A stretch of DNA of 53,249 nt from Candidatus Gastranaerophilales bacterium (GTDB taxonomy: Bacteria > Cyanobacteriota > Vampirovibrionia > Gastranaerophilales > Gastranaerophilaceae): assembly GCA_947588755.1 (NCBI GenBank), contig CANPZB010000005.1, positions 1 to 53,249 on the forward strand, written 5' to 3'. Both the position numbers and the translations under genes were made by a program. Under the pieces are notes generated by a model that saw only the letters and a list, made by a program, of their open reading frames with translations, was not told where the DNA came from and made no database searches. This document shows positions 1-53,249 of this stretch, in pieces. Each line of letters begins with the position of its first letter. The first letter of the stretch is position 1.

Positions 1-316
1 CGAAAAACGGCTAAAACGCAGTCGTAGAGCGGGTTTACAAACTCGGGGGGGGGGTGAATGCTAAAACTTCAAAATTCGATTTTTTCATAATTTTTTTCAT
101 TAACTCCCAAATTTTTAGTGCTTCGCACCAATGTACCGCCGGATTGAATATTTCAACCTTACTTTATCATTATAACATATATTCTAAAAATTTCAAGTCC
201 GCTGCTTATTTTTATTACGAAAAAACAGTATAACAAAATGTAAAGTTGCTTTGTCTGATTTCGGTTTTTTTAAGATTTTTTGTGTTACTGTTATAGCATG
301 CAATTAAGGAGTATAA
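1..316. repeat. Intergenic stretch with partial copy of the G10 repeat
   Basis: No convincing gene is visible. A run of ten G lies at 45-54, preceded by ACAAACTC. The sequence after it (CGATTTTTTCAT, then TTAACTCCCAAATTTTT) resembles what follows the G10 run at 6149-6158 (CGATTTTTTGAT, then TTAAGCCCCGAAAAATT). I read positions 1 to about 120 as a diverged, 5'-truncated copy of the dispersed repeat at 6022-6240. A small hairpin GTGC-TTC-GCAC sits at 118-128. The remainder is AT-rich leader for the 720-aa gene, whose Shine-Dalgarno AAGGAG lies at 306-311. Confidence 0.45.
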
Positions 317-2479
317 ATGATTACAGCTATCAGCAGTTCTGATTTCAAAAGAAATAATCAGATATCATTTCAAAGGTATATAAATCCTAATTTGTACTTA
401 AAAACGGCGACTGTTACGAAAGAAATGTCGGAAAAAGTTTACTCCGTTAAATCTGCAATGAAAGAAATTCTGTCAAGAATTTCTAAAGACAGCGGTCTTG
501 TTGAAAAAATTAAATCTTTATCAAATAAATTTAAAATTTTCAATAATACTCTTGAAATATCAGACATTAACGATAAAGCCCTTGAAATTTCAATGCCCGA
601 AGGTTTTATGCGTGACGTTATTACGATGAAAATTAAAAAGAACGACGGGAAAGCCCTTAATTCCATTACGCTTGACGGGGATAAACTTGTTAAAAATATT
701 GAAAATAAAAGAATTGAATATATAAATGACAAGCAGGTTAATTTAAAAGATATAGGTAATATTATTGATTTTGTATCAGAAAATGCCGATATGCATTTGT
801 TGTCGCTCAGAAGATTTATCAAAACTAACGGGGTCGAAACTGCTGCTTCAAAACCCGTATCCAAGGCAGGTTCTTTTGATGACAGGGCTGTAAGTACCGT
901 TGAAGATAATAACAAAATGCCCGACAGTATAAAAAATACACTCAATTCAATGAAATCAGGCACATATAGTTTTAAAGAACTTATGAATCGCGGCAGAGAT
1001 TTAGGCTATAAACCTAAAATGGTTGAATATACGGGAGTAGTAAAAAATTCTGTTGTGAATACCGGCGGTATTAAAAGAATACACGGTCCAAAAATACTGA
1101 GAAAAATCGGAGATCGAACTTTGCCGTCCGCAGTTCAAAATCCTCAATTACCTAAAACAACGATTAATACACCAAAAGTCATTTCAAAACCTGAATTGCC
1201 GCAGGCTGCCCGTTCAACGGTTACGACTCAAAAATCCGTTGAAAATTCAGACAATATCGTTAAAAAAGAAAATGTTTTCGAAACCGCGGTGAAACGAACT
1301 GAAACAACTGTCGGTGAAACTCAGGTGTTTAAACTTAATCCTGAGATTATGGAGTTACTCGGCAAAATAAAACAAAAATATGATAAATTGTCGGGTGATA
1401 ATGTGTTACGTACCAGAAGCACTAATTATTCTCGCAGATTTCCGAAAAAATCAAATTTCTTTTCGGGAACTTACTTTGATTTTATCCAAAATAACGGCAT
1501 GAACATTTCTTATACAAAACACCAAGGCAGATATGGTGAATTTTATAAAATTAGAGAGTTTGACAAAGATAAGTTATTTGACAAAAATATTTTTATTAAC
1601 ACTCAGGGAATGGTTGTTAAAAATACGACAAAATTTCATGGCAGGGATTATATAAATAACAACCCGCTTTATTATGATAAAAAAGAAGCTGACAGGTTAG
1701 GTTTTAACGAATATTTGCGAAGCAAATTGGAAATACTGGATGAATTTTCATCGGAATACTTGAATTTTCTGGTTAACCGTGAATATACACAGAAAGACTG
1801 TGCGGGAAGTTACGTTATGCTTAATGCAGGTGCTATAGCTAAATCACTTTCCGACAGATTAAATAGTTTTGTAAAAGATACATTTGATAATAAATCCACA
1901 CAGTTTAGTATATTAAAAAGGAAGTTAGGTGCTAATTGCGTATCAGGCTATCGGAAGTATATTTCATTATTTACGGATAGCAACTATACATACGGAATGA
2001 GTGTTTTAAATTCCAAAGCGGCTAAGTATAAATTTTGGTCTGATGCTCCTGATATAAACCGTACAATTTTTATGACTCAAGACGGAAAAATTTACAGAAA
2101 TGTTGCACGCGGCAGAGGTAGTTTTGCCGGAGCTTATATAATGCCAAGGAGTTCTTTCTTTACTCAAAAGGAAGTATTGGAAAATATTGAGCCTAAAATT
2201 ACTAAAATTATTGACGTTATTGAAACGGGGATTAAAAATATTCTGGACGGAAATAATAAAGTAACAACAAAAAAATTGCCCGAAAAATTTGATGATGCGG
2301 ATATTCAGTATAAACTCGCACAAGCAAAAGATATTATGGATGAAGCGGTAGTAAGTTTAAACAATGCTATAAACACCATAAAAGACCAGTTCGGAACGAT
2401 TAAACTTTTCGACAAAACCGTTAATGACATTACCGAAAAATTTATCAAATTTTGGAATTCGGTTGAGAAAAAATCCTAA
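317..2479 (+). CDS. Hypothetical protein, 720 aa, unrecognised family
   Basis: The start is supported by AAGGAG at 306-311, five bases upstream of ATG. I do not recognise a family. There is no signal peptide and no membrane segment. Residues 1-170 look helical and charged, about 170-340 are a low-complexity Lys/Ser/Thr/Pro linker, and 350-720 are rich in Tyr, Asn, Phe and Lys with two apparently globular parts. The N-terminus (MITAISSSDFK, then ISFQRY) resembles the first residues of other proteins in the window that also lack signal peptides (25398 and 46011). The aldolase-like gene follows about 90 bp downstream on the same strand. Codon and base use match the neighbours, so a real gene is likely. 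A secreted or surface role is only a guess. Confidence 0.75.
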   Translation: MITAISSSDFKRNNQISFQRYINPNLYLKTATVTKEMSEKVYSVKSAMKEILSRISKDSGLVEKIKSLSNKFKIFNNTLEISDINDKALEISMPEGFMRDVITMKIKKNDGKALNSITLDGDKLVKNIENKRIEYINDKQVNLKDIGNIIDFVSENADMHLLSLRRFIKTNGVETAASKPVSKAGSFDDRAVSTVEDNNKMPDSIKNTLNSMKSGTYSFKELMNRGRDLGYKPKMVEYTGVVKNSVVNTGGIKRIHGPKILRKIGDRTLPSAVQNPQLPKTTINTPKVISKPELPQAARSTVTTQKSVENSDNIVKKENVFETAVKRTETTVGETQVFKLNPEIMELLGKIKQKYDKLSGDNVLRTRSTNYSRRFPKKSNFFSGTYFDFIQNNGMNISYTKHQGRYGEFYKIREFDKDKLFDKNIFINTQGMVVKNTTKFHGRDYINNNPLYYDKKEADRLGFNEYLRSKLEILDEFSSEYLNFLVNREYTQKDCAGSYVMLNAGAIAKSLSDRLNSFVKDTFDNKSTQFSILKRKLGANCVSGYRKYISLFTDSNYTYGMSVLNSKAAKYKFWSDAPDINRTIFMTQDGKIYRNVARGRGSFAGAYIMPRSSFFTQKEVLENIEPKITKIIDVIETGIKNILDGNNKVTTKKLPEKFDDADIQYKLAQAKDIMDEAVVSLNNAINTIKDQFGTIKLFDKTVNDITEKFIKFWNSVEKKS

Positions 2480-2569
2480 AATTTCATTTTTTATAAAAAG
2501 TCTTTTATGTTATGATAATCCTGAGAAGGATTATAACAGGTTTTTCCGGCTGATAGAGGTTACAATAAA

Positions 2570-3550
2570 TTGGATACAAAGTTATTGGATTGTACAATTA
2601 GAGACGGAGGTCATCTTAACGGGTGGAACTTTGATGAGGAATGCGTAAAAGCTTCATATTCAGCTGCTTTGAAGGCGGGTGCTGATTATTTTGAAATAGG
2701 ATACCGTTTTAAAAATATTTCATCAGGCATGGGAAAATTCGCAAAGTGTGATGATGATTATATTATGTCGCTTTTCACTCCCGAAAAACAATGTAAACTT
2801 TCCGTTATGGCGGATGTCGGGAAATCAGATATAAATGATTTTAAATATTGCAGTCCCGAACTTACTCCGATAACTCTTGTCAGAGTTGCCACTTATCCCG
2901 ATAAACTCAATACGGCATTTGATTTCTGTGAAGGCTTAAAACAAAAAGGTTATGAAGTTTTTTTGAATTTAATGGCAGTTTCGGAATATACGGAGCGTGA
3001 TTTTAAAAAGATTGAAGATTGGAAAAATAAGGACTGTATTGATTCAGTTTGTTTTGCCGACAGTTTCGGGTCTTTTATTCCGCAGGATATAGTCAAGTAC
3101 AAAAATAAGCTTAAAAGTTTAGGATTTAACAACATAAGTCTGCACTCGCATAATAATATTCAAATGGCATTTGCTAACACTTTGAAAGCTGTTGAAGAAG
3201 GCTTTTATTGTGTTGACGCTTCAATTTACGGCATGGGGCGAGGCTCAGGTAATCTGCCCGCCGAAATTATTACGGGATATCTGGCTAAATTATTAAAAAA
3301 TGACAACTATAATCCCGTTTATTATATTGATGTTATCCGAAAATTTTATATTAAATTGAAAAAAGAAACCCCCTGGGGATACACTATGGAGTCTTTAATC
3401 GGCGGATTAAAAAATATTCATCCATATTATGTGGACGGTTTATTTAAAAAAGACATATTAACTACGGATGAAATTTGGGAAAAAGTGGATTTAATTAAAA
3501 AGAATGCCCCTATTTATTTTGATGAAAACGAAACAGGTATTTGGCAATAA
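2570..3550 (+). CDS. DRE-TIM metallolyase (HMGL-like) family aldolase
   Basis: The start is TTG at 2570 with AGAGG at 2555-2559; the protein is 326 aa. The N-terminus has the family signature LLDCTIRDGG, with the Asp and Arg that bind metal and substrate in the isopropylmalate synthase / HMG-CoA lyase / 4-hydroxy-2-oxovalerate aldolase superfamily. A later SLHSHNN supplies the paired metal-binding histidines, and GMGRGSGNLPAE matches the glycine-rich strand near the C-terminal end of the barrel. It is closest in style to 4-hydroxy-2-oxovalerate aldolase but lacks the usual acetaldehyde dehydrogenase partner next to it. The substrate cannot be assigned; such stand-alone homologues occur in polysaccharide and other gene sets. 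It ends 10 bp before the convergent CHASE2 gene. Confidence 0.85.
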   Translation: MDTKLLDCTIRDGGHLNGWNFDEECVKASYSAALKAGADYFEIGYRFKNISSGMGKFAKCDDDYIMSLFTPEKQCKLSVMADVGKSDINDFKYCSPELTPITLVRVATYPDKLNTAFDFCEGLKQKGYEVFLNLMAVSEYTERDFKKIEDWKNKDCIDSVCFADSFGSFIPQDIVKYKNKLKSLGFNNISLHSHNNIQMAFANTLKAVEEGFYCVDASIYGMGRGSGNLPAEIITGYLAKLLKNDNYNPVYYIDVIRKFYIKLKKETPWGYTMESLIGGLKNIHPYYVDGLFKKDILTTDEIWEKVDLIKKNAPIYFDENETGIWQ

Positions 3551-3560
3551 CTCTGAATAA

Positions 3561-5339
3561 TTACCATCCTACCTGATTACGTCCGTTATTTTTTGCCTGA
3601 TAAAGTCTTTTGTCTGCCACAGAGATTAGTGTGGAAGCATCTTCGCCGTCATAAGGATATGTTGCAACCCCCAGGCTTATTGTTACCGTACTTTCTCTGT
3701 CTCCGTATAATTTGAATTTCTTTTCGCTTATCCGTTTACATATTTTTTGTGCAGTTAAAACCACTTCTTCTTTGCCTATATTCGGAAGAATTATACTCAT
3801 TTCTTCACCGCCGTACCGACAAACAATATCTGTTGAGCGGACATTTTTCTTTAACGTAAACGCTACCTGACGTAAAACGGCATCACCTGACTGGTGTCCG
3901 AATGTATCATTAAATTTCTTGAAATAATCTATATCAATAATAATTAACGAAAAATTGTTGTTGTATCGTTTAGCTTGCTCAACCTGCATAAGCATTTGCT
4001 CCTGAAAATATCTGTGGTTATACAATTCCGTTAATCCGTCGGTAGTTGCAAGTTTGTACTGTGTCTCAAAATCACGTGATTTAATAAGATATTTTATAAC
4101 AATGGTAAGTGTAAAAGATAAAATTGAAAATATCAAAGGATAAATAATTTCAAGCCAAATGTTGCAAAACAGCATTAAATAATACGAAACAAGAATATAT
4201 AAGAAATAAAGAGAAACTGAAATTACTGATGCTTCGAATACGGAATTGAGTTTTACAACCGAAACCGCTATAAATATTGCCAAAATTATACTTATTAAAA
4301 TCGTTGTAAACCGATTTATTTTGTTTATAAAATTGTTATCAATAATATTATTTATGTACGTCGCCTGTACCTCAACTCCGGGGTAGACTTTTCCCGCCGG
4401 AACCGTTTTGATATCAAACAAGCTTGCGGCAGTCGTTCCGAAATATACTATTTTGTCCTTAAAGTCATAGTTTAGTTTTGTTTTTCCGTTAATTGTGGTA
4501 ATAAGCTGGTACACAGGAATATAAGTATAAGTACCCGCAGGCCCGTACCAGTTTAATATGGCACTTCCGTCCCCGTCAAGAAAAATCTCTCTTGAACCGA
4601 TTTTTGCAAAATGATTTTTGTTTATTTCAATATCTTTTATTGTTTGATTTTCGGTATCTTTAATGTATTTTATTCCCGCAGTAAGTGCGAGTTGCGGATA
4701 AAATTTATCCTGATATTTTACAACAAGGGGCATTTTTCTTAAAATTCCGTCGTCTGATCTGGAAACATTGATTATCCCGATGTTATTTGTGGCATTTATA
4801 ATACCTTCAAGAATTGTTCTGCAATTCGTAAAAGTAAGTTCACTAAAATCTATGTCGGAATAATTTTTTATGCCGAGTGATAATTTGTCCGGCAAAATGG
4901 GCGGAGTTCTGAGTTCTTCCGGCTGGTTGTCAAAATTCATCGAAGCGAAAATGTTGTTATATTTTTTGAAAGCTTGAATTAATGCATTATCCGCATCATT
5001 TTCACTTTTCATGGACTTTACGAACATCAAATCAAATGCGATGATTTTTGGCTGCTGCGGCTCTAAAAATTCAATGATTTTTGCATACATATCACGCGGG
5101 AGCGGCCATTCTCCGTAATTATCAAGAATATATTCGTATGAAGCATCATCTATGGCAATGATTACAATGTCCTCATTGTGTTTTTTGGTATTCTGGTTGA
5201 TTAAAATACTTTGACGTAAATCAAAGCTGCGATTTTCAATAGTATCAACAAACGCTGTTAAATCGGCATTTTTTAATATTAAAAACAAAAAAATTCCGAA
5301 TAGTGCCAAACCCAAAAAATATAAAATCTTTTTAAACAT
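3561..5339 (-). CDS. CHASE2 sensor diguanylate cyclase (GGDEF)
   Basis: This is a 592-aa membrane protein that should make cyclic di-GMP. It has one N-terminal membrane helix (about residues 5-25), an extracytoplasmic CHASE2 sensor (about 30-330), a block of three membrane helices (about 340-425), then a C-terminal GGDEF domain (about 430-592). The active-site motif is GGEEM, an accepted variant, and RSTD five residues earlier matches the RxxD product-inhibition site, so the cyclase is predicted active and feedback-inhibited. LTELYNHRYF marks the start of the catalytic domain. No EAL domain is present. AAGG lies about eight bases upstream of ATG. A small ORF precedes it by 22 bp on the same strand. 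With flagellar genes in the window, a role in the motile/sessile switch is plausible but unproven. Confidence 0.92.
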   Translation of the reverse strand: MFKKILYFLGLALFGIFLFLILKNADLTAFVDTIENRSFDLRQSILINQNTKKHNEDIVIIAIDDASYEYILDNYGEWPLPRDMYAKIIEFLEPQQPKIIAFDLMFVKSMKSENDADNALIQAFKKYNNIFASMNFDNQPEELRTPPILPDKLSLGIKNYSDIDFSELTFTNCRTILEGIINATNNIGIINVSRSDDGILRKMPLVVKYQDKFYPQLALTAGIKYIKDTENQTIKDIEINKNHFAKIGSREIFLDGDGSAILNWYGPAGTYTYIPVYQLITTINGKTKLNYDFKDKIVYFGTTAASLFDIKTVPAGKVYPGVEVQATYINNIIDNNFINKINRFTTILISIILAIFIAVSVVKLNSVFEASVISVSLYFLYILVSYYLMLFCNIWLEIIYPLIFSILSFTLTIVIKYLIKSRDFETQYKLATTDGLTELYNHRYFQEQMLMQVEQAKRYNNNFSLIIIDIDYFKKFNDTFGHQSGDAVLRQVAFTLKKNVRSTDIVCRYGGEEMSIILPNIGKEEVVLTAQKICKRISEKKFKLYGDRESTVTISLGVATYPYDGEDASTLISVADKRLYQAKNNGRNQVGW

Positions 5340-5361
5340 ATTACAGCCTTGAATTATTGTG

Positions 5362-5526
5362 TTATTTTATTTCAGTATAATTAAAATTTTGTGATTTGGC
5401 AATAATATTATTCAGTACAAATTTTTTTTCAAGAATATAGTTATTTATTTTGAGAATTTCCGTGGAATAAGATAATTCGTCAGGATTTTGTAAATACCTC
5501 AATAAACATTTTTCATGCATATTCAT
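5362..5526 (-). CDS. Small ORF, 54 aa, upstream of the diguanylate cyclase gene
   Basis: Reading the minus strand from ATG at 5526 gives an open frame of 54 codons to TAA at 5362-5364. AGAGGG at 5537-5542 lies ten bases upstream of the ATG, an acceptable ribosome site. The product begins MNMHEKCLLRYL and ends NFNYTEIK. It is polar, looks soluble and has no signal peptide or membrane helix. It ends 22 bp before the CHASE2-GGDEF start on the same strand, so the two could be co-transcribed. I recognise no family. Such ORFs arise by chance in AT-rich DNA, so confidence is limited, but ribosome site, orientation and composition all favour a gene. Confidence 0.4.
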   Translation of the reverse strand: MNMHEKCLLRYLQNPDELSYSTEILKINNYILEKKFVLNNIIAKSQNFNYTEIK

Positions 5527-5667
5527 ATAATTATTGCCCTCTGAAAAATTAATGACTGCGTAATTCCCATTATGCCAAAATATCAGAAATATACATCAAC
5601 CGAACAAATAATATTAAGTTCATTCTCTCATGCAAATGCTGTAATTGTTATTTTTTTTAATAAATAC

Positions 5668-5695
5668 TTGCACTAAAATTTTTATGTTGTAATAT
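5668..5695 (+). promoter_or_regulatory. Probable sigma-70 promoter of rpmE
   Basis: TTGCAC at 5668-5673 and TAATAT at 5690-5695 are separated by 16 bases, about 65 bases before the rpmE start. The -35 and early spacer (TTGCACTAAAA, then TTTTTATG) closely match the candidate promoter upstream of the tRNA-Arg gene (36114-36141, minus strand). Confidence 0.55.
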
Positions 5696-5758
5696 TTTGT
5701 TAGTCGAAATATAATTATTCAAGTTTGGAATCTTGAAAATAACGAAAGAGGTTTAAAA

Positions 5759-5962
5759 ATGAAACAAGGAATACATCCCGATTATAAAAAGACCGTAATC
5801 AAATGTGTTTGCGGTAACGAAATAGAAACCGGCTCGGTAAATGAAAATATTACGGTTGAAATATGTAATCATTGCCATCCGTTCTATACCGGTCAACAAA
5901 AAATTCTTGACTCTGAAGGTAGGGTTGAAAGATTTAATAAACGTTACGGTAAAAAATCATAA
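5759..5962 (+). CDS. rpmE: 50S ribosomal protein L31
   Basis: The protein is 67 aa, the usual L31 length, starting [11 protein letters not shown] and ending with the conserved [10 protein letters not shown]. It carries the zinc-binding form's cysteines (CVCGN near residue 18 and ICNHCHPF near residue 38), so it is the Cys-containing L31 rather than the zinc-independent paralogue. GAAAGAGG lies a few bases upstream of ATG. It appears to be monocistronic: a promoter lies at 5668-5695 and a strong terminator at 5993-6017. In bacteria with both L31 types the zinc-free form is induced by zinc starvation; nothing here shows such a site. Confidence 0.97.
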
Positions 5963-5992
5963 TTTAAAATTTAATTTTAGTTAACTGTAAAA

Positions 5993-6017
5993 AACTGCCT
6001 TTCAAGGCAGTTTTTTT
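5993..6017 (+). terminator. Rho-independent terminator after rpmE
   Basis: A 7-bp stem AACTGCC/GGCAGTT with the six-base loop TTTCAA is followed by a run of T (6011-6017). It lies 30 bp after the rpmE stop and immediately before the promoter-bearing repeat. Confidence 0.9.
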
Positions 6018-6021
6018 AATA

Positions 6022-6096
6022 TTCTTGACAAAAGTTAAGAAAAGTATATAATCATGTTTATAAATTGTAAAAATAGGGTATAAGAATAATATATGG
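6022..6096 (+). repeat. Dispersed promoter-bearing repeat, copy A
   Basis: This 75-bp stretch aligns without gaps to 53175-53249 with only four mismatches by eye. It contains perfect consensus boxes TTGACA (6025-6030) and TATAAT (6047-6052), 16 bases apart. The conserved block ends at an ATGG (6093-6096). Both copies begin shortly after a gene end (rpmE here, pgi at the other copy). The sequence that follows here contains a 13-base palindrome (ACACGT-G-ACGTGT, 6122-6134) and ten G (6149-6158). Confidence 0.8.
6025..6052 (+). promoter_or_regulatory. Consensus sigma-70 promoter inside the repeat
   Basis: TTGACA, 16 bases, then TATAAT: both boxes match consensus exactly, the strongest promoter seen in the window. 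The identical pair occurs at 53178-53205. No long ORF begins close downstream as sequenced; ATG at 6093 opens only 22 codons. It could drive an untranslated RNA through the G10 tract, or a frame-variable ORF. Confidence 0.7.
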
Positions 6097-6161
6097 AAGC
6101 GAAAAAAAGCGGGAAAAACTTACACGTGACGTGTAAAACGATACAAATGGGGGGGGGGTAA
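6093..6161 (+). other. Short ORF ending at a G10 tract, possibly phase-variable
   Basis: ATG at 6093 opens 22 codons (beginning MEAKKSGKNLHV) that read into the G run as MGGG and stop at TAA 6159-6161. If the run had one more G, the same frame would continue to 6577, giving a 161-residue product. That extended part includes translated palindromic repeats, so it may not be a functional protein. No clear ribosome site precedes the ATG. I list it because of the promoter, the ATG at the edge of the conserved repeat and the homopolymer. Confidence 0.25.
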
Positions 6162-6325
6162 ACCGCTCATACCAAAGATTTTGGCGATTTTTTGATTTTT
6201 TGTTAAGCCCCGAAAAATTGGATTTTACCCATGGTTTTTTTGTGTTTTGGAACGCGTTAAGACACAAAAATTCTGTCATGCTGAACAACCATGCCATGGT
6301 AACCCCCACACATGTCATCCCCCAT

Positions 6326-6607
6326 GTCATCCTGAACTTGTTTCAGGATCTTAAACATACATTATCGTTACAAACAGACATTTTGTACAGGTTATGTTGC
6401 GGAATGACAACCACCCATGTCATGCTGAACTCGTTTCAGCATCTTAGCCTTATCAAGTCATTAAATAGAAAAGAAACTAGACCAAAGTCAATGTCCACAA
6501 CTATGGTGAATAACAAGTTCTTGCACGCATTGGAGTATATCCTAGACGTTTCAGGATTATGTACCAATACCGAATAAATAAGACCCTGAAACAAGTTCAG
6601 GATGACA
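6326..6607. repeat. Palindromic repeats, three intergenic copies
   Basis: The unit is a short imperfect palindrome, GTCATCCTGAACTTGTTTCA followed by GGATCTT, with complementary arms CTGAA/TTCAG. Copies lie at 6326-6352, 6419-6445 (variant CTGAAC-TCG-TTTCAGCAT) and, inverted, at 6583-6607. A further full copy (6754-6779) and two half copies (6789-6800, 6810-6821) lie inside the prepilin CDS. Translated units such as VILNLFQDL and VMLNSFQHL are familiar from spurious ORFs in many genomes. The 5963-6692 gap otherwise holds only copy A of the promoter repeat and the G10 tract; I see no conventional gene in it. Confidence 0.85.
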
Positions 6608-6692
6608 TGGTGGTGTTTAGCATGACATGAAGGTTTTTGAATGACAAATAAAAGAGTAATAAACAGTAATAAAAAAAAGAAAGGAACTAAAA

Positions 6693-7457
6693 ATGAAAAA
6701 AGAAATTAAAAACACAACAATTTTGGGAAAGACTGTAAGACCCGACAAGGCTCAGATGCTGAAACAAGTTCAGCATGACATGGAGGTCGTTCAGGATGAC
6801 ATGGTGAGAGTTCAGGATGACAAATATGGTTTTACTTTAGCAGAGGTTTTAATCACCCTAGGCATCATCGGAATTGTCGCGGCAATGACTTTGCCGACAC
6901 TTATTCAAAATTATCAAAAAAATCTTACGGTAACCAGATTAAAACATTTTTATTCGCTTATGTCACAAGCTTTTGAAAGAGCAAAACTGGACTCTGGTGA
7001 TTATTATACTTGGGATTCAAATAAAAGCGGTGAAGCTGAATTGCAATGGCTTCAAAAGTATTTATTACCGTATATTAAATATACGTCAAGTGATGTAAAG
7101 GACAAGTATGCACTTATCGGGCTTCCTAACGGCTCAGGATTTTCATGCTATGATTCACTGGTTTTCTTTTGCGTAAACTACAAAGATTGTCTCAAAGAAC
7201 CGGAAGATTGGAATTCAAGAACCCGCTTTATATTTTATTTACCGACACCTGCCTATAATCAAGGATTTACTACATATATGGAAGATAGAGGTATACCTTG
7301 GAACGAAACAAGAGAAGAAATAATAAACGGTAAAGAAAGTTCATCTAATCATCAAGGATGCAGACCTGATACTAACGGAGATTTCAATGCTACCGCAGCA
7401 TGCAGTAAATTAATTCAATTTGACGGCTGGGAAATTAAGGATGATTATCCTTGGTAG
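6693..7457 (+). CDS. Type IV prepilin-like protein with repeat-derived leader
   Basis: This 254-aa protein has a class III (prepilin) signal KYG|FTLAEVLITLGIIG: the peptidase should cut after Gly46, and Glu is at +5 of the mature protein, followed by a hydrophobic helix of about 20 residues. The mature part resembles pilin or pseudopilin-like proteins with a globular C-terminal domain containing several Cys, ending DGWEIKDDYPW. AAAGGAAC lies just upstream of ATG 6693. The leader is unusually long (46 residues), and residues 21-43 are translated palindromic repeat. ATG 6801, with AGGA just upstream, would give a 10-residue leader and is an alternative start. Export would need a prepilin peptidase and assembly ATPase, which are not in this window. 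Exact role (pilus, competence or secretion pseudopilus) is unknown. Confidence 0.88.
   Translation: MKKEIKNTTILGKTVRPDKAQMLKQVQHDMEVVQDDMVRVQDDKYGFTLAEVLITLGIIGIVAAMTLPTLIQNYQKNLTVTRLKHFYSLMSQAFERAKLDSGDYYTWDSNKSGEAELQWLQKYLLPYIKYTSSDVKDKYALIGLPNGSGFSCYDSLVFFCVNYKDCLKEPEDWNSRTRFIFYLPTPAYNQGFTTYMEDRGIPWNETREEIINGKESSSNHQGCRPDTNGDFNATAACSKLIQFDGWEIKDDYPW
6754..6821 (+). repeat. Palindromic repeat units inside the prepilin leader
   Basis: AGATGCTGAAACAAGTTCAG plus CATGAC at 6754-6779 is a full unit in the reverse orientation to the copies at 6326 and 6419. GTTCAGGATGAC follows twice more as half units at 6789-6800 and 6810-6821. All are in frame and encode QHD or QDD periods (VQHDMEVVQDDMVRVQDD) just before the prepilin cleavage site. 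Confidence 0.85.
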
Positions 7458-7592
7458 GTGTCGAGTATAGTAAAAACAAAAATTTCCCGGCCGTCGCAGA
7501 AATCAGTTTGCATAAAGTCACACTAAAGTCGTCAGAGAGTCAAGGGCCGGACTTCGTCCGGTGGGAAATTAAAGACGATTATCCTTGGTAAT
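7430..7592 (+). pseudogene. Duplicated 3' end of a prepilin gene
   Basis: The last nine codons and stop of the prepilin gene (WEIKDDYPW, 7431-7457) recur at 7562-7591 as the same peptide plus stop. The two copies differ only at silent or stop positions (AAG/AAA, GAT/GAC, TAG/TAA). Between them lie AATTTCCC (7481-7488), which is inverted to GGGAAATT (7563-7570), and a perfect hairpin CCGGAC-TTC-GTCCGG (7547-7561). I interpret the second copy as the remnant of a second, related pilin gene or a recombination cassette, rather than a recent tandem slip. Confidence 0.55.
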
Positions 7593-7618
7593 GTTTGTTA
7601 CAATTTTAAACAAAAAAT

Positions 7619-7647
7619 TTGCAATTTAAGTATTTTATACGTAGAAT
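7619..7647 (+). promoter_or_regulatory. Probable promoter of glyQ
   Basis: TTGCAA (7619-7624), 17 bases, then TAGAAT (7642-7647). The predicted leader is about 65 bases and includes a small hairpin CAAACA-AGGGA-TGTTTG. No T-box antiterminator is seen. Confidence 0.5.
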
Positions 7648-7721
7648 AGTAAAGCTAATGCAAACAAGGGATGTTTGTGTCGGCAAATTAGTGTAAATAT
7701 TACAATTATACGGATAAGGTT

Positions 7722-8594
7722 ATGGCTTTAAATTTTCAGGAACTTGTTTTTAATTTACAAAAATTTTGGTCGGATTACGGCTGTATAATTCAACAACCGT
7801 ACGATATAGAAAAAGGTGCTTCCACGATGAATCCCGCAACTTTTTTACGGGCACTCGGGCCTGAACCTTGGAACACTGCAATGATTGAGCCTTGCAGACG
7901 TCCGACAGATGCAAGATATGGCGAAAACCCCAACAGACTGGGGCATTATTATCAGTTTCAGGTTATTTTGAAACCTTCTCCCGATAATGCTCAGGAACTT
8001 TATTTAAAAAGTCTGGAAGCTATGGGAATTGATTTGTCCGAACATGACGTCAGGTTTGTGGAAGATAACTGGGAGTCTCCGACTTTGGGGGCGGCAGGTG
8101 TCGGCTGGGAAGTTTGGCTTGACGGAATGGAAATCACTCAGTTTACTTATTTTCAGCAGGTCGGCGGGTTAGAAGTTAAGCCTGTTGCTCTTGAACTTAC
8201 TTACGGGCTGGAAAGAATTGCTATGTATCTTCAAAATAAAGAATCCGTTTATGACATTATGTGGAATGATACTTTGAAATATGGCGAAATATTTTTGCAA
8301 AATGAAATAGAACAGTCTAAATATAATTTTGAAGTTTCCGATGCAAAAAGTCTGTTTACCATGTTTGACCTTTATCAAAAAGAAGTTGATAATTGTGTTA
8401 ACTCAAAGCTGGTGCTTCCCGCTTATGATTATGTTTTAAAATGTTCTCACACATTCAACCTTCTGGATGCAAGAGGGGTTATCAGCAAAGACGAAAGAAT
8501 TAATTTTATAAACAGAGTGAGAACAATGGCATCTTCCGTTGCAAAACTCTATGCGGAACAAAGAAAAGAAATGGGTTTCCCGCTCTGTAAATAA
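7722..8594 (+). CDS. glyQ: Glycyl-tRNA synthetase alpha subunit
   Basis: This is the catalytic alpha chain of the bacterial alpha2-beta2 glycyl-tRNA synthetase, which charges tRNA-Gly with glycine. It is 290 aa, the normal size. The class II core is well preserved: [20 protein letters not shown] near the N-terminus, [17 protein letters not shown], the [21 protein letters not shown] motif and [21 protein letters not shown]. GlyQ needs the beta subunit GlyS for activity; glyS is not adjacent, since an amino-acid permease gene follows after 18 bp. The start has GGATAAGG just upstream. A promoter candidate lies at 7619-7647. Confidence 0.97.
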
Positions 8595-8612
8595 TGATTA
8601 TAAGGACTATAA

Positions 8613-10214
8613 ATGGCAGAAAAATTTAAACGTGCGACTCTAAGCCGAAATTTTTTAAAAACTATTACAAGAAAAAAATCTCCCGATGAAATGGTTGCGG
8701 AAGCTGGTGCAGAGGGTTTGGAAAAAACTTTAGGTGTCTGGGATTTAATTATTCTGGGCGTAGGTGCAATTATCGGGTCAGGAATTTTTGCGGTTGTGGG
8801 AATTTGTGCCGCAGGAAGTGCAGACGGCTCTATTTTGGGTGCAGGGCCCGCACTTGTTATATCAATGATAATTGCCGCCGTCGCATGTATATTCTCTGCG
8901 TTATGTTATTCCGAATTCGCAACAATGATACCGGTTGCAGGCGGAGCTTACACATATACTTTCGCAACATTAGGAGAATTTGCCGCTTGGATGGTCGGAT
9001 GGGTTTTAATGCTTGAATACGCTATAGGATTTATTGCCGTAGCATGTGCATGGTCAAATCATTTTGTACAGTTTATGAGCGGATTTGAGAGGATTTTACC
9101 TGCATGGCTTGCACATCCGCCTGTTTGGCTTGTAAATGATGCGTTTAGTGCAAGTAAAATCGCCGCCGCAAACCCCGATGTATTCATTCCGAAATTTTTC
9201 GGAGTGCCGATTTGTATAAATTTACCCGCAATGCTTATTATATTGTTGATTACCGCAATTCTTGTAAAAGGGACTAAAGATTCCGCAAAAATGGCAGGAA
9301 TAATGGTTTTTGTAAAACTTGCCGTCATAGCACTTTTTGTGTTTGCGGGAATATTCTTTGTACGTCCCGAAAACTGGACGCCTTTTGTACCTAACGGTGC
9401 TGCGGGAATTTTTTCGGGTGCGTTTTTGATATTTTTTGCATATATAGGTTTTGATGCAATAGCAACAGCCGCTGAAGAATGTAAAAATCCGCAAAAAGAT
9501 TTACCCATAGGGATTATCGGTTCGTTGATGATTACCACACTGGTTTATGTGGCGGTTGCACTTGTTCTCACGGGTATGCAAAACACAAGCGGAAATATAC
9601 CTGTTCCAACGGATTTTTTAAAAGCTCCCATGGCTTACTGTATGTCTTTACACAAATTAAACTGGGCTGCGGGACTGATTTCGGTAGGGTCACTGGCAGG
9701 ATTAACGTCGGTATTACTTGTATTAGAAATGGCTGCCACAAGAATTTTGTACGCAATGAGCAGAGACCATTTTATTTCGCAAAGATTTCAAAAACTTCAT
9801 CCGAAATTTAAAACTCCAGCACTTTTAACATGGACGGTAGGCGGGCTTGCCATTGTGGGAATTTTAACTTTAAATTTGGATGTTGCTGCAGAATTATGCA
9901 ATTACGGAACATTTACATCTTTCATAATTGTTTGCGTAGCCGTTTTAATTTTAAGAAAAACTGACCCTGACAGACCGAGACCTTTTAAAGTCCCGTTTTC
10001 ACCGCTTTTCCCCGCACTTGGTATAGTGTGCTGCGGCGGATTAATGGTATATAAGTCTATGCAGCCTTCAGGCTCCGCATTGCTTTTTCCCGTATGGCTC
10101 GGTGTAGGTGCCGTTATATATTTGCTTTACGGTTATGTAAAAAACAGAATTAACGAAAATAAACTCCACAACGAAAAAGTAGAATTGAAAAAACAGGAAT
10201 TAATGAATAAATAA
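8613..10214 (+). CDS. APC-family amino acid permease, first of a tandem pair
   Basis: This 533-aa integral membrane protein has about 12 membrane helices and should carry amino acids across the cytoplasmic membrane with a cation gradient. The first helix holds the APC substrate-site signature GVGAIIGSGIF, followed by GPALVISMIIAA and SALCYSEFATMIPVAGGAYT. It belongs with the YfnA / cationic amino acid transporter branch. The specific substrate cannot be read from sequence. AAGGACT lies upstream of the start. Its stop overlaps the next permease's ATG by one base (TAATG), so the pair should be translationally coupled. Confidence 0.93.
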   Translation: MAEKFKRATLSRNFLKTITRKKSPDEMVAEAGAEGLEKTLGVWDLIILGVGAIIGSGIFAVVGICAAGSADGSILGAGPALVISMIIAAVACIFSALCYSEFATMIPVAGGAYTYTFATLGEFAAWMVGWVLMLEYAIGFIAVACAWSNHFVQFMSGFERILPAWLAHPPVWLVNDAFSASKIAAANPDVFIPKFFGVPICINLPAMLIILLITAILVKGTKDSAKMAGIMVFVKLAVIALFVFAGIFFVRPENWTPFVPNGAAGIFSGAFLIFFAYIGFDAIATAAEECKNPQKDLPIGIIGSLMITTLVYVAVALVLTGMQNTSGNIPVPTDFLKAPMAYCMSLHKLNWAAGLISVGSLAGLTSVLLVLEMAATRILYAMSRDHFISQRFQKLHPKFKTPALLTWTVGGLAIVGILTLNLDVAAELCNYGTFTSFIIVCVAVLILRKTDPDRPRPFKVPFSPLFPALGIVCCGGLMVYKSMQPSGSALLFPVWLGVGAVIYLLYGYVKNRINENKLHNEKVELKKQELMNK

Positions 10215-11767
10215 TGGATATTAAAAAAATTATTACAAATGCCCTAAAAGTAAAAAATACTGATGAACTTATTGCTGCAGGTAAAAAATCGGAATTCAAG
10301 AAAACTTTGAATGTTTTCGATTTGATAATTATAGGAATAGGTGCTGTTGTCGGTACGGGTATTTTTACAATAATCGGAACCGCAATAAAAGGCGGCGTTG
10401 AAAATGCCGGAGCAGGGCCTGCGATTATAATCTCAATGTTTTTAGCTTGTATAGCCTGCGTATTTTCAGCGTTATGCTATTCCGAAATAGCTGCAATGAT
10501 ACCTGTTGCGGGAAGTGCTTACACTTATACTTATGCAACAATGGGTGAATTTATGGCATGGATGGTCGGCTGGATATTAATGCTTGAGTATGCCATCGGG
10601 AATATTACCGTCGCATGTTCGTGGACCGGTTATCTGGTTCAGTTTTTAAAGGGTTTTAAACATATTTTACCCGCATTTATTACAAATTTCCCGTTGTGGC
10701 TGAGAAATGATTACAGATTTATGTTTTCTTTTTGCGATAAATACGGTCTTGACCCTCATTCTCAAATGCCGTATATATTCGGCAAAATACCTCTGGCAAT
10801 AAATCTGCCCTCTATTATAATAATTTTATTACTGACAATATTGCTTATAAAAGGGGTCAAAGAATCCACAAGATTTGCGGGCATAATGGTGGGCGTAAAT
10901 ATGTTCATGATAACTTCATTTATTGTCGTCGGAGCATTTTACGTTAAACCCGAAAATTGGACACCTTTTGCACCAAACGGGTTTGAGGGAATATTTATGG
11001 GAGCATTTCTAATATTTTTTGCTTATATAGGGTTTGATGCAATTTCCACCACGGCGGAAGAAACCGAAAATCCGCAAAGAGATTTACCTAGAGCAATTTT
11101 GGGTACACTTATAATTTGTACGATTTTGTATATTTGTGTTGCCCTTGTATTGACTGGAACTGTTCCTCTTAATCAAATAGATATTCAAGCTCCTATTGCT
11201 CATGCTATGCGAGCGGTGGGTGTAAACTGGTTTGCGGGACTTATTTCCGTGGGAGCATTGTGTGCTTTAACTTCGGTATTATTAATTTATCAGCTCGGTA
11301 CGACAAGAATTCTTTATGCAATGAGCAGAGACAGATTTTTGCCGAAATCGTTGAGACTTATACACAAAAAATTCAGAACTCCGCACATTTTAACATGGAT
11401 ATCGGGAATTATTGTTATCATTTGTTCATTGTTTATGGATTTGAATATTTCTGCGGAACTGTGTAATTTCGGGACATTTACTTCATTTATAATTATATGT
11501 ATTGCTGTCTTGATTTTGCGAAAAACGGAACCCGACAGATACAGACCTTTTAAAGTACCTTTTTATCCGTTGTTTCCCGTTTTGGGAATAATAACCTGCA
11601 GTGTGCTTATGATTTATTCGTTGGGCAGTTTGAAAACTTCTTCGTTATACTTTCCGTTATGGCTGTTAATCGGGTTTTTAATATATGTAACATACGGTTA
11701 CGGGCAAAAAAGGCTTGAAGAAAGAGTAAAACTACAAAGACAACCTAAAAAACACGCTCAAGTATAG
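10214..11767 (+). CDS. APC-family amino acid permease, second of a tandem pair
   Basis: This 517-aa permease is a clear paralogue of its upstream neighbour over the full length. Shared segments include SALCYSE(F/I)A(T/A)MIPVAG, MAWMVGWILMLEYAIG, NPQ(K/R)DLP and ILRKT(D/E)PDR. Helix 1 reads GIGAVVGTGIF, the substrate-contact motif. About 12 membrane helices are expected. The start ATG overlaps the upstream stop. The main difference is a longer loop after the third or fourth helix (residues about 155-190). Different residues in the binding motif (IIGSG versus VVGTG) suggest the two may prefer different substrates. It ends three bases from the convergent ruvB stop. Confidence 0.93.
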   Translation: MDIKKIITNALKVKNTDELIAAGKKSEFKKTLNVFDLIIIGIGAVVGTGIFTIIGTAIKGGVENAGAGPAIIISMFLACIACVFSALCYSEIAAMIPVAGSAYTYTYATMGEFMAWMVGWILMLEYAIGNITVACSWTGYLVQFLKGFKHILPAFITNFPLWLRNDYRFMFSFCDKYGLDPHSQMPYIFGKIPLAINLPSIIIILLLTILLIKGVKESTRFAGIMVGVNMFMITSFIVVGAFYVKPENWTPFAPNGFEGIFMGAFLIFFAYIGFDAISTTAEETENPQRDLPRAILGTLIICTILYICVALVLTGTVPLNQIDIQAPIAHAMRAVGVNWFAGLISVGALCALTSVLLIYQLGTTRILYAMSRDRFLPKSLRLIHKKFRTPHILTWISGIIVIICSLFMDLNISAELCNFGTFTSFIIICIAVLILRKTEPDRYRPFKVPFYPLFPVLGIITCSVLMIYSLGSLKTSSLYFPLWLLIGFLIYVTYGYGQKRLEERVKLQRQPKKHAQV

Positions 11768-11769
11768 AT

Positions 11770-12852
11770 TTAAAAAAGGCTTTGTTGTTCGGATAATTCA
11801 TGATTTTTAAGCCCTAGATGTCTGTAGGCTTGCGGAGAAACTTTTCTCCCGCGGGGCGTTCTTTGGATTAAGCCTGCCTGCAAAAGAAACGGTTCGCATA
11901 CATCTTCTATCGTCCTGACATCTTCACCTATGGCTGCAGCAATGGTTTCAATACCGACCGGCCCGCCGTCATACTTTTCTATTATTAATTTTAAAAGATT
12001 TCTGTCCGTATTATCAAGCCCGAAATTGTCAATTTTTAATATATCAAGTGATTTGTCGGCAATTTCTTGAGTTATTTTGCCGTCATGTTTGACAAGTGCG
12101 TAATCCGCGACTCTTTTTACCAGTCTGTTTGCAATACGCGGAGTTCCGCGTGAGCGTTTTGCTATTGCATAAGCACCTTCGTCCGTAATTTCGATATTAA
12201 GTATTCCCGCTGTACGTTTTATAACCTGCGAAAGTTCTTCGGGAGTATAAAATTCAAGCCGGTGAATTATCCCAAACCTGTCTCTTAAAGGTCCTGAAAG
12301 TTCACCTGCTTTTGTGGTTGCTCCGATTAAGGTAAATTTCGGCAATTCAATTCGTAATGTCTTTACTGTTTGGCTTTTACCGGTTGTAATATCAAGGTAA
12401 AAATCCTCCATTGCAGGATATAAAATTTCTTCGGCTATTTTATTCAACCTGTGAATTTCATCTATAAAAAGAATTTCTCCGCCTTTCAATGACATCAAAA
12501 TACCGATAATATCCCTCGGACGTTCAAGTGCGGGGGCGGAAGTTATTTTGATATTAACTCCCATTTGTTCGGCTATTACACCCGCAAGCGTAGTTTTGCC
12601 AAGTCCAGGCGGGCCGTAAAAGAGTAAATGGTCCAAAGGTGCATTACGTTTTTTTGCGGCTTCAATTGTGATTTTTAATGTTTCTTTAAGTGAAGTCTGA
12701 CCGATATATGTATCAAAAGACTTTGGACGTATTGTGTTTTCGAAACTTTTGTCAAAATCACCGCTTTCGGCACTGATTACGGGATTTTTATCCGTTTTAA
12801 CGTGCTTGATTGTTGTATTTTTAAAATCGTTGTCGTCAGAAATTATACTCAT
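11770..12852 (-). CDS. ruvB: Holliday junction branch migration helicase RuvB
   Basis: RuvB is the hexameric AAA+ motor that drives Holliday-junction branch migration with RuvA. Visible motifs are Walker A GPPGLGKT, Walker B FIDEIHR, sensor 1 [18 protein letters not shown] with the arginine finger, and the C-terminal winged helix ([16 protein letters not shown], then [16 protein letters not shown]). I chose ATG 12852 (360 aa), with GGA seven bases upstream; an upstream in-frame codon at 12900 adds 16 residues that do not fit the family and overlap the promoter. An N-terminal extension of about 25 residues before the AAA core is somewhat long. ruvA and ruvC are not nearby. Confidence 0.96.
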
Positions 12853-12870
12853 TGTTTTTCCAGTACTTTT

Positions 12871-12900
12871 ATGATAGCATAAAGTTAGGGATATAGGCAA
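12871..12900 (-). promoter_or_regulatory. Candidate ruvB promoter in the ruvB-dapL divergent region
   Basis: Read on the minus strand: TTGCCT (12895-12900), 18 bases, TATCAT (12871-12876), with a TG extension one base upstream of the -10. On the plus strand TTGTTT (12852-12857), 17 bases, TAGCAT (12875-12880) could serve dapL. The two divergent promoters would overlap around a near-palindrome CTTTTATG-ATAG-CATAAAG. Confidence 0.4.
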
Positions 12901-12922
12901 TTATTAACGAAGGGAGTTGAAA

Positions 12923-14095
12923 ATGAAAGTATCCGAAAGATTAGAAAAAATTCCTCCGTATTTGTTTGCGGAAATAGACAGAAAAATTGACGAAGCAAAA
13001 GCAAAGGGTATAGACATAATAAGTTTGGGTATCGGCGACCCTGATAAACCCACACTTTCACCCGTTGTGGAAGCAATGCATAAAGCAATAGACAATCCGA
13101 AAAATCATGATTATCCGCCTTATAACGGTACGGCATCTTTCAGAAAGGCTGCTGCAGACTGGATGAAAAAACGCTTCGGTGTTGAAGTTAATGCCGACAG
13201 TGAAGTCCTTGCAAATATAGGCTCAAAAGAAGCTATAGCACATATCTTCTTTGCATTCGTTGACAAGGGAGATTATACTCTTGTTCCTGATCCGGGGTAT
13301 CCCGTTTATAAAAATGCCACAATTTTTGCTGGCGGTACTCCTTATTCAATGCCGTTATTGGAAGAAAACGGATTTTTGCCGGATTTTGATAAAATTCCCG
13401 AAGATATTGCCAAAAAATCAAAATTAATGTTTTTGAACTATCCTAACAACCCGACAGGGGCCGTTGCCGACTTGGAATTTTTCAAAAAAGCGGTTGAATT
13501 TTGTAAAAAATATGACATATTGTTGTGTCACGATATGGCATATTGCGAAATGACTTATGACGGGTATGTTGCTCCTTCGGTTTTGCAGGTAGAAGGTGCA
13601 AAAGATATAGCAATTGAATTTTATTCTCATTCAAAGTCTTATAATATGACGGGATGGAGAGTAGGTTTTGTTGCAGGCAATGAAAAAGCTGTAAAAGCTC
13701 TCGGCACAATAAAAAATAACATTGACAGCGGAACTTTCAAAGCAATACAAGAGGCTGCTACGACCGCTTTTAATATTGACAAAAAATACATAGAAGAATT
13801 AAACAATATGTATCAGCAACGCAGAGATGCAATGGAACAAGGTTTAAGAGAACTCGGCTGGGATTTAAAGCCTTCAAAAGCGACATTTTATCTGTGGCTC
13901 CCCGTCCCCAAGGGAATGAGTTCGGAAGAATTTGTTACTCTTATGCTTGAAAAAGCACATATTGTTGTTCCGCCCGGAAACGGTTACGGAAAGTACGGAG
14001 AAGGTTATTTCCGTATTGCCCTCACAAAAGATGTAAATACAATTAAAGAATGTATCCGCAGAATGAAAGATGCCGGAATACATTTTGAAAAATAA
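12923..14095 (+). CDS. dapL: LL-diaminopimelate aminotransferase
   Basis: This 390-aa PLP enzyme converts tetrahydrodipicolinate directly to LL-diaminopimelate for lysine and peptidoglycan, bypassing the succinylase route; it is typical of cyanobacteria, plants and chlamydiae. The fold-type I aminotransferase landmarks are DYPPYNGTASFRKA, PDPGYPVYKNA, NYPNNPTGAV, and SHSKSYNMTGWRVGF with the PLP lysine. I chose ATG 12923 because AGGGAG at 12911-12916 sits six bases upstream; TTG 12917 would overlap that site. The length and the LGIGDPDKPT N-terminus fit the DapL branch better than aspartate aminotransferase, though substrate assignment by eye is not absolute. It diverges from ruvB. Confidence 0.88.
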   Translation: MKVSERLEKIPPYLFAEIDRKIDEAKAKGIDIISLGIGDPDKPTLSPVVEAMHKAIDNPKNHDYPPYNGTASFRKAAADWMKKRFGVEVNADSEVLANIGSKEAIAHIFFAFVDKGDYTLVPDPGYPVYKNATIFAGGTPYSMPLLEENGFLPDFDKIPEDIAKKSKLMFLNYPNNPTGAVADLEFFKKAVEFCKKYDILLCHDMAYCEMTYDGYVAPSVLQVEGAKDIAIEFYSHSKSYNMTGWRVGFVAGNEKAVKALGTIKNNIDSGTFKAIQEAATTAFNIDKKYIEELNNMYQQRRDAMEQGLRELGWDLKPSKATFYLWLPVPKGMSSEEFVTLMLEKAHIVVPPGNGYGKYGEGYFRIALTKDVNTIKECIRRMKDAGIHFEK

Positions 14096-14122
14096 TTACA
14101 TCTTTTGTATGAGTCTTACTTA

Positions 14123-14151
14123 TTGTTATAAGTAATCCGATATGATATAAT
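14123..14151 (+). promoter_or_regulatory. Promoter giving a probably leaderless mRNA
   Basis: TTGTTA (14123-14128), 17 bases, TATAAT (14146-14151). The ATG of the 1164-aa gene begins at 14158, six bases after the -10 box, where transcription would normally start. No Shine-Dalgarno is present. The -35 lies in the hairpin TTACTTAT-TGTT-ATAAGTAA. Confidence 0.6.
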
Positions 14152-14157
14152 CTTTAT

Positions 14158-17100
14158 ATGGAATGTCCTAAATGCGGTTATGAAATAGACGACAAAGCTT
14201 TGGTGTGCCCGAATTGTAAGAAGGTACTTAAATTGGTCTGCCCGATTTGCAAAACAGTTAACGAAAATAATATCTGCAAAAAGTGCGGTTACGTTATTAT
14301 TTCAAAATGTAATAAGTGCGGCAAAATTAATCAGACTATAAATAAAAAATGTAAAAAATGCGGTTTTGATACCGAACGCAGTGTCATTCTAAACGAGAGC
14401 AATACCGATGATTTTGTCTTAATGACTATAGATTTTCCCAATATGGACGATATGAAAAATCTTTTAGGCTCGGTTAAACTCTTAAACAAATTTAAGATTA
14501 ATATTGATAAAATCATACTGGATTACACTAAATCAAACGGATTACGACGCCAGCTCATAAAAAATACTTATGTTATAAGATGCTGTAAAGATTACTCCTT
14601 CAAAGCTTCGGCTCATACAGCAATGACTACCGCAATCGAACTTTTGAACAGTATTACCAAAATGAACTGCAAACTTACCAAAAAAAAGAATGCTACCGTA
14701 AGATGCAATATCTTTCTTATGAAACGCAGTGTAAACGATAATCCCGATAACTTCGATTCGGGATATAACATAAGTCTTTTAAATCAATATTCCAAAAATA
14801 AGGAAGATAAAATTCTAAATACATTCCAAATTATAACCGATCAGAACGTTTTTGATGTTCTTGGAAATGACTACAGGCTTACCCCTCTTAATTCCGTTAT
14901 GATAAATAACGAAATGGTTATGTACTATGAGGCTGATGTCAGAGACAAAGTTAAGGTTGAGTACCCGCAAGATGATGAAGATGATGAAATTAAAATTCCT
15001 AATTTTGTTCAAAATATGCTTATTGAACAAGATAAAATTGACGGGGAATTTTTGAATAATCCTAACATAAATGCGGACATAGAAGCTATTTACGATATCA
15101 AACCCATTGAATTTGAAGATATTAAATGTGATTTTATCAGAACAGAAAATATTGATATTTTTTATCACATTGCAAACAAACTTCAAACAAATCCAAAAAG
15201 CATTTTGGCACTCAAAACAGCCGATTTATATAAACCGTATTCGCTAAAAATTATCAACACCGTAGAAAGTTTAAATTTATACAATAATATTATTACCATA
15301 ACCTGTTATGACGAAATGAAATATTCACCCTATTCATTTTTCAGAGATTTAGTTTCGGCTATTTTTGAATATACGGTTTCGCAAAAATTATTTTCACGGA
15401 ATGATTTTTCCATGTTTGCATCGGTTGACCCCGACGGATTAATTAAAGACCTTGTAATGCTTAAGGAAAGGAATGTAGAAGTAGCTGAGGATACAAGATA
15501 CGTATTCTTTGATATTTTCCTTACATTACTTCAAGCCATTCCCAATACGCTAATATACGTTGAAAACTTTGAAAAAATTGATTCGGCATCTTATGATGTT
15601 CTTAAATTCTTATTTGATGCCTTCGATAAGCTGGATGTAAGTTATTTACTTTGTTACGGCAAAGGTTTTTCGCTGCATAAAGACTCGCATTTCCTTATTT
15701 CAAGACCTTATTACTGTGAAATAACTTTAAAACCGACCGCATTTGAAAAAATGATAGAAGAAAATAAAAATTATTACCGCAATATACTTGATAATTTTTA
15801 TTTCCACAGGATAGCGAAATATTCTTGCGGAAGTATTCTTTATTTGGACATAGCCATCCAATATCTTATTGAATTGGGAGTTTATGAAGCTAAAGAAGAC
15901 TGTATTGACATGATAAATCCCAAAACTATCATAATACCTTCCAACATAAGCCGTCTTATGAAACGCCGATTAAATCTCTTAAAAGACGACATGGAGTCAT
16001 TCAGATTTCTCGTATCCGTTGTACTTCTGGGAACAAGAATTGATTTGACCACTCTGGAAAGTCTCGGATTTGAAAATATGTCCGAATTTATAGATAAACT
16101 TACCAATATGGGATACATTTATTTTTATAATAATTGTATGTATTTCCCTGATTTTAATCTTCTGCGTGAGTGTATTCTTGATGTTACAGACCCCGTTACT
16201 CTGAAAGAAATATCAAAAAGCCTTTTTGAAAAAGTAATGGATGAAAGTATGCCGAGTCCTTCAAAAGCTTTTATGTATAAATTAATCGGTGACAGGGAAA
16301 ATGAATTATCGCAATGGGAAAAACTGGCACGTATAAATCTTTCGCTCGGCGATTTTAATGCTTACCTAAACTGTACCGCCGAAATTCTTAAAATCCTTAA
16401 TGAAAATACTGATGAAGAAAAACAACCATCCGTTGATGAATATAAAATGCAGCTTTACGAAGAAATTTCACAAAATCTTTACCAATATATTCCGAATGAA
16501 ACTCCCGAGGTTGCTCTGGAAAGTCTGCAAAAACTTGAAGAAACAGGAGATGCCGAAAAAATTATATTCATGTGCAACAAATTAATACAAGGCAACTTAA
16601 TCTCTGGTAATTATATGCATGCACTGGAATTAACTCATAAAGTTTTGTCTTTACTCCCCGTATCTTCGCTTAATCCTGCTGACGGGAATTTTAATACATA
16701 TTTCTTTTTAATGTCTTTAATACATATTCATATTCTTTTTAATATCGGTGCATTAAACGACTGTATTGATGTCGGTTTTAAAGTATTGAATGTCGTTAAC
16801 GAAAATACCATACCGTATTTGAAACCCGAATATATATCTTCGGAAGATTTCAGAATGATGATAGTTGATGCCGTCGGTTATGTTGCGATGGCAAATGTTC
16901 TTGTCCTCGGAGGCAATGTTCATGAATTTTTAAAAATTGTCAGAAATGACGTAAGTTCCATTCCCGCTTCGTACGATTTATTTACTGTTTTACAGGATTT
17001 TATGCACGGAAAACTTACAAGCTTTAATGAAATTCAAACGGATGAGAATGACAAATTCGGTTCGTTTATTACGCATATATTGAATGCATTTTTACTAAAC

Positions 17101-17652
17101 AAAGATAATTCCGCAAGATTTGCCGAAGAAATTTATAAGGCAAAAATCTCCGCAGGCATGAATAATTTGCATCAGCTTGAATTGTTTGCGGATTTAATGA
17201 TAGGCAGCGTATATGCCGATATTGAATCATACCAAAAGGCGGAATATATAATAAACAAAGTTATTAAAACCGCAGAAGATAAAGGTATGTCTAATCTTCT
17301 TTATGCGGCATGGTACGTTTTAAGTTGTTTGAAATTAAAATTAAACAAATATAATGCTGCATTCGGTATTATAAATAACTCTCTTATACAATTAGAAAAA
17401 AATAACTTCACGTCAGAATATTTAATAATGATATATAAATACAATATGTATAAAGTTTTAATGTTCCAAAAGGAATTTGACAAGGCACAAATTTGTATAT
17501 CTCAGGCAAAATATATAGCATCAAAATACGGTATAAATTATAAATTTGATGAAAATCCCGACAGTTATATTCCTGTCGACGAAACAGACGATGACCGGTC
17601 AAATCCCGTATCATCGGATGAATTTCAGGATGAAGAAAGTGAGGTGTTATGA
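14158..17652 (+). CDS. Zinc-ribbon, cyclase-like, degenerate STAND ATPase and TPR protein
   Basis: This 1164-aa protein starts with zinc ribbons: repeated CxxC pairs within residues 3-69 (CPKCGY, CPNCKK, CPIC, CKKCGY, CNKCGK, CKKCGF). Residues about 85-260 look like a class III nucleotide cyclase domain that has lost catalytic residues; only the first Asp (MTIDFPN) is obvious. Residues about 330-560 align to the ATPase of the 996-aa protein at 39005-41995, but the P-loop is replaced by ALKTADLYKPYS (about 351-362), while the Walker B-like strand LIYVENFEKID (465-475) remains. The C-terminal half is helical, TPR-like, with an acidic tail. It is probably a scaffold or regulator rather than an enzyme. 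Its stop overlaps glgA (ATGA), hinting at a link to glycogen synthesis. Confidence 0.75.
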   Translation: MECPKCGYEIDDKALVCPNCKKVLKLVCPICKTVNENNICKKCGYVIISKCNKCGKINQTINKKCKKCGFDTERSVILNESNTDDFVLMTIDFPNMDDMKNLLGSVKLLNKFKINIDKIILDYTKSNGLRRQLIKNTYVIRCCKDYSFKASAHTAMTTAIELLNSITKMNCKLTKKKNATVRCNIFLMKRSVNDNPDNFDSGYNISLLNQYSKNKEDKILNTFQIITDQNVFDVLGNDYRLTPLNSVMINNEMVMYYEADVRDKVKVEYPQDDEDDEIKIPNFVQNMLIEQDKIDGEFLNNPNINADIEAIYDIKPIEFEDIKCDFIRTENIDIFYHIANKLQTNPKSILALKTADLYKPYSLKIINTVESLNLYNNIITITCYDEMKYSPYSFFRDLVSAIFEYTVSQKLFSRNDFSMFASVDPDGLIKDLVMLKERNVEVAEDTRYVFFDIFLTLLQAIPNTLIYVENFEKIDSASYDVLKFLFDAFDKLDVSYLLCYGKGFSLHKDSHFLISRPYYCEITLKPTAFEKMIEENKNYYRNILDNFYFHRIAKYSCGSILYLDIAIQYLIELGVYEAKEDCIDMINPKTIIIPSNISRLMKRRLNLLKDDMESFRFLVSVVLLGTRIDLTTLESLGFENMSEFIDKLTNMGYIYFYNNCMYFPDFNLLRECILDVTDPVTLKEISKSLFEKVMDESMPSPSKAFMYKLIGDRENELSQWEKLARINLSLGDFNAYLNCTAEILKILNENTDEEKQPSVDEYKMQLYEEISQNLYQYIPNETPEVALESLQKLEETGDAEKIIFMCNKLIQGNLISGNYMHALELTHKVLSLLPVSSLNPADGNFNTYFFLMSLIHIHILFNIGALNDCIDVGFKVLNVVNENTIPYLKPEYISSEDFRMMIVDAVGYVAMANVLVLGGNVHEFLKIVRNDVSSIPASYDLFTVLQDFMHGKLTSFNEIQTDENDKFGSFITHILNAFLLNKDNSARFAEEIYKAKISAGMNNLHQLELFADLMIGSVYADIESYQKAEYIINKVIKTAEDKGMSNLLYAAWYVLSCLKLKLNKYNAAFGIINNSLIQLEKNNFTSEYLIMIYKYNMYKVLMFQKEFDKAQICISQAKYIASKYGINYKFDENPDSYIPVDETDDDRSNPVSSDEFQDEESEVL

Positions 17653-19097
17653 AAATATTATTTGCATCGGCAGAAGTTGCTCCGTTTTCAAAAGCAGGCG
17701 GTTTGGCAGATGTAGTAGGCAGTTTGCCGAAATATATTGATAAAAATACCGAAATAGCAATTTTTACTCCGCTGCACGGTTTAATTGACACAAATAAATA
17801 CGGAATAAAAGAACTTGAAAATTCCGAAATGTGGCTCACTTTCGGTAATCAGGGGCATAAATTCAGGTTGTTCATGTGTAAATTGCCAGAAACAAACATA
17901 AATGTTTTTTTTGTACATAACGACTGGTATTTTACGTGTTTTAAGGATGTTTATCCAAAATGGCTTGATACAAGATATGAACATGAAAGATACATAGCAT
18001 TTTCTTTAGCCGTACTTGAATACGCTAAGCTTTTGAACTTTAAAGCCGATGTAATACATGCCAATGACTGGCATACGGCTATGATTCCCGTATATTTAAA
18101 AAGTAATTACAGATACGATGAATTCTGGCAAAACACAAAAACGGTTTTTGAAATCCATAATCTGGCTTATCAGGGGGTATGGTTTGAAGATGTTCTTGAT
18201 TTTGCAAATATGAGAAAAGACATTGTTTACAATGAATGGGGCGTAGAGCATTACGGAAAAGTTAACTGGATGAAAGGTGCAATAAATTATTCGGAAAAAG
18301 TCATTGCGGTTTCACCCAATTATGCAAGAGAAATTTTAACCGGTGAATACGGAGAAGGAATGGATTATACATTACGTATGAATCAACATAAGTTAACAGG
18401 TATTTTAAACGGTATCGATTACCATATATTTACCCCGAAAACCGATAAAAATATCGTTAAAAATTATGATGTTAAATCATTAAAATTAAAAGAAGAAAAT
18501 AAGAAAGAGTTATGCAAAGCGTTCGGTTTAGAATATAATCCGAAAAGGCCCTTATACGGAATGGTTTCACGTCTTGTCCCGCAAAAAGGTATTGATTTGG
18601 TCAGAGCAGCGGAAAATGATTTGAAAAATGCGGAAGCTGATTTTATATTTTTGGGAAGCGGTGACAAAGACTATGAAAATTTGCTTATCTGGCTTTCAAA
18701 CAATTCTTCAAACATAAGAGCCTACGTAGGATATGACGCACAACTGGCAAACAGGATTTATGCGGGAAGTGACTTTTATCTTATGCCCTCGGCATTTGAA
18801 CCTTGCGGTTTGAGTCAGCTTATTGCGATGAAATACGGCTGTCTGCCCGTTGTAAGAGCAACTGGAGGACTTGAAGATACCGTAACGGGTTATCCCCTTG
18901 CCGATTCAACAGGTTTTAAATTCTGGGGTTATGACTCATGGAGTATGATGCAGGCTGTTTATTGCTCTATGGGGGTTTATCAGGATAAATATACGTTTAA
19001 TGCTATGCAAAAAACCGCAATGAACGCAGATTTTTCATGGAATAAAAGTGCTAAACAATATATGGAATTATATAAAAATTTGATAAAAGTTTCCTGA
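17649..19097 (+). CDS. glgA: Glycogen synthase (ADP-glucose type, GT5)
   Basis: GlgA extends alpha-1,4-glucan chains from ADP-glucose. The 482-aa protein has the GT5 hallmarks: [28 protein letters not shown] at the N-terminus, written here in parts as [10 protein letters not shown] for the ADP-glucose site; [18 protein letters not shown]; and the C-terminal [18 protein letters not shown] with the catalytic Glu, followed by [10 protein letters not shown]. Length is normal for bacterial GlgA. The ATG lies inside the upstream gene's last codons (ATGA overlap), so translation should be coupled to the zinc-ribbon protein, an unusual partner. No other glg gene is in the window. Confidence 0.96.
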   Translation: [482 protein letters not shown]

Positions 19098-19133
19098 ATT
19101 TGACTTATTTTTTAAATAAAGCAAAATCATGGT

Positions 19134-20024
19134 ATGAAAGCAAATAAACTTGATTACCTTAAATTGCATATATCCGTTTTACTCTCGGGTTTTACGGGAT
19201 TATTCGGGAAGCTTATATCGGTAAACGAATCACTTTTGGTATGGTATCGGCTTTTGATGGCTTATATAATTTTTTATATATTGTTACTTATTTTCAAAAA
19301 ACTGCCCGTTGAGCCTTTTAAAGATAAAACAAAAATGTTTTCTCTGGGTATACTTTTGGGAATACATTTTTTATTATTTTTCGGAAGTATAAAATATTCT
19401 AATATTTCCGTGGGTGTTGTCTGTTATTCGCTGGTGGGTTTTTTCACGGTAATATTCGAGCCGTTGGTTTACAAACATCATTTATCCCTGAAAGAGCTTG
19501 CATACAGTTTGACGGCAGTCGCAGGTATATGTTTAATTTTTAATATTGATGCGAATTTCCGCTTCGGAATAGTTCTCGGAGTATTATCAGCAGCTGTTTT
19601 TGCACTCTTTACAATTTACAATAAAATAATCGGAACGGGAAAAAGTGCAATAAATATGTTATATTATGAACTTTTGGGCGGAACCGTATTTATATCTTTA
19701 ATTTTACCCTTTTATTCGTACTTTGGCGGGGTGAAAATAATTTTACCTGATTTATCAGATTTAATATACTTATTAATTCTTGCATTTTTTTGTACAATAG
19801 GATTATACATTCTTCATATTCAGGTTTTAAGGCGAATATCAGCATTTACCGTAAGCTTAAGCGGTAATCTTGAACCCATTTACGGGATAATTTTTGCGAT
19901 TTTATTTTTCCATGAAGCACACGAACTCACTATGGGATTTTATTCCGGTATGGTTTTGATACTGCTTTCGGTGCTTTTGCAAAGTTTAAGCAAACCCGAG
20001 TCCGAAACCGTAATGAACTGTTAA
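19134..20024 (+). CDS. DMT-superfamily transporter (EamA)
   Basis: This 296-aa protein has about ten membrane helices arranged as two EamA repeats. The second repeat carries the common ending RISAFTVSLSGNLEPIYGIIFAILFFHE. Family members export amino acids or metabolites, or import sugars or nucleosides; the substrate cannot be told. The start has no evident ribosome site; a TTGACT at 19100-19105 lies upstream. It follows glgA by 36 bp. The stop TAA overlaps the opposing typA stop in the shared palindrome TTAA (20021-20024), leaving no room for an intergenic terminator. Confidence 0.87.
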   Translation: MKANKLDYLKLHISVLLSGFTGLFGKLISVNESLLVWYRLLMAYIIFYILLLIFKKLPVEPFKDKTKMFSLGILLGIHFLLFFGSIKYSNISVGVVCYSLVGFFTVIFEPLVYKHHLSLKELAYSLTAVAGICLIFNIDANFRFGIVLGVLSAAVFALFTIYNKIIGTGKSAINMLYYELLGGTVFISLILPFYSYFGGVKIILPDLSDLIYLLILAFFCTIGLYILHIQVLRRISAFTVSLSGNLEPIYGIIFAILFFHEAHELTMGFYSGMVLILLSVLLQSLSKPESETVMNC

Positions 20025-21820
20025 TTATATATTTTTCTGTTTAAATCGGCTTTTCTTATACGTACGTTTTTTGGAGTAATTTCAACAAGTTCATCTTCCG
20101 CAATGTACTCCATACATTCTTCCAGAGCCATTTCTTTGTGTGCTTGCAAAGTTACCATAACATCGGCGGTTGCACTACGCATATTGGTTAATTTTTTGGT
20201 TTTGCATATATTAACCACAATATCCTGAGGTTTGTTGCACTCACCGATAATCATACCACGGTAAACTTTTGTTTTCGGAGTAATAAAAAATGTACCTCTG
20301 TCCTCATATTGTGCCAGAGCATACGGTACTGCTTCTCCCTGTTCGTGTGCAATAATAGAACCTGTTCTTTGACGCGGAATATCGCCTGCGTATGGTCTGT
20401 AATGTAAAAATGTATGATACATAATACCTTCACCGCGTGTCATTCTTATAAATTCACTTCTGAACCCGATAAGACCTCTTGCGGGAATATGAAAAGTCAA
20501 ATTTGTTCTACCGCCCGAACTGAACATATCCTTCATTTCCGCTTTTCTGCCGGAAAGCCTTTCGATACAATTACCTGCATAAGTTTCCGGTACATCAACA
20601 ACTAAATTTTCATAAGGCTCGCATTTTTCACCGTTAATATTCTTATAGATAACTTCAGGTTTGGAAACCTGAAACTCATAACCTTCGCGTCTCATTGTTT
20701 CAATAAGTATACCCAGATGAAGTTCTCCTCTGCCTGATACTCTGAAAACATCGGTGGATTCGGTATCTTCAACCCGTAAACTTACATTTCTTTCCAACTC
20801 GTCATAGAGTCTTTTTCTCAACTGTCTTGACGTAACGAATTTACCTTCCGTACCGGCAAACGGGCTGTCGTTTACGGAAAAATTCATCTGTAAAGTAGGT
20901 TCATCAATTTTAATCAACGGAAGCGGCTGCGGATTATCCGTTGAACAAATACTTTCTCCGATTTGGATATCAGCAAAACCTGCTATACCAACGATATCGC
21001 CCGCAAAAGCTTCATCAATTTCCATTCTGCCCAAATCATGAAATCCGAATAATTTTGTTATTTTTCCGCGTTCCTGAGTACCGTCAGAATGGACTACGCA
21101 TACCTGTTCCTGAGATTTAACGGAACCGTTTTCTATTCTTCCTATAACAATACGTCCCACATATTCGTTGTAATCCAGTGTTGTGGCACGAAATTGTAAA
21201 GGCTTGTTCTTGTCACCTGCGGGAGGTTTTATGTTATCAAGAATACAGTCCAAAAGAGGTACCATATCTTTCTTTTCATCATCCAAATCTTTTATGGCAA
21301 AACCGTTAAGACTGCTGGAAAAAATAAACGGGAAATCTATCAAATCTTCTCTGTCAGTCAATTCGGTAAACAAATCAAAAACTTTGTCCAATGCGGTAAG
21401 CGGTTCGGCTGCAGGTTTATCAATTTTATTAATAACGACAATAATCTTTAAACCCAATTCCAGTGCTTTTGACAGTACAAATCTTGTCTGTGGCATAGGG
21501 CCTTCGGCGGCATCAACAATAAGCAATGCACCATCCACCATTCCCAGCACCCGCTCAACTTCTCCGCCGAAATCCGCGTGTCCGGGAGTGTCTACGACAT
21601 TGATTTTGGTATCTTTATAATTAATTGAAATGTTTTTGGAAAGTATTGTTATCCCGCGTTCTCTTTCCAAATCGTTACTGTCCAATACACGTTCCTGTAC
21701 CTGCTGATTTGCTCTGAATACCCCTGCCTGCTTCAAAAGGCAGTCAACAAGCGTGGTTTTACCATGGTCAACGTGTGCTATTATTGCTATATTTCTTATT
21801 TTTTCATTTTGAACTGTCAT
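20021..21820 (-). CDS. typA: Translational GTPase TypA/BipA
   Basis: TypA (BipA) is a ribosome-binding GTPase of the EF-G family that acts in 50S assembly and in stress or low-temperature growth. The protein is 599 aa, normal length. Motifs are G1 AHVDHGKTT, switch [13 protein letters not shown]3 [17 protein letters not shown]4 NKIDKP, and the family-specific C-terminal stretch [20 protein letters not shown] with [10 protein letters not shown] and [12 protein letters not shown]. The leader contains an AGTGTA-TTTTT-TACACT inverted repeat of unknown role. The gene converges on the EamA transporter with a 4-bp stop overlap. Confidence 0.97.
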
Positions 21821-22008
21821 AAAATTATCCGTCTTTTGTTAGTGTATTTTTTACACTTATATAATAAAACAATTATATTATTTTTTCAAGTCAATAAAAT
21901 ATTTTTGAAAAAATTTGACTTATGCAGGTAAATCATTAAAAGAATATCATACATTTAGATGTTTATAACTGAAAAATAATCGTCAATAATGTATACAAGA
22001 GTAGAAAA

Positions 22009-22506
22009 ATGCCTTTCGTATACCGTTTGCAGAAAATACTGGATTTTAGAATTCGCAAGAAAGAAGAACAGCTTCTGGTTGTTCAAAAGGCACAGCAGGC
22101 GGTGTTTGAAGCGGAAGAAAACATCCGCAAAAATAATCGGGAAATTCTCGAAACCAAACAAAATATGCGTAAGGCAGACCCTATGATGTATGAAACCTAT
22201 GATAAATATCTTATACATCTATGGGAAAAGGCAGAACAGCTTGAACAGATAAGAGCGGAAGCACAAAAAGTACTTGACGAAGAAATCCGTAAACTGGTGC
22301 TTCTGGAGCAAGCGGTTAAGGTACTCGAAAAGCACAAAGAAAAGCACAAAGAGGCTTACATAGAAGAAGAAAAAGCCGCAGAATTAAAGCGATACTCCGA
22401 ATTGGGTGTCACAAGGTTTTTCCGGCAGTCGCAGGAAAAACTTGAACAGGAGGAAGCTGATATTCTAAAACAACTTGAAGCAATTGATAAATCGGAGGGC
22501 TTGTAA
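22009..22506 (+). CDS. fliJ: FliJ-like flagellar export protein
   Basis: This 165-aa protein is almost entirely coiled coil and starts in FliJ fashion, MPFVYRLQKILDFRIRKKEEQ. FliJ is the stalk of the flagellar type III export ATPase complex and escorts chaperone traffic. The C-terminal part has the usual acidic helix rich in Glu and Lys. Identification rests on the N-terminal pattern, coiled coil, length and position before a FliK-like gene, since FliJ sequences diverge fast. The ATPase FliI and FliH are not in this window. It heads a three-gene unit ending at the terminator at 24262-24284. Confidence 0.8.
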   Translation: MPFVYRLQKILDFRIRKKEEQLLVVQKAQQAVFEAEENIRKNNREILETKQNMRKADPMMYETYDKYLIHLWEKAEQLEQIRAEAQKVLDEEIRKLVLLEQAVKVLEKHKEKHKEAYIEEEKAAELKRYSELGVTRFFRQSQEKLEQEEADILKQLEAIDKSEGL

Positions 22507-22507
22507 A

Positions 22508-23377
22508 ATGAATGTAGAAGCAAATTCATCATCAGCATCAACAACGGTAACGGATGTTTCCAACAAATCCGCTTCCGTAAAAAACACTTCTTCAAAAGAA
22601 AAGACTTCCGATACATCTTTTGAAAAAGAGTTAAAAAATGCTGACACATCGGAAGATAAAAAAACTTCTTCCGCAGAAAAAAAAGATAATAAAATTGAAA
22701 GCAAAAATGATATAAAAGATTTTGATGACACAAAATTGCACGATATAAATAAACAAAACAATGATTTATTTCATCCGGAAATGAACATAAATTTTACCGA
22801 TTACAAGTATCACAACGAAAGCCAGAATATCCTTAATCAAAATATTCAGGAATTAATTAATACAAAAAATCTTTTATCGTTATCATACTTACATACAAAC
22901 GACACAACTTTAAAGGCGTCCGTTTCTTACACGGATAATTCCGTACAAATGACGGAATCCGATGCGAATTTCTTCGCCGATTTGGTAAAAAATGACGGAA
23001 CTTTTTCAATTCAGACGGCTGTTGAACAGTTGCAATATACAACTGAGGAAGGGCTTCAAAAGGTGCAGAAAAATGTCGAAGTTTCATCGCTTTTAACCGA
23101 AAAATTACGTGAGTCTTTAAAAACAAACCAGCCTTTCAGAATAGATTTTGACAAAGACATTTCTGTCATTATAAAAGTAAATAAAGACGGTAGTTTAAGT
23201 GCGAACTTTATTCCGGGTGACAAGGCGGTAGAACAGTATTTAAGAAATAACATATCGTTTTTAAGACAGCGATTTGACGAACAAAACCTGCCATACGGCG
23301 AACTGGAATACGGTAATCACAGACAACGTCAGCAGGAACAAAACAGACAACGCGATAAGGAGAATGCAAATGAATGA
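22508..23377 (+). CDS. fliK: FliK-like flagellar hook-length control protein
   Basis: The start is ATG 22508, because GGAGGG at 22495-22500 lies seven bases upstream; the longer frame from 22475 lies within fliJ. The 289-aa protein has a Ser/Lys/Asp-rich disordered N-terminal half and a C-terminal domain (about residues 195-280) resembling the FliK Flg_hook domain: VIIKVNKDGSLSANFIPGDK, then an amphipathic LRNNISFLRQRFDEQ helix. A Gln/Arg-rich tail follows. FliK is the secreted ruler that ends hook growth by acting on FlhB, and flhB is at 27691. Family similarity is weak at sequence level but the architecture and neighbours agree. The end overlaps the next gene by eight bases. Confidence 0.68.
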   Translation: MNVEANSSSASTTVTDVSNKSASVKNTSSKEKTSDTSFEKELKNADTSEDKKTSSAEKKDNKIESKNDIKDFDDTKLHDINKQNNDLFHPEMNINFTDYKYHNESQNILNQNIQELINTKNLLSLSYLHTNDTTLKASVSYTDNSVQMTESDANFFADLVKNDGTFSIQTAVEQLQYTTEEGLQKVQKNVEVSSLLTEKLRESLKTNQPFRIDFDKDISVIIKVNKDGSLSANFIPGDKAVEQYLRNNISFLRQRFDEQNLPYGELEYGNHRQRQQEQNRQRDKENANE

Positions 23378-24206
23378 TTCTTATGTTACGGCATTAAACA
23401 CACAAAAATCTACTCAAAACTGGATGGATGTTATCGCTGATAACATGACGAATATTTACACTCCCGGTTTTAGAGAAAAACAGGTTAACTTCAAGACTTT
23501 TTTAGGCGGTGCGATAGCCGAGGATTATGCAAAAAATCTCGGGCAGGGAAAATCTACTCCCGGTACTTCCAAAGATAATTTATATTTGGAAGGCAAAGGT
23601 TTCTTCCTTGTAAAAAATTCCGAAGGTAAAAGTATTTACACCAGATTAGGTGAATTTACTTTTGACAAAGAAGGTGTTTACCGTGACAGAAACGGAAATA
23701 CCGTTCAAGGTTACATCCTTAACGATAAAGGTGAAATTTTGCAGGGAACAAAATCCGTAACGGCGGATTTATATCAGCAAACTGCTTTAAAAGGCGGTTC
23801 GTTGGATATTCCGACGACCAACATAAAAATGTGGATTGACCCGAACAACGGCAAATACCTCGGTAAGTATGACGATTACGAAATCAAAGGCGACGGGACT
23901 ATCTACGGTAAAGCAGACGGCGGACGCAGAAGCGTTCCTTTATACAGGGTTACAACACGTAATTTTCATAACGCTGCCGCATTATATGAATTCAAATCGG
24001 GACAATTTATTGAAACCGAAGAATCGGGAAAACCCGTTTTAGGCTGCGGTGAAATCCGTTCGGGACTTATTGAAATGTCAAATGCGGACTTTAAAGCAAA
24101 TATATCATACTATCAAATGGCTAAACTTCAAATGGAAGTCAGCAACAAACTGATTTCTTCCAACAAAGAACTGCTTGAAGAAGCACTCAGATTAGTCGGG
24201 AACTAG
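23370..24206 (+). CDS. Flagellar hook-basal body protein, FlgF/FlgG type
   Basis: ATG 23370 is chosen: AAGGAGA at 23357-23363 is six bases upstream and the N-terminus MNDSYVTALNTQKSTQNWMD matches the rod/hook family. The next residues, VIADNMTNIYTPGF, correspond to the conserved DVIANNLANVNTPGF segment. The C-terminus (LIEMSNADFKANISYYQMAK and a final helix) is the D0 coiled-coil partner. At 278 aa it fits FlgF or FlgG (rod) better than FlgE (hook), but which rod protein it is cannot be decided. It is the last gene of the fliJ-fliK unit. Secretion through the flagellar export gate is expected; no Sec signal is present. Confidence 0.88.
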   Translation: MNDSYVTALNTQKSTQNWMDVIADNMTNIYTPGFREKQVNFKTFLGGAIAEDYAKNLGQGKSTPGTSKDNLYLEGKGFFLVKNSEGKSIYTRLGEFTFDKEGVYRDRNGNTVQGYILNDKGEILQGTKSVTADLYQQTALKGGSLDIPTTNIKMWIDPNNGKYLGKYDDYEIKGDGTIYGKADGGRRSVPLYRVTTRNFHNAAALYEFKSGQFIETEESGKPVLGCGEIRSGLIEMSNADFKANISYYQMAKLQMEVSNKLISSNKELLEEALRLVGN

Positions 24207-24245
24207 TTTTTGAGATAAAAGGACAAAGAAAAACATAAGTATACA

Positions 24246-25253
24246 TTAAACTCCATTTTGCAGAGGGACTTTTGTCCCTTTTTTATTGCTGTTTTGAAGT
24301 TCCGAAATGATTTCACGTATTTCCCCGGAAACATCCTCATTTGAACTTATGTTATTTTTTACAAGTTGTGCAAATTCCGATTTTTTAAATTCATGCATTC
24401 CTCTGTGTTTAAAAAATTCCTCAAGAAATTCGACTTTCGATGTTGTTTGTTTAATTTCATTAACGGGAAGTATTGAGATGTTTTTGATTGCGAAATTTAA
24501 TGTTTTAATTATGAGTTTATCGGGCAGTAAGTCCTCAAATTCTCCGCATTTTAAAATGTGTATTGCATCATCTTTACGCAGCTTTGGTTTAATTTCTCTG
24601 AAATTATCCTGAGCATCTTTATCCAATAAAATAAATACGGGAATTTTCAAGGTTTCCGCATATCTGTAAAAATATTTTACAACCTGATTTTTCCCGCCTG
24701 CCGAAATTACATAAATTCCGTTCATATTAAAATCATAACCGCATAGTCTTGCAAAAACCGGTAAAAGAATTTCCTCGGTTATTCCTTCACACAGAAGTAC
24801 TTTTTTAACGGGGAAAAGTAAGTTTTTCACGGGCTTATCATTGCCCAAAGACTTCAACCAGCGAAGATTTATAACATTATTTTCATTAATCAAACCGAGA
24901 AATGCCTTGTAATTTATGCGGTTGTCCAAAAGTATTTTTGCATTTTCGCTGAGATGAAATACTGAATTTTCGTAATCATAAAGTTTTTTATTGATGGAAT
25001 AGTCATTTTCTAAAGTAAAACCTAAATTTTCAAGGGAATAATTTATTATATTTTCCGCATGGTTTTTCAAAGAATTACAATCAAGTATGTCGGATTCGTT
25101 TTTTCTTAATCTCGAATAAATCAGTGACCCGCTTACGATTTCTTTAAAAACCCGAAGGTATTTTGTCTCTGTTTCTTTGAAACGGGTTAATCTGTCTATG
25201 GAAATTATTAACTGTTCTTTTGATAAAGGTTTTATTTTTAATTTTTGCTGCAT
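24246..25253 (-). CDS. TOPRIM domain protein related to OLD-family nucleases
   Basis: The 335-aa protein has an unrecognised helical N-terminal half and a TOPRIM domain from about residue 148. It shows VLLCEGITEEIL (the conserved Glu), the YVISAGGKNQ strand and FILLDKDAQ with the Asp-x-Asp metal pair at 211 and 213. This TOPRIM subtype is the one found at the C-terminus of OLD nucleases and GajA, but the ABC ATPase part is missing, and no ATPase gene lies beside it. Function could be nuclease-based defence or repair. The start has no ribosome site; an extended -10 promoter lies at 25283-25311. Its last codons contain the terminator of the opposing flagellar unit. Confidence 0.78.
   Translation of the reverse strand: MQQKLKIKPLSKEQLIISIDRLTRFKETETKYLRVFKEIVSGSLIYSRLRKNESDILDCNSLKNHAENIINYSLENLGFTLENDYSINKKLYDYENSVFHLSENAKILLDNRINYKAFLGLINENNVINLRWLKSLGNDKPVKNLLFPVKKVLLCEGITEEILLPVFARLCGYDFNMNGIYVISAGGKNQVVKYFYRYAETLKIPVFILLDKDAQDNFREIKPKLRKDDAIHILKCGEFEDLLPDKLIIKTLNFAIKNISILPVNEIKQTTSKVEFLEEFFKHRGMHEFKKSEFAQLVKNNISSNEDVSGEIREIISELQNSNKKGTKVPLQNGV
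24262..24284 (+). terminator. Terminator of the fliJ-fliK-flg unit, inside the opposing gene
   Basis: GGGAC (24265-24269), loop TTTT, GTCCC (24274-24278), then TTTTTT; flanking A/T pairs extend the stem. It lies 56 bp after the flgF/G-type stop and within the final codons of the TOPRIM gene on the other strand. Confidence 0.8.
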
Positions 25254-25282
25254 GTAAGTATTTTTGCTGTTTCGTCAACTCC

Positions 25283-25311
25283 ATTATACCAAAAATATTA
25301 AAATCTTTAAA
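25283..25311 (-). promoter_or_regulatory. Extended -10 promoter of the TOPRIM gene
   Basis: On the minus strand TTTAAA (25306-25311), 17 bases, TGG-TATAAT (TATAAT at 25283-25288). The transcript would have a leader of about 20 bases and no Shine-Dalgarno. Confidence 0.5.
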
Positions 25312-25397
25312 GTTATGTAACATTTTCGTCTTATTAAAGCAAAAAATATTTTGACATGTTTTAATTTCTATAAGAAATTATTTTTAGGGAAAAGTGT

Positions 25398-27002
25398 ATG
25401 ATTAGTGCGATAAATAAATATCAAATTCCGAATTCGCCTTATTATCCTTCAAATTATTATACGGCAGTACAGCCAATGAATATAAAAAATACGGATAATA
25501 CCGTAAAAGACACTTTTGAATATACGCCTCCCTTAGTTACAAAACCTGTTGATGCAAGTATTTTTTATATATCAGACCTCCATGGAAAAATGACCAACAT
25601 GGAAAGAATTTGTTATATGGCTCATCAATTTGATAATAATAAAACTTCCGCAGCAAAACTTAAATTGGCTTCGGGAGATATTTTATTAGGTTCAAATTTT
25701 CTGACAAATAAAGTTGCGTCAAATTTTTTAAATTGGATAGGGGTAACGGCAAACGCTCTGGGTAATCATGAACTTGATGCCACTCCCGATGCTTTTGCGG
25801 AAATATTAAAAGATGCAAGATACAAAATGCTTGCAATAAATGTTACCGTATCTCCGCAAAGTGCAATGGCGGGCAAAATCGGTAAATCCGTTGTAGAAGA
25901 ACATAACGGTGAAAAGTTCGGTATTATAGGCACGGCTCCGCCGGATGTCCTTGAACGTGTCGGAACCAGAGAAAGTCTTGATGAAATAAAAGTCGATGAT
26001 TTACCGACAACAATAAAAAAAGTTCAGGAGGAGGTAAACCGCCTCAAATCGCAAGGCGTAAATAAAATTATTGTTATTTCTCATATCGGTCTGGGCGGTG
26101 ATAAGTTAATGGCTCAAAATACTTCCGGAATTGATATAATTTTAGGTGCTCATACACATGACCTTATCAAAAACGTCAAGGAAGGAGAAAATTTATTTTA
26201 CTCTAAATCAAATGAACCGGTAATTATTACCCAAATCGGCAAAGATGGTGAATATGCCTGTGTTTTGAATGTATCCTTTGATGAAAAAGGCATTGTTACC
26301 AAAGTCCAAAACAATGTTTCCAGAACGGGAATTTACAACAGAACACTCCCTTACAGAACCGCTGTCGAATCAATTATAGGCAAACCCGAAATTATCGGTA
26401 AAGTTATTTCAGCCCCGCCGTCCCCTGCAAACAGATTAATATCAAACAACCCTCACGGCAATTTTATAGTTGATGCAATGCGGCACGAACTCGGAACGGA
26501 TATTGCTATTTTGAATGCTGGTAATATCCGCGGATTTTTTGCCGAAGGTGATTTGGATTCAAGACGGATTAATGACGTAACACCGTTTGAAGATAAAATG
26601 CTAATTTGCAATTTAACGGAAAAACAAATTGTGGATGCTATTAAAATCGGCGGAAAATCGTTCGTTAATCCGGGTAACAAACCAGGTATTCTGCTCGTAT
26701 CGGGACTTGAATACAAAATGAACGATAAGGGCGAATTGTTGGAGTTAACCTTTATTGATAAAAACGGAGTAAAATCCGAAATTAATGTAAATAATCCCGA
26801 TGTAAATAAAAAATATACCGTTGCCTGTGATGACTTTTTCGCATACGGCGGAGACGATTATTTACCGGTTAATTCACATCCTGATTATGTTATAAAGAAG
26901 TTTGACGTTGACAAAAATGTTTATACCGCAAACTATATACGAAAAATGAAAACCCCGATAGAAATTAAAGAAGATAACAGAATTGAGCTTGTTAAGTCTT
27001 AA
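25398..27002 (+). CDS. 5'-nucleotidase / metallophosphoesterase (UshA/YfkN-like)
   Basis: The 534-aa protein has the two domains of bifunctional 5'-nucleotidases. The metallophosphatase domain shows ISDLHG (about residues 58-63), ASGD, ALGNHELD (about 117-124), SHIGLGGD and GAHTHD, all metal ligands. The 5'-nucleotidase C-terminal domain has NPHGNFIVDAM, LNAGNIRGFF and the substrate motif FFAYGGDDY. Family members hydrolyse nucleotides or cyclic nucleotides, normally outside the cell. Here there is no signal peptide; instead residues 1-50 are a polar Tyr/Asn/Pro-rich segment. Location is therefore uncertain. Its stop overlaps the opposing sigma factor stop in TTAA (26999-27002). Confidence 0.9.
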   Translation: MISAINKYQIPNSPYYPSNYYTAVQPMNIKNTDNTVKDTFEYTPPLVTKPVDASIFYISDLHGKMTNMERICYMAHQFDNNKTSAAKLKLASGDILLGSNFLTNKVASNFLNWIGVTANALGNHELDATPDAFAEILKDARYKMLAINVTVSPQSAMAGKIGKSVVEEHNGEKFGIIGTAPPDVLERVGTRESLDEIKVDDLPTTIKKVQEEVNRLKSQGVNKIIVISHIGLGGDKLMAQNTSGIDIILGAHTHDLIKNVKEGENLFYSKSNEPVIITQIGKDGEYACVLNVSFDEKGIVTKVQNNVSRTGIYNRTLPYRTAVESIIGKPEIIGKVISAPPSPANRLISNNPHGNFIVDAMRHELGTDIAILNAGNIRGFFAEGDLDSRRINDVTPFEDKMLICNLTEKQIVDAIKIGGKSFVNPGNKPGILLVSGLEYKMNDKGELLELTFIDKNGVKSEINVNNPDVNKKYTVACDDFFAYGGDDYLPVNSHPDYVIKKFDVDKNVYTANYIRKMKTPIEIKEDNRIELVKS

Positions 27003-27661
27003 TATCCGTATAATTCCTTGGAATTAAGGTAGTCTTTGACAAAATTAAGTGAGGACTGAACAATACGGGTAACACGCGAGGAAGAAAGCCCGACTTGCTG
27101 GGCAATATCTTTAACCTGCATATTTCTGTAAAATCTGTATTCTACAACAATTCTTTCTTTAGGCGGAAGTTTTGAAATAGCTTCTCTAATCATTCTGCCC
27201 ATTTCGGAAATTTCAGCGTTTTCATCGGGCATTGCATGTGAATCTTTTACAAAATCAAACGGAGAATCGTTATCACTTGCCGATGCCGCCAGACCGTCAA
27301 TAGAAAGTATGGTCTCGTAAATCGACTCTCTGACTTTAGCCTGCTGCATATCAATGCCTTCCGCCGCTTCGTCTTCGTCGTATTCATCATCGGCTTTATG
27401 CTTAAGCGAATACCATTTGTACCTTATCCTTAATTCATTTCTTATTGCCCAGCGAACAGCAGTCGCTATATAGGCGGAATTGTATTTTTCAAGTTGTTCT
27501 TCGGTTTTGTTTTTGATTAAAACCTGTACGGCTATAATACCTATCGAAACAAGTTCTTCATATTCAACCATGTGCGAAGGTATACGACGCTGTTCAACCT
27601 TCGCAACTTTCTTGACAATATCTATATACTCGAGTAATTTTTGTTTATTATCTATTATCAT
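26999..27661 (-). CDS. FliA/SigF-type sigma-70 factor
   Basis: This 220-aa sigma factor has region 2 (about residues 25-90: HMVEYEELVSIGIIAV and AYIATAVRWAIRNELR) and region 4 (about 165-215: LPPKERIVVEYRFYRNM, and VKDIAQQVGLSSSRVTRIVQ as the helix-turn-helix). Between them an acidic Asp/Glu-rich linker replaces most of region 3. Length and layout fit the flagellar/sporulation group (FliA, SigF, WhiG) better than ECF factors. It directly follows flhB on the same strand (29 bp), which supports flagellar control, and a sigma-28-like promoter precedes the fliM operon. A TGC-TAGAAT box just upstream may be its own promoter. Confidence 0.82.
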   Translation of the reverse strand: MIIDNKQKLLEYIDIVKKVAKVEQRRIPSHMVEYEELVSIGIIAVQVLIKNKTEEQLEKYNSAYIATAVRWAIRNELRIRYKWYSLKHKADDEYDEDEAAEGIDMQQAKVRESIYETILSIDGLAASASDNDSPFDFVKDSHAMPDENAEISEMGRMIREAISKLPPKERIVVEYRFYRNMQVKDIAQQVGLSSSRVTRIVQSSLNFVKDYLNSKELYGY

Positions 27662-27690
27662 GATACATAGTTATTCTAGCATAAATCTTT

Positions 27691-28764
27691 TTAAATATGC
27701 CCTTTATTTGAAGTATTTTTCATGTTGTACACAAAAAGTAAAATTTCCGCAACAGCTTTGTAAAGTTCGGGCGGTATTTGCTGATTTAAGTCAACCATTT
27801 TAAATAAAGCTCTTGCCACGGGGGCATTTTCAATTACGGGAATATTATGTTCTTTTGCGATATCAATTATTTTTTTTGCAATAAGTTCTGTTCCCTTTGC
27901 TATGAGCATCGGCGAAGCCATTTCCTCAGCCTCATATTTCAAAGCACAAGCTATATGTGTCGGATTTGTGACCACAAAATCAGCGTCAGGAACGGCATCC
28001 ATCATACCCTGCTGAAGCATTTGCATTCTTCGCTGTCTTAATGCCGCTTTTACGTTTGGATCACCTTCTGTGTTTTTATACTCATCTTTTATTTCCTTAA
28101 AAGACATTTTCTGGTCAGTTAAAAATTTCCATTTTGTAACCCCGTAATCCGCCGCAGATATAATAAGGAAGGCAATACAAGCTTTGAAAATAAAATCGGT
28201 TATAAGTTTTCCAAACTCTATCATAACAGCGAAATTATTATCGATTGAAGCCAGCATAAGTATGTTTTCTATATGAGAAGTATATACACTCCAACCTATA
28301 TAACCCAGTATAAAAACTTTGAGAATATTTTTGAACAGTTCAAAAAGTGTTTTTACGGACATTATGTTTTTAAAATATTTTGTGGGATTTAATTTATCCA
28401 ACTTAGGAATTAGCGGTGCCGTTGCAACCAGAGGCCCGACTTGAATAAAATCTGCCATTATCGCAACAAACCATGCCAGAAAAAGTATCGGACCTATAAT
28501 CAATGCCGCGGTTTTTATTGTTACAATAAATATATATGACATTCCTATGTCCGAAATATGCCCGTTAGGAATTTGTTCATACAGTAATGTGTATAACTGC
28601 ACGATTTGATTCCATATAAACGGTGCTATACCTACGATTACGGAAAACAGTATTAAAAGAGAAATAGCAGTTGAAAAATCCTTAGATTTTACAACCTGCC
28701 CTTCTTTTCTTGCCTGTTCCAGTTTTCTGGGCGTGGCATCAAATTGTTTATCTTCATCACCCAT
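27691..28764 (-). CDS. flhB: Flagellar export switch protein FlhB
   Basis: FlhB is the export-gate membrane protein that switches substrate class when the hook is complete. The 357-aa protein begins with the family pattern DKQFDATPRKLEQARKEGQV, has four membrane helices, and a cytoplasmic domain with the self-cleavage site NPTH (VVTNPTHIACALKYE). The tail PVIENAPVARALFKMVDLNQQIPPELYKAVAEIL is typical. It is distinguished from injectisome SctU only by context, which is flagellar. The sigma factor gene follows 29 bp later. Confidence 0.96.
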   Translation of the reverse strand: MGDEDKQFDATPRKLEQARKEGQVVKSKDFSTAISLLILFSVIVGIAPFIWNQIVQLYTLLYEQIPNGHISDIGMSYIFIVTIKTAALIIGPILFLAWFVAIMADFIQVGPLVATAPLIPKLDKLNPTKYFKNIMSVKTLFELFKNILKVFILGYIGWSVYTSHIENILMLASIDNNFAVMIEFGKLITDFIFKACIAFLIISAADYGVTKWKFLTDQKMSFKEIKDEYKNTEGDPNVKAALRQRRMQMLQQGMMDAVPDADFVVTNPTHIACALKYEAEEMASPMLIAKGTELIAKKIIDIAKEHNIPVIENAPVARALFKMVDLNQQIPPELYKAVAEILLFVYNMKNTSNKGHI

Positions 28765-28826
28765 ATATTACTTCCTTAATGAATATTATACCATGGTCAA
28801 TGTTAACAAAATATTTAATACTCAAA

Positions 28827-29480
28827 TTACCCTTGAACTATCTGTACACCGGAACTCGTTCCCAGTCTTGAAGCCCCCGCATTTATCATATTAATTGCCG
28901 TTTCTTTATCACGTATCCCGCCGGAAGCTTTTACCTTTAACCCGTAAGGTGAAACCGTTTCGTACATAAGTTTTACATCCTCAACTTTCGCACCTGCTCC
29001 GCCTTTAACAAATCCTGTCGAGGTTTTTACAAAATCCGCTTTCGCCTTTATACAAAGTTCACAAGCCTTTTTTATTTCTGATTTATCAAGCAAATCCGTT
29101 TCCAGAATAACTTTTAACGGTTTATCTTTGCAGGCATCTTTGACCGATTTAATGTCATGTTCAACAAAATCATAATCTTTATTCTTTAAGGCGGTAACAT
29201 TAATAACCATATCGATTTCATCGGCACCGTCGGATATAGCTTTTTCCGCTTCAAAAACTTTTGTTTCCGTTTTATTTGCCCCCAACGGAAAACCCACAAC
29301 CGTAACTATTTTAACATCGCTTCCCGCCAATTCTTTTTTTGCGAAAGTTACATATTCAGGATTGATGCAAACCCCGAGAAAATTATATTTTTTAGCTTCC
29401 GAAAAAAGCTTAAGAAAATCATCTATTATAGCATCCTGTTTTAACAAGGTATGTTCTATGTATCCGTTAATATTTTCCAT
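28827..29480 (-). CDS. deoC: Deoxyribose-phosphate aldolase
   Basis: DeoC cleaves 2-deoxyribose-5-phosphate to glyceraldehyde-3-phosphate and acetaldehyde. The 217-aa class I aldolase shows IEHTLLK near the N-terminus, VVGFPLG, the DEIDMVIN segment, and the Schiff-base lysine in DFVKTSTGF, followed by VKASGGIRD. AGGAGA lies a few bases upstream of ATG. It follows metF with an 8-bp gap, so the two are probably co-transcribed, although they have no obvious metabolic link. No other deo genes are nearby. Confidence 0.96.
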   Translation of the reverse strand: MENINGYIEHTLLKQDAIIDDFLKLFSEAKKYNFLGVCINPEYVTFAKKELAGSDVKIVTVVGFPLGANKTETKVFEAEKAISDGADEIDMVINVTALKNKDYDFVEHDIKSVKDACKDKPLKVILETDLLDKSEIKKACELCIKAKADFVKTSTGFVKGGAGAKVEDVKLMYETVSPYGLKVKASGGIRDKETAINMINAGASRLGTSSGVQIVQG

Positions 29481-29488
29481 ATTTTCTC

Positions 29489-30364
29489 CTATAAAATATT
29501 TTCAAGAATTTGCGATACTGAGTATGATTTGTTTAATGTATAAAAATGCAAACCTGCTACTTCGGCATCTATAAGCTGGTTACACTGATAACAGGCAAAG
29601 TCAATACCCATTTCTCTCAAACTTTTAAAATCATCTTTATATTTTTCGATTTTATCGGCAAGTGTTTTCGGAATTTCTATTCTTGCAAGATTTACCATTT
29701 TCGATATCTGTTTGTGGCTGAGAATAGGCATTATGCCTGCTATTATAGGAATATTAATCCCCGCATCCCTTACCAATTGAATATAACTGAAAAATTTATC
29801 GTTGTTAAAAAATAATTGAGTGAAAATAGCTTGAGCACCCGCATCAACTTTTTTTTTCAAATTTTCTATATCCGCATAAACATCGGGGCTTTCAATATGT
29901 CCTTCGGGATAACCTGCAACTCCTATTGATAAATCGGTATTTTTTCTGATAAAATCAACCAGTTCGTTCGCATAGTGAAAATCATGACACATATCTTCTT
30001 TATTTTCTGGAATATCCCCTCTGAGAGCAAGAATATTTTTTACACCGAGATTTTGAATATATTTAAGATAATCGAAAATTTTTGTCTTTGAAGTGCATAC
30101 ACAAGTTAAATGGGGCATTACATTAAATCCCATATCATTTTTTAAATGTTCAAGAACGATATTTGACTCCTGATTGTGTTCCCCCGCTCTGCAAGTCAAA
30201 GAGATAAACTCCGGTGAATATTTTTTGAGTTTGGATAATTCTTCGTAAAGCTTTTCCGGTTCGCTTTGCGGAGGAAAAACTTCAAAGGATATTTTAGGCT
30301 TAACCCATTTATAAATCCCGTTATTTTTTATATCTTTTTCACTATAAATTTCACACAGCTTCAT
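29489..30364 (-). CDS. metF: Methylenetetrahydrofolate reductase
   Basis: MetF reduces 5,10-methylene-THF to 5-methyl-THF for methionine synthesis. The 291-aa FAD barrel shows ISFEVFPPQSEPEKL, SLTCRAG, MPHLTCVC, NILALRGD and AGIMPILSHKQI, all typical. I choose ATG 30364 over TTG 30370; neither has a clear ribosome site, and a TG-T-GATAAA -10-like box lies about 8 bases upstream, so a short or absent leader is possible. It follows infB by about 35 bp and precedes deoC by 8 bp. Confidence 0.94.
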   Translation of the reverse strand: MKLCEIYSEKDIKNNGIYKWVKPKISFEVFPPQSEPEKLYEELSKLKKYSPEFISLTCRAGEHNQESNIVLEHLKNDMGFNVMPHLTCVCTSKTKIFDYLKYIQNLGVKNILALRGDIPENKEDMCHDFHYANELVDFIRKNTDLSIGVAGYPEGHIESPDVYADIENLKKKVDAGAQAIFTQLFFNNDKFFSYIQLVRDAGINIPIIAGIMPILSHKQISKMVNLARIEIPKTLADKIEKYKDDFKSLREMGIDFACYQCNQLIDAEVAGLHFYTLNKSYSVSQILENIL

Positions 30365-30399
30365 AAGCAAATTTTATCACAAATTAAAAATTAATATCT

Positions 30400-32970
30400 C
30401 TACAGGCTACTGCGTTTAACTTCTTCGGTAGTTGAAACTTCAATAATGTCACCGACTTCAATGTCGTTCCATTTTGCGAATGAAATACCGCATTCAAAAC
30501 CTTGCGAAACTTCTTTTACATCATCCTTAAACCGTTTAAGCTGGTCTATTGCTCCGCGGAATATTTCTTCTCCGTTTCGGTATAAAACAGCATCTTTACT
30601 TCTTACTATCTTACCTTCAGTTACGTAACAGCCCGCAATCTTGGTTGTCTTACCAATCGTAAATACCTGTCTTACTTCGGCTTTACCAAGTTCAATTTCC
30701 TTAATTTCGGGTTCAAGGAGTGAAAGCATTGTTTGTTCAATGTCTTCAAGAATTTGATAAATTATATCATATTTCTTAATTGTTACCCCTTCTCTTTCTG
30801 CGGCTTGTAAAGCATTTGAATCTTCTTTAACCGCAAATCCGAGAATTAATGCACCGGAAGCCGAAGCCAGCATAACATCCGCTTCCGAAATATCACCGAC
30901 ACCAACGTGAATAATTTTTGTCGTAATTTGTTTTGACTCAAGCTGTGCGATGGCCTGTGAAACGGCTTCCGCAGAACCATGAGTGTTAGCTTTAATTATC
31001 AAATTCAGTTGAGGAATATCTTCATCGCCTGATACGGCTTCTCTGCGGATATGTGCCGGAAGCATTGCTTCAAGCCGTTTGTTTCTTTCTTTTTCTTTTC
31101 TCTTATCGACAATGGCTTTCATTTCTTTTTCATTTTGAACGACTTCAAAATAATTGCCCGCCTGAGGTACTTCAGTTAAACCCAAAATCTCAACCGGAGT
31201 CGAGGGTTCGGCTTTCTGAATTCTTTCACCCGAATCGGACAGTAAAGCTCTTACACGACCGCAAGCCGTACCGACAACTATACAATTTCCGACACGTAAC
31301 GTACCGTTTTGAACAAGCAGTGTTGCAACAGGGCCTTTGCCTTTATCCAAATTAGCTTCAATTACGACTCCCGAAGCTTCTGCTTTCGGATTTGCTTTCA
31401 AATCCTGTACATCAGCGACGAGAAGAATGTATTCCAAAAGTTCATCAATACCTGTTCCCTGCAATGCCGAAACCTTTACCGTAATGGTATCACCGCCCCA
31501 TTCTTCGGGGACAAGTCCGTGTTCGGTAAGCTGCTGTAAAATTCTGTCGGGATTTGCATCGGGTTTATCAATTTTGTTTACGGCTACTATAATAGGGACT
31601 TCGGCAGCTTTAGCATGGCTGATTGCTTCTATGGTTTGAGGCATTATACCGTCATCAGCAGCTACAACCAAAATTGCAATATCAGTGGCTTTAGCACCTC
31701 TTGCCCTCATTTCCGTAAATGCTTCGTGACCCGGAGTATCAACAAAAACAATTTTTTTATCCTGCGAGTTGTTGCCTAAATATACAGTGTAAGCACCTAT
31801 TGACTGAGTAATTCCGCCGACTTCGGTTGCGACAATTTTATGCTTTGAAGCACGAATGCTGTCCAGCAATGTTGTTTTCCCGTGGTCTACGTGTCCCATT
31901 ATACTTACGACGGGGGCACGTTTTTTGAGTAATTTTTTATCAGCTTCGCTTAAAACTTTTTGTTTTTGTTCTTTTTCAAGTTCTTCTTCAATAAATGCAT
32001 CCACATCTTCTTCCAGAACTTCAAGTTCATATTCCGCACAAATCTTTTTAATGACATCAACATCTATAAGCTGGTTTACGGTAGCCATTATGCCTTGAAA
32101 CATCAAGAACTTAACAATTTCAGCGGGAGTTTTTTGTATTTTTGTCGCTAATTCGCTTATAGTCATAGCCTGATTAACAACAATTTGTTTGACTTCCTGA
32201 ACTTCTTCCTCTTTATGTGAACGCTTTTTATGTTTTTGTGCGGCAGCTTTTTCAAGAGAAATTCTTTCCTGTTCTTCTTTTTTTGAATTAAAATCTTTGT
32301 TTCTTTTCTTAGAATCCGCACCCGAGCGTTTTCTTGAAGATCCTTTATTTTCGTAAATATCCTGAGATATAATATGACGCTGAATAGGTCTCCTTTCAGT
32401 AGAAGCGGCAGGTCTTTTAGGTTTTTCAGCATCTTTGGATGACGCACCATCTCTGTTAATAGGTCTTTTTTCGGATTTTAATGTTTTTAAATCTTTATCA
32501 AAACGATTTCTTGAAGGGAATTTACCCGTTGAAGCTGTATTTCTTTCTCCTGTAGCAGGTCTTTTCGGGCGTAATCCTTTTTCATCGGTTTCTGAGGTGT
32601 TTGTTTTGGCGGGAGCACGTCTGACAATTTCAAGTCTGCTCTGGGGTTTAACTATTTCGATTTTCGGTCTTTTGGGAGTCTCAATTTTAAATTCTTTCGA
32701 GTCGGTAATTTCTTCTTTTTTTTCGGTTTTTTCTTCTTTTTCGGCAGTTATTTTTGCTTTTTTAACAACAAATGCTTTCGGTTTTTTGACGGTTTTCACT
32801 TCGCCGTTTGCGATAAATTCTTTGAGTTTAGCCGCCTGATCAGCCGTTACGGAACTGTTATTGGTTTTACCCGTAATAGAAATTTTGTTAAATTTTTCTA
32901 TTATTTCTTTACTCGTAAAACCGAGTTCTTTTGCTAAATCACCTATTTTTATGTTGTTTTCAAGACTCAT
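30400..32970 (-). CDS. infB: Translation initiation factor IF-2
   Basis: IF-2 is the GTPase that places initiator tRNA on the ribosome. The 856-aa protein has an IF2_N domain (residues 1-55), a long basic Lys/Arg/Pro linker (about 60-260), a second IF2_N domain (about 275-330), then the GTPase with [36 protein letters not shown] and NKIDKP, followed by the beta-barrel and C-terminal domains. Its start overlaps the rnpM stop by 11 bases. The usual neighbours nusA, rimP and rbfA are absent; prfA lies upstream and metF downstream. Confidence 0.98.
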   Translation of the reverse strand: MSLENNIKIGDLAKELGFTSKEIIEKFNKISITGKTNNSSVTADQAAKLKEFIANGEVKTVKKPKAFVVKKAKITAEKEEKTEKKEEITDSKEFKIETPKRPKIEIVKPQSRLEIVRRAPAKTNTSETDEKGLRPKRPATGERNTASTGKFPSRNRFDKDLKTLKSEKRPINRDGASSKDAEKPKRPAASTERRPIQRHIISQDIYENKGSSRKRSGADSKKRNKDFNSKKEEQERISLEKAAAQKHKKRSHKEEEVQEVKQIVVNQAMTISELATKIQKTPAEIVKFLMFQGIMATVNQLIDVDVIKKICAEYELEVLEEDVDAFIEEELEKEQKQKVLSEADKKLLKKRAPVVSIMGHVDHGKTTLLDSIRASKHKIVATEVGGITQSIGAYTVYLGNNSQDKKIVFVDTPGHEAFTEMRARGAKATDIAILVVAADDGIMPQTIEAISHAKAAEVPIIVAVNKIDKPDANPDRILQQLTEHGLVPEEWGGDTITVKVSALQGTGIDELLEYILLVADVQDLKANPKAEASGVVIEANLDKGKGPVATLLVQNGTLRVGNCIVVGTACGRVRALLSDSGERIQKAEPSTPVEILGLTEVPQAGNYFEVVQNEKEMKAIVDKRKEKERNKRLEAMLPAHIRREAVSGDEDIPQLNLIIKANTHGSAEAVSQAIAQLESKQITTKIIHVGVGDISEADVMLASASGALILGFAVKEDSNALQAAEREGVTIKKYDIIYQILEDIEQTMLSLLEPEIKEIELGKAEVRQVFTIGKTTKIAGCYVTEGKIVRSKDAVLYRNGEEIFRGAIDQLKRFKDDVKEVSQGFECGISFAKWNDIEVGDIIEVSTTEEVKRSSL

Positions 32971-33205
32971 TTAATAGTTTTCCTTTCAATTCCTCAGAAA
33001 TATTAGTTTTCAACGCTTTCTGAAGTCTGTTTTTTTTAATTGCGGCTTCCGCACAATTTTTATTATAGCAAAGATAAGCAGATCTGCCAAATATTTTTGA
33101 ATTGGGGTTAACAATTACATTTCCGGTTGTTTTTTCGCGTGTAAGCCTCAGCATCTCATTTCTGTCTTTGATTTGTCCGCAGCCTGCACACTTTCTTTTT
33201 ATCAC
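32960..33205 (-). CDS. rnpM: YlxR/RnpM family RNA-binding protein
   Basis: This 81-aa protein has the DUF448 signature: an N-terminal KRKCAGCGQIKDRNEMLRL, then FGRSAYLCYNKNC and a basic C-terminal helix. In Bacillus this family binds RNA and modulates RNase P. Here the family's usual link to infB is kept, with an 11-base overlap, but nusA, its usual upstream neighbour, is missing; prfA is 7 bp upstream instead. The gene is complete. Confidence 0.93.
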   Translation of the reverse strand: MIKRKCAGCGQIKDRNEMLRLTREKTTGNVIVNPNSKIFGRSAYLCYNKNCAEAAIKKNRLQKALKTNISEELKGKLLNES

Positions 33206-33212
33206 TTTAACC

Positions 33213-34295
33213 TCAATTCATCTGAGCGAGTTTTTCAAGCTTAAGTTTTTGGTCATGTTCGACGAGTAATCCTATAAGCTCATCCAAATCGCCGTCTATT
33301 ACGGTATTTACATTCAAATTATGATTAATCCTGTGGTCGGTCAAGCGTCCCTGCGGAAAGTTATAAGTCCTTATACGTTCGCTTCTGTCGCCGGTACCGA
33401 CCTGTGAACGACGTAAATCGGTAATTTCCTGCATTTGCTTTTGAACTTCCATGTCATACAATTTTGCTTTCAAAATTTGTAAAGCACGTTCTTTATTTTG
33501 AAGTTGAGAGCGTTCTTCGGTACAAAAAATCATTATACCCGTGGGTTTGTGAAAAACTCTTGCGGCGGTTTCAACTTTGTTTACGTTTTGACCTCCGGCA
33601 CCGCCTGAACGTGCGGTTGTAATTTCAACATCGTTCATATTAAGTTCGACTTCAACATCGTCAACTTCCGGCATAACGGCTACGGTTGCGGTTGAAGTGT
33701 GGACTCTGCCCTGTGATTCGGTAGTCGGAACTCTTTGTACGCGATGTACTCCGGATTCATATTTCAATTTTGAATAAATACTGTCACCTTTCATTGAAAT
33801 GATAATTTCGGAAACTCCGCCCGCTTCACACTCGGTTTTGCTCAAAACCTGAGTTTGCCAGCCCTGTTTGTCGGCATATCTCATGTACATTCTTGCCAAA
33901 TCACCCGCAAAAATGTTTGCTTCATCGCCACCTGCACCACCTCTAATTTCAAGCATAATATCTTTATCATCCATAGGGTCACGCGGCAAAAGAAGGACTT
34001 TCATTTTTTCTTCGTACTCGGGAAGTTTAGCCTCGTTTGTTTCGATTTCCGCTTTCAGATAAGATTTCATTTCTTCGTCATTTTCGGCTTTCAGAAGTTC
34101 TTTTGCTTCTTCAATATTATCGGAAGCTTTTTTCCAGGCGTAGTATAATTCCACTGTTTCTTCCATTGATTTTCTTTGTTTTGAAAGGTCGCGAAACTTG
34201 TTATAATCCTGAATAACCGCAGGGTCGGACAAAGTTACGCCCAATTCGTTATATTTTTTTTCTATTTGCAGAATTTTGTCCAACATATCTTTCAT
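33213..34295 (-). CDS. prfA: Peptide chain release factor 1
   Basis: RF1 reads UAA and UAG and triggers peptide release. The 360-aa protein has the catalytic GGQ within [18 protein letters not shown] and the RF1-type codon-recognition tripeptide PTT in [10 protein letters not shown] (PxT, versus SPF in RF2). Length is standard. It is the first gene of the prfA-rnpM-infB minus-strand unit and diverges from purA across a 144-bp gap. prmC, the methylase for the GGQ Gln, is not adjacent. Confidence 0.97.
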
Positions 34296-34370
34296 AACCC
34301 GATTATATCAGGAACAAAAAAAAATTCAAACACAGCGGTTTTTGACGTAAAAGGTTAAAATATTGATATT

Positions 34371-34399
34371 TTGCAAAAACAAAAAATTTTTGTGATAAT
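34371..34399 (+). promoter_or_regulatory. Probable promoter of purA
   Basis: TTGCAA (34371-34376), 17 bases, GATAAT (34394-34399), about 40 bases before the purA ATG, which has GAAAGGGA upstream. Confidence 0.55.
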
Positions 34400-34439
34400 A
34401 TTACATGGGGAATTTTCCTGATAAAAGAAAGGGATATAT

Positions 34440-35720
34440 ATGAATAAAGTTGTTATCGGAGCACAATGGGGAGATGAAGGCAAAGCAAAAATTACAGACT
34501 TGCTTGCGGAAAACTCGGATTTAATTATAAGATATCAGGGCGGTTGTAATGCCGGACATACCGTTGTGGTCGATAATAAAACCTACAAGTTTCACCTTAT
34601 TCCATCGGGAATTTTATACGGGAACAAAACCTGTTTTCTCGGTGCCGGAACCGTTATTCTGCCTGAGTCTTTTGAAGCGGAAGTAAAAGGGCTTATATCG
34701 GACGGTATTGACGTTTCGGGTTTAAAAATAAGTCCTCTGGCATCTGTTACCATGCCTTACCATACCGAAATTGACGGATACAGCGAAAATAATGCCAAAA
34801 AAGGCAAAATAGGTACAACCAAAAAAGGTATCGGGCCTACTTACACTGATAAATCGGGCAGAATAGGTTTTAAGGCACAAGATTTATACTCTGATGAAGC
34901 CTTGGAAGAAAAGCTGGATGTCATTTTGCCGATTAAAAATAAAGTTCTCAAAGAAGTTTACGGCCTAAAACCTTATTCAAAAGAAGAAATTCGTGAACTT
35001 TGCAAAAAATATGCGGAAATTTTCAGACCGTATATATGTTTTGACTGGCAGGAAATGCTGAATAAATTTAAAAACGGTCATAACATATTATTTGAAGGAG
35101 CACAGGGTGTCATGCTTGATGTGGATTACGGAACATACCCTTACGTAACCAGTTCAAATCCTATAGGCGGCGGTGCCGCAACAGGAAGCGGTTATGGCCC
35201 GACGGTTATTGACGAAGTAATCGGTGTTGCCAAAGCTTATGTAACAAGAGTCGGAGAAGGACCTTTTGTTACGGAGCTTAATGACGAAACAGGAAACAAA
35301 ATAAGAGATATCGGGCATGAATACGGTGTTACTACAGGCAGACCCAGAAGATGCGGATGGTTTGATGCCGTTACAATGAAATATGCCGTTTTGACAGGCG
35401 GAATTACCTCAATAGCTTTAACCAAAATTGATGTGTTTGATGATTTTGACGAAATAAAAATTTGTACGGCGTACCGCGACAAGAGAAACGGTGAAATTTA
35501 CAATTCTTACCCTACTGATGTATTTATTCACAAGTATCTTGAGCCGGTTTACGAAACTCATAACGGCTGGAAAACTGATATAACAGGCATAAGAAATTAT
35601 GATGATTTACCGCAAAACGTCAAGAGTTATCTTTCCCGTCTGGAAGAACTCCTTGAAGTGCCTATATCAATTGTAAGCGTAGGACCTGACAGAGAACAAA
35701 CCATATTTAAGTGCTGTTAA
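34440..35720 (+). CDS. purA: Adenylosuccinate synthetase
   Basis: PurA joins aspartate to IMP with GTP in AMP synthesis. The 426-aa protein has GAQWGDEGKAKITDLL at the N-terminus, RYQGGCNAGHTV, GTTKKGIGPTYTDK, LFEGAQGVMLDVDYGTYP and the C-terminal TGRPRRCGWFDAV. One oddity is GDEGKAK where nearly all family members have GDEGKGK; the changed residue lies in the phosphate-binding loop. The rest of the active site looks intact, so I expect activity. It has its own promoter and diverges from prfA. Confidence 0.96.
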   Translation: MNKVVIGAQWGDEGKAKITDLLAENSDLIIRYQGGCNAGHTVVVDNKTYKFHLIPSGILYGNKTCFLGAGTVILPESFEAEVKGLISDGIDVSGLKISPLASVTMPYHTEIDGYSENNAKKGKIGTTKKGIGPTYTDKSGRIGFKAQDLYSDEALEEKLDVILPIKNKVLKEVYGLKPYSKEEIRELCKKYAEIFRPYICFDWQEMLNKFKNGHNILFEGAQGVMLDVDYGTYPYVTSSNPIGGGAATGSGYGPTVIDEVIGVAKAYVTRVGEGPFVTELNDETGNKIRDIGHEYGVTTGRPRRCGWFDAVTMKYAVLTGGITSIALTKIDVFDDFDEIKICTAYRDKRNGEIYNSYPTDVFIHKYLEPVYETHNGWKTDITGIRNYDDLPQNVKSYLSRLEELLEVPISIVSVGPDREQTIFKCC

Positions 35721-35861
35721 CGGCATTTTAAATCATTCCCGAGATAATCCGTCGCATTTCAGGTAATCCATATTGCCGCAGATTATCTGTGAAGTGCAGA
35801 AGAAACCGTTGATGTAACACAATGGCATATCATTCAACGTATATATTCGATTATTATCCAC

Positions 35862-35906
35862 ATAAAAATTAAAGAGGACAGAATATTTACTTGTCCTCTT
35901 TAATTT
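35862..35906 (-). terminator. Terminator downstream of tRNA-Arg
   Basis: On the minus strand the tRNA 3' end runs directly into a 15-bp perfect stem (AAATTAAAGAGGACA at 35866-35880 paired with 35892-35906) with an 11-base loop, followed by TTTTTATG. The stem begins at the tRNA discriminator base. Confidence 0.8.
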
Positions 35907-35979
35907 ACGCCCGGTGCGATTCGAACGCACGACCCTCTGCTTAGAAGGCAGATGCTCTATCCGGCTGAGCTACGGACGC
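35906..35979 (-). tRNA. tRNA-Arg (anticodon TCT)
   Basis: The minus strand folds as a cloverleaf: acceptor GCGTCCG/CGGGCGT (with G1-U72 and U4-G69 wobbles), D stem GCTC/GAGC, anticodon stem TCTGC/GCAGA with loop CTTCTAA (anticodon TCT, reading AGA and AGG), T stem GTGCG/CGCAC with loop TTCGAAT, discriminator A. CCA is not encoded. AGA is a common arginine codon in these AT-rich genes. A promoter candidate lies at 36114-36141 and a terminator follows directly. Confidence 0.93.
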
Positions 35980-36113
35980 TTAATTCACTGTCTTTAATTC
36001 TTATCGCTTGATGGCATTTTGCTAACAAAGTGTTTGCTATATTGGGTGAAATTCTTCGTGTCCTAATCATTACGGATATCTTCGGCAAGAATATTCTATC
36101 CCTTAGCGAACTT

Positions 36114-36141
36114 ATAATATCATAAAAATTTTTTAGTGCAA
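36114..36141 (-). promoter_or_regulatory. Candidate promoter of tRNA-Arg
   Basis: Minus strand TTGCAC (36136-36141), 16 bases, TATTAT (36114-36119), just after the glycosyltransferase stop. It would give a 5' leader of about 130 bases before the tRNA; I see no second tRNA or clear ORF in that leader (35980-36110). Confidence 0.5.
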
Positions 36142-36146
36142 GTCTT

Positions 36147-37007
36147 TTAATTTTCAATGCTTATTACGGGAATAAATCCGAAGAGTTTTATCAATGTATG
36201 AGAATAATACGGATATATTTTCAAAATTTTCATACCGAAAATCCTTATATATCGTTTATAAAAGTTTCTAAAAACGATATTGTGTTCTCGTGCAAATTGA
36301 TAACGGGATTTCGCAGCCCAAATTCCGTCATTAAAATAAATAGCATCAGAAGTACATGAATTACTGTTACATTTGTTATAATGATATGCGGAATTTGTTA
36401 TTGTGCATGCTTTATCTGCATAAAATATTGCACGTATCGACCAGTCTACATCTTCATAAATTCTGTCTTCGTTAAAAAATATTTCATTTTTTAAAATGTA
36501 TTCACGCTTATATATTTTATTCCATATAAAATTGTGTAAAGGTATGTATGCTAATGCCGTTTTTGAATTTCTCTCGAATGCCGAATATGTTTTGTCATAT
36601 TTTATAAGATATTTTGTTTCTTTTGGTCTGTGGCAGATAATATTACCGTAAACCGCTTCACACTCGTATTCTATTGCTTTTTTATATAATTTTTCGTAAA
36701 AGTCCGTATCAATGTAATCATCGGAATCAACAAAACCGATAAATTCGCCTGTTGCATTTTTGAGACCGATATTTCTCGCTGCTGATACTCTGCCTTTTTT
36801 GTTTGAATTTTTCAAAGTATTAAATAGCTTTATTCGACTGTCTTTTTGAGCATATTCGTTTAAAATCTCAGGTGAACTGTCCGTAGAGCAGTCATTTATG
36901 CATATAATTTCAATATCGTTCAAAGTTTGCCCGATAACGCTGTCAAGACATTTTCTCAAATATTTTTCATTATTATAAACAGGTATAATTACGGAAATCT
37001 TACTCAT
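36147..37007 (-). CDS. Family 2 glycosyltransferase
   Basis: This 286-aa GT-A enzyme starts MSKISVIIPVYNNEKYLRKC and shows the nucleotide-sugar site INDCSTDSS and the metal-binding FVDSDDYID (DxD-like). The C-terminal third has DVDWSIRAIFYADK, in the position of the catalytic base region, then a basic Tyr-rich tail. Such enzymes decorate surface polysaccharides or glycoproteins (including flagellin in some species). Donor and acceptor cannot be assigned. It stands alone; no other polysaccharide genes are nearby. Confidence 0.9.
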   Translation of the reverse strand: MSKISVIIPVYNNEKYLRKCLDSVIGQTLNDIEIICINDCSTDSSPEILNEYAQKDSRIKLFNTLKNSNKKGRVSAARNIGLKNATGEFIGFVDSDDYIDTDFYEKLYKKAIEYECEAVYGNIICHRPKETKYLIKYDKTYSAFERNSKTALAYIPLHNFIWNKIYKREYILKNEIFFNEDRIYEDVDWSIRAIFYADKACTITNSAYHYNKCNSNSCTSDAIYFNDGIWAAKSRYQFAREHNIVFRNFYKRYIRIFGMKILKIYPYYSHTLIKLFGFIPVISIEN

Positions 37008-37109
37008 ACTTAATCCTTATGTAAAAAATCAGATTGCTTTTTCATTTCTAACATAATACGGGTGATATTAATATTGCCCAATTGGCTAAAAAAAAATATT
37101 AATTAATTC

Positions 37110-37137
37110 TTGACTTAATCCCTTCAGCGGATACAAT
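37110..37137 (+). promoter_or_regulatory. Promoter of the NifU-like / GGGtGRT pair
   Basis: TTGACT (37110-37115), 16 bases, TACAAT (37132-37137). CCCTTCAGCGG in the spacer is roughly inverted to CCGAAGGG (over the ribosome site near 37157), which may be an operator or chance. Confidence 0.55.
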
Positions 37138-37170
37138 TAATCTTGTATATAACCGAAGGGAGTATAAGAG

Positions 37171-37875
37171 ATGTTAGACAGAGTACAAGTTACAAAAGAA
37201 GTAGAAGAAATGTGCTGCCTTAAACGCGGTGTGAAGGGTGAACCCGCTCCTATTCCGCAGGAAGGCGAATGGACAAAAGTTAAAGAAATTAAAGAAATTT
37301 CAGGATTAACTCACGGGTGCGGATGTTGTGCTCCGCAGCAAGGCACATGTAAATTAACTCTTAATGTTAAAGACGGTATAATTCAGGAAGCACTTGTCGA
37401 AACTTTAGGGTGTTCGGGGATGACACATTCCGCTGCAATGGCAGGAGAGATTTTACCCGGAAAAACTATTTTGGAAGCACTGAATACCGACCTTGTTTGT
37501 GATGCAATAAATGTTGCGATGAGAGAATTGTTCCTGCAAATAGTTTATGGCAGAACTCAAACTGCTTTTTCGGAAAACGGTTTGCCTGTAGGTGCAGGGT
37601 TGGAAGATTTAGGTAAAGGACTTCGTTCGCAGGTAGGTACAATTCATTCCACCAAGCAAAAAGGCCCCAGATACCTTGAATTGGCGGAAGGATACATACT
37701 GGAATTGGGACTTGATAAAAATAATGAGATTATCGGTTATAAGTTTGTTCATTTGGGCAAATTTATGGATGCGGTTAAAAAAGGTATGGAACCTAAAGAA
37801 GCACTTGAAAAATTCACCGGTACTTACGGAAGATTTGCCGATGCGGTGAAGAAAATTGATCCGAGAGTTGAATAA
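37171..37875 (+). CDS. NifU-like iron-sulfur scaffold-type protein
   Basis: This 234-aa protein resembles the IscU/NifU N-terminal fold in its middle part (KLTLNVKDGIIQEALVETLGCSGMTHSAAM, here noted by its key LGCSGM loop) with extra cysteines: CC at 15-16, HGCGCC at about 49-54 and the LGCSGMTHSAA cysteine. IscU/NifU scaffolds use three Cys to hold a nascent cluster; here the spacing differs, so cluster binding is inferred only. The C-terminal part is unassigned. It is followed 77 bp later by the GGGtGRT gene, and such pairing suggests a joint function. GAAGGGAG precedes ATG. Confidence 0.7.
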   Translation: MLDRVQVTKEVEEMCCLKRGVKGEPAPIPQEGEWTKVKEIKEISGLTHGCGCCAPQQGTCKLTLNVKDGIIQEALVETLGCSGMTHSAAMAGEILPGKTILEALNTDLVCDAINVAMRELFLQIVYGRTQTAFSENGLPVGAGLEDLGKGLRSQVGTIHSTKQKGPRYLELAEGYILELGLDKNNEIIGYKFVHLGKFMDAVKKGMEPKEALEKFTGTYGRFADAVKKIDPRVE

Positions 37876-37952
37876 AATTCAGCAGGCAGGTATGATATAA
37901 AATTATCTGTCAATTTTTGGTTTTACTTACTTTACAAAAGAGGAAAATAAAA

Positions 37953-38954
37953 ATGAGTATAAAATTTGAAGGACAAGACAGACGTCAAGCAAAATTGAAT
38001 AAAGTATTACCGGAATACGGTTTTAAAACTTTGGAAGAAGCAAAAGAACTTTGTACTTCTAAAGGTATTGATGTGGATGCAATAGTTAAAGGCATTCAAC
38101 CCATAGCATTTGAAAACGCTGTATGGGCATATACTTTAGGTGCGGCAATAGCAATTAAAAAAGGTACTAAGACTGCCGCTGAAGCTGCTGAAGCTATCGG
38201 TGAAGGCTTACAGGCATTTTGTGTACCCGGTTCGGTAGGCGACACAAGAAAAGTAGGGCTGGGACACGGTAATCTTGCAGCAATGCTTTTAAGAGAAGAA
38301 ACTCAATGTTTCTGTTTCCTCGCTGGACACGAGTCTTTTGCGGCTGCTGAAGGTGCTATCGGTATTGCCAGAAATGCAAATAAGGTTAGAAAAAATCCTT
38401 TGAGAGTTATTCTTAACGGTTTGGGTAAAGATGCGGCTTATGTAATTTCAAGAATAAACGGTTTCACTTCCGTTGAAACCAAATATGATTATAAAACCGG
38501 AGAATTGAAAATCGTTAAGGAACAACCTTTTTCAGACGGCGAAAGAGCAAAAGTAAAATGCTACGGTGCGGATGATGTTTCCGAAGGTGTTGCAATTATG
38601 ATTCATGAAGGTGTTGATGTATCAATTACGGGTAACTCAACAAACCCGACTCGTTTCCAACACCCTGTTGCAGGTACTTATAAGAAATGGTGTTTTGAAA
38701 ATAACAGAAAATACTTCTCGGTTGCATCAGGCGGCGGTACGGGAAGAACACTCCACCCCGATAATGTTGCCGCAGGTCCTGCTTCTTACGGTATGACGGA
38801 TACAATGGGAAGAATGCATGGTGACGCACAATTTGCAGGCTCATCATCGGTTCCCGCTCACGTGGAAATGATGGGTATAATAGGAATGGGCAATAACCCG
38901 ATGGTAGGTGCTACCGTTGCCGTTGCCGTTGCTGTTGAAAATGCTATGAAATAA
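37953..38954 (+). CDS. GGGtGRT family protein
   Basis: This 333-aa protein contains the family-naming motif in ASGGGTGRTLHPDNVAAG, followed by GMTDTMGRMHGDAQFAGSS. The GGGtGRT family (Pfam) has no established function to my knowledge. ATG 37953 is chosen because AGAGGA lies eight bases upstream; the frame open from 37917 has no such site. There is no signal peptide or membrane helix. Many Gly, Ala and Val residues suggest a nucleotide- or phosphate-binding Rossmann-like enzyme, but this is inference. It ends at a strong terminator. Confidence 0.9.
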   Translation: MSIKFEGQDRRQAKLNKVLPEYGFKTLEEAKELCTSKGIDVDAIVKGIQPIAFENAVWAYTLGAAIAIKKGTKTAAEAAEAIGEGLQAFCVPGSVGDTRKVGLGHGNLAAMLLREETQCFCFLAGHESFAAAEGAIGIARNANKVRKNPLRVILNGLGKDAAYVISRINGFTSVETKYDYKTGELKIVKEQPFSDGERAKVKCYGADDVSEGVAIMIHEGVDVSITGNSTNPTRFQHPVAGTYKKWCFENNRKYFSVASGGGTGRTLHPDNVAAGPASYGMTDTMGRMHGDAQFAGSSSVPAHVEMMGIIGMGNNPMVGATVAVAVAVENAMK

Positions 38955-38973
38955 AAATTATTATAAATAAACT

Positions 38974-39006
38974 AAGGCATGCATAAAATTTATGTGTGCC
39001 TTTTTT
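38974..39006 (+). terminator. Terminator after the GGGtGRT gene
   Basis: AAGGCATGCATAAA pairs with TTTATGTGTGCCTT (two G-U wobbles) around a tiny loop and is followed by TTTTT. It lies between convergent genes and could also act on the opposite strand. Confidence 0.75.
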
Positions 39007-41995
39007 ATTGGTTAAGTTCCAAAGAATTCATATTACAGAATGCTTTCAGTGCATTTTCGCAGTTTTCAATTTTTTTGATTACGTGGTTATTGTTGGTAAA
39101 TGAAGTATATTCTTTAGCTTTTTGATACATTTTAGATGAAGCGTTTACATAATCATTTTGATGTTCGGACTTGTTTAGTCCGAGTTCCTGATAGTATTTC
39201 CCGTAAAGCAGGTAAAGACGTGATAATAAATCTTTCAGCCCAAATCTTTCGGCATCAGCTATTGCCGTTTTAAGCTGGATTTTTGCACTTTCAAAATCCG
39301 AAATGGTAATATTTGCCTTAATTATTATTGTTCTTAAGAGAATGGCGAAGTAATAGTTATCAATTTTCGGATTTAATGCCACGTCAAGTGCCTGTTGTGC
39401 TATTTCCGAAGCATTTTGAGGACCTTCGGTAATAAGTGTTGCATCCGCAATTAAATACCAGGTTAACAAAGCACCCAGAGCCATCTTCTCTTTTGCAAAG
39501 TATGTTATTTGTTCATTATATATATCCATGGCACGGGCGGTTTGTTCGTAATCTTTAAAAACTTTGCCCAGAAGTGTTTTTAAAGTATTTTTTGTAAAAT
39601 TATCTCCGTTATTATCGGCAAATGTTACGATTTGGAATAAATCCTCCTGAATGTTGTTGTATTGTTTTCTCATAAAGTTATTTACGGTATTGATAAAGTT
39701 CCATCTCAATATGGCTTCATTGTCCATAACCGATGTTTTGTATAGTCTTAAAATTTCTTCAAGCATATTATCTGATGCTTTAAAATCACCTTTTATCGTG
39801 TTTGCAAACGCCAGTGCCAGTTTACATTTGCAAATAAACAATTCGTCCTGAATATTATTGCGTTCGATTATATCAAAAAGAATTGTAAGTATTTCAAAAC
39901 ATCTGTCATTGCCTTGTATTACCAATGCATTTGCCAGCATCAGGTAAGTTTTGAGACAAGTTTCAAATACAAAACCCAAAGAAATATGTTTTGTATTTTT
40001 ATTTTTAATTAAAAAATTATCCAGAACAGGCATTATTTCATTGTCAATCATATTTATGACCTGTCCGCAGTTGCCGATATTGAGTAAAGCACCGAGTTTG
40101 GAACATTTTAATAAAGCTGTTTCAAGTTCGTTGACGGAATTTATGTTATTATCATTTTCATCATTTGTATGTATTTTTTTAATAGCTGCATCTACGCATT
40201 CTACTTCGCCATAGTAGTTTCCTGTTTTTCTGCAGCAGTATGAAAGGTAAGACAATAATTCAATTTCTTTCGGTGTATCTCCTACAGCCTGTGCGTTAGC
40301 AATACCGTCGGGAAGATATTCCATTGCTTCCGAGGGATTTGATGAGGACAAAAGTTTTCCGAGTCTTTCGGAAATATTATATCTTGTCTTTAGTGTTTGA
40401 TGTTCGTCCAGTTCATTAATTAAAGCCAAACATTGTTTCTGTGCTATGGCATAGAGATTAGTATCTCCTATGAATGCTCCTAAGCGTGTGTTTTTTGTCC
40501 ATATATCAAAGGCAAATTCCGTTTGTTTAAGATTTTGGGCTATAACCGCAAGCAATGTAAAAGAACTTAAGGTTATATTGCTCAATGATGACAATATTTT
40601 TTTATTTATTTCAATGAATTTTTTTTCATCTTTGCCTATATTTAAAAGGGTTTCCCATATTAGTAAACTGCTGAATTCAAAATATATTTCGTTCATGGGG
40701 ATTATGTAATCCATTTTATTAAGATATAAGATAATATCATTGAATTTGTTATCATCAAGATTATAAATTTCTTTTATCAAATTTATGTTGATTTTATCGC
40801 CGAGAATTGCGGAGGCAGTAAGTATTTCAAAAGCGGCAGGATTTATTTCCGAAAGAATTAATAAACGTTGTTCAATCAGTTTTTTTACGGTATTTGCAGG
40901 TTTAAAGTCTTTGTCGGCAATTTGTGAATCAAATTTCAGACAAAGTGCCTGATTTATATACAGCGGATTACCTTTGCCGGAAGTGTAAATATGTTTTTTC
41001 TCATCTTCACTTACGAAAGGAAAACCTTCTATGTTTTTTTCTTTTTCTTGAATAAAATTTTGCATGTAATTATATTCCGTCGGTGCAATTGTCATATCAA
41101 GGTATATATTTTCGTTTTCATCTTCAAGATAGAAATATCCCTTTGAGGGTTTTATTTTGTTGTATAAAAGTATAAATTTAAGATTAGCCTTGATTTGGGG
41201 GCGTCTTATCAAATGATTTAAAAAATCGTAGGAAAATCCGTCTATATATTCAAAGTTATCTGCCGCTAAAATGAATTTGTTATTACTTTCAATTTTTTCA
41301 AATATTTTATACAGAAAGTTATATGTCTTATGTTTGTTTTCCGTTAAATCTTCAAAATTACCTTCGGTAGTCGGGTATAAAAAGTTCATCAAATCAAAAA
41401 TTTCATTATTTGTGAGTTCGGGAAATTCACTCTTGAAAAATTTTGATGCCTCTTTCTTAAACTGCATATTATTAACGCAAATATTGGGCAGATTAAACAA
41501 ATTCAAAAGCATATCCTGAATAAGTCCGCCGGACGTAAGCTGTGTTATCGGGGTGCATTTGCCGTAAATCCAGGAAAAATGCAGGTCTGCGAGTTCTTTC
41601 ATCGCGGTTTTAAGTACGAGAGTTTTTCCGATACCTTTTTGCCCTGTCAAAGAAAAAATCTTTTTGTTGTCGGAAAGCAGTCCTTTAATGAGAATATTTT
41701 TTGCATTTTCCTGAGATATTGAATTAGGCGGATATTTCAAATCCTGTTCTTCAATTTCGGATTTATCGGGTTTAAAAGAATAACTGCATTTGCGGCATTT
41801 TTTCGCTTCGGGCATGTTTGCAGAGGAACAATTAGGGCAAATTTTCAGAATTTCATTTCCGCAATTTTTACATTTTTTTGACAAAATCGAGTTAACGGTA
41901 TTGCATTTTTTGCATATCAAACCGGTTCTTGTTTTACAATAAGGGCATTTTACGGAATTATCGGGAATTTCTTTTTTGCATTTGGGACATATCAT
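39005..41995 (-). CDS. Zinc-ribbon STAND-like ATPase with TPR repeats
   Basis: This 996-aa protein begins with zinc ribbons (CxxC pairs within residues 3-70: CPKCKK, CPYC, CKKC, CKNCG, CPNC, CRKC). It then has an AAA/STAND-type NTPase with Walker A GQKGIGKT (118-125) and a Walker B-like FILAADNFEYID (241-252), and a C-terminal helical TPR-like region (about 450-990). This is the plan of signal-transducing STAND ATPases, with the repeats as sensor and zinc ribbons as likely nucleic acid or protein contact. It aligns with the degenerate homologue at 14158-17652 but lacks the cyclase-like insert. It lies 16 bp downstream of a sigma factor on the same strand, suggesting a shared regulatory circuit. 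Confidence 0.82.
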   Translation of the reverse strand: MICPKCKKEIPDNSVKCPYCKTRTGLICKKCNTVNSILSKKCKNCGNEILKICPNCSSANMPEAKKCRKCSYSFKPDKSEIEEQDLKYPPNSISQENAKNILIKGLLSDNKKIFSLTGQKGIGKTLVLKTAMKELADLHFSWIYGKCTPITQLTSGGLIQDMLLNLFNLPNICVNNMQFKKEASKFFKSEFPELTNNEIFDLMNFLYPTTEGNFEDLTENKHKTYNFLYKIFEKIESNNKFILAADNFEYIDGFSYDFLNHLIRRPQIKANLKFILLYNKIKPSKGYFYLEDENENIYLDMTIAPTEYNYMQNFIQEKEKNIEGFPFVSEDEKKHIYTSGKGNPLYINQALCLKFDSQIADKDFKPANTVKKLIEQRLLILSEINPAAFEILTASAILGDKININLIKEIYNLDDNKFNDIILYLNKMDYIIPMNEIYFEFSSLLIWETLLNIGKDEKKFIEINKKILSSLSNITLSSFTLLAVIAQNLKQTEFAFDIWTKNTRLGAFIGDTNLYAIAQKQCLALINELDEHQTLKTRYNISERLGKLLSSSNPSEAMEYLPDGIANAQAVGDTPKEIELLSYLSYCCRKTGNYYGEVECVDAAIKKIHTNDENDNNINSVNELETALLKCSKLGALLNIGNCGQVINMIDNEIMPVLDNFLIKNKNTKHISLGFVFETCLKTYLMLANALVIQGNDRCFEILTILFDIIERNNIQDELFICKCKLALAFANTIKGDFKASDNMLEEILRLYKTSVMDNEAILRWNFINTVNNFMRKQYNNIQEDLFQIVTFADNNGDNFTKNTLKTLLGKVFKDYEQTARAMDIYNEQITYFAKEKMALGALLTWYLIADATLITEGPQNASEIAQQALDVALNPKIDNYYFAILLRTIIIKANITISDFESAKIQLKTAIADAERFGLKDLLSRLYLLYGKYYQELGLNKSEHQNDYVNASSKMYQKAKEYTSFTNNNHVIKKIENCENALKAFCNMNSLELNQ

Positions 41996-42011
41996 TTTTT
42001 TATACCCTGTA

Positions 42012-42587
42012 TTAATTAAAAGCTTCTTTAACTTTCTCCATTAATTTAAAAAGTCTTTTTGATGTTTCGGATTGTGAAATTCCTGTTTTTGCGGCTATTT
42101 CTTTTTGAGTCATGCCTTTTTGAAATCTTAGTATAAAAAGTTCCAAATATTTTTCATCAGGTTCTTCGGAATTAATTTCAATAACGGTATCAACAATTTT
42201 TTCCAAAATGTCTTTTTTTATGGCAAAATTTTCGGGAGTTTCCGGAATATTAACGGAACTGTAAGTTATTTTTGCGGAAGAATAATCTTGAGTATCATCG
42301 GCTATTTTATCGAGAGAAACTTCACCGCTTGACATATATCCGCTTTTGCCGCGTCTTAATCTGCCTGAATTCTTCAATACATTCAAAATAGAGGTAGTGG
42401 CTATTTTTCTTAAATATGCCTCTAAAGTATCTTCGGATGAAACTGTTTTAACAATTAACAAAGAACGCTTGCAGGTTTCGTTGAAGAAGTCATCATACAA
42501 GTCCTCGTTGTTAATATATTTGCTGTTTGATTTAATTATTTTTTCAATTAAACCTAATTTATCTTGTGCGAGTTCCAATTCTAACAT
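42012..42587 (-). CDS. Sigma-70 family factor (ECF-like)
   Basis: The 191-aa protein ends with a clear region 4 helix-turn-helix: LELFILRFQKGMTQKEIAAKTGISQSETSKRLFKLMEKV, key parts MTQKEIAAKTGISQSE. The N-terminal part (EDTLEAYLRKIATTSILNVLKNSGRLRRG) fits region 2 of compact sigma factors. It is the middle gene of a three-gene minus-strand unit, 29 bp after the giant acidic protein and 16 bp before the zinc-ribbon ATPase. AAGGA lies just upstream of ATG, and an extended -10 (TGC-TATAAT, 42605-42613) suggests a second, internal promoter. Confidence 0.82.
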   Translation of the reverse strand: MLELELAQDKLGLIEKIIKSNSKYINNEDLYDDFFNETCKRSLLIVKTVSSEDTLEAYLRKIATTSILNVLKNSGRLRRGKSGYMSSGEVSLDKIADDTQDYSSAKITYSSVNIPETPENFAIKKDILEKIVDTVIEINSEEPDEKYLELFILRFQKGMTQKEIAAKTGISQSETSKRLFKLMEKVKEAFN

Positions 42588-42604
42588 TTCCTTCTCTCTC
42601 AGAC

Positions 42605-42613
42605 ATTATAGCA
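42605..42613 (-). promoter_or_regulatory. Extended -10 box upstream of the ECF-like sigma gene
   Basis: Minus-strand TGC-TATAAT, with no good -35. It lies 18 bases before the sigma factor ATG and just upstream of the 1067-aa gene's end, so sigma factor and ATPase could be made without the membrane protein. Confidence 0.4.
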
Positions 42614-42616
42614 TGA

Positions 42617-45600
42617 CTATAAATTTATTATAAGCCCCAAATTATAGCTATCGCCTTTAATCTCGCCTACAGGCGGTTTTACAACATTTAAAGTATCTTT
42701 AACACATTGTAACACAATTTTATCAATTTGCTGTGAACCGCTTGAGATAACTATGTTTGCTGCTTCTACATTACCGCCGCTGTTTAATTTTACACTTACT
42801 TTTACTCTGTTCGAGTAAGCATATTCCGTTGCAAGAAGCAAATCGACCGAGAGTGAAGATTTTATACTCTTACCTGCCGTATTCAAATAAATCTGGAATT
42901 TTTTGCTGTAAGAAAGGTATCCGGGAACGTCCCAAACGATTTTACTTACGGATAAGTCTTTGTTTGAGGATTTTGATACTGAGGATTGTGAACTTTTTGC
43001 GGAATTTTTAATATCCGTTGTTTTTTTATTAATGTCGTTTTGGCTTATATCAGGAGTGTTTGAAGCTATATTGTTTGTGCCGTCAAACGGGTTTTCCTGA
43101 TTTATATCGGGATTTTGGACATCCGCTGTCGTTTCCGTTGTTTGAGGTGTTTCGGCTACATTTGTATCATTTTTGGGTTTCAACAATATCATTGCTGATG
43201 TTGTGACCATAACTAATGCTATTGCCGCTGCCGTTATAAGCAATTTTTTGTTTTGAATAAGCGGTGATTTTTCAAGAAATGCTATTCCGGGTATTTTGTA
43301 TAAAGGTTTATTGTCTGTTTCTTCGGTATTTTGCAGTTCTGACAGATTTTCGGCAGGAATTTCACCGTTTTCACTGTATAAAATTCCTAATTTTTCTTCG
43401 TTATTATCCTGAAATTCCGTATCGGCTTCATTGTTAAACATAACCTGCTCGTCTGATTGCGGAGCTTCTTCCGAAAAATTGTTCGGGTAGGGATTTTCAT
43501 TAACCGTATCATTATCGTCTGATGCCAATACAGTTTCTTTTTCTTCTTCTTCTTCTTCTTCTTCTTCTTCTGCTGCTGCTGCTGATATTTCTTCATGTTG
43601 AGTTTGCAAATCAGTTTCGCTGTATTGTGTTTCGGAAGCGGTATATTCGGGAATATCTTCATTAGCAGACTCGTTTAAAACAGGTAATTCATCAACGGGC
43701 ATTTGTTCCGTCATGTCAGTTTGTTCGCTAACCCCGATTTGTTCAATTTGTACATCTTCAAACTTATCTTCCGAGTTTTCGGTTGCAATGTTCGTATTTA
43801 TGAGTTCGTCAGCCTGTGACAGTAATTCATCTGACGAAATATTGTCGGTATTTGTGTCCTCATTGATATTTTCATGGGTTTCCGGCTCGTAGTCAGGTAA
43901 ATATTCGTTAACCATTTCCAGAACTTTGTTGTCCTGTTCTTCGCTAAATTCCATGGTATCATCTATAAAATCTTCCAAATCATTAATATCATTTTGGTCA
44001 AATGCCGATATATTTTCTTCTTTTACCTGTTCAATTTCATCTTGAGGTTCTTCTGTTATTTCATCTGCTGTTTTTTCGGTTATGTCAAAAGTTTCGTCCG
44101 CTTCTTTATTAATTTCTTCTCCCGTTTCGTCTTGATTTTCAATATATTCTTCATTATATGTCTTGTCTTGAAAATCTTCGTGTAAATTATTTTCATTGTC
44201 GTCAGAAAGCGTCAAATAATCTTCTTCAAAGTTTTCTGTTATTTCATTTGGCTCAATTTCAGGTTCCTGAATATTAATTTCATCTAAAGAAACCAAATCT
44301 TCATCAATTGTTGTTTCTTCGGTATTATCAGTGTCGGTAATGCTTGTTTCCGTACTGTTATCTAAGGATATTGTTTCATTATCATAATTTTCTTCTTTAA
44401 GTTCGGCAGAAGATATATTTTCTTCAATTGTATTAAAATCAATTTGCGGCAAATCGGTAATATTAAGAGTTTCTGCCGCAATGTTTTCAGCCAAACCTTC
44501 GGCTGCCGCACCTGCGATGCCTCCCGCTATTCCTCCTATTATTCCGCCTGCGATACCGCCTGCTATATCACCCGCAATACCGCTGTTTTCATGAGTTAAT
44601 TCCGATTTGGTATCTGTGTCTTCTTCTGCCGTATTTCCCGATAAATCGTTTTCTTCACTTTTTTCATTCAATTCCTCAAATACCACATCATCAGTGATTT
44701 CGATTTTTTCATTTTCAGGTTCTTCCTGTGTTATTTCATCATCCAAAATGGAATTTTCTAACAGGTTATCAAACTCATCATCCGAATTTTCTTCGTCAAA
44801 TGATACTTCGTCTTCGGTATTTTCATTATCCGAAAGTAAAATATCTTCGACATCTGAATTTTCAGTTTTCAAAAGTTCTTCGGCAAAAATATCATCCGTC
44901 TCGGAGATTTCATCAGGCATATCGGATATTTCTTCAATTGCTTCTAAATTTTCTTCAATTTCAAAGTCATCCGTTAATTCTTCTTCGGGCTGTTCTTCCG
45001 TATCGGCAGTTTTATTTTCTTCCTCCTGATTTTCTTCATCCGAAGGGACATCAATTTCATCAATCAAAGCGGAGGATATTTCTTCATGATTTTCAGGTTC
45101 ATAATCTTTTAATTTGTCCTGATTATCGGTTTCCGTCAACGATTTGTTGGAAAGTAATTCAAAGTTTTCATATTCTATAAATTTATCTCTTAAAATCGCA
45201 CTTTCGGTTAATTTTTTTAACAGGTATTTTTTGTCGCTGTTACTGATGTCATTATCTTCCATTGAAATAATAAGGTTTTCGCATTTTTCAATTTCCGATT
45301 CGCTTAAACTTTTATATGTGTCGCCTTTAAAATCTTTTATATACTTTTTTAAATCCGAAGGACTGCTTAATTTTTCTTTTTCAATAAAGTAATATTCATC
45401 ATTATGATTATTTTTATTAATTAATTTGGGTTCAAAAAAGCCGAGCAGTTTAACATATTGTTCATCTTCAGCTATTTGCAGTGCAAGATAGATATCGGGC
45501 AAAATGTCATATTCAAAATGGGTTTTGGGGATGAAGATAAAGTTTTCATCAAAAACAACTCTGACATCAATATGGATGTTTGGAAGCATTATATCGGCAA

Positions 45601-45820
45601 TATCAAATTCTTCCAGCACTTTTTTAATTGAATGTATGTTGTGTATATCGGATACGTTAATCTTTTCCGAAGCAAGATATTTCATGGCAAGCTGAGCACC
45701 GAGGGCATTTGTATAAGTTCTGCTGCGTGTTTGTTTATCGGCAAAACTTTTTACCGTTGCCGCAGCTTGTAATTCGTCATCTTTTTCAATATAAATCAAA
45801 GCATTTTTGTCATAACCCAT
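42617..45820 (-). CDS. Giant acidic membrane protein: DUF1822-like N-terminus, TonB-like C-terminus
   Basis: This 1067-aa protein has five visible parts. Residues about 20-135 resemble the cyanobacterial DUF1822 family (VVFDENFIFIPKTHFEYDIL, then DIYLALQIAEDEQYVKLLGFFEPKLI). Residues about 230-850 are extremely acidic and disordered. Within that lie a glycine zipper at about 414-442 (GIAGGIAGGIIGG-like) and a run AAAAEEEEEEEEEE encoded by (GCA)4(GAA)10. One membrane helix lies at about 860-882 (LLITAAAIALVMVTTSAMIL). Residues about 962-1067 look like a TonB/TolA C-terminal domain (VKVSVKLNSGGNVEAANIVI). The long acidic part is therefore cytoplasmic and the TonB-like end extracytoplasmic. AAGGAG precedes ATG. 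It heads a unit with a sigma factor and ATPase, so a signalling role (anti-sigma or sensor) is a reasonable guess. Confidence 0.72.
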   Translation of the reverse strand: MGYDKNALIYIEKDDELQAAATVKSFADKQTRSRTYTNALGAQLAMKYLASEKINVSDIHNIHSIKKVLEEFDIADIMLPNIHIDVRVVFDENFIFIPKTHFEYDILPDIYLALQIAEDEQYVKLLGFFEPKLINKNNHNDEYYFIEKEKLSSPSDLKKYIKDFKGDTYKSLSESEIEKCENLIISMEDNDISNSDKKYLLKKLTESAILRDKFIEYENFELLSNKSLTETDNQDKLKDYEPENHEEISSALIDEIDVPSDEENQEEENKTADTEEQPEEELTDDFEIEENLEAIEEISDMPDEISETDDIFAEELLKTENSDVEDILLSDNENTEDEVSFDEENSDDEFDNLLENSILDDEITQEEPENEKIEITDDVVFEELNEKSEENDLSGNTAEEDTDTKSELTHENSGIAGDIAGGIAGGIIGGIAGGIAGAAAEGLAENIAAETLNITDLPQIDFNTIEENISSAELKEENYDNETISLDNSTETSITDTDNTEETTIDEDLVSLDEINIQEPEIEPNEITENFEEDYLTLSDDNENNLHEDFQDKTYNEEYIENQDETGEEINKEADETFDITEKTADEITEEPQDEIEQVKEENISAFDQNDINDLEDFIDDTMEFSEEQDNKVLEMVNEYLPDYEPETHENINEDTNTDNISSDELLSQADELINTNIATENSEDKFEDVQIEQIGVSEQTDMTEQMPVDELPVLNESANEDIPEYTASETQYSETDLQTQHEEISAAAAEEEEEEEEEEKETVLASDDNDTVNENPYPNNFSEEAPQSDEQVMFNNEADTEFQDNNEEKLGILYSENGEIPAENLSELQNTEETDNKPLYKIPGIAFLEKSPLIQNKKLLITAAAIALVMVTTSAMILLKPKNDTNVAETPQTTETTADVQNPDINQENPFDGTNNIASNTPDISQNDINKKTTDIKNSAKSSQSSVSKSSNKDLSVSKIVWDVPGYLSYSKKFQIYLNTAGKSIKSSLSVDLLLATEYAYSNRVKVSVKLNSGGNVEAANIVISSGSQQIDKIVLQCVKDTLNVVKPPVGEIKGDSYNLGLIINL

Positions 45821-46010
45821 TTTTATTTCTCCTTCATGATTTTTCTCTCTGTTATTATAGAGTACACTTTGTTTAAAAATATTCCGAATTTATTGTAAAT
45901 TTTTGTAACAATATTTGATTTAATGACATTTTTAGAGCAAAATAAATATGCTATCAGTTTTATTTAATATATCAAATTGTGTAGTATTAATTTATATAGG
46001 AGATTATCTT

Positions 46011-46403
46011 ATGTTACAATCGGTCTCAGGTGTGAATTTTCGCGGTGATGTGGTAAATTCTCAGGATTTAATTTCAGGACAAGGCAGATATTCAACGGCA
46101 GGTGTTGTCAGTGAACCTGATGTGTTTGAATCTTCCGAAAAGAAAAGCAATGCTTCAAAAGGTTTAAAAATTGCCGGTGCTATAGTTGCCTTAGCTGCAC
46201 TTGCTTGGGCAGGTTTAGGTATTGCGGTAGGCAGAAAAGGTTCTAATTGGCAAAAAATTGCTGCTGAAGAAGGTAAAGAACTTAAATTTATGCAAAAAGT
46301 TAAAAACGTCTTTTATGAAATCGGTAATTCTGCCGTAACAGCTTACAAAGCAGTTTTTAAACATGGTGAAAAAGCAGCAGAAAAAGCCGCAAAAGCTGAA
46401 TAA
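46011..46403 (+). CDS. Small single-pass membrane protein, 130 aa
   Basis: ATG 46011 is used because AGGAGA (45998-46003) lies seven bases upstream; the frame open from 45948 has no site. The product starts MLQSVSGVNFRGDVV and has a polar segment of about 45 residues, one hydrophobic helix (about 49-70: LKIAGAIVALAALAWAGLGI) and a basic C-terminal amphipathic part ending in Ala/Lys/Glu repeats. No family is recognised. The NFRG motif near the N-terminus recalls the N-termini of the proteins at 317 and 25398. It is monocistronic, with a strong terminator after it. Confidence 0.7.
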   Translation: MLQSVSGVNFRGDVVNSQDLISGQGRYSTAGVVSEPDVFESSEKKSNASKGLKIAGAIVALAALAWAGLGIAVGRKGSNWQKIAAEEGKELKFMQKVKNVFYEIGNSAVTAYKAVFKHGEKAAEKAAKAE

Positions 46404-46423
46404 TAAAGACTAAAATTTTACAG

Positions 46424-46457
46424 GAAAAAATCCGTATAGAAATATACGGATTTTTTT
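46424..46457 (+). terminator. Bidirectional terminator between the small membrane protein gene and hemW
   Basis: TCCGTATA-GAAA-TATACGGA is a perfect 8-bp stem extended by A/T pairs, with A6 before and T7 after, so it can end transcription from both sides. It touches the hemW stop. Confidence 0.9.
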
Positions 46458-47544
46458 ATTCCAAAAAATCACATAAAATACTGTTACTTACAAGAATTCC
46501 TTTTAATGAAAGCTTGTAACCGTCCTCTGTTTTTGTTAAAAATCCGTCGGGCAAGTATTTTTTAAGTTGAATGCCGTATTTTTCGTTGAAATTAATACCG
46601 AATTTTTTGTTTATGTCTGATATGTTTATACCGCAAAGTTTTCTGAAACCCAGAAATATTTCTTCTTCCAGACTTTGTTTTTCGCTTAAAGTATTTTCTT
46701 CTCTGCCGGAAAGAGGATTTTTAATATATTGTTTTATATCAGATGTGTTTGCATATCTTGTTTTCCCTTCAAAACCGTGTGCGGCAACGCCAAAACCGTA
46801 GTAATGATTATTGTTCCAATAGTTAAGATTATGGCGTGAGTTATATCCCGCAAGTGAAAAATTACTGATTTCATAATGTTCAAAACCTTTTTGGGAAAGT
46901 ATTTTTACCGCCGTTAAATACATTTCCGCCTGCAAATCTTCATCAGGTATATTTTCAGGCATGTTCTTATAAAACTTGCAGCCCTGTTCAATTTTTAACC
47001 CGTATAAAGATATATGCTGCGGACATAACTCCGATACTTTTTTTAAGTCGTCTGCAAAACCTTCTGTTGTTTGGTTAGGCAAACCGTATATCAAATCAAG
47101 ATTTATATTATCAAATCCTGCGGATTTGGCATTTTGAACAGCTTTTATTGTATCGGATGCTTTATGTTTTCTGCCGATATTGCTTAATATATCATCGTCA
47201 AAGCTTTGACAGCCTATGCTTAGTCTGTTAATGCCGATATTCCTAACGGCTTTCAAATAATCATAATCCGAATTTTCGGGATTGAGTTCGACGGTTATTT
47301 CCGTATTGGGGTTAATCTTAAAATGTGAAATTATCTTTTTGAAATCGTCAGGTGTCATTAAAGACGGAGTTCCGCCACCGAAATATAATGTATCAAGCAT
47401 TTCTTGACGATAGCGTGATTTAATTTCTTTTATTAACGAATTAATATAGATGTCTTTAAGGCTCGTATCCGTAAACGACGTAAATGAGCAATAGTTACAT
47501 TTTTGTTTGCAAAAAGGTATGTGTATGTATGCATTTTGAACCAT
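46456..47544 (-). CDS. hemW: HemW-like radical SAM protein
   Basis: This 362-aa protein has the radical SAM cluster motif CKQKCNYCSF (CxxxCxxC followed by SF, as in HemW) within YIHIPFCKQKCNYCSF, then LYFGGGTPSLM for SAM binding and GINRLSIGCQSFDD. HemW binds haem and is thought to deliver it; it was formerly misnamed as coproporphyrinogen oxidase HemN. The shorter length and the C-terminal domain without HemN-specific extensions favour HemW. There is no clear ribosome site before ATG. The gene stands alone on this strand. Confidence 0.92.
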   Translation of the reverse strand: MVQNAYIHIPFCKQKCNYCSFTSFTDTSLKDIYINSLIKEIKSRYRQEMLDTLYFGGGTPSLMTPDDFKKIISHFKINPNTEITVELNPENSDYDYLKAVRNIGINRLSIGCQSFDDDILSNIGRKHKASDTIKAVQNAKSAGFDNINLDLIYGLPNQTTEGFADDLKKVSELCPQHISLYGLKIEQGCKFYKNMPENIPDEDLQAEMYLTAVKILSQKGFEHYEISNFSLAGYNSRHNLNYWNNNHYYGFGVAAHGFEGKTRYANTSDIKQYIKNPLSGREENTLSEKQSLEEEIFLGFRKLCGINISDINKKFGINFNEKYGIQLKKYLPDGFLTKTEDGYKLSLKGILVSNSILCDFLE

Positions 47545-47595
47545 ATTTTAATAATACTATAAATTGCAAAAAGTTGATTTTTATAAAATATACAT

Positions 47596-47622
47596 TAAAC
47601 GATTGATGTTAAGTCCTGATAA
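47596..47622 (+). promoter_or_regulatory. Sigma-28 (FliA)-like promoter of the fliM operon
   Basis: TAAA (47596-47599), exactly 15 bases, then CCTGATAA (47615-47622), close to the flagellar sigma-28 consensus TAAA-N15-GCCGATAA (6 of 8 in the -10). It lies 67 bp before the fliM/N-type start. Confidence 0.6.
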
Positions 47623-47688
47623 TTCATATATTGTATAAATGAGGGAAATATTCCATACCGGACTTAAAAAGGGATAGTAAGCTTACAA

Positions 47689-48912
47689 ATGACGGAAACA
47701 TTAATTAATTCAAAACAAGATTATACGGAATTATACGGGCAGTATAACTGGTTTAAAAGTAAATACCCCGATGTTGTTCAGCGTTCGAGTGATGAGTTTT
47801 TCCTTGAGGGATTAAAATTTGTACTGGTCGGTATAAGTAAAAATATAAATACTTTAATGGATAAAGATTCTTATTTCGTCACTAAAATTCGTATTGATAA
47901 ACAGCATGATATGTTTTTCCGCACCTCGGAAAAAGGTATCGGTATTATTCTGGACAAGGCTTTAGGACGTTTGGGCAAAAGATTTAATCTGAACAAAATG
48001 ACTGATTTGGAAGCAAAAATCATAACATCTTTTAATGATTATATGTTTAAAGCAATTCTGCCGTTTTTTGCCCCTGCACCGCCGGTATTAAAACGCAGTA
48101 ATTTTGATGTTATACATTTGAATTTTGTGATGAAAGATATTAATGAAAATACGACTGCCAAATTTATAATAACACTTCCGCAGGAAATATTGGCACCGGA
48201 GGCGGTTGTTGCATCGGAAGATAAATTTGATTACACTGATTTTTCAACAAGCACTCTTGATGTAAGTATTAAAATAGGCACAACAAAATTTTCTTTGTAT
48301 GAATTAAAACATCTTGATACGGATGATATCGTAGTATTTGATAACAGTAATTTGAAGCTTTTGCGGTTAAAATACAAAGATTATGAAAAAGATATAAACT
48401 TAAATCCCAATATGGGAATAGTATTACCGTTTAATAACCATGGGGGAAATATTATGGGTGAAAATTCCGAAAATACAAATTTGTGGGACAGTATTGAAGT
48501 TGAAATGGACGCACAATTTGATTCCGTAAAAATTACGCTGGGAGATTTGAAAAAAATAGAAGAAGGAATTGTGGTTGATTTAACTTCAATATACGAAAAC
48601 AAAGTTACTCTTACGGTTGAAGATAAGCCTATCGCAAGAGGTGAACTGGTTATAGTTAATGACCGTTATGGGGTAAAAATTGATAAAGTCCTTACGATGG
48701 ATAAGGAAAATACAAATTCCGATAAAGAAGAAAATCAGACAGATAATTCAACTTTAAGCGAAACGGAATTAAATCAAATTTCCGACGTAAATGTTTCGGA
48801 TACCGAAACTGCTCAGGGCGGAACTGCTGACGAAGAAGCTCCCGCACAAGAAGGCACTGAAGAAGATGAGTTTGATTACAGTGACTTTGAACTTGAGGAC
48901 GAAGATATTTAG
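47689..48912 (+). CDS. FliM/FliN-type flagellar motor switch protein with two SpoA domains
   Basis: This 407-aa protein has an N-terminal domain (about 1-170) in the position of FliM's middle domain, a first SpoA-like domain (about 180-240: LDVSIKIGTTKFSLYELKHL), a second, clearer SpoA/FliN domain (about 265-335: VEMDAQFDSVKITLGDLKKI, then GELVIVNDRYGVKI), and an acidic disordered tail (345-407). SpoA domains form the C-ring that switches rotor direction. A single protein with both domains resembles fused FliM/FliN or injectisome SctQ. The usual N-terminal CheY-binding motif of FliM is not seen. The next genes are fliO, fliP, fliQ and fliR. Confidence 0.8.
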   Translation: MTETLINSKQDYTELYGQYNWFKSKYPDVVQRSSDEFFLEGLKFVLVGISKNINTLMDKDSYFVTKIRIDKQHDMFFRTSEKGIGIILDKALGRLGKRFNLNKMTDLEAKIITSFNDYMFKAILPFFAPAPPVLKRSNFDVIHLNFVMKDINENTTAKFIITLPQEILAPEAVVASEDKFDYTDFSTSTLDVSIKIGTTKFSLYELKHLDTDDIVVFDNSNLKLLRLKYKDYEKDINLNPNMGIVLPFNNHGGNIMGENSENTNLWDSIEVEMDAQFDSVKITLGDLKKIEEGIVVDLTSIYENKVTLTVEDKPIARGELVIVNDRYGVKIDKVLTMDKENTNSDKEENQTDNSTLSETELNQISDVNVSDTETAQGGTADEEAPAQEGTEEDEFDYSDFELEDEDI

Positions 48913-48940
48913 ATAAATTTATAAAGAAGGGGATGTATAA

Positions 48941-49306
48941 ATGAGCGGATATTTTGCAAATTTCATAATATATACGGCGGCTATGGTAGGTATAATTTTT
49001 CTTGCACTTTTTGTTTATAAAAAAACCGCTTTCGGTTCACAAAATAACAGGTCAAATTTTCTTGCCATTGAGGATACACTTAATATAGGACCGCGAAAGA
49101 GTATTTATGTCGTCAGGGCGGGGAATGAAAAATTTCTTATCGCCTCGGATGCGGAAAGAACCACTCTTTTATCGGAATTGAAAAATAAAAAAACCGCTAA
49201 TGAAGAAATATATACTTCATCTGTTGATGATTTGCCCGTTATTGTTGATTTTCCTTCAAAAAAGACAAATGATACGGTATTCAGAAAGATTTTAAAGAAT
49301 ATATAA
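48941..49306 (+). CDS. fliO: FliO-like flagellar export assembly protein
   Basis: This 121-aa protein has one N-terminal membrane helix (about residues 8-27) and a cytoplasmic domain with the FliO pattern LAIEDTLNIGPRKSIYVVRAGNEKFLIASD. FliO helps assemble the FliP pentamer. It sits directly upstream of fliP, the normal place. AGGGG lies just before ATG. Identification rests on pattern and position, because FliO is poorly conserved. Confidence 0.88.
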   Translation: MSGYFANFIIYTAAMVGIIFLALFVYKKTAFGSQNNRSNFLAIEDTLNIGPRKSIYVVRAGNEKFLIASDAERTTLLSELKNKKTANEEIYTSSVDDLPVIVDFPSKKTNDTVFRKILKNI

Positions 49307-49340
49307 CCAGACTCAGTTAATAAATAATAAGGACAGAAAA

Positions 49341-49982
49341 ATGGAAAGTGTATTAAAAGATATAAATCCGGTACTTCAAATGCTGATAGTGATGACGGTG
49401 TTTTCACTAATCCCGTTTGTGTTTTGTTGTATGACAAGTTTTTTAAGGTTCGTCATAGTATTTTCAATGTTAAAAACCGCCATGGGTACACAGCAGGTTC
49501 CGCCTTCAATAGTAATAATAGGTTTGGCTATGGTGTTAACATTTTATACCATGGGGTCGACTTTTCAAAAAATGTATGAAATGGGTTCAATCCCTTACCA
49601 AAAAAATAAAAATATGATTGAAGCAATAAATGAAGGCTCAAAACCTTTGAAAGAATTTATGATGAAGCAAACCAGAGAGGGAGATTTGGCATTTTTTACG
49701 GAACTTACCCGAAAAACTCCGCCCGCTTCACCCGATGAAATAACCGTATGGGAAGTAGCTCCGGCATTTATTATGAGCGAACTCAAAACAGCATTTGAAA
49801 TAGGGTTTATTATATTTGTGCCGTTTATTGTTTTGGACCTTGTTGTCGCAAATATATTGCTGGCACTGGGGATGTTTATGTTATCACCGACGATTATATC
49901 TTTGCCGTTCAAACTGCTGATATTTATCGCGGTAGACGGCTGGGCATTGATAGTTCAGGGTTTGGTAACGAGTTACAATTAG
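49341..49982 (+). CDS. fliP: Flagellar export gate protein FliP
   Basis: FliP forms the pentameric core of the export gate. The 213-aa protein has the family motifs SFLRFVIVFSMLKTAMGTQQ, PPSIVIIGLAMVLTF, APAFIMSELKTAFEIGFIIFVPF and DLVVANILLALGM. It lacks the cleavable Sec signal of enteric FliP and is closer to SctR in length, but the flagellar context is clear. The central loop (about 75-125) is where the periplasmic domain lies. It is followed by fliQ after 19 bp. Confidence 0.96.
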   Translation: MESVLKDINPVLQMLIVMTVFSLIPFVFCCMTSFLRFVIVFSMLKTAMGTQQVPPSIVIIGLAMVLTFYTMGSTFQKMYEMGSIPYQKNKNMIEAINEGSKPLKEFMMKQTREGDLAFFTELTRKTPPASPDEITVWEVAPAFIMSELKTAFEIGFIIFVPFIVLDLVVANILLALGMFMLSPTIISLPFKLLIFIAVDGWALIVQGLVTSYN

Positions 49983-50001
49983 TAATCAGGAAAGGAATAA
50001 A

Positions 50002-50490
50002 ATGGAACCGTTAGTAGAATATTTAGCAAAAGGTTTTTTATTAATGTTAACAATATCAATGCCGTGTGTACTTATTGCGGCAGGTATAGGTCTGGTTGTG
50101 GGTATTTTGCAGGCGGTAACACAAGTTCAAGAACAAACCATTGCTGCCGCACCGAAAATACTCGGAGTTTTTCTTGTAATAGTAATCGGCGGAATGGGAT
50201 TTATTAATTTGCTGAGAAATTTCTTTACGGAAGGCATGGCAATTGCTTTTAATCATATACCCAAAAATGATTCCTACGTTCTCGCTTCGGATTATTTTAA
50301 GTATACAACTCCGTTTAAAGACGAAATGAAAGACGGTTTCAAAAATCAGTCTGATATTGATGAAATTATGAAAAATCCCGGGAAAACACCATTTTTGGAT
50401 AAAAACCAGAAGATGAAATATTTACCTTCGCCGCGAACACCAATGCCGCGTCCTAATCTGGTCGAAACCGATAAAATCTTGGGGAGGTAG
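50002..50490 (+). CDS. fliQ: Flagellar export gate protein FliQ with a C-terminal extension
   Basis: Residues 1-90 are a normal two-helix FliQ: LLMLTISMPCVLIAAGIGLV, then VTQVQEQTIAAAPKILGVFL. FliQ is usually about 89 aa; here a polar extension of about 72 residues follows (FNHIPKNDSYVLASDYFKYT and a Pro-rich PRTPMPRPN end). No stop or frameshift separates them, and the strong ribosome site GGGGAGG for the next gene lies at the end. The extension's role is unknown; it would sit next to the gate's FliP/R ring. Confidence 0.92.
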   Translation: MEPLVEYLAKGFLLMLTISMPCVLIAAGIGLVVGILQAVTQVQEQTIAAAPKILGVFLVIVIGGMGFINLLRNFFTEGMAIAFNHIPKNDSYVLASDYFKYTTPFKDEMKDGFKNQSDIDEIMKNPGKTPFLDKNQKMKYLPSPRTPMPRPNLVETDKILGR

Positions 50491-50493
50491 TGC

Positions 50494-50877
50494 TTGAAAA
50501 AAGTATTTATACTTTTTATATTTCTTTTAATCCCGAAATATGCGTTCGCATTTCAGGATTATCTGATTTTTTCGGAATTTCCGGTTAAAAGCGTTGTGAT
50601 AAAAGACGGAAAATATGCCGAAATACTCCCTTTGCAGACTATTGATAACACGAAACAAACCATAATTTTCAGATCTTTAAAAGAAGGCAAAACCTCTTTT
50701 GTTATAAAGAATTTTAACGATGAAGCAGTTACAATAAATGCCGACATAAAAAGTGATACTACGGATTTCAGTAAACAACGCGGAATAGAATATTTTCCTT
50801 GTGATTTTCCTCCGGAAGGCTTGATTATTGACGGAAATGAAATACCTAATCCTCCGCAAAGCATGGGAGGTATTTGA
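50494..50877 (+). CDS. Secreted protein between fliQ and fliR
   Basis: The start is TTG 50494 with GGGGAGG at 50481-50487, six bases upstream. The 127-aa product has a clear Sec signal peptide (KKVFILFIFLLIPKYAFA, cut before FQ) and a small beta-rich mature part: VKSVVIKDGKYAEI, then TIIFRSLKEGKTSFVI, which loosely recalls the pilus/secretin N-terminal domain found in T2SS/T3SS systems. That assignment is tentative. Its position between two export-gate genes and tight spacing (3 bp after fliQ, overlapping or abutting fliR) suggest a basal-body or periplasmic partner. Confidence 0.7.
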   Translation: MKKVFILFIFLLIPKYAFAFQDYLIFSEFPVKSVVIKDGKYAEILPLQTIDNTKQTIIFRSLKEGKTSFVIKNFNDEAVTINADIKSDTTDFSKQRGIEYFPCDFPPEGLIIDGNEIPNPPQSMGGI

Positions 50878-50879
50878 AA

Positions 50880-51659
50880 TTGGATAATATAATCAATGAA
50901 CTTATGAAAATGTTTCCGATGTTGAATGCTTATCTTGCGGCAGGAATTTTTATTTTTTCAAGACTGTTGGGTTTTATAAGATTTGCCCCCGTTTTTAACC
51001 GCAAAGAAATTCCTTCTCTTGTTAAACTGAGTTTTGTATTAATTATAACTATAGTTTTAACAACGGTTGTTAAGCCTGATGTTAATGTAATTCAGAGTTC
51101 TTTTGTATTAAGTATTTTATTAAACATAGCCGTTGGTGCAATGATAGGTTACATGGCACAGTTAATACTGTTGGCGGTAGATGCGGGTGCCGATATGATT
51201 AACATGCAGATGGGACTTTCTTCCGCAATGGTTTTGGATCCCACAACATCAAGTCAGGTATCAATTCTGGGTAAAGTTTTTTCGCTTTTGGCGGTGTTAA
51301 TATTTATAGAACTCGGCGGGGTTTACTGGCTTATACAGGCATTAATAAGAAGTATGACAATATTTCCGCTCGGTGCGGTAAGTGTACCTCTTGAACAAAT
51401 TGTTAATATGGATTACTTAATAGAATTGTCGTCAAATGTTTTATATATGGGGCTTCAAATCGCTTCTCCCGTACTGCTTGCGACATTAGGACAGGATATT
51501 ATCCTCGGGGTTATCTCAAAAACCGCACCTCAGGTTAATGTTTTTCAGCTGAGTTTCCTGTTCAAACCAGTTTTGGGTGCCGCAATTCTCGTTTGGATTA
51601 TGCCCATGCTTATTAATATCATAAGCGACTATTTTTTATCGTTTTCGCACATAATTTAA
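50880..51659 (+). CDS. fliR: Flagellar export gate protein FliR
   Basis: FliR caps the FliP5Q4R1 export gate. The 259-aa protein has about six membrane helices with the family motifs FSRLLGFIRFAPVF and AVGAMIGYMAQLI, then MINMQMGLSSAMVLDP. Two TTG starts are possible: 50874 (3 bases after GGAGG 50866-50870) and 50880 (9 bases after). I use 50880 on spacing grounds; the difference is two residues. It ends the fli operon. flhA, the remaining gate gene, is not in the window. Confidence 0.94.
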   Translation: MDNIINELMKMFPMLNAYLAAGIFIFSRLLGFIRFAPVFNRKEIPSLVKLSFVLIITIVLTTVVKPDVNVIQSSFVLSILLNIAVGAMIGYMAQLILLAVDAGADMINMQMGLSSAMVLDPTTSSQVSILGKVFSLLAVLIFIELGGVYWLIQALIRSMTIFPLGAVSVPLEQIVNMDYLIELSSNVLYMGLQIASPVLLATLGQDIILGVISKTAPQVNVFQLSFLFKPVLGAAILVWIMPMLINIISDYFLSFSHII

Positions 51660-51757
51660 AATTTCGTAATCTAAATTCTTGTTTTTTAACTTTTATTAAG
51701 TATGATTGTAAAAGATATATGATTTATATGTGTTAAAAGAAACTAAGAGGAGTATAA

Positions 51758-53146
51758 ATGCTTCAATTGAACTGCAAAAATGCCGATGAAAAAGTTGTGG
51801 GTTCGGATAACGGCTTGAATATTCAATATGAATTTGAACAATATAAAGATAAAATTGCAGAAATCATCACAAACTTAAATCGGACAAAAGATATTCCCGG
51901 AGAGTGGCTGCAGTGGATGAATTTGGGTTACAGCGAAGAAACTCTGTGGTATGTGAAAGAATATGCTTCTATGGTCAAAGACAGATTTGAAAATTTATTA
52001 ATTCTCGGTATCGGCGGTTCTGCGTTGGGCGGCAGTGCGGTTTGTGAAGCACTTTTAAAACCTTACTGGAATATGTTATCCGAACAGGAACGAAACGGTT
52101 ATCCGAGAATATTTTTCCTTGATAATATTGACCCTGACACGATGAACGGGCTTTTTGATATTCTGGACTGGGAGAAAACTCTTGTTAACGTAATTACCAA
52201 ATCAGGTTCAACAGCGGAAACAATGTCGCAGTTTATGATTGTCAAAGACAGACTGGAAAAAGAACTCGGAGATAATTATAGGCGAAATATAGTTGCTACA
52301 ACCGATAAAAATGTCGGTGTATTGCGACAAATTGCAGAACAGGAAGGTTATAAAACATTTGTTGTTCCCGACGACGTCGGCGGAAGATTTTCCGTATTTT
52401 CTGCGGTGGGTTTGCTTCCTTTTGCTCTTGTCGGGCTGGATGTCGACGAAATTATCCGCGGTGTCAAAGATATGGATTTGCAATTGAAAAACCCCGATAT
52501 ATACCAGAATATCGCCGCACAAAATGCTTTAATTCATTACCTTTTGGACACAAAAAAAGGGAAAAATATTTCGGTTATGATGCCGTATTCAAGCAGATTA
52601 AGGTATATTTCGGACTGGTATGCTCAGTTGTGGGCTGAATCTTTAGGAAAAAATAAAGATAAACAGGGCAATGATGTTAATATAGGACAAACACCCGTAA
52701 AAGCTCTCGGGGTAACGGATCAACATTCGCAGATACAACTTTATAACGAAGGTCCGAATAATAAAATAATTAGTTTTATACGTGTGGAAAATTTTGATAC
52801 GACATTACAAATTCCAAATATTTTTGAATACACGGGTGTTGGTTATCTTGGCGGAAAGACGATTAATCGGCTGATAAATGCTGAGGCAGATTCTACCCGT
52901 GTTGCTCTTTCTGATTATTGCCGTCCGACAGTGACACTGACAATTCCGCGGGTTAATGAATACTATGTGGCAGGTCTTATTTATATGTTGGAAATTCAAA
53001 CAGCCGTAGCGGGTGAATTGTATAATATTAATACGTATAATCAACCCGGTGTGGAGCAGGCAAAAAATTACACTTACGCATTAATGGGACGTGCGGGATA
53101 TGACGAATCGGCACATATTTTGCGTGAGAAAATGGCGGTTATATAA
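51758..53146 (+). CDS. pgi: Glucose-6-phosphate isomerase
   Basis: Pgi interconverts glucose-6-phosphate and fructose-6-phosphate. The 462-aa protein has the sugar-phosphate site LGIGGSALGGSAV, ITKSGSTAETMSQF, VGGRFSVFSAVG, the TDQHSQIQLYNEGP segment and a C-terminal GVEQAKNYTYALMG with the active-site Lys. This is the shorter bacterial form (about 450 aa, Bacillus type). AGAGGAG lies a few bases upstream of ATG. It is separated from the flagellar operon by about 98 bp and followed by the promoter-bearing repeat. Confidence 0.97.
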   Translation: MLQLNCKNADEKVVGSDNGLNIQYEFEQYKDKIAEIITNLNRTKDIPGEWLQWMNLGYSEETLWYVKEYASMVKDRFENLLILGIGGSALGGSAVCEALLKPYWNMLSEQERNGYPRIFFLDNIDPDTMNGLFDILDWEKTLVNVITKSGSTAETMSQFMIVKDRLEKELGDNYRRNIVATTDKNVGVLRQIAEQEGYKTFVVPDDVGGRFSVFSAVGLLPFALVGLDVDEIIRGVKDMDLQLKNPDIYQNIAAQNALIHYLLDTKKGKNISVMMPYSSRLRYISDWYAQLWAESLGKNKDKQGNDVNIGQTPVKALGVTDQHSQIQLYNEGPNNKIISFIRVENFDTTLQIPNIFEYTGVGYLGGKTINRLINAEADSTRVALSDYCRPTVTLTIPRVNEYYVAGLIYMLEIQTAVAGELYNINTYNQPGVEQAKNYTYALMGRAGYDESAHILREKMAVI

Positions 53147-53174
53147 TTAGTTTTTATCTCTATCGGATAGATAT

Positions 53175-53249
53175 TTCTTGACAAAAGTTAAGAAAAGTAT
53201 ATAATCATGTTTATAAAACGAAAAAATAGGGTATAAGAATATTATATGG
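53175..53249 (+). repeat. Dispersed promoter-bearing repeat, copy B, cut by the window end
   Basis: This is the second copy of 6022-6096: same length with four mismatches by eye, TTGACA 53178-53183 and TATAAT 53200-53205, 16 bases apart. It ends at the same ATGG where copy A's conserved block ends, exactly at the last base of the window. Confidence 0.85.

Follow-up and report, generated by a model that had tools for sequence, protein, structure and literature searches.

The 1164-aa protein encoded at positions 14158-17652 (+) of the window, the whole 53,249-nt stretch of Candidatus Gastranaerophilales DNA analysed here, is a conserved pseudoenzyme whose distribution among genomes follows most closely that of a ZorAB-type motor. 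Given the working name ZP, it consists of zinc ribbons, a pseudo-cyclase, a pseudo-STAND core and a TPR-like region, and both of its nucleotide sites are degenerate across the family. We propose, with evenly balanced confidence, that ZP serves as the soluble, non-catalytic adapter of a membrane motor of the ZorAB type, one that is anchored to peptidoglycan and driven by ions. A functional link between ZP and ZorAB is the more probable part of this proposal, and direct contact between them is a more tentative one.

The ZP reading frame is long and open, as described in the first-pass annotation of this DNA. Directly before it lies a promoter-like site, TTGTTA-17-TATAAT with an extended -10 (14123-14151, +), found by consensus scan only, in which total sites were about equal to those in shuffled sequence. 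Three to four zinc ribbons with intact Cys pairs (14161-14370, +; Pfam DZR E 2e-8, Zn_ribbon_3 E 9e-8) open the protein, and their cysteines are invariant in 28 orthologues. AF2, Foldseek and alignment identify a class III cyclase-fold domain at residues 76-268 (14383-14961, +), in which the catalytic acids are not conserved, while AF2 and Foldseek place a STAND-like NTPase core at residues 305-720 (15070-16317, +). The C-terminal TPR-like region, residues about 721-1130 (16318-17547, +), was recognised from TPR_MalT/TPR_6 matches in the orthologue L085 and is also backed by full-length homology to the TPR part of a 996-aa paralogue. Only zinc-ribbon families match ZP above the Pfam cut-offs, the NCBIfam and PADLOC models gave no match, and the literature held nothing specific on this architecture or on glycogen in Gastranaerophilales. 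The AF2 structures are of two separate ZP segments, residues 76-268 and 305-720. ZP is present in 103 of 146 genomes of the window's family and in members of two sister families (f4 and f5), and is single copy and near universal inside the genera that carry it.

The segment at residues 76-268 is predicted with a pLDDT of 89, and its best 50 Foldseek matches in the PDB are all nucleotide cyclases (best E 5e-7). Sequence-only support for this fold is weak: in one search the only PDB matches at E<5 are two cyclases, and a separate search gave an E of 0.001 but a probability of 19%. ZP shares the fold of the class III nucleotide cyclases but not their metal-binding acids. Both metal-aspartate positions, judged by eye in an alignment against genuine cyclases of the same order, are variable across ZP orthologues (D/E/T/N/Q and N/G/D/E), and the NxxxR motif that supplies the transition-state Asn/Arg is absent from the orthologue alignment. 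The earlier description of a cyclase-like domain missing key acids therefore holds. Because the window's own ZP pair is saturated at synonymous sites, closer pairs were used to estimate dN/dS, which is 0.01-0.03 for the domain in unsaturated pairs, a rough value as synonymous distances are large. With values this low, the dead domain must be kept for something other than catalysis, and ZP is under strong purifying selection. The cyclase-like segment is already degenerate in the old, ancestral paralogues of the order, so the dead cyclase predates ZP. A recently dead cyclase is ruled out, since the domain is degenerate in all relatives within the order that have a recognisable copy, and no relative with an intact cyclase was found elsewhere in the phylum.

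A sequence search of the PDB with the pseudo-ATPase gave no match, and structure comparison was therefore needed. Residues 305-720 are predicted with a pLDDT of 91, and the best Foldseek match is MalT (8bob; E 2e-6, TM 0.57 over 407 columns), followed by Avs3/Avs4 and other STAND/AAA+ proteins. Together with homology to the paralogue, the AF2 and Foldseek results identify a STAND/AAA+ fold with a winged helix and a TPR-type sensor. The predicted core is MalT-like over its whole length and, as in STAND NTPases of the MalT type, is followed by a TPR-like region. Unlike these proteins, ZP lacks Walker A in every orthologue, has no recognised DNA-binding domain, and carries zinc ribbons and a cyclase fold at the N-terminus.

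Profile-profile alignment of 28 orthologues with the 996-aa paralogue places the paralogue's FSLTGQKGIGKT against ILALKTADLYKPYS in ZP, so that the P-loop GQKGIGKT of the former falls on TADLYKPYS of the latter. The degenerate P-loop position in ZP is ALKTADLYKPYS, residues 351-362 (15208-15243, +). None of 35 ZP orthologues has a GxxxxGK[S/T] Walker A motif, and the loss is therefore not peculiar to one genome. By comparison, all 48 paralogue-type rows in a joint alignment of 84 proteins have GxGK followed by S, T, N, D or, once, K. ZP from the sister family f4 has GETNTGKL at this position, a half-decayed form. Of the earlier claim about the ATPase, the replacement of the P-loop stands, but Walker B is only partly altered, with VEN/IEN in place of IDN/IDD, and D475 and S478 are invariant. 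With no usable P-loop, ZP is likely to act, if at all, by binding rather than by ATP turnover.

The paralogue, P996, is encoded at 39005-41995 (-) and shares zinc ribbons, STAND core and TPR region with ZP, as had been noted from the sequence; the homology extends over the full length (profile-profile E 4e-71). In contrast to ZP, P996 retains an intact P-loop, has lost the cyclase-fold domain and sits with a gene for an ECF-type sigma factor (42012-42587, -; TIGR02937 E 7e-19), a conserved upstream neighbour that adjoins P996 in most family loci. A 1067-aa protein with a TonB-like C-terminus (42617-45820, -) is encoded by the first gene of the operon. The three-gene arrangement (39005-45820, -), comprising the TonB_C-ended protein, the sigma factor and the zinc-ribbon STAND paralogue, is conserved in f5 (L176) as well as in most loci of the family, and has the appearance of a sigma factor paired with a dedicated STAND regulator. 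P996 is present in nearly all genomes of the family, with or without ZP, and its type is found through the order, while ZP, which has members in f1, f4 and f5, falls on one side of a branch with full support. In the phylum, matches to the zinc-ribbon/STAND family at E<1e-20 are confined to the order, apart from one distant match. A degenerate cyclase-fold-like segment is found in P996-type members of f2, f4, f5, f6 and several f1 genera; the long linker of many paralogues is cyclase-like by length, and its sequence is in most of them a low-complexity linker. The duplication was followed by loss of the P-loop from ZP and, in the window's lineage, of the cyclase fold from the paralogue.

Two further observations concern this family. 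In the P996-type proteins L115, L116, L117, L118, L130, L132 and L133 the P-loop ends in GKN/GKD rather than GKS/GKT, so that in some genera this supposedly active type, too, may be on the way to losing nucleotide turnover. A very divergent ZP-like protein of 1039 aa, lacking the N-terminal zinc ribbons, is encoded at L111:4728-7847 (genome G045, genus g9) and forms a long branch on the ZP side of the tree; G045 also has zorAB.

The genes that track ZP form a pair encoding a ZorA-like protein of about 300 aa and a ZorB-like protein of about 230 aa. Adjacency and co-occurrence with ZP were tabulated from gene coordinates. Among the 146 family genomes, 102 have both ZP and ZorA, 38 have neither, one has ZP only and five have ZorA only, although some absences are uncertain because the assemblies are incomplete. 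Fisher's test, which ignores relatedness, gives p 2e-28 for this association. Of the five ZorA-only genomes, G045 has the divergent ZP-like gene placed with ZP in the tree and G008 belongs to the same genus, G082 has a completeness of 57%, and both ZP and glgA are absent from G115 and G134, as expected if a contig were missing. Among 22 genomes outside the family, a ZorA-like gene is found only in the two with ZP (G154 and G149). Counted on the paralogue gene tree, which is not a species tree, ZP and zorAB change together in all five supported independent comparisons and in seven on all branches, with none discordant. The corresponding sign test gives p 0.06, short of 0.05 but the smallest value obtainable with five pairs. 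zorAB is divergently adjacent to ZP in 19 genomes of eight genera (g4, g13, g15, g23, g24, g25, g28 and g30) and in both sister families, f4 and f5, and divergent transcription is the ancestral arrangement. The two are unlinked, and both kept, in 83 genomes; in the window's genome (1.83 Mb, 89 contigs) zorAB lies on contig C76, apart from ZP. Nine genomes (g15, g23, g25 and g28) have zorB-zorA, ZP and glgA as one locus.

This pattern could also arise if ZP and zorAB were core genes with separate roles, acquired together early and inherited vertically, the overlap of ZP with glgA then being a product of genome compaction. zorAB, like ZP, is single copy and found in nearly all genomes of the genera that have it, and tight gene spacing is common in these genomes, the ruvA-glgA pair being an example. 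Separate roles nevertheless sit poorly with joint gain or loss on several occasions without a discordant case, and with divergent adjacency in eight genera and two other families, and we consider this explanation unlikely. Counting against the adapter reading, the co-occurrence could come partly from joint gain or loss of a linked locus, the co-inheritance represents only 5-7 independent events, and glgA rather than zorAB is the gene linked to ZP in most genomes.

The identity of the pair is supported by profile searches. The best solved relative of the first protein is ZorA (8qyy, E 5e-28), and ZorA structures are its only PDB matches apart from two annexin matches near E 0.09. For the second protein ZorB is the best match (8vvi, E 6e-25), above MotB. 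PADLOC calls the pair ZorA1 and ZorB1, while the curated NCBIfam cut-offs for Zorya are not reached (67-80 bits against 100 for ZorA_2 and 47-70 against 400 for ZorB1/B2). The closest known system is the ZorAB core of Zorya I and II (PMC11890865; 8qyd, 8vvi, 8vvn), the first protein being of the MotA/TolQ type and the second having, like ZorB, a transmembrane aspartate and an OmpA-type peptidoglycan-binding domain. This aspartate (position 23), in the motif FW..M.D, is present in 30 of 30 distinct sequences, and H133, D135, L155, R159 and R207/R208 of the ZorB-like protein are invariant in 12 sequences. ZorB mutants altered at the corresponding kinds of residue no longer give defence (PMC11890865). 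Conservation of the aspartate and of the peptidoglycan-binding residues makes it probable that the motor is active.

For Zorya I and II to work, ions must flow through ZorAB, ZorB must bind peptidoglycan and ZorA must have its cytoplasmic tail (PMC11890865). The ZorA-like proteins, by contrast, are about 290-345 aa long and end soon after the core, so that the tail is absent. Most end in D-x-V-D-D/E-L-F or a close variant (e.g. L207:439-1470), a motif that is weaker in the two sister families and some genera. No tail-less ZorA was found at E<1e-30 outside the order among the genomes sampled from the class. The pair also differs from Zorya in being vertically inherited and in having no recognised effector nearby, its proposed partner here being a pseudo-STAND protein. 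If the pair and ZP made up a divergent phage defence system of the Zorya type, in which ZP acted as the sensor or the effector, the specific homology to ZorA and ZorB would be accounted for; STAND proteins such as Avs3 and Avs4, both fold matches of ZP, sense phage. However, defence loci are patchy, whereas this system is single copy in nearly every genome of 28 genera. ZorC and ZorD (type I) or ZorE (type II) were not recognised among the examined neighbours of zorAB or ZP, and ZorA lacks its tail. ZP itself is unmatched in PADLOC and has no recognisable nuclease, and the pair falls below the Zorya cut-offs. A role in phage defence is therefore highly improbable.

Longer ZorA homologues, in reading frames of 543 and 588 aa, occur at G154:C200:14005-14802 and G050:C45:9723-10535, and may mark true Zorya loci that coexist with the tail-less system. 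A gene of about 453 aa often follows zorA-zorB, overlapping it or a few bases away (L209, L215-L220, L223 and L224); two that were checked by Pfam are DUF711.

Returning to the adapter proposal, ZP is almost always inherited with the tail-less ZorA, which makes this large soluble TPR protein a natural candidate for the missing cytoplasmic part of ZorA. The cytoplasmic face of ZorA would dock on ZP, perhaps through the C-terminal D-x-V-D-D-L-F, a candidate docking peptide on the basis of its sequence conservation. ZP would then relay the state of the motor to its targets without using ATP or producing cAMP. Known ZorAB motors act in phage defence and cannot do without the ZorA tail, whereas the tail-less motor described here is conserved and vertically inherited in many genomes of an uncultured lineage of gut bacteria, where it accompanies ZP. 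Should ZP and ZorAB work together, the system would represent an ancestor or relative of Zorya with no role in defence, and would offer a natural experiment on the function of the ZorA tail. It would also provide a clear example of duplicates decaying in complementary ways, one copy keeping the cyclase fold without the P-loop and the other the P-loop without the cyclase fold.

glgA, encoding a 482-aa glycogen synthase (17649-19097, +; TIGR02095 497 bits), overlaps ZP by four bases, and the ATGA overlap reported earlier is real. A Shine-Dalgarno-like AAGTGAGG for glgA lies inside the 3' end of ZP (17637-17644, +), and a similar GAAAGTGAGG precedes glgA in most orthologous loci. Adjacency on the same strand is found in 74 of 103 genomes and 20 of 28 genera, which excludes an arrangement limited to the window's genome, the finding that the first-pass annotation had named as fatal to its proposal. 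The ZP stop and glgA start overlap as TAATG or ATGA (one or four bases) in many loci. On the ZP tree, adjacency requires 5 changes, compared with 11.9 when labels are shuffled. Even ZP proteins that share only about 25% identity have glgA beside them, whereas most other neighbours of ZP-glgA differ between distant loci. The conserved adjacency, the overlaps and the few changes on the tree support a real ZP-glgA operon.

These data are the main argument for ZP as a pseudoenzyme regulator or scaffold of glycogen synthase, in which translational coupling sets the ratio of the two proteins and ZP binds GlgA to tune or place it. The resemblance of the ZP core to MalT, a regulator of maltodextrin use, and the presence of glgC in the window's genome are in keeping with such a role, while a GH13 branching enzyme model found no match in that genome. 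However, of the 43 genomes that lack ZP, 39 still have glgA, which excludes glgA as the phyletic partner of ZP, and in the ZP-less loci examined glgA is equally close behind ruvA. Both observations weaken a specific ZP-GlgA partnership, as does the separation of ZP from glgA in eight genera and both sister families. Given also that the strongest phyletic link of ZP is to the motor, the pseudoenzyme half of the original proposal is supported and its specific role in glycogen synthesis is not; we rate such a regulator as improbable. The coupling of ZP to glgA is best read as a later, conserved addition. As ZP is made together with GlgA in the window's lineage, glycogen synthesis may be one output of ZP there. 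A bolder and rather doubtful version of the adapter proposal is that the minimal, tail-less rotary motor of gut Gastranaerophilales uses ZP as a detached substitute for the ZorA tail and that in some members of the group ZP, through its co-production with GlgA, couples glycogen synthesis directly to the condition of the cell wall or of the ion gradient. ruvA is immediately upstream of glgA in L140, L141, L146 and L155, where ZP is not beside glgA, and in the window ruvB lies two genes upstream of ZP.

Follow-up and report, generated by a model that had tools for sequence, protein, structure and literature searches.

A three-gene unit of Gastranaerophilales probably encodes an autoregulated transmembrane anti-sigma/sigma pair in a new architecture

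What would a very large membrane protein, a small sigma factor and an ATPase do together in an order of gut bacteria? The question arises from three neighbouring genes in the window, as we call the whole stretch of 53,249 nucleotides of Candidatus Gastranaerophilales DNA that was analysed. All three lie on the minus strand, and the gaps of 29 and 16 bp given for them in an earlier note agree exactly with the coordinates. In the direction of transcription, the open reading frames are:

42617..45820, minus strand: 1067-aa single-pass membrane protein, predicted anti-sigma factor (open reading frame, profile, fold)
42012..42587, minus strand: ECF-type sigma-70 factor, 191 aa (TIGR02937; PDB match to SigW)
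within 42012..42587, minus strand: sigma region 4 (residues 145-189), whose recognition helix reads SQSETSKRL (sequence)
39005..41995, minus strand: 996-aa STAND-type P-loop ATPase, with zinc ribbons at residues 3-70, Walker A at 118 and a TPR-like C-terminal region (profiles, motif)

Our results indicate that the unit is probably a transmembrane anti-sigma/sigma pair in a new architecture, and that it probably controls its own expression.

The genes are widely kept. Among 39 genomes of relatives, the sigma factor is present in 37, the ATPase in 38 and the large protein in 37, and the genes for sigma factor and membrane protein are neighbours in nearly all of them. In the nearest loci, the TonB-like end of the large protein adjoins the sigma gene in 80 of 80 and the ATPase gene is also adjacent in 79. 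All three genes lie side by side in most genera of the family to which the window belongs and also in one member each of two other families; in four families the ATPase gene is located elsewhere. Thus, the sigma/anti-sigma gene pair is found order-wide, and the three-gene order, whose conservation the earlier note had left to be checked, in at least three families. The ATPase gene, last of the operon, runs towards a plus-strand gene, and the two are separated by a stem-loop with a T-run. Flagellar genes adjoin the operon in the window and in some relatives and are absent beside others; a flagellar link was dropped because this neighbourhood varies.

The middle gene had been read as a compact sigma-70 factor, and so it is: about 190 aa with regions 2 and 4 only, matching TIGR02937 over residues 13-189 with 68 bits (cut-off 43). 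SigW is among its PDB matches; Pfam sigma region 2 taken by itself was not detected. Across relatives the region 4 helix is conserved as SQxEVSKRL. A search of other orders of the class returned nothing, and photosynthetic cyanobacteria gave region 4 matches only. Judged by these sequence searches, the sigma factor is restricted to the order Gastranaerophilales, for which no sigma factor study turned up in the literature searched.

The first gene encodes the protein on which the interpretation depends. Its parts, from the N-terminus, are:

45350..45793, minus strand: DUF1822 domain, residues 10-157, covering the first 156 of 370 profile positions (PF08852, 41.4 bits)
45110..45301, minus strand: class I anti-sigma domain, residues about 174-237 (RsiW profile match, MucA fold, zf-HC2 in orthologues)
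43271..45109, minus strand: acidic linker, presumably disordered, cytoplasmic (composition)
44486..44581, minus strand: glycine zipper within the linker (sequence)
43181..43243, minus strand: single transmembrane helix, residues about 860-880 (one strong helix)
42620..42943, minus strand: TonB/TolA-III-like C-terminal domain, residues about 960-1067 (model and PDB fold matches)

A scan of the full-length protein gave no DUF1822 match and only weak TonB matches. We nevertheless reject the view that DUF1822 is absent, since the N-terminus scanned alone exceeds the PF08852 cut-off of 25, in agreement with the genome search; the DUF1822-like N-terminus proposed earlier is therefore retained. In a fold search of the PDB with DUF1822, the best matches were restriction-endonuclease-like and none was significant.

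Directly behind DUF1822 lies a class I anti-sigma domain, which the earlier note does not mention. Compared with all PDB chains, the N-terminal profile has RsiW as its top match (E 2.5e-5, residues 175-228), followed, with weak E-values, by the anti-sigma factor DdvA and by 3hug chain B, whose annotation says no more than membrane protein and which we take to be the M. tuberculosis anti-sigma factor RslA. The AlphaFold model of the N-terminal region (pLDDT 87) fits MucA-cyto with an rmsd of 0.8 A across 50 columns (probability 0.72); its E-value of 3.2 is weak, which the shortness of the domain would lead one to expect. At this very position, orthologues of other genera and families have zf-HC2, with 27-28 bits in three and 23.8 in a fourth (cut-off 22.2), and retain the anti-sigma zinc-finger motif HxxxCxxC, which the window's lineage lacks. 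The zinc ligands are gone in this lineage, but the anti-sigma fold is retained, as profile and model show. Many class I anti-sigma domains do without zinc (PMC7406223). The placement of the anti-sigma domain behind DUF1822, unlike its usual N-terminal position, is why we class the protein as a variant of class I anti-sigma factors.

The remainder of the protein would connect these two domains, both cytoplasmic in our reading, with the periplasm. The stretch first described as about 600 acidic residues is in fact a tether of about 666 residues containing 217 D/E and 22 K/R. It is very variable in length among relatives, where the whole protein ranges from 521 to 1805 aa. The glycine zipper noticed in it is real, but only a few relatives carry one, so that it is no core feature. 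The assignment as a single-pass membrane protein stands, with one strong helix. For the C-terminus, a TonB/TolA-like end had been proposed, and the fold bears this out clearly: the model (pLDDT 87) has the alpha-beta-beta-alpha-beta fold of the TonB/TolA C-terminal domain, and its best PDB matches are H. pylori TonB-CTD, TolA-III and HasB-CTD (probability 0.97-1.00), with TonB sequence scores just under the cut-offs. Taking together the anti-sigma profile and fold, the tether, the transmembrane helix and the TonB/TolA-III end, we therefore predict a transmembrane anti-sigma factor. From sequence and model evidence, it would very probably bind the sigma factor encoded next to it. A covariation analysis of the sigma factor and the anti-sigma domain (94 sequences, effective number 47) showed no signal.

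The same C-terminal fold could also suggest that the large protein is mainly a TonB-Tol-type envelope protein energised by ExbB-ExbD, with a sigma factor that merely regulates its own operon and a vestigial DUF1822/anti-sigma-like part. ExbD was found in 39 of 39 genomes, and the loss of the zinc ligands in the window's lineage would be in line with decay of the anti-sigma part. However, ExbD is encoded in the window's genome in an exbB-exbD-exbD operon together with a separate TonB/TolA-like protein (this protein and ExbB were named by reading the sequences), and conservation is good over the N-terminal 240 residues, whose anti-sigma fold is well formed; many class I anti-sigma factors, as said, can do without zinc. 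Moreover, a TonB-dependent receptor plug domain is absent from 30 of 39 genomes, including that of the window, and present in 9. We thus regard the envelope protein reading as very improbable and keep that of a transmembrane anti-sigma factor. The absence of plug domains also makes receptor-mediated uptake an unlikely task for its periplasmic domain, which is more likely to sense or contact the envelope. Envelope-state sensing is reasonable by analogy for a TonB/TolA-like domain in the periplasm, and we lean towards periplasmic sensing by the large protein.

An ECF-type promoter, which the earlier note does not mention, is found upstream of the first gene:

45880..45885, minus strand: -35 element GGAATA of an ECF-type promoter (in 22 of 30 divergent genomes and 76 of 76 nearest loci)
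45859..45866, minus strand: -10 element TGTACTCT, consensus TGTNNTCT (pattern essentially unique to this site genome-wide)

GGAATA-N13-TGTNNTCT precedes the first gene in all 76 of the nearest loci that reach the gene start, which are close relatives and not independent. Alignment of the upstream regions gave GGAATATTTTT-N8-TGTNNTCT. In the 1.17 Mb of strands searched, a position weight matrix built from 18 sites gives the sites upstream of the large-protein gene higher scores than almost any other sequence; the held-out loci L026, L030 and L045 score 26.3, 29.7 and 24.1, and one site in a coding region of L049 scores 20.3. Allowing at most one mismatch, 21 of 39 genomes have a match, and the 24 matches (4 for the reversed control) lie mostly at the operon, those away from it being mostly in coding sequence. 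With two mismatches, the window's genome has 23 matches (control 11). The search for further targets by means of the promoter yielded no clear second target, only weak intergenic candidates.

That this promoter is essentially the sole strong match in the genome could also mean that another sigma factor reads it and that the sigma factor of the operon acts elsewhere. However, ECF factors typically have -35 boxes of the GGAA type, which speaks for a factor of the kind encoded here. In G028 and G033 the genes for sigma and anti-sigma factor are not linked, and it is the anti-sigma gene that has the site in front of it (in G033 with a spacer longer by one base), so the site follows that gene. Besides, the recognition helix is intact in 21 of 21 site-bearing genomes and in 2 of 9 others (Fisher 1.8e-5, no phylogenetic correction, helix states read by eye), a tally that put G033 among the genomes lacking the site; with G033 counted as site-bearing, the association of helix and promoter would be stronger. 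The site is mostly lost where the helix has changed, although independent events are few, since four of the site-less genomes belong to one family. Control by a different sigma factor is consequently improbable in our view, and we consider it highly probable that the operon is autoregulated by its own sigma factor.

A second element, likewise absent from the earlier note, adjoins the promoter:

45892..45909, minus strand: HLR1-like (RpaB-type) direct repeat GTTACAAAAATTTACAAT, separated by 6 bp from the -35 element that follows it (0 mismatches)

None of 1000 shuffles reproduced such a match. The 18-letter HLR1 consensus used fits the sites tabulated in PMC6331805; exact matches in the genome number 23, against 8 for the reversed pattern. 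Of 76 nearest loci, 72 have the box with no more than two mismatches and again 6 bp from the -35 element, and in the other four it is shifted. This constant distance links the box with the sigma-type promoter. The other families examined do not have the box, which would therefore be a later or lineage-specific input. RpaB has been reported in Melainabacteria (PMC3787301), and the genome encodes an RpaB equivalog (363 bits, cut-off 330), which would be likely to bind here. A divergent small gene shares the region of the box.

The third gene had been described as encoding a zinc-ribbon, P-loop, TPR protein, a description that our profiles uphold. The double zinc ribbon is above cut-off, the Walker A motif reads GQKGIGKT, AAA_16 is just under cut-off in the window's ATPase and above it in three of the five orthologues examined, and a TPR/MalT-like region was found in some orthologues. 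Family resemblance and operon membership suggest that the ATPase may be a switch; that it acts on the sigma pathway is a tentative proposal, to which we give slightly less than even weight. The two unlinked copies examined have no ECF-type promoter.

A STAND-type ATPase with repeats also recalls conflict systems, near which DUF1822 and ECF sigma genes are found in other prokaryotes (PMC8195603), and the three genes could then form a defence or cell-death module like the cyanobacterial caspase/DUF1822/ECF clusters. However, the unit contains no nuclease, caspase or toxin gene and, unlike typical defence islands, it is near-universal across the order. As PADLOC gave no convincing match for the three proteins, this candidate was rejected, and we consider it most improbable.

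We therefore return to the anti-sigma/sigma pair with an autoregulated promoter, a core in which we are confident. At rest, regions 2 and 4 of the sigma factor would be occupied by the anti-sigma domain. Proteolysis or a conformational change, set off by an altered state of the periplasm or envelope, would free the sigma factor; from the GGAATA/TGTNNTCT promoter it would then transcribe the operon that encodes it and thereby renew its inhibitor. In the window's family, RpaB on the HLR1-like box by the -35 element would be a second input, and the co-produced STAND ATPase a further, nucleotide-dependent one. The earlier suggestion that the membrane protein holds or releases the sigma factor is thus well supported by the anti-sigma domain and by a promoter that points to autoregulation. 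It is tempting to go further and propose that the anti-sigma factor is a TonB/TolA-like force transducer, whose periplasmic domain would be pulled by ExbB-ExbD or by outer-membrane partners. Envelope tension or proton-motive force would then set sigma release, with STAND ATPase and RpaB as cytoplasmic inputs. We consider this extension unlikely; no sigma/anti-sigma system with a force-coupled sensor was found in the papers searched.

The unit offers a concrete and experimentally tractable regulator for an order of gut bacteria, and it would link periplasmic domains of the TonB type directly to sigma control. Its closest parallels are SigW-RsiW and AlgU-MucA / RpoE-RseA, in which a small two-domain sigma factor is likewise encoded beside a single-pass protein with the same anti-sigma fold, behind an ECF-type promoter. 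Here, in contrast, the anti-sigma domain lies behind DUF1822 and on a very long acidic tether, the periplasmic domain is TonB/TolA-III-like, the inhibitor gene comes first and a STAND ATPase gene third.

Cyanobacteria also have sigma-like ORFs beside DUF1822 genes, in 16 of the 30 loci that we inspected, and such neighbourhoods have been noted before (PMC8195603). However, their order is sigma then DUF1822, and almost all of the cyanobacterial DUF1822 proteins examined lack a transmembrane helix, with no HxxxCxxC. In the literature searched, two papers mentioning DUF1822 were found, and the present architecture is described in neither. The unit would also give DUF1822 a role, as a domain that partners sigma factors throughout the phylum.

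FecI-FecR shares an ECF sigma factor, a membrane anti-sigma factor and a TonB connection. FecR, however, needs a TonB-dependent transducer, whereas no plug domain is found in the window's genome, and here the anti-sigma factor itself contains the TonB-like domain. TonB and TolA have the same C-terminal fold and a single transmembrane helix, but here these are joined to a huge acidic cytoplasmic part with regulatory domains, and the ExbBD operon has a TonB/TolA-like gene of its own. Finally, the RpaB-HLR1 pair of cyanobacteria is matched by an RpaB equivalog and a TTACA-N5-TTACA direct repeat beside a promoter. The difference is that the host here is non-photosynthetic and the site is paired with an ECF-type promoter. 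RpaB, which in cyanobacteria is known for its part in light regulation, would then be likely to control a sigma factor operon in their non-photosynthetic relatives.

In the window, a second protein has a double zinc ribbon like that of the operon's STAND ATPase, and flagellar-type genes are also present:

14158-17652, plus strand: 1164-aa protein with a double zinc ribbon at its start and an N-terminal match to the ATPase
47689-51659, plus strand: flagellar-type genes, a FliN-like domain and then FliO/FliP/FliQ/FliR-like readings

The opening double zinc ribbon of the 1164-aa protein is of the same kind as that of the ATPase, and the match covers ATPase residues 1-75; a P-loop family was sought in this protein and none was found. 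Its gene is followed by one for a starch-synthase-type glycosyltransferase. The FliN-like domain is C-terminal in the product of 47689-48912, and the FliO/FliP/FliQ/FliR-like genes lie downstream.

The DUF1822 domain of the 1067-aa membrane protein (model residues 1-170, window 45310-45820) showed a weak, non-significant likeness to restriction-endonuclease-like folds. Among relatives, long acidic insertions separate regions 2 and 4 in two sigma factor orthologues (L039:6842-8272 and L041:7911-8801), and the acidic linker of the L025:8892-10265 orthologue contains tandem repeats with a unit of about 25 residues. One family (L053-L056) has lost both the ECF-type promoter and the sigma recognition helix; another upstream element, TTCATT-ATTAATGATAA, is conserved in it.

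Elsewhere in the genome (stretches L221-L240), exact HLR1-like sites, which are RpaB-type direct repeats, outnumber matches to the reversed pattern roughly threefold, and several lie upstream of genes. These sites may represent an RpaB regulon in a non-photosynthetic relative.
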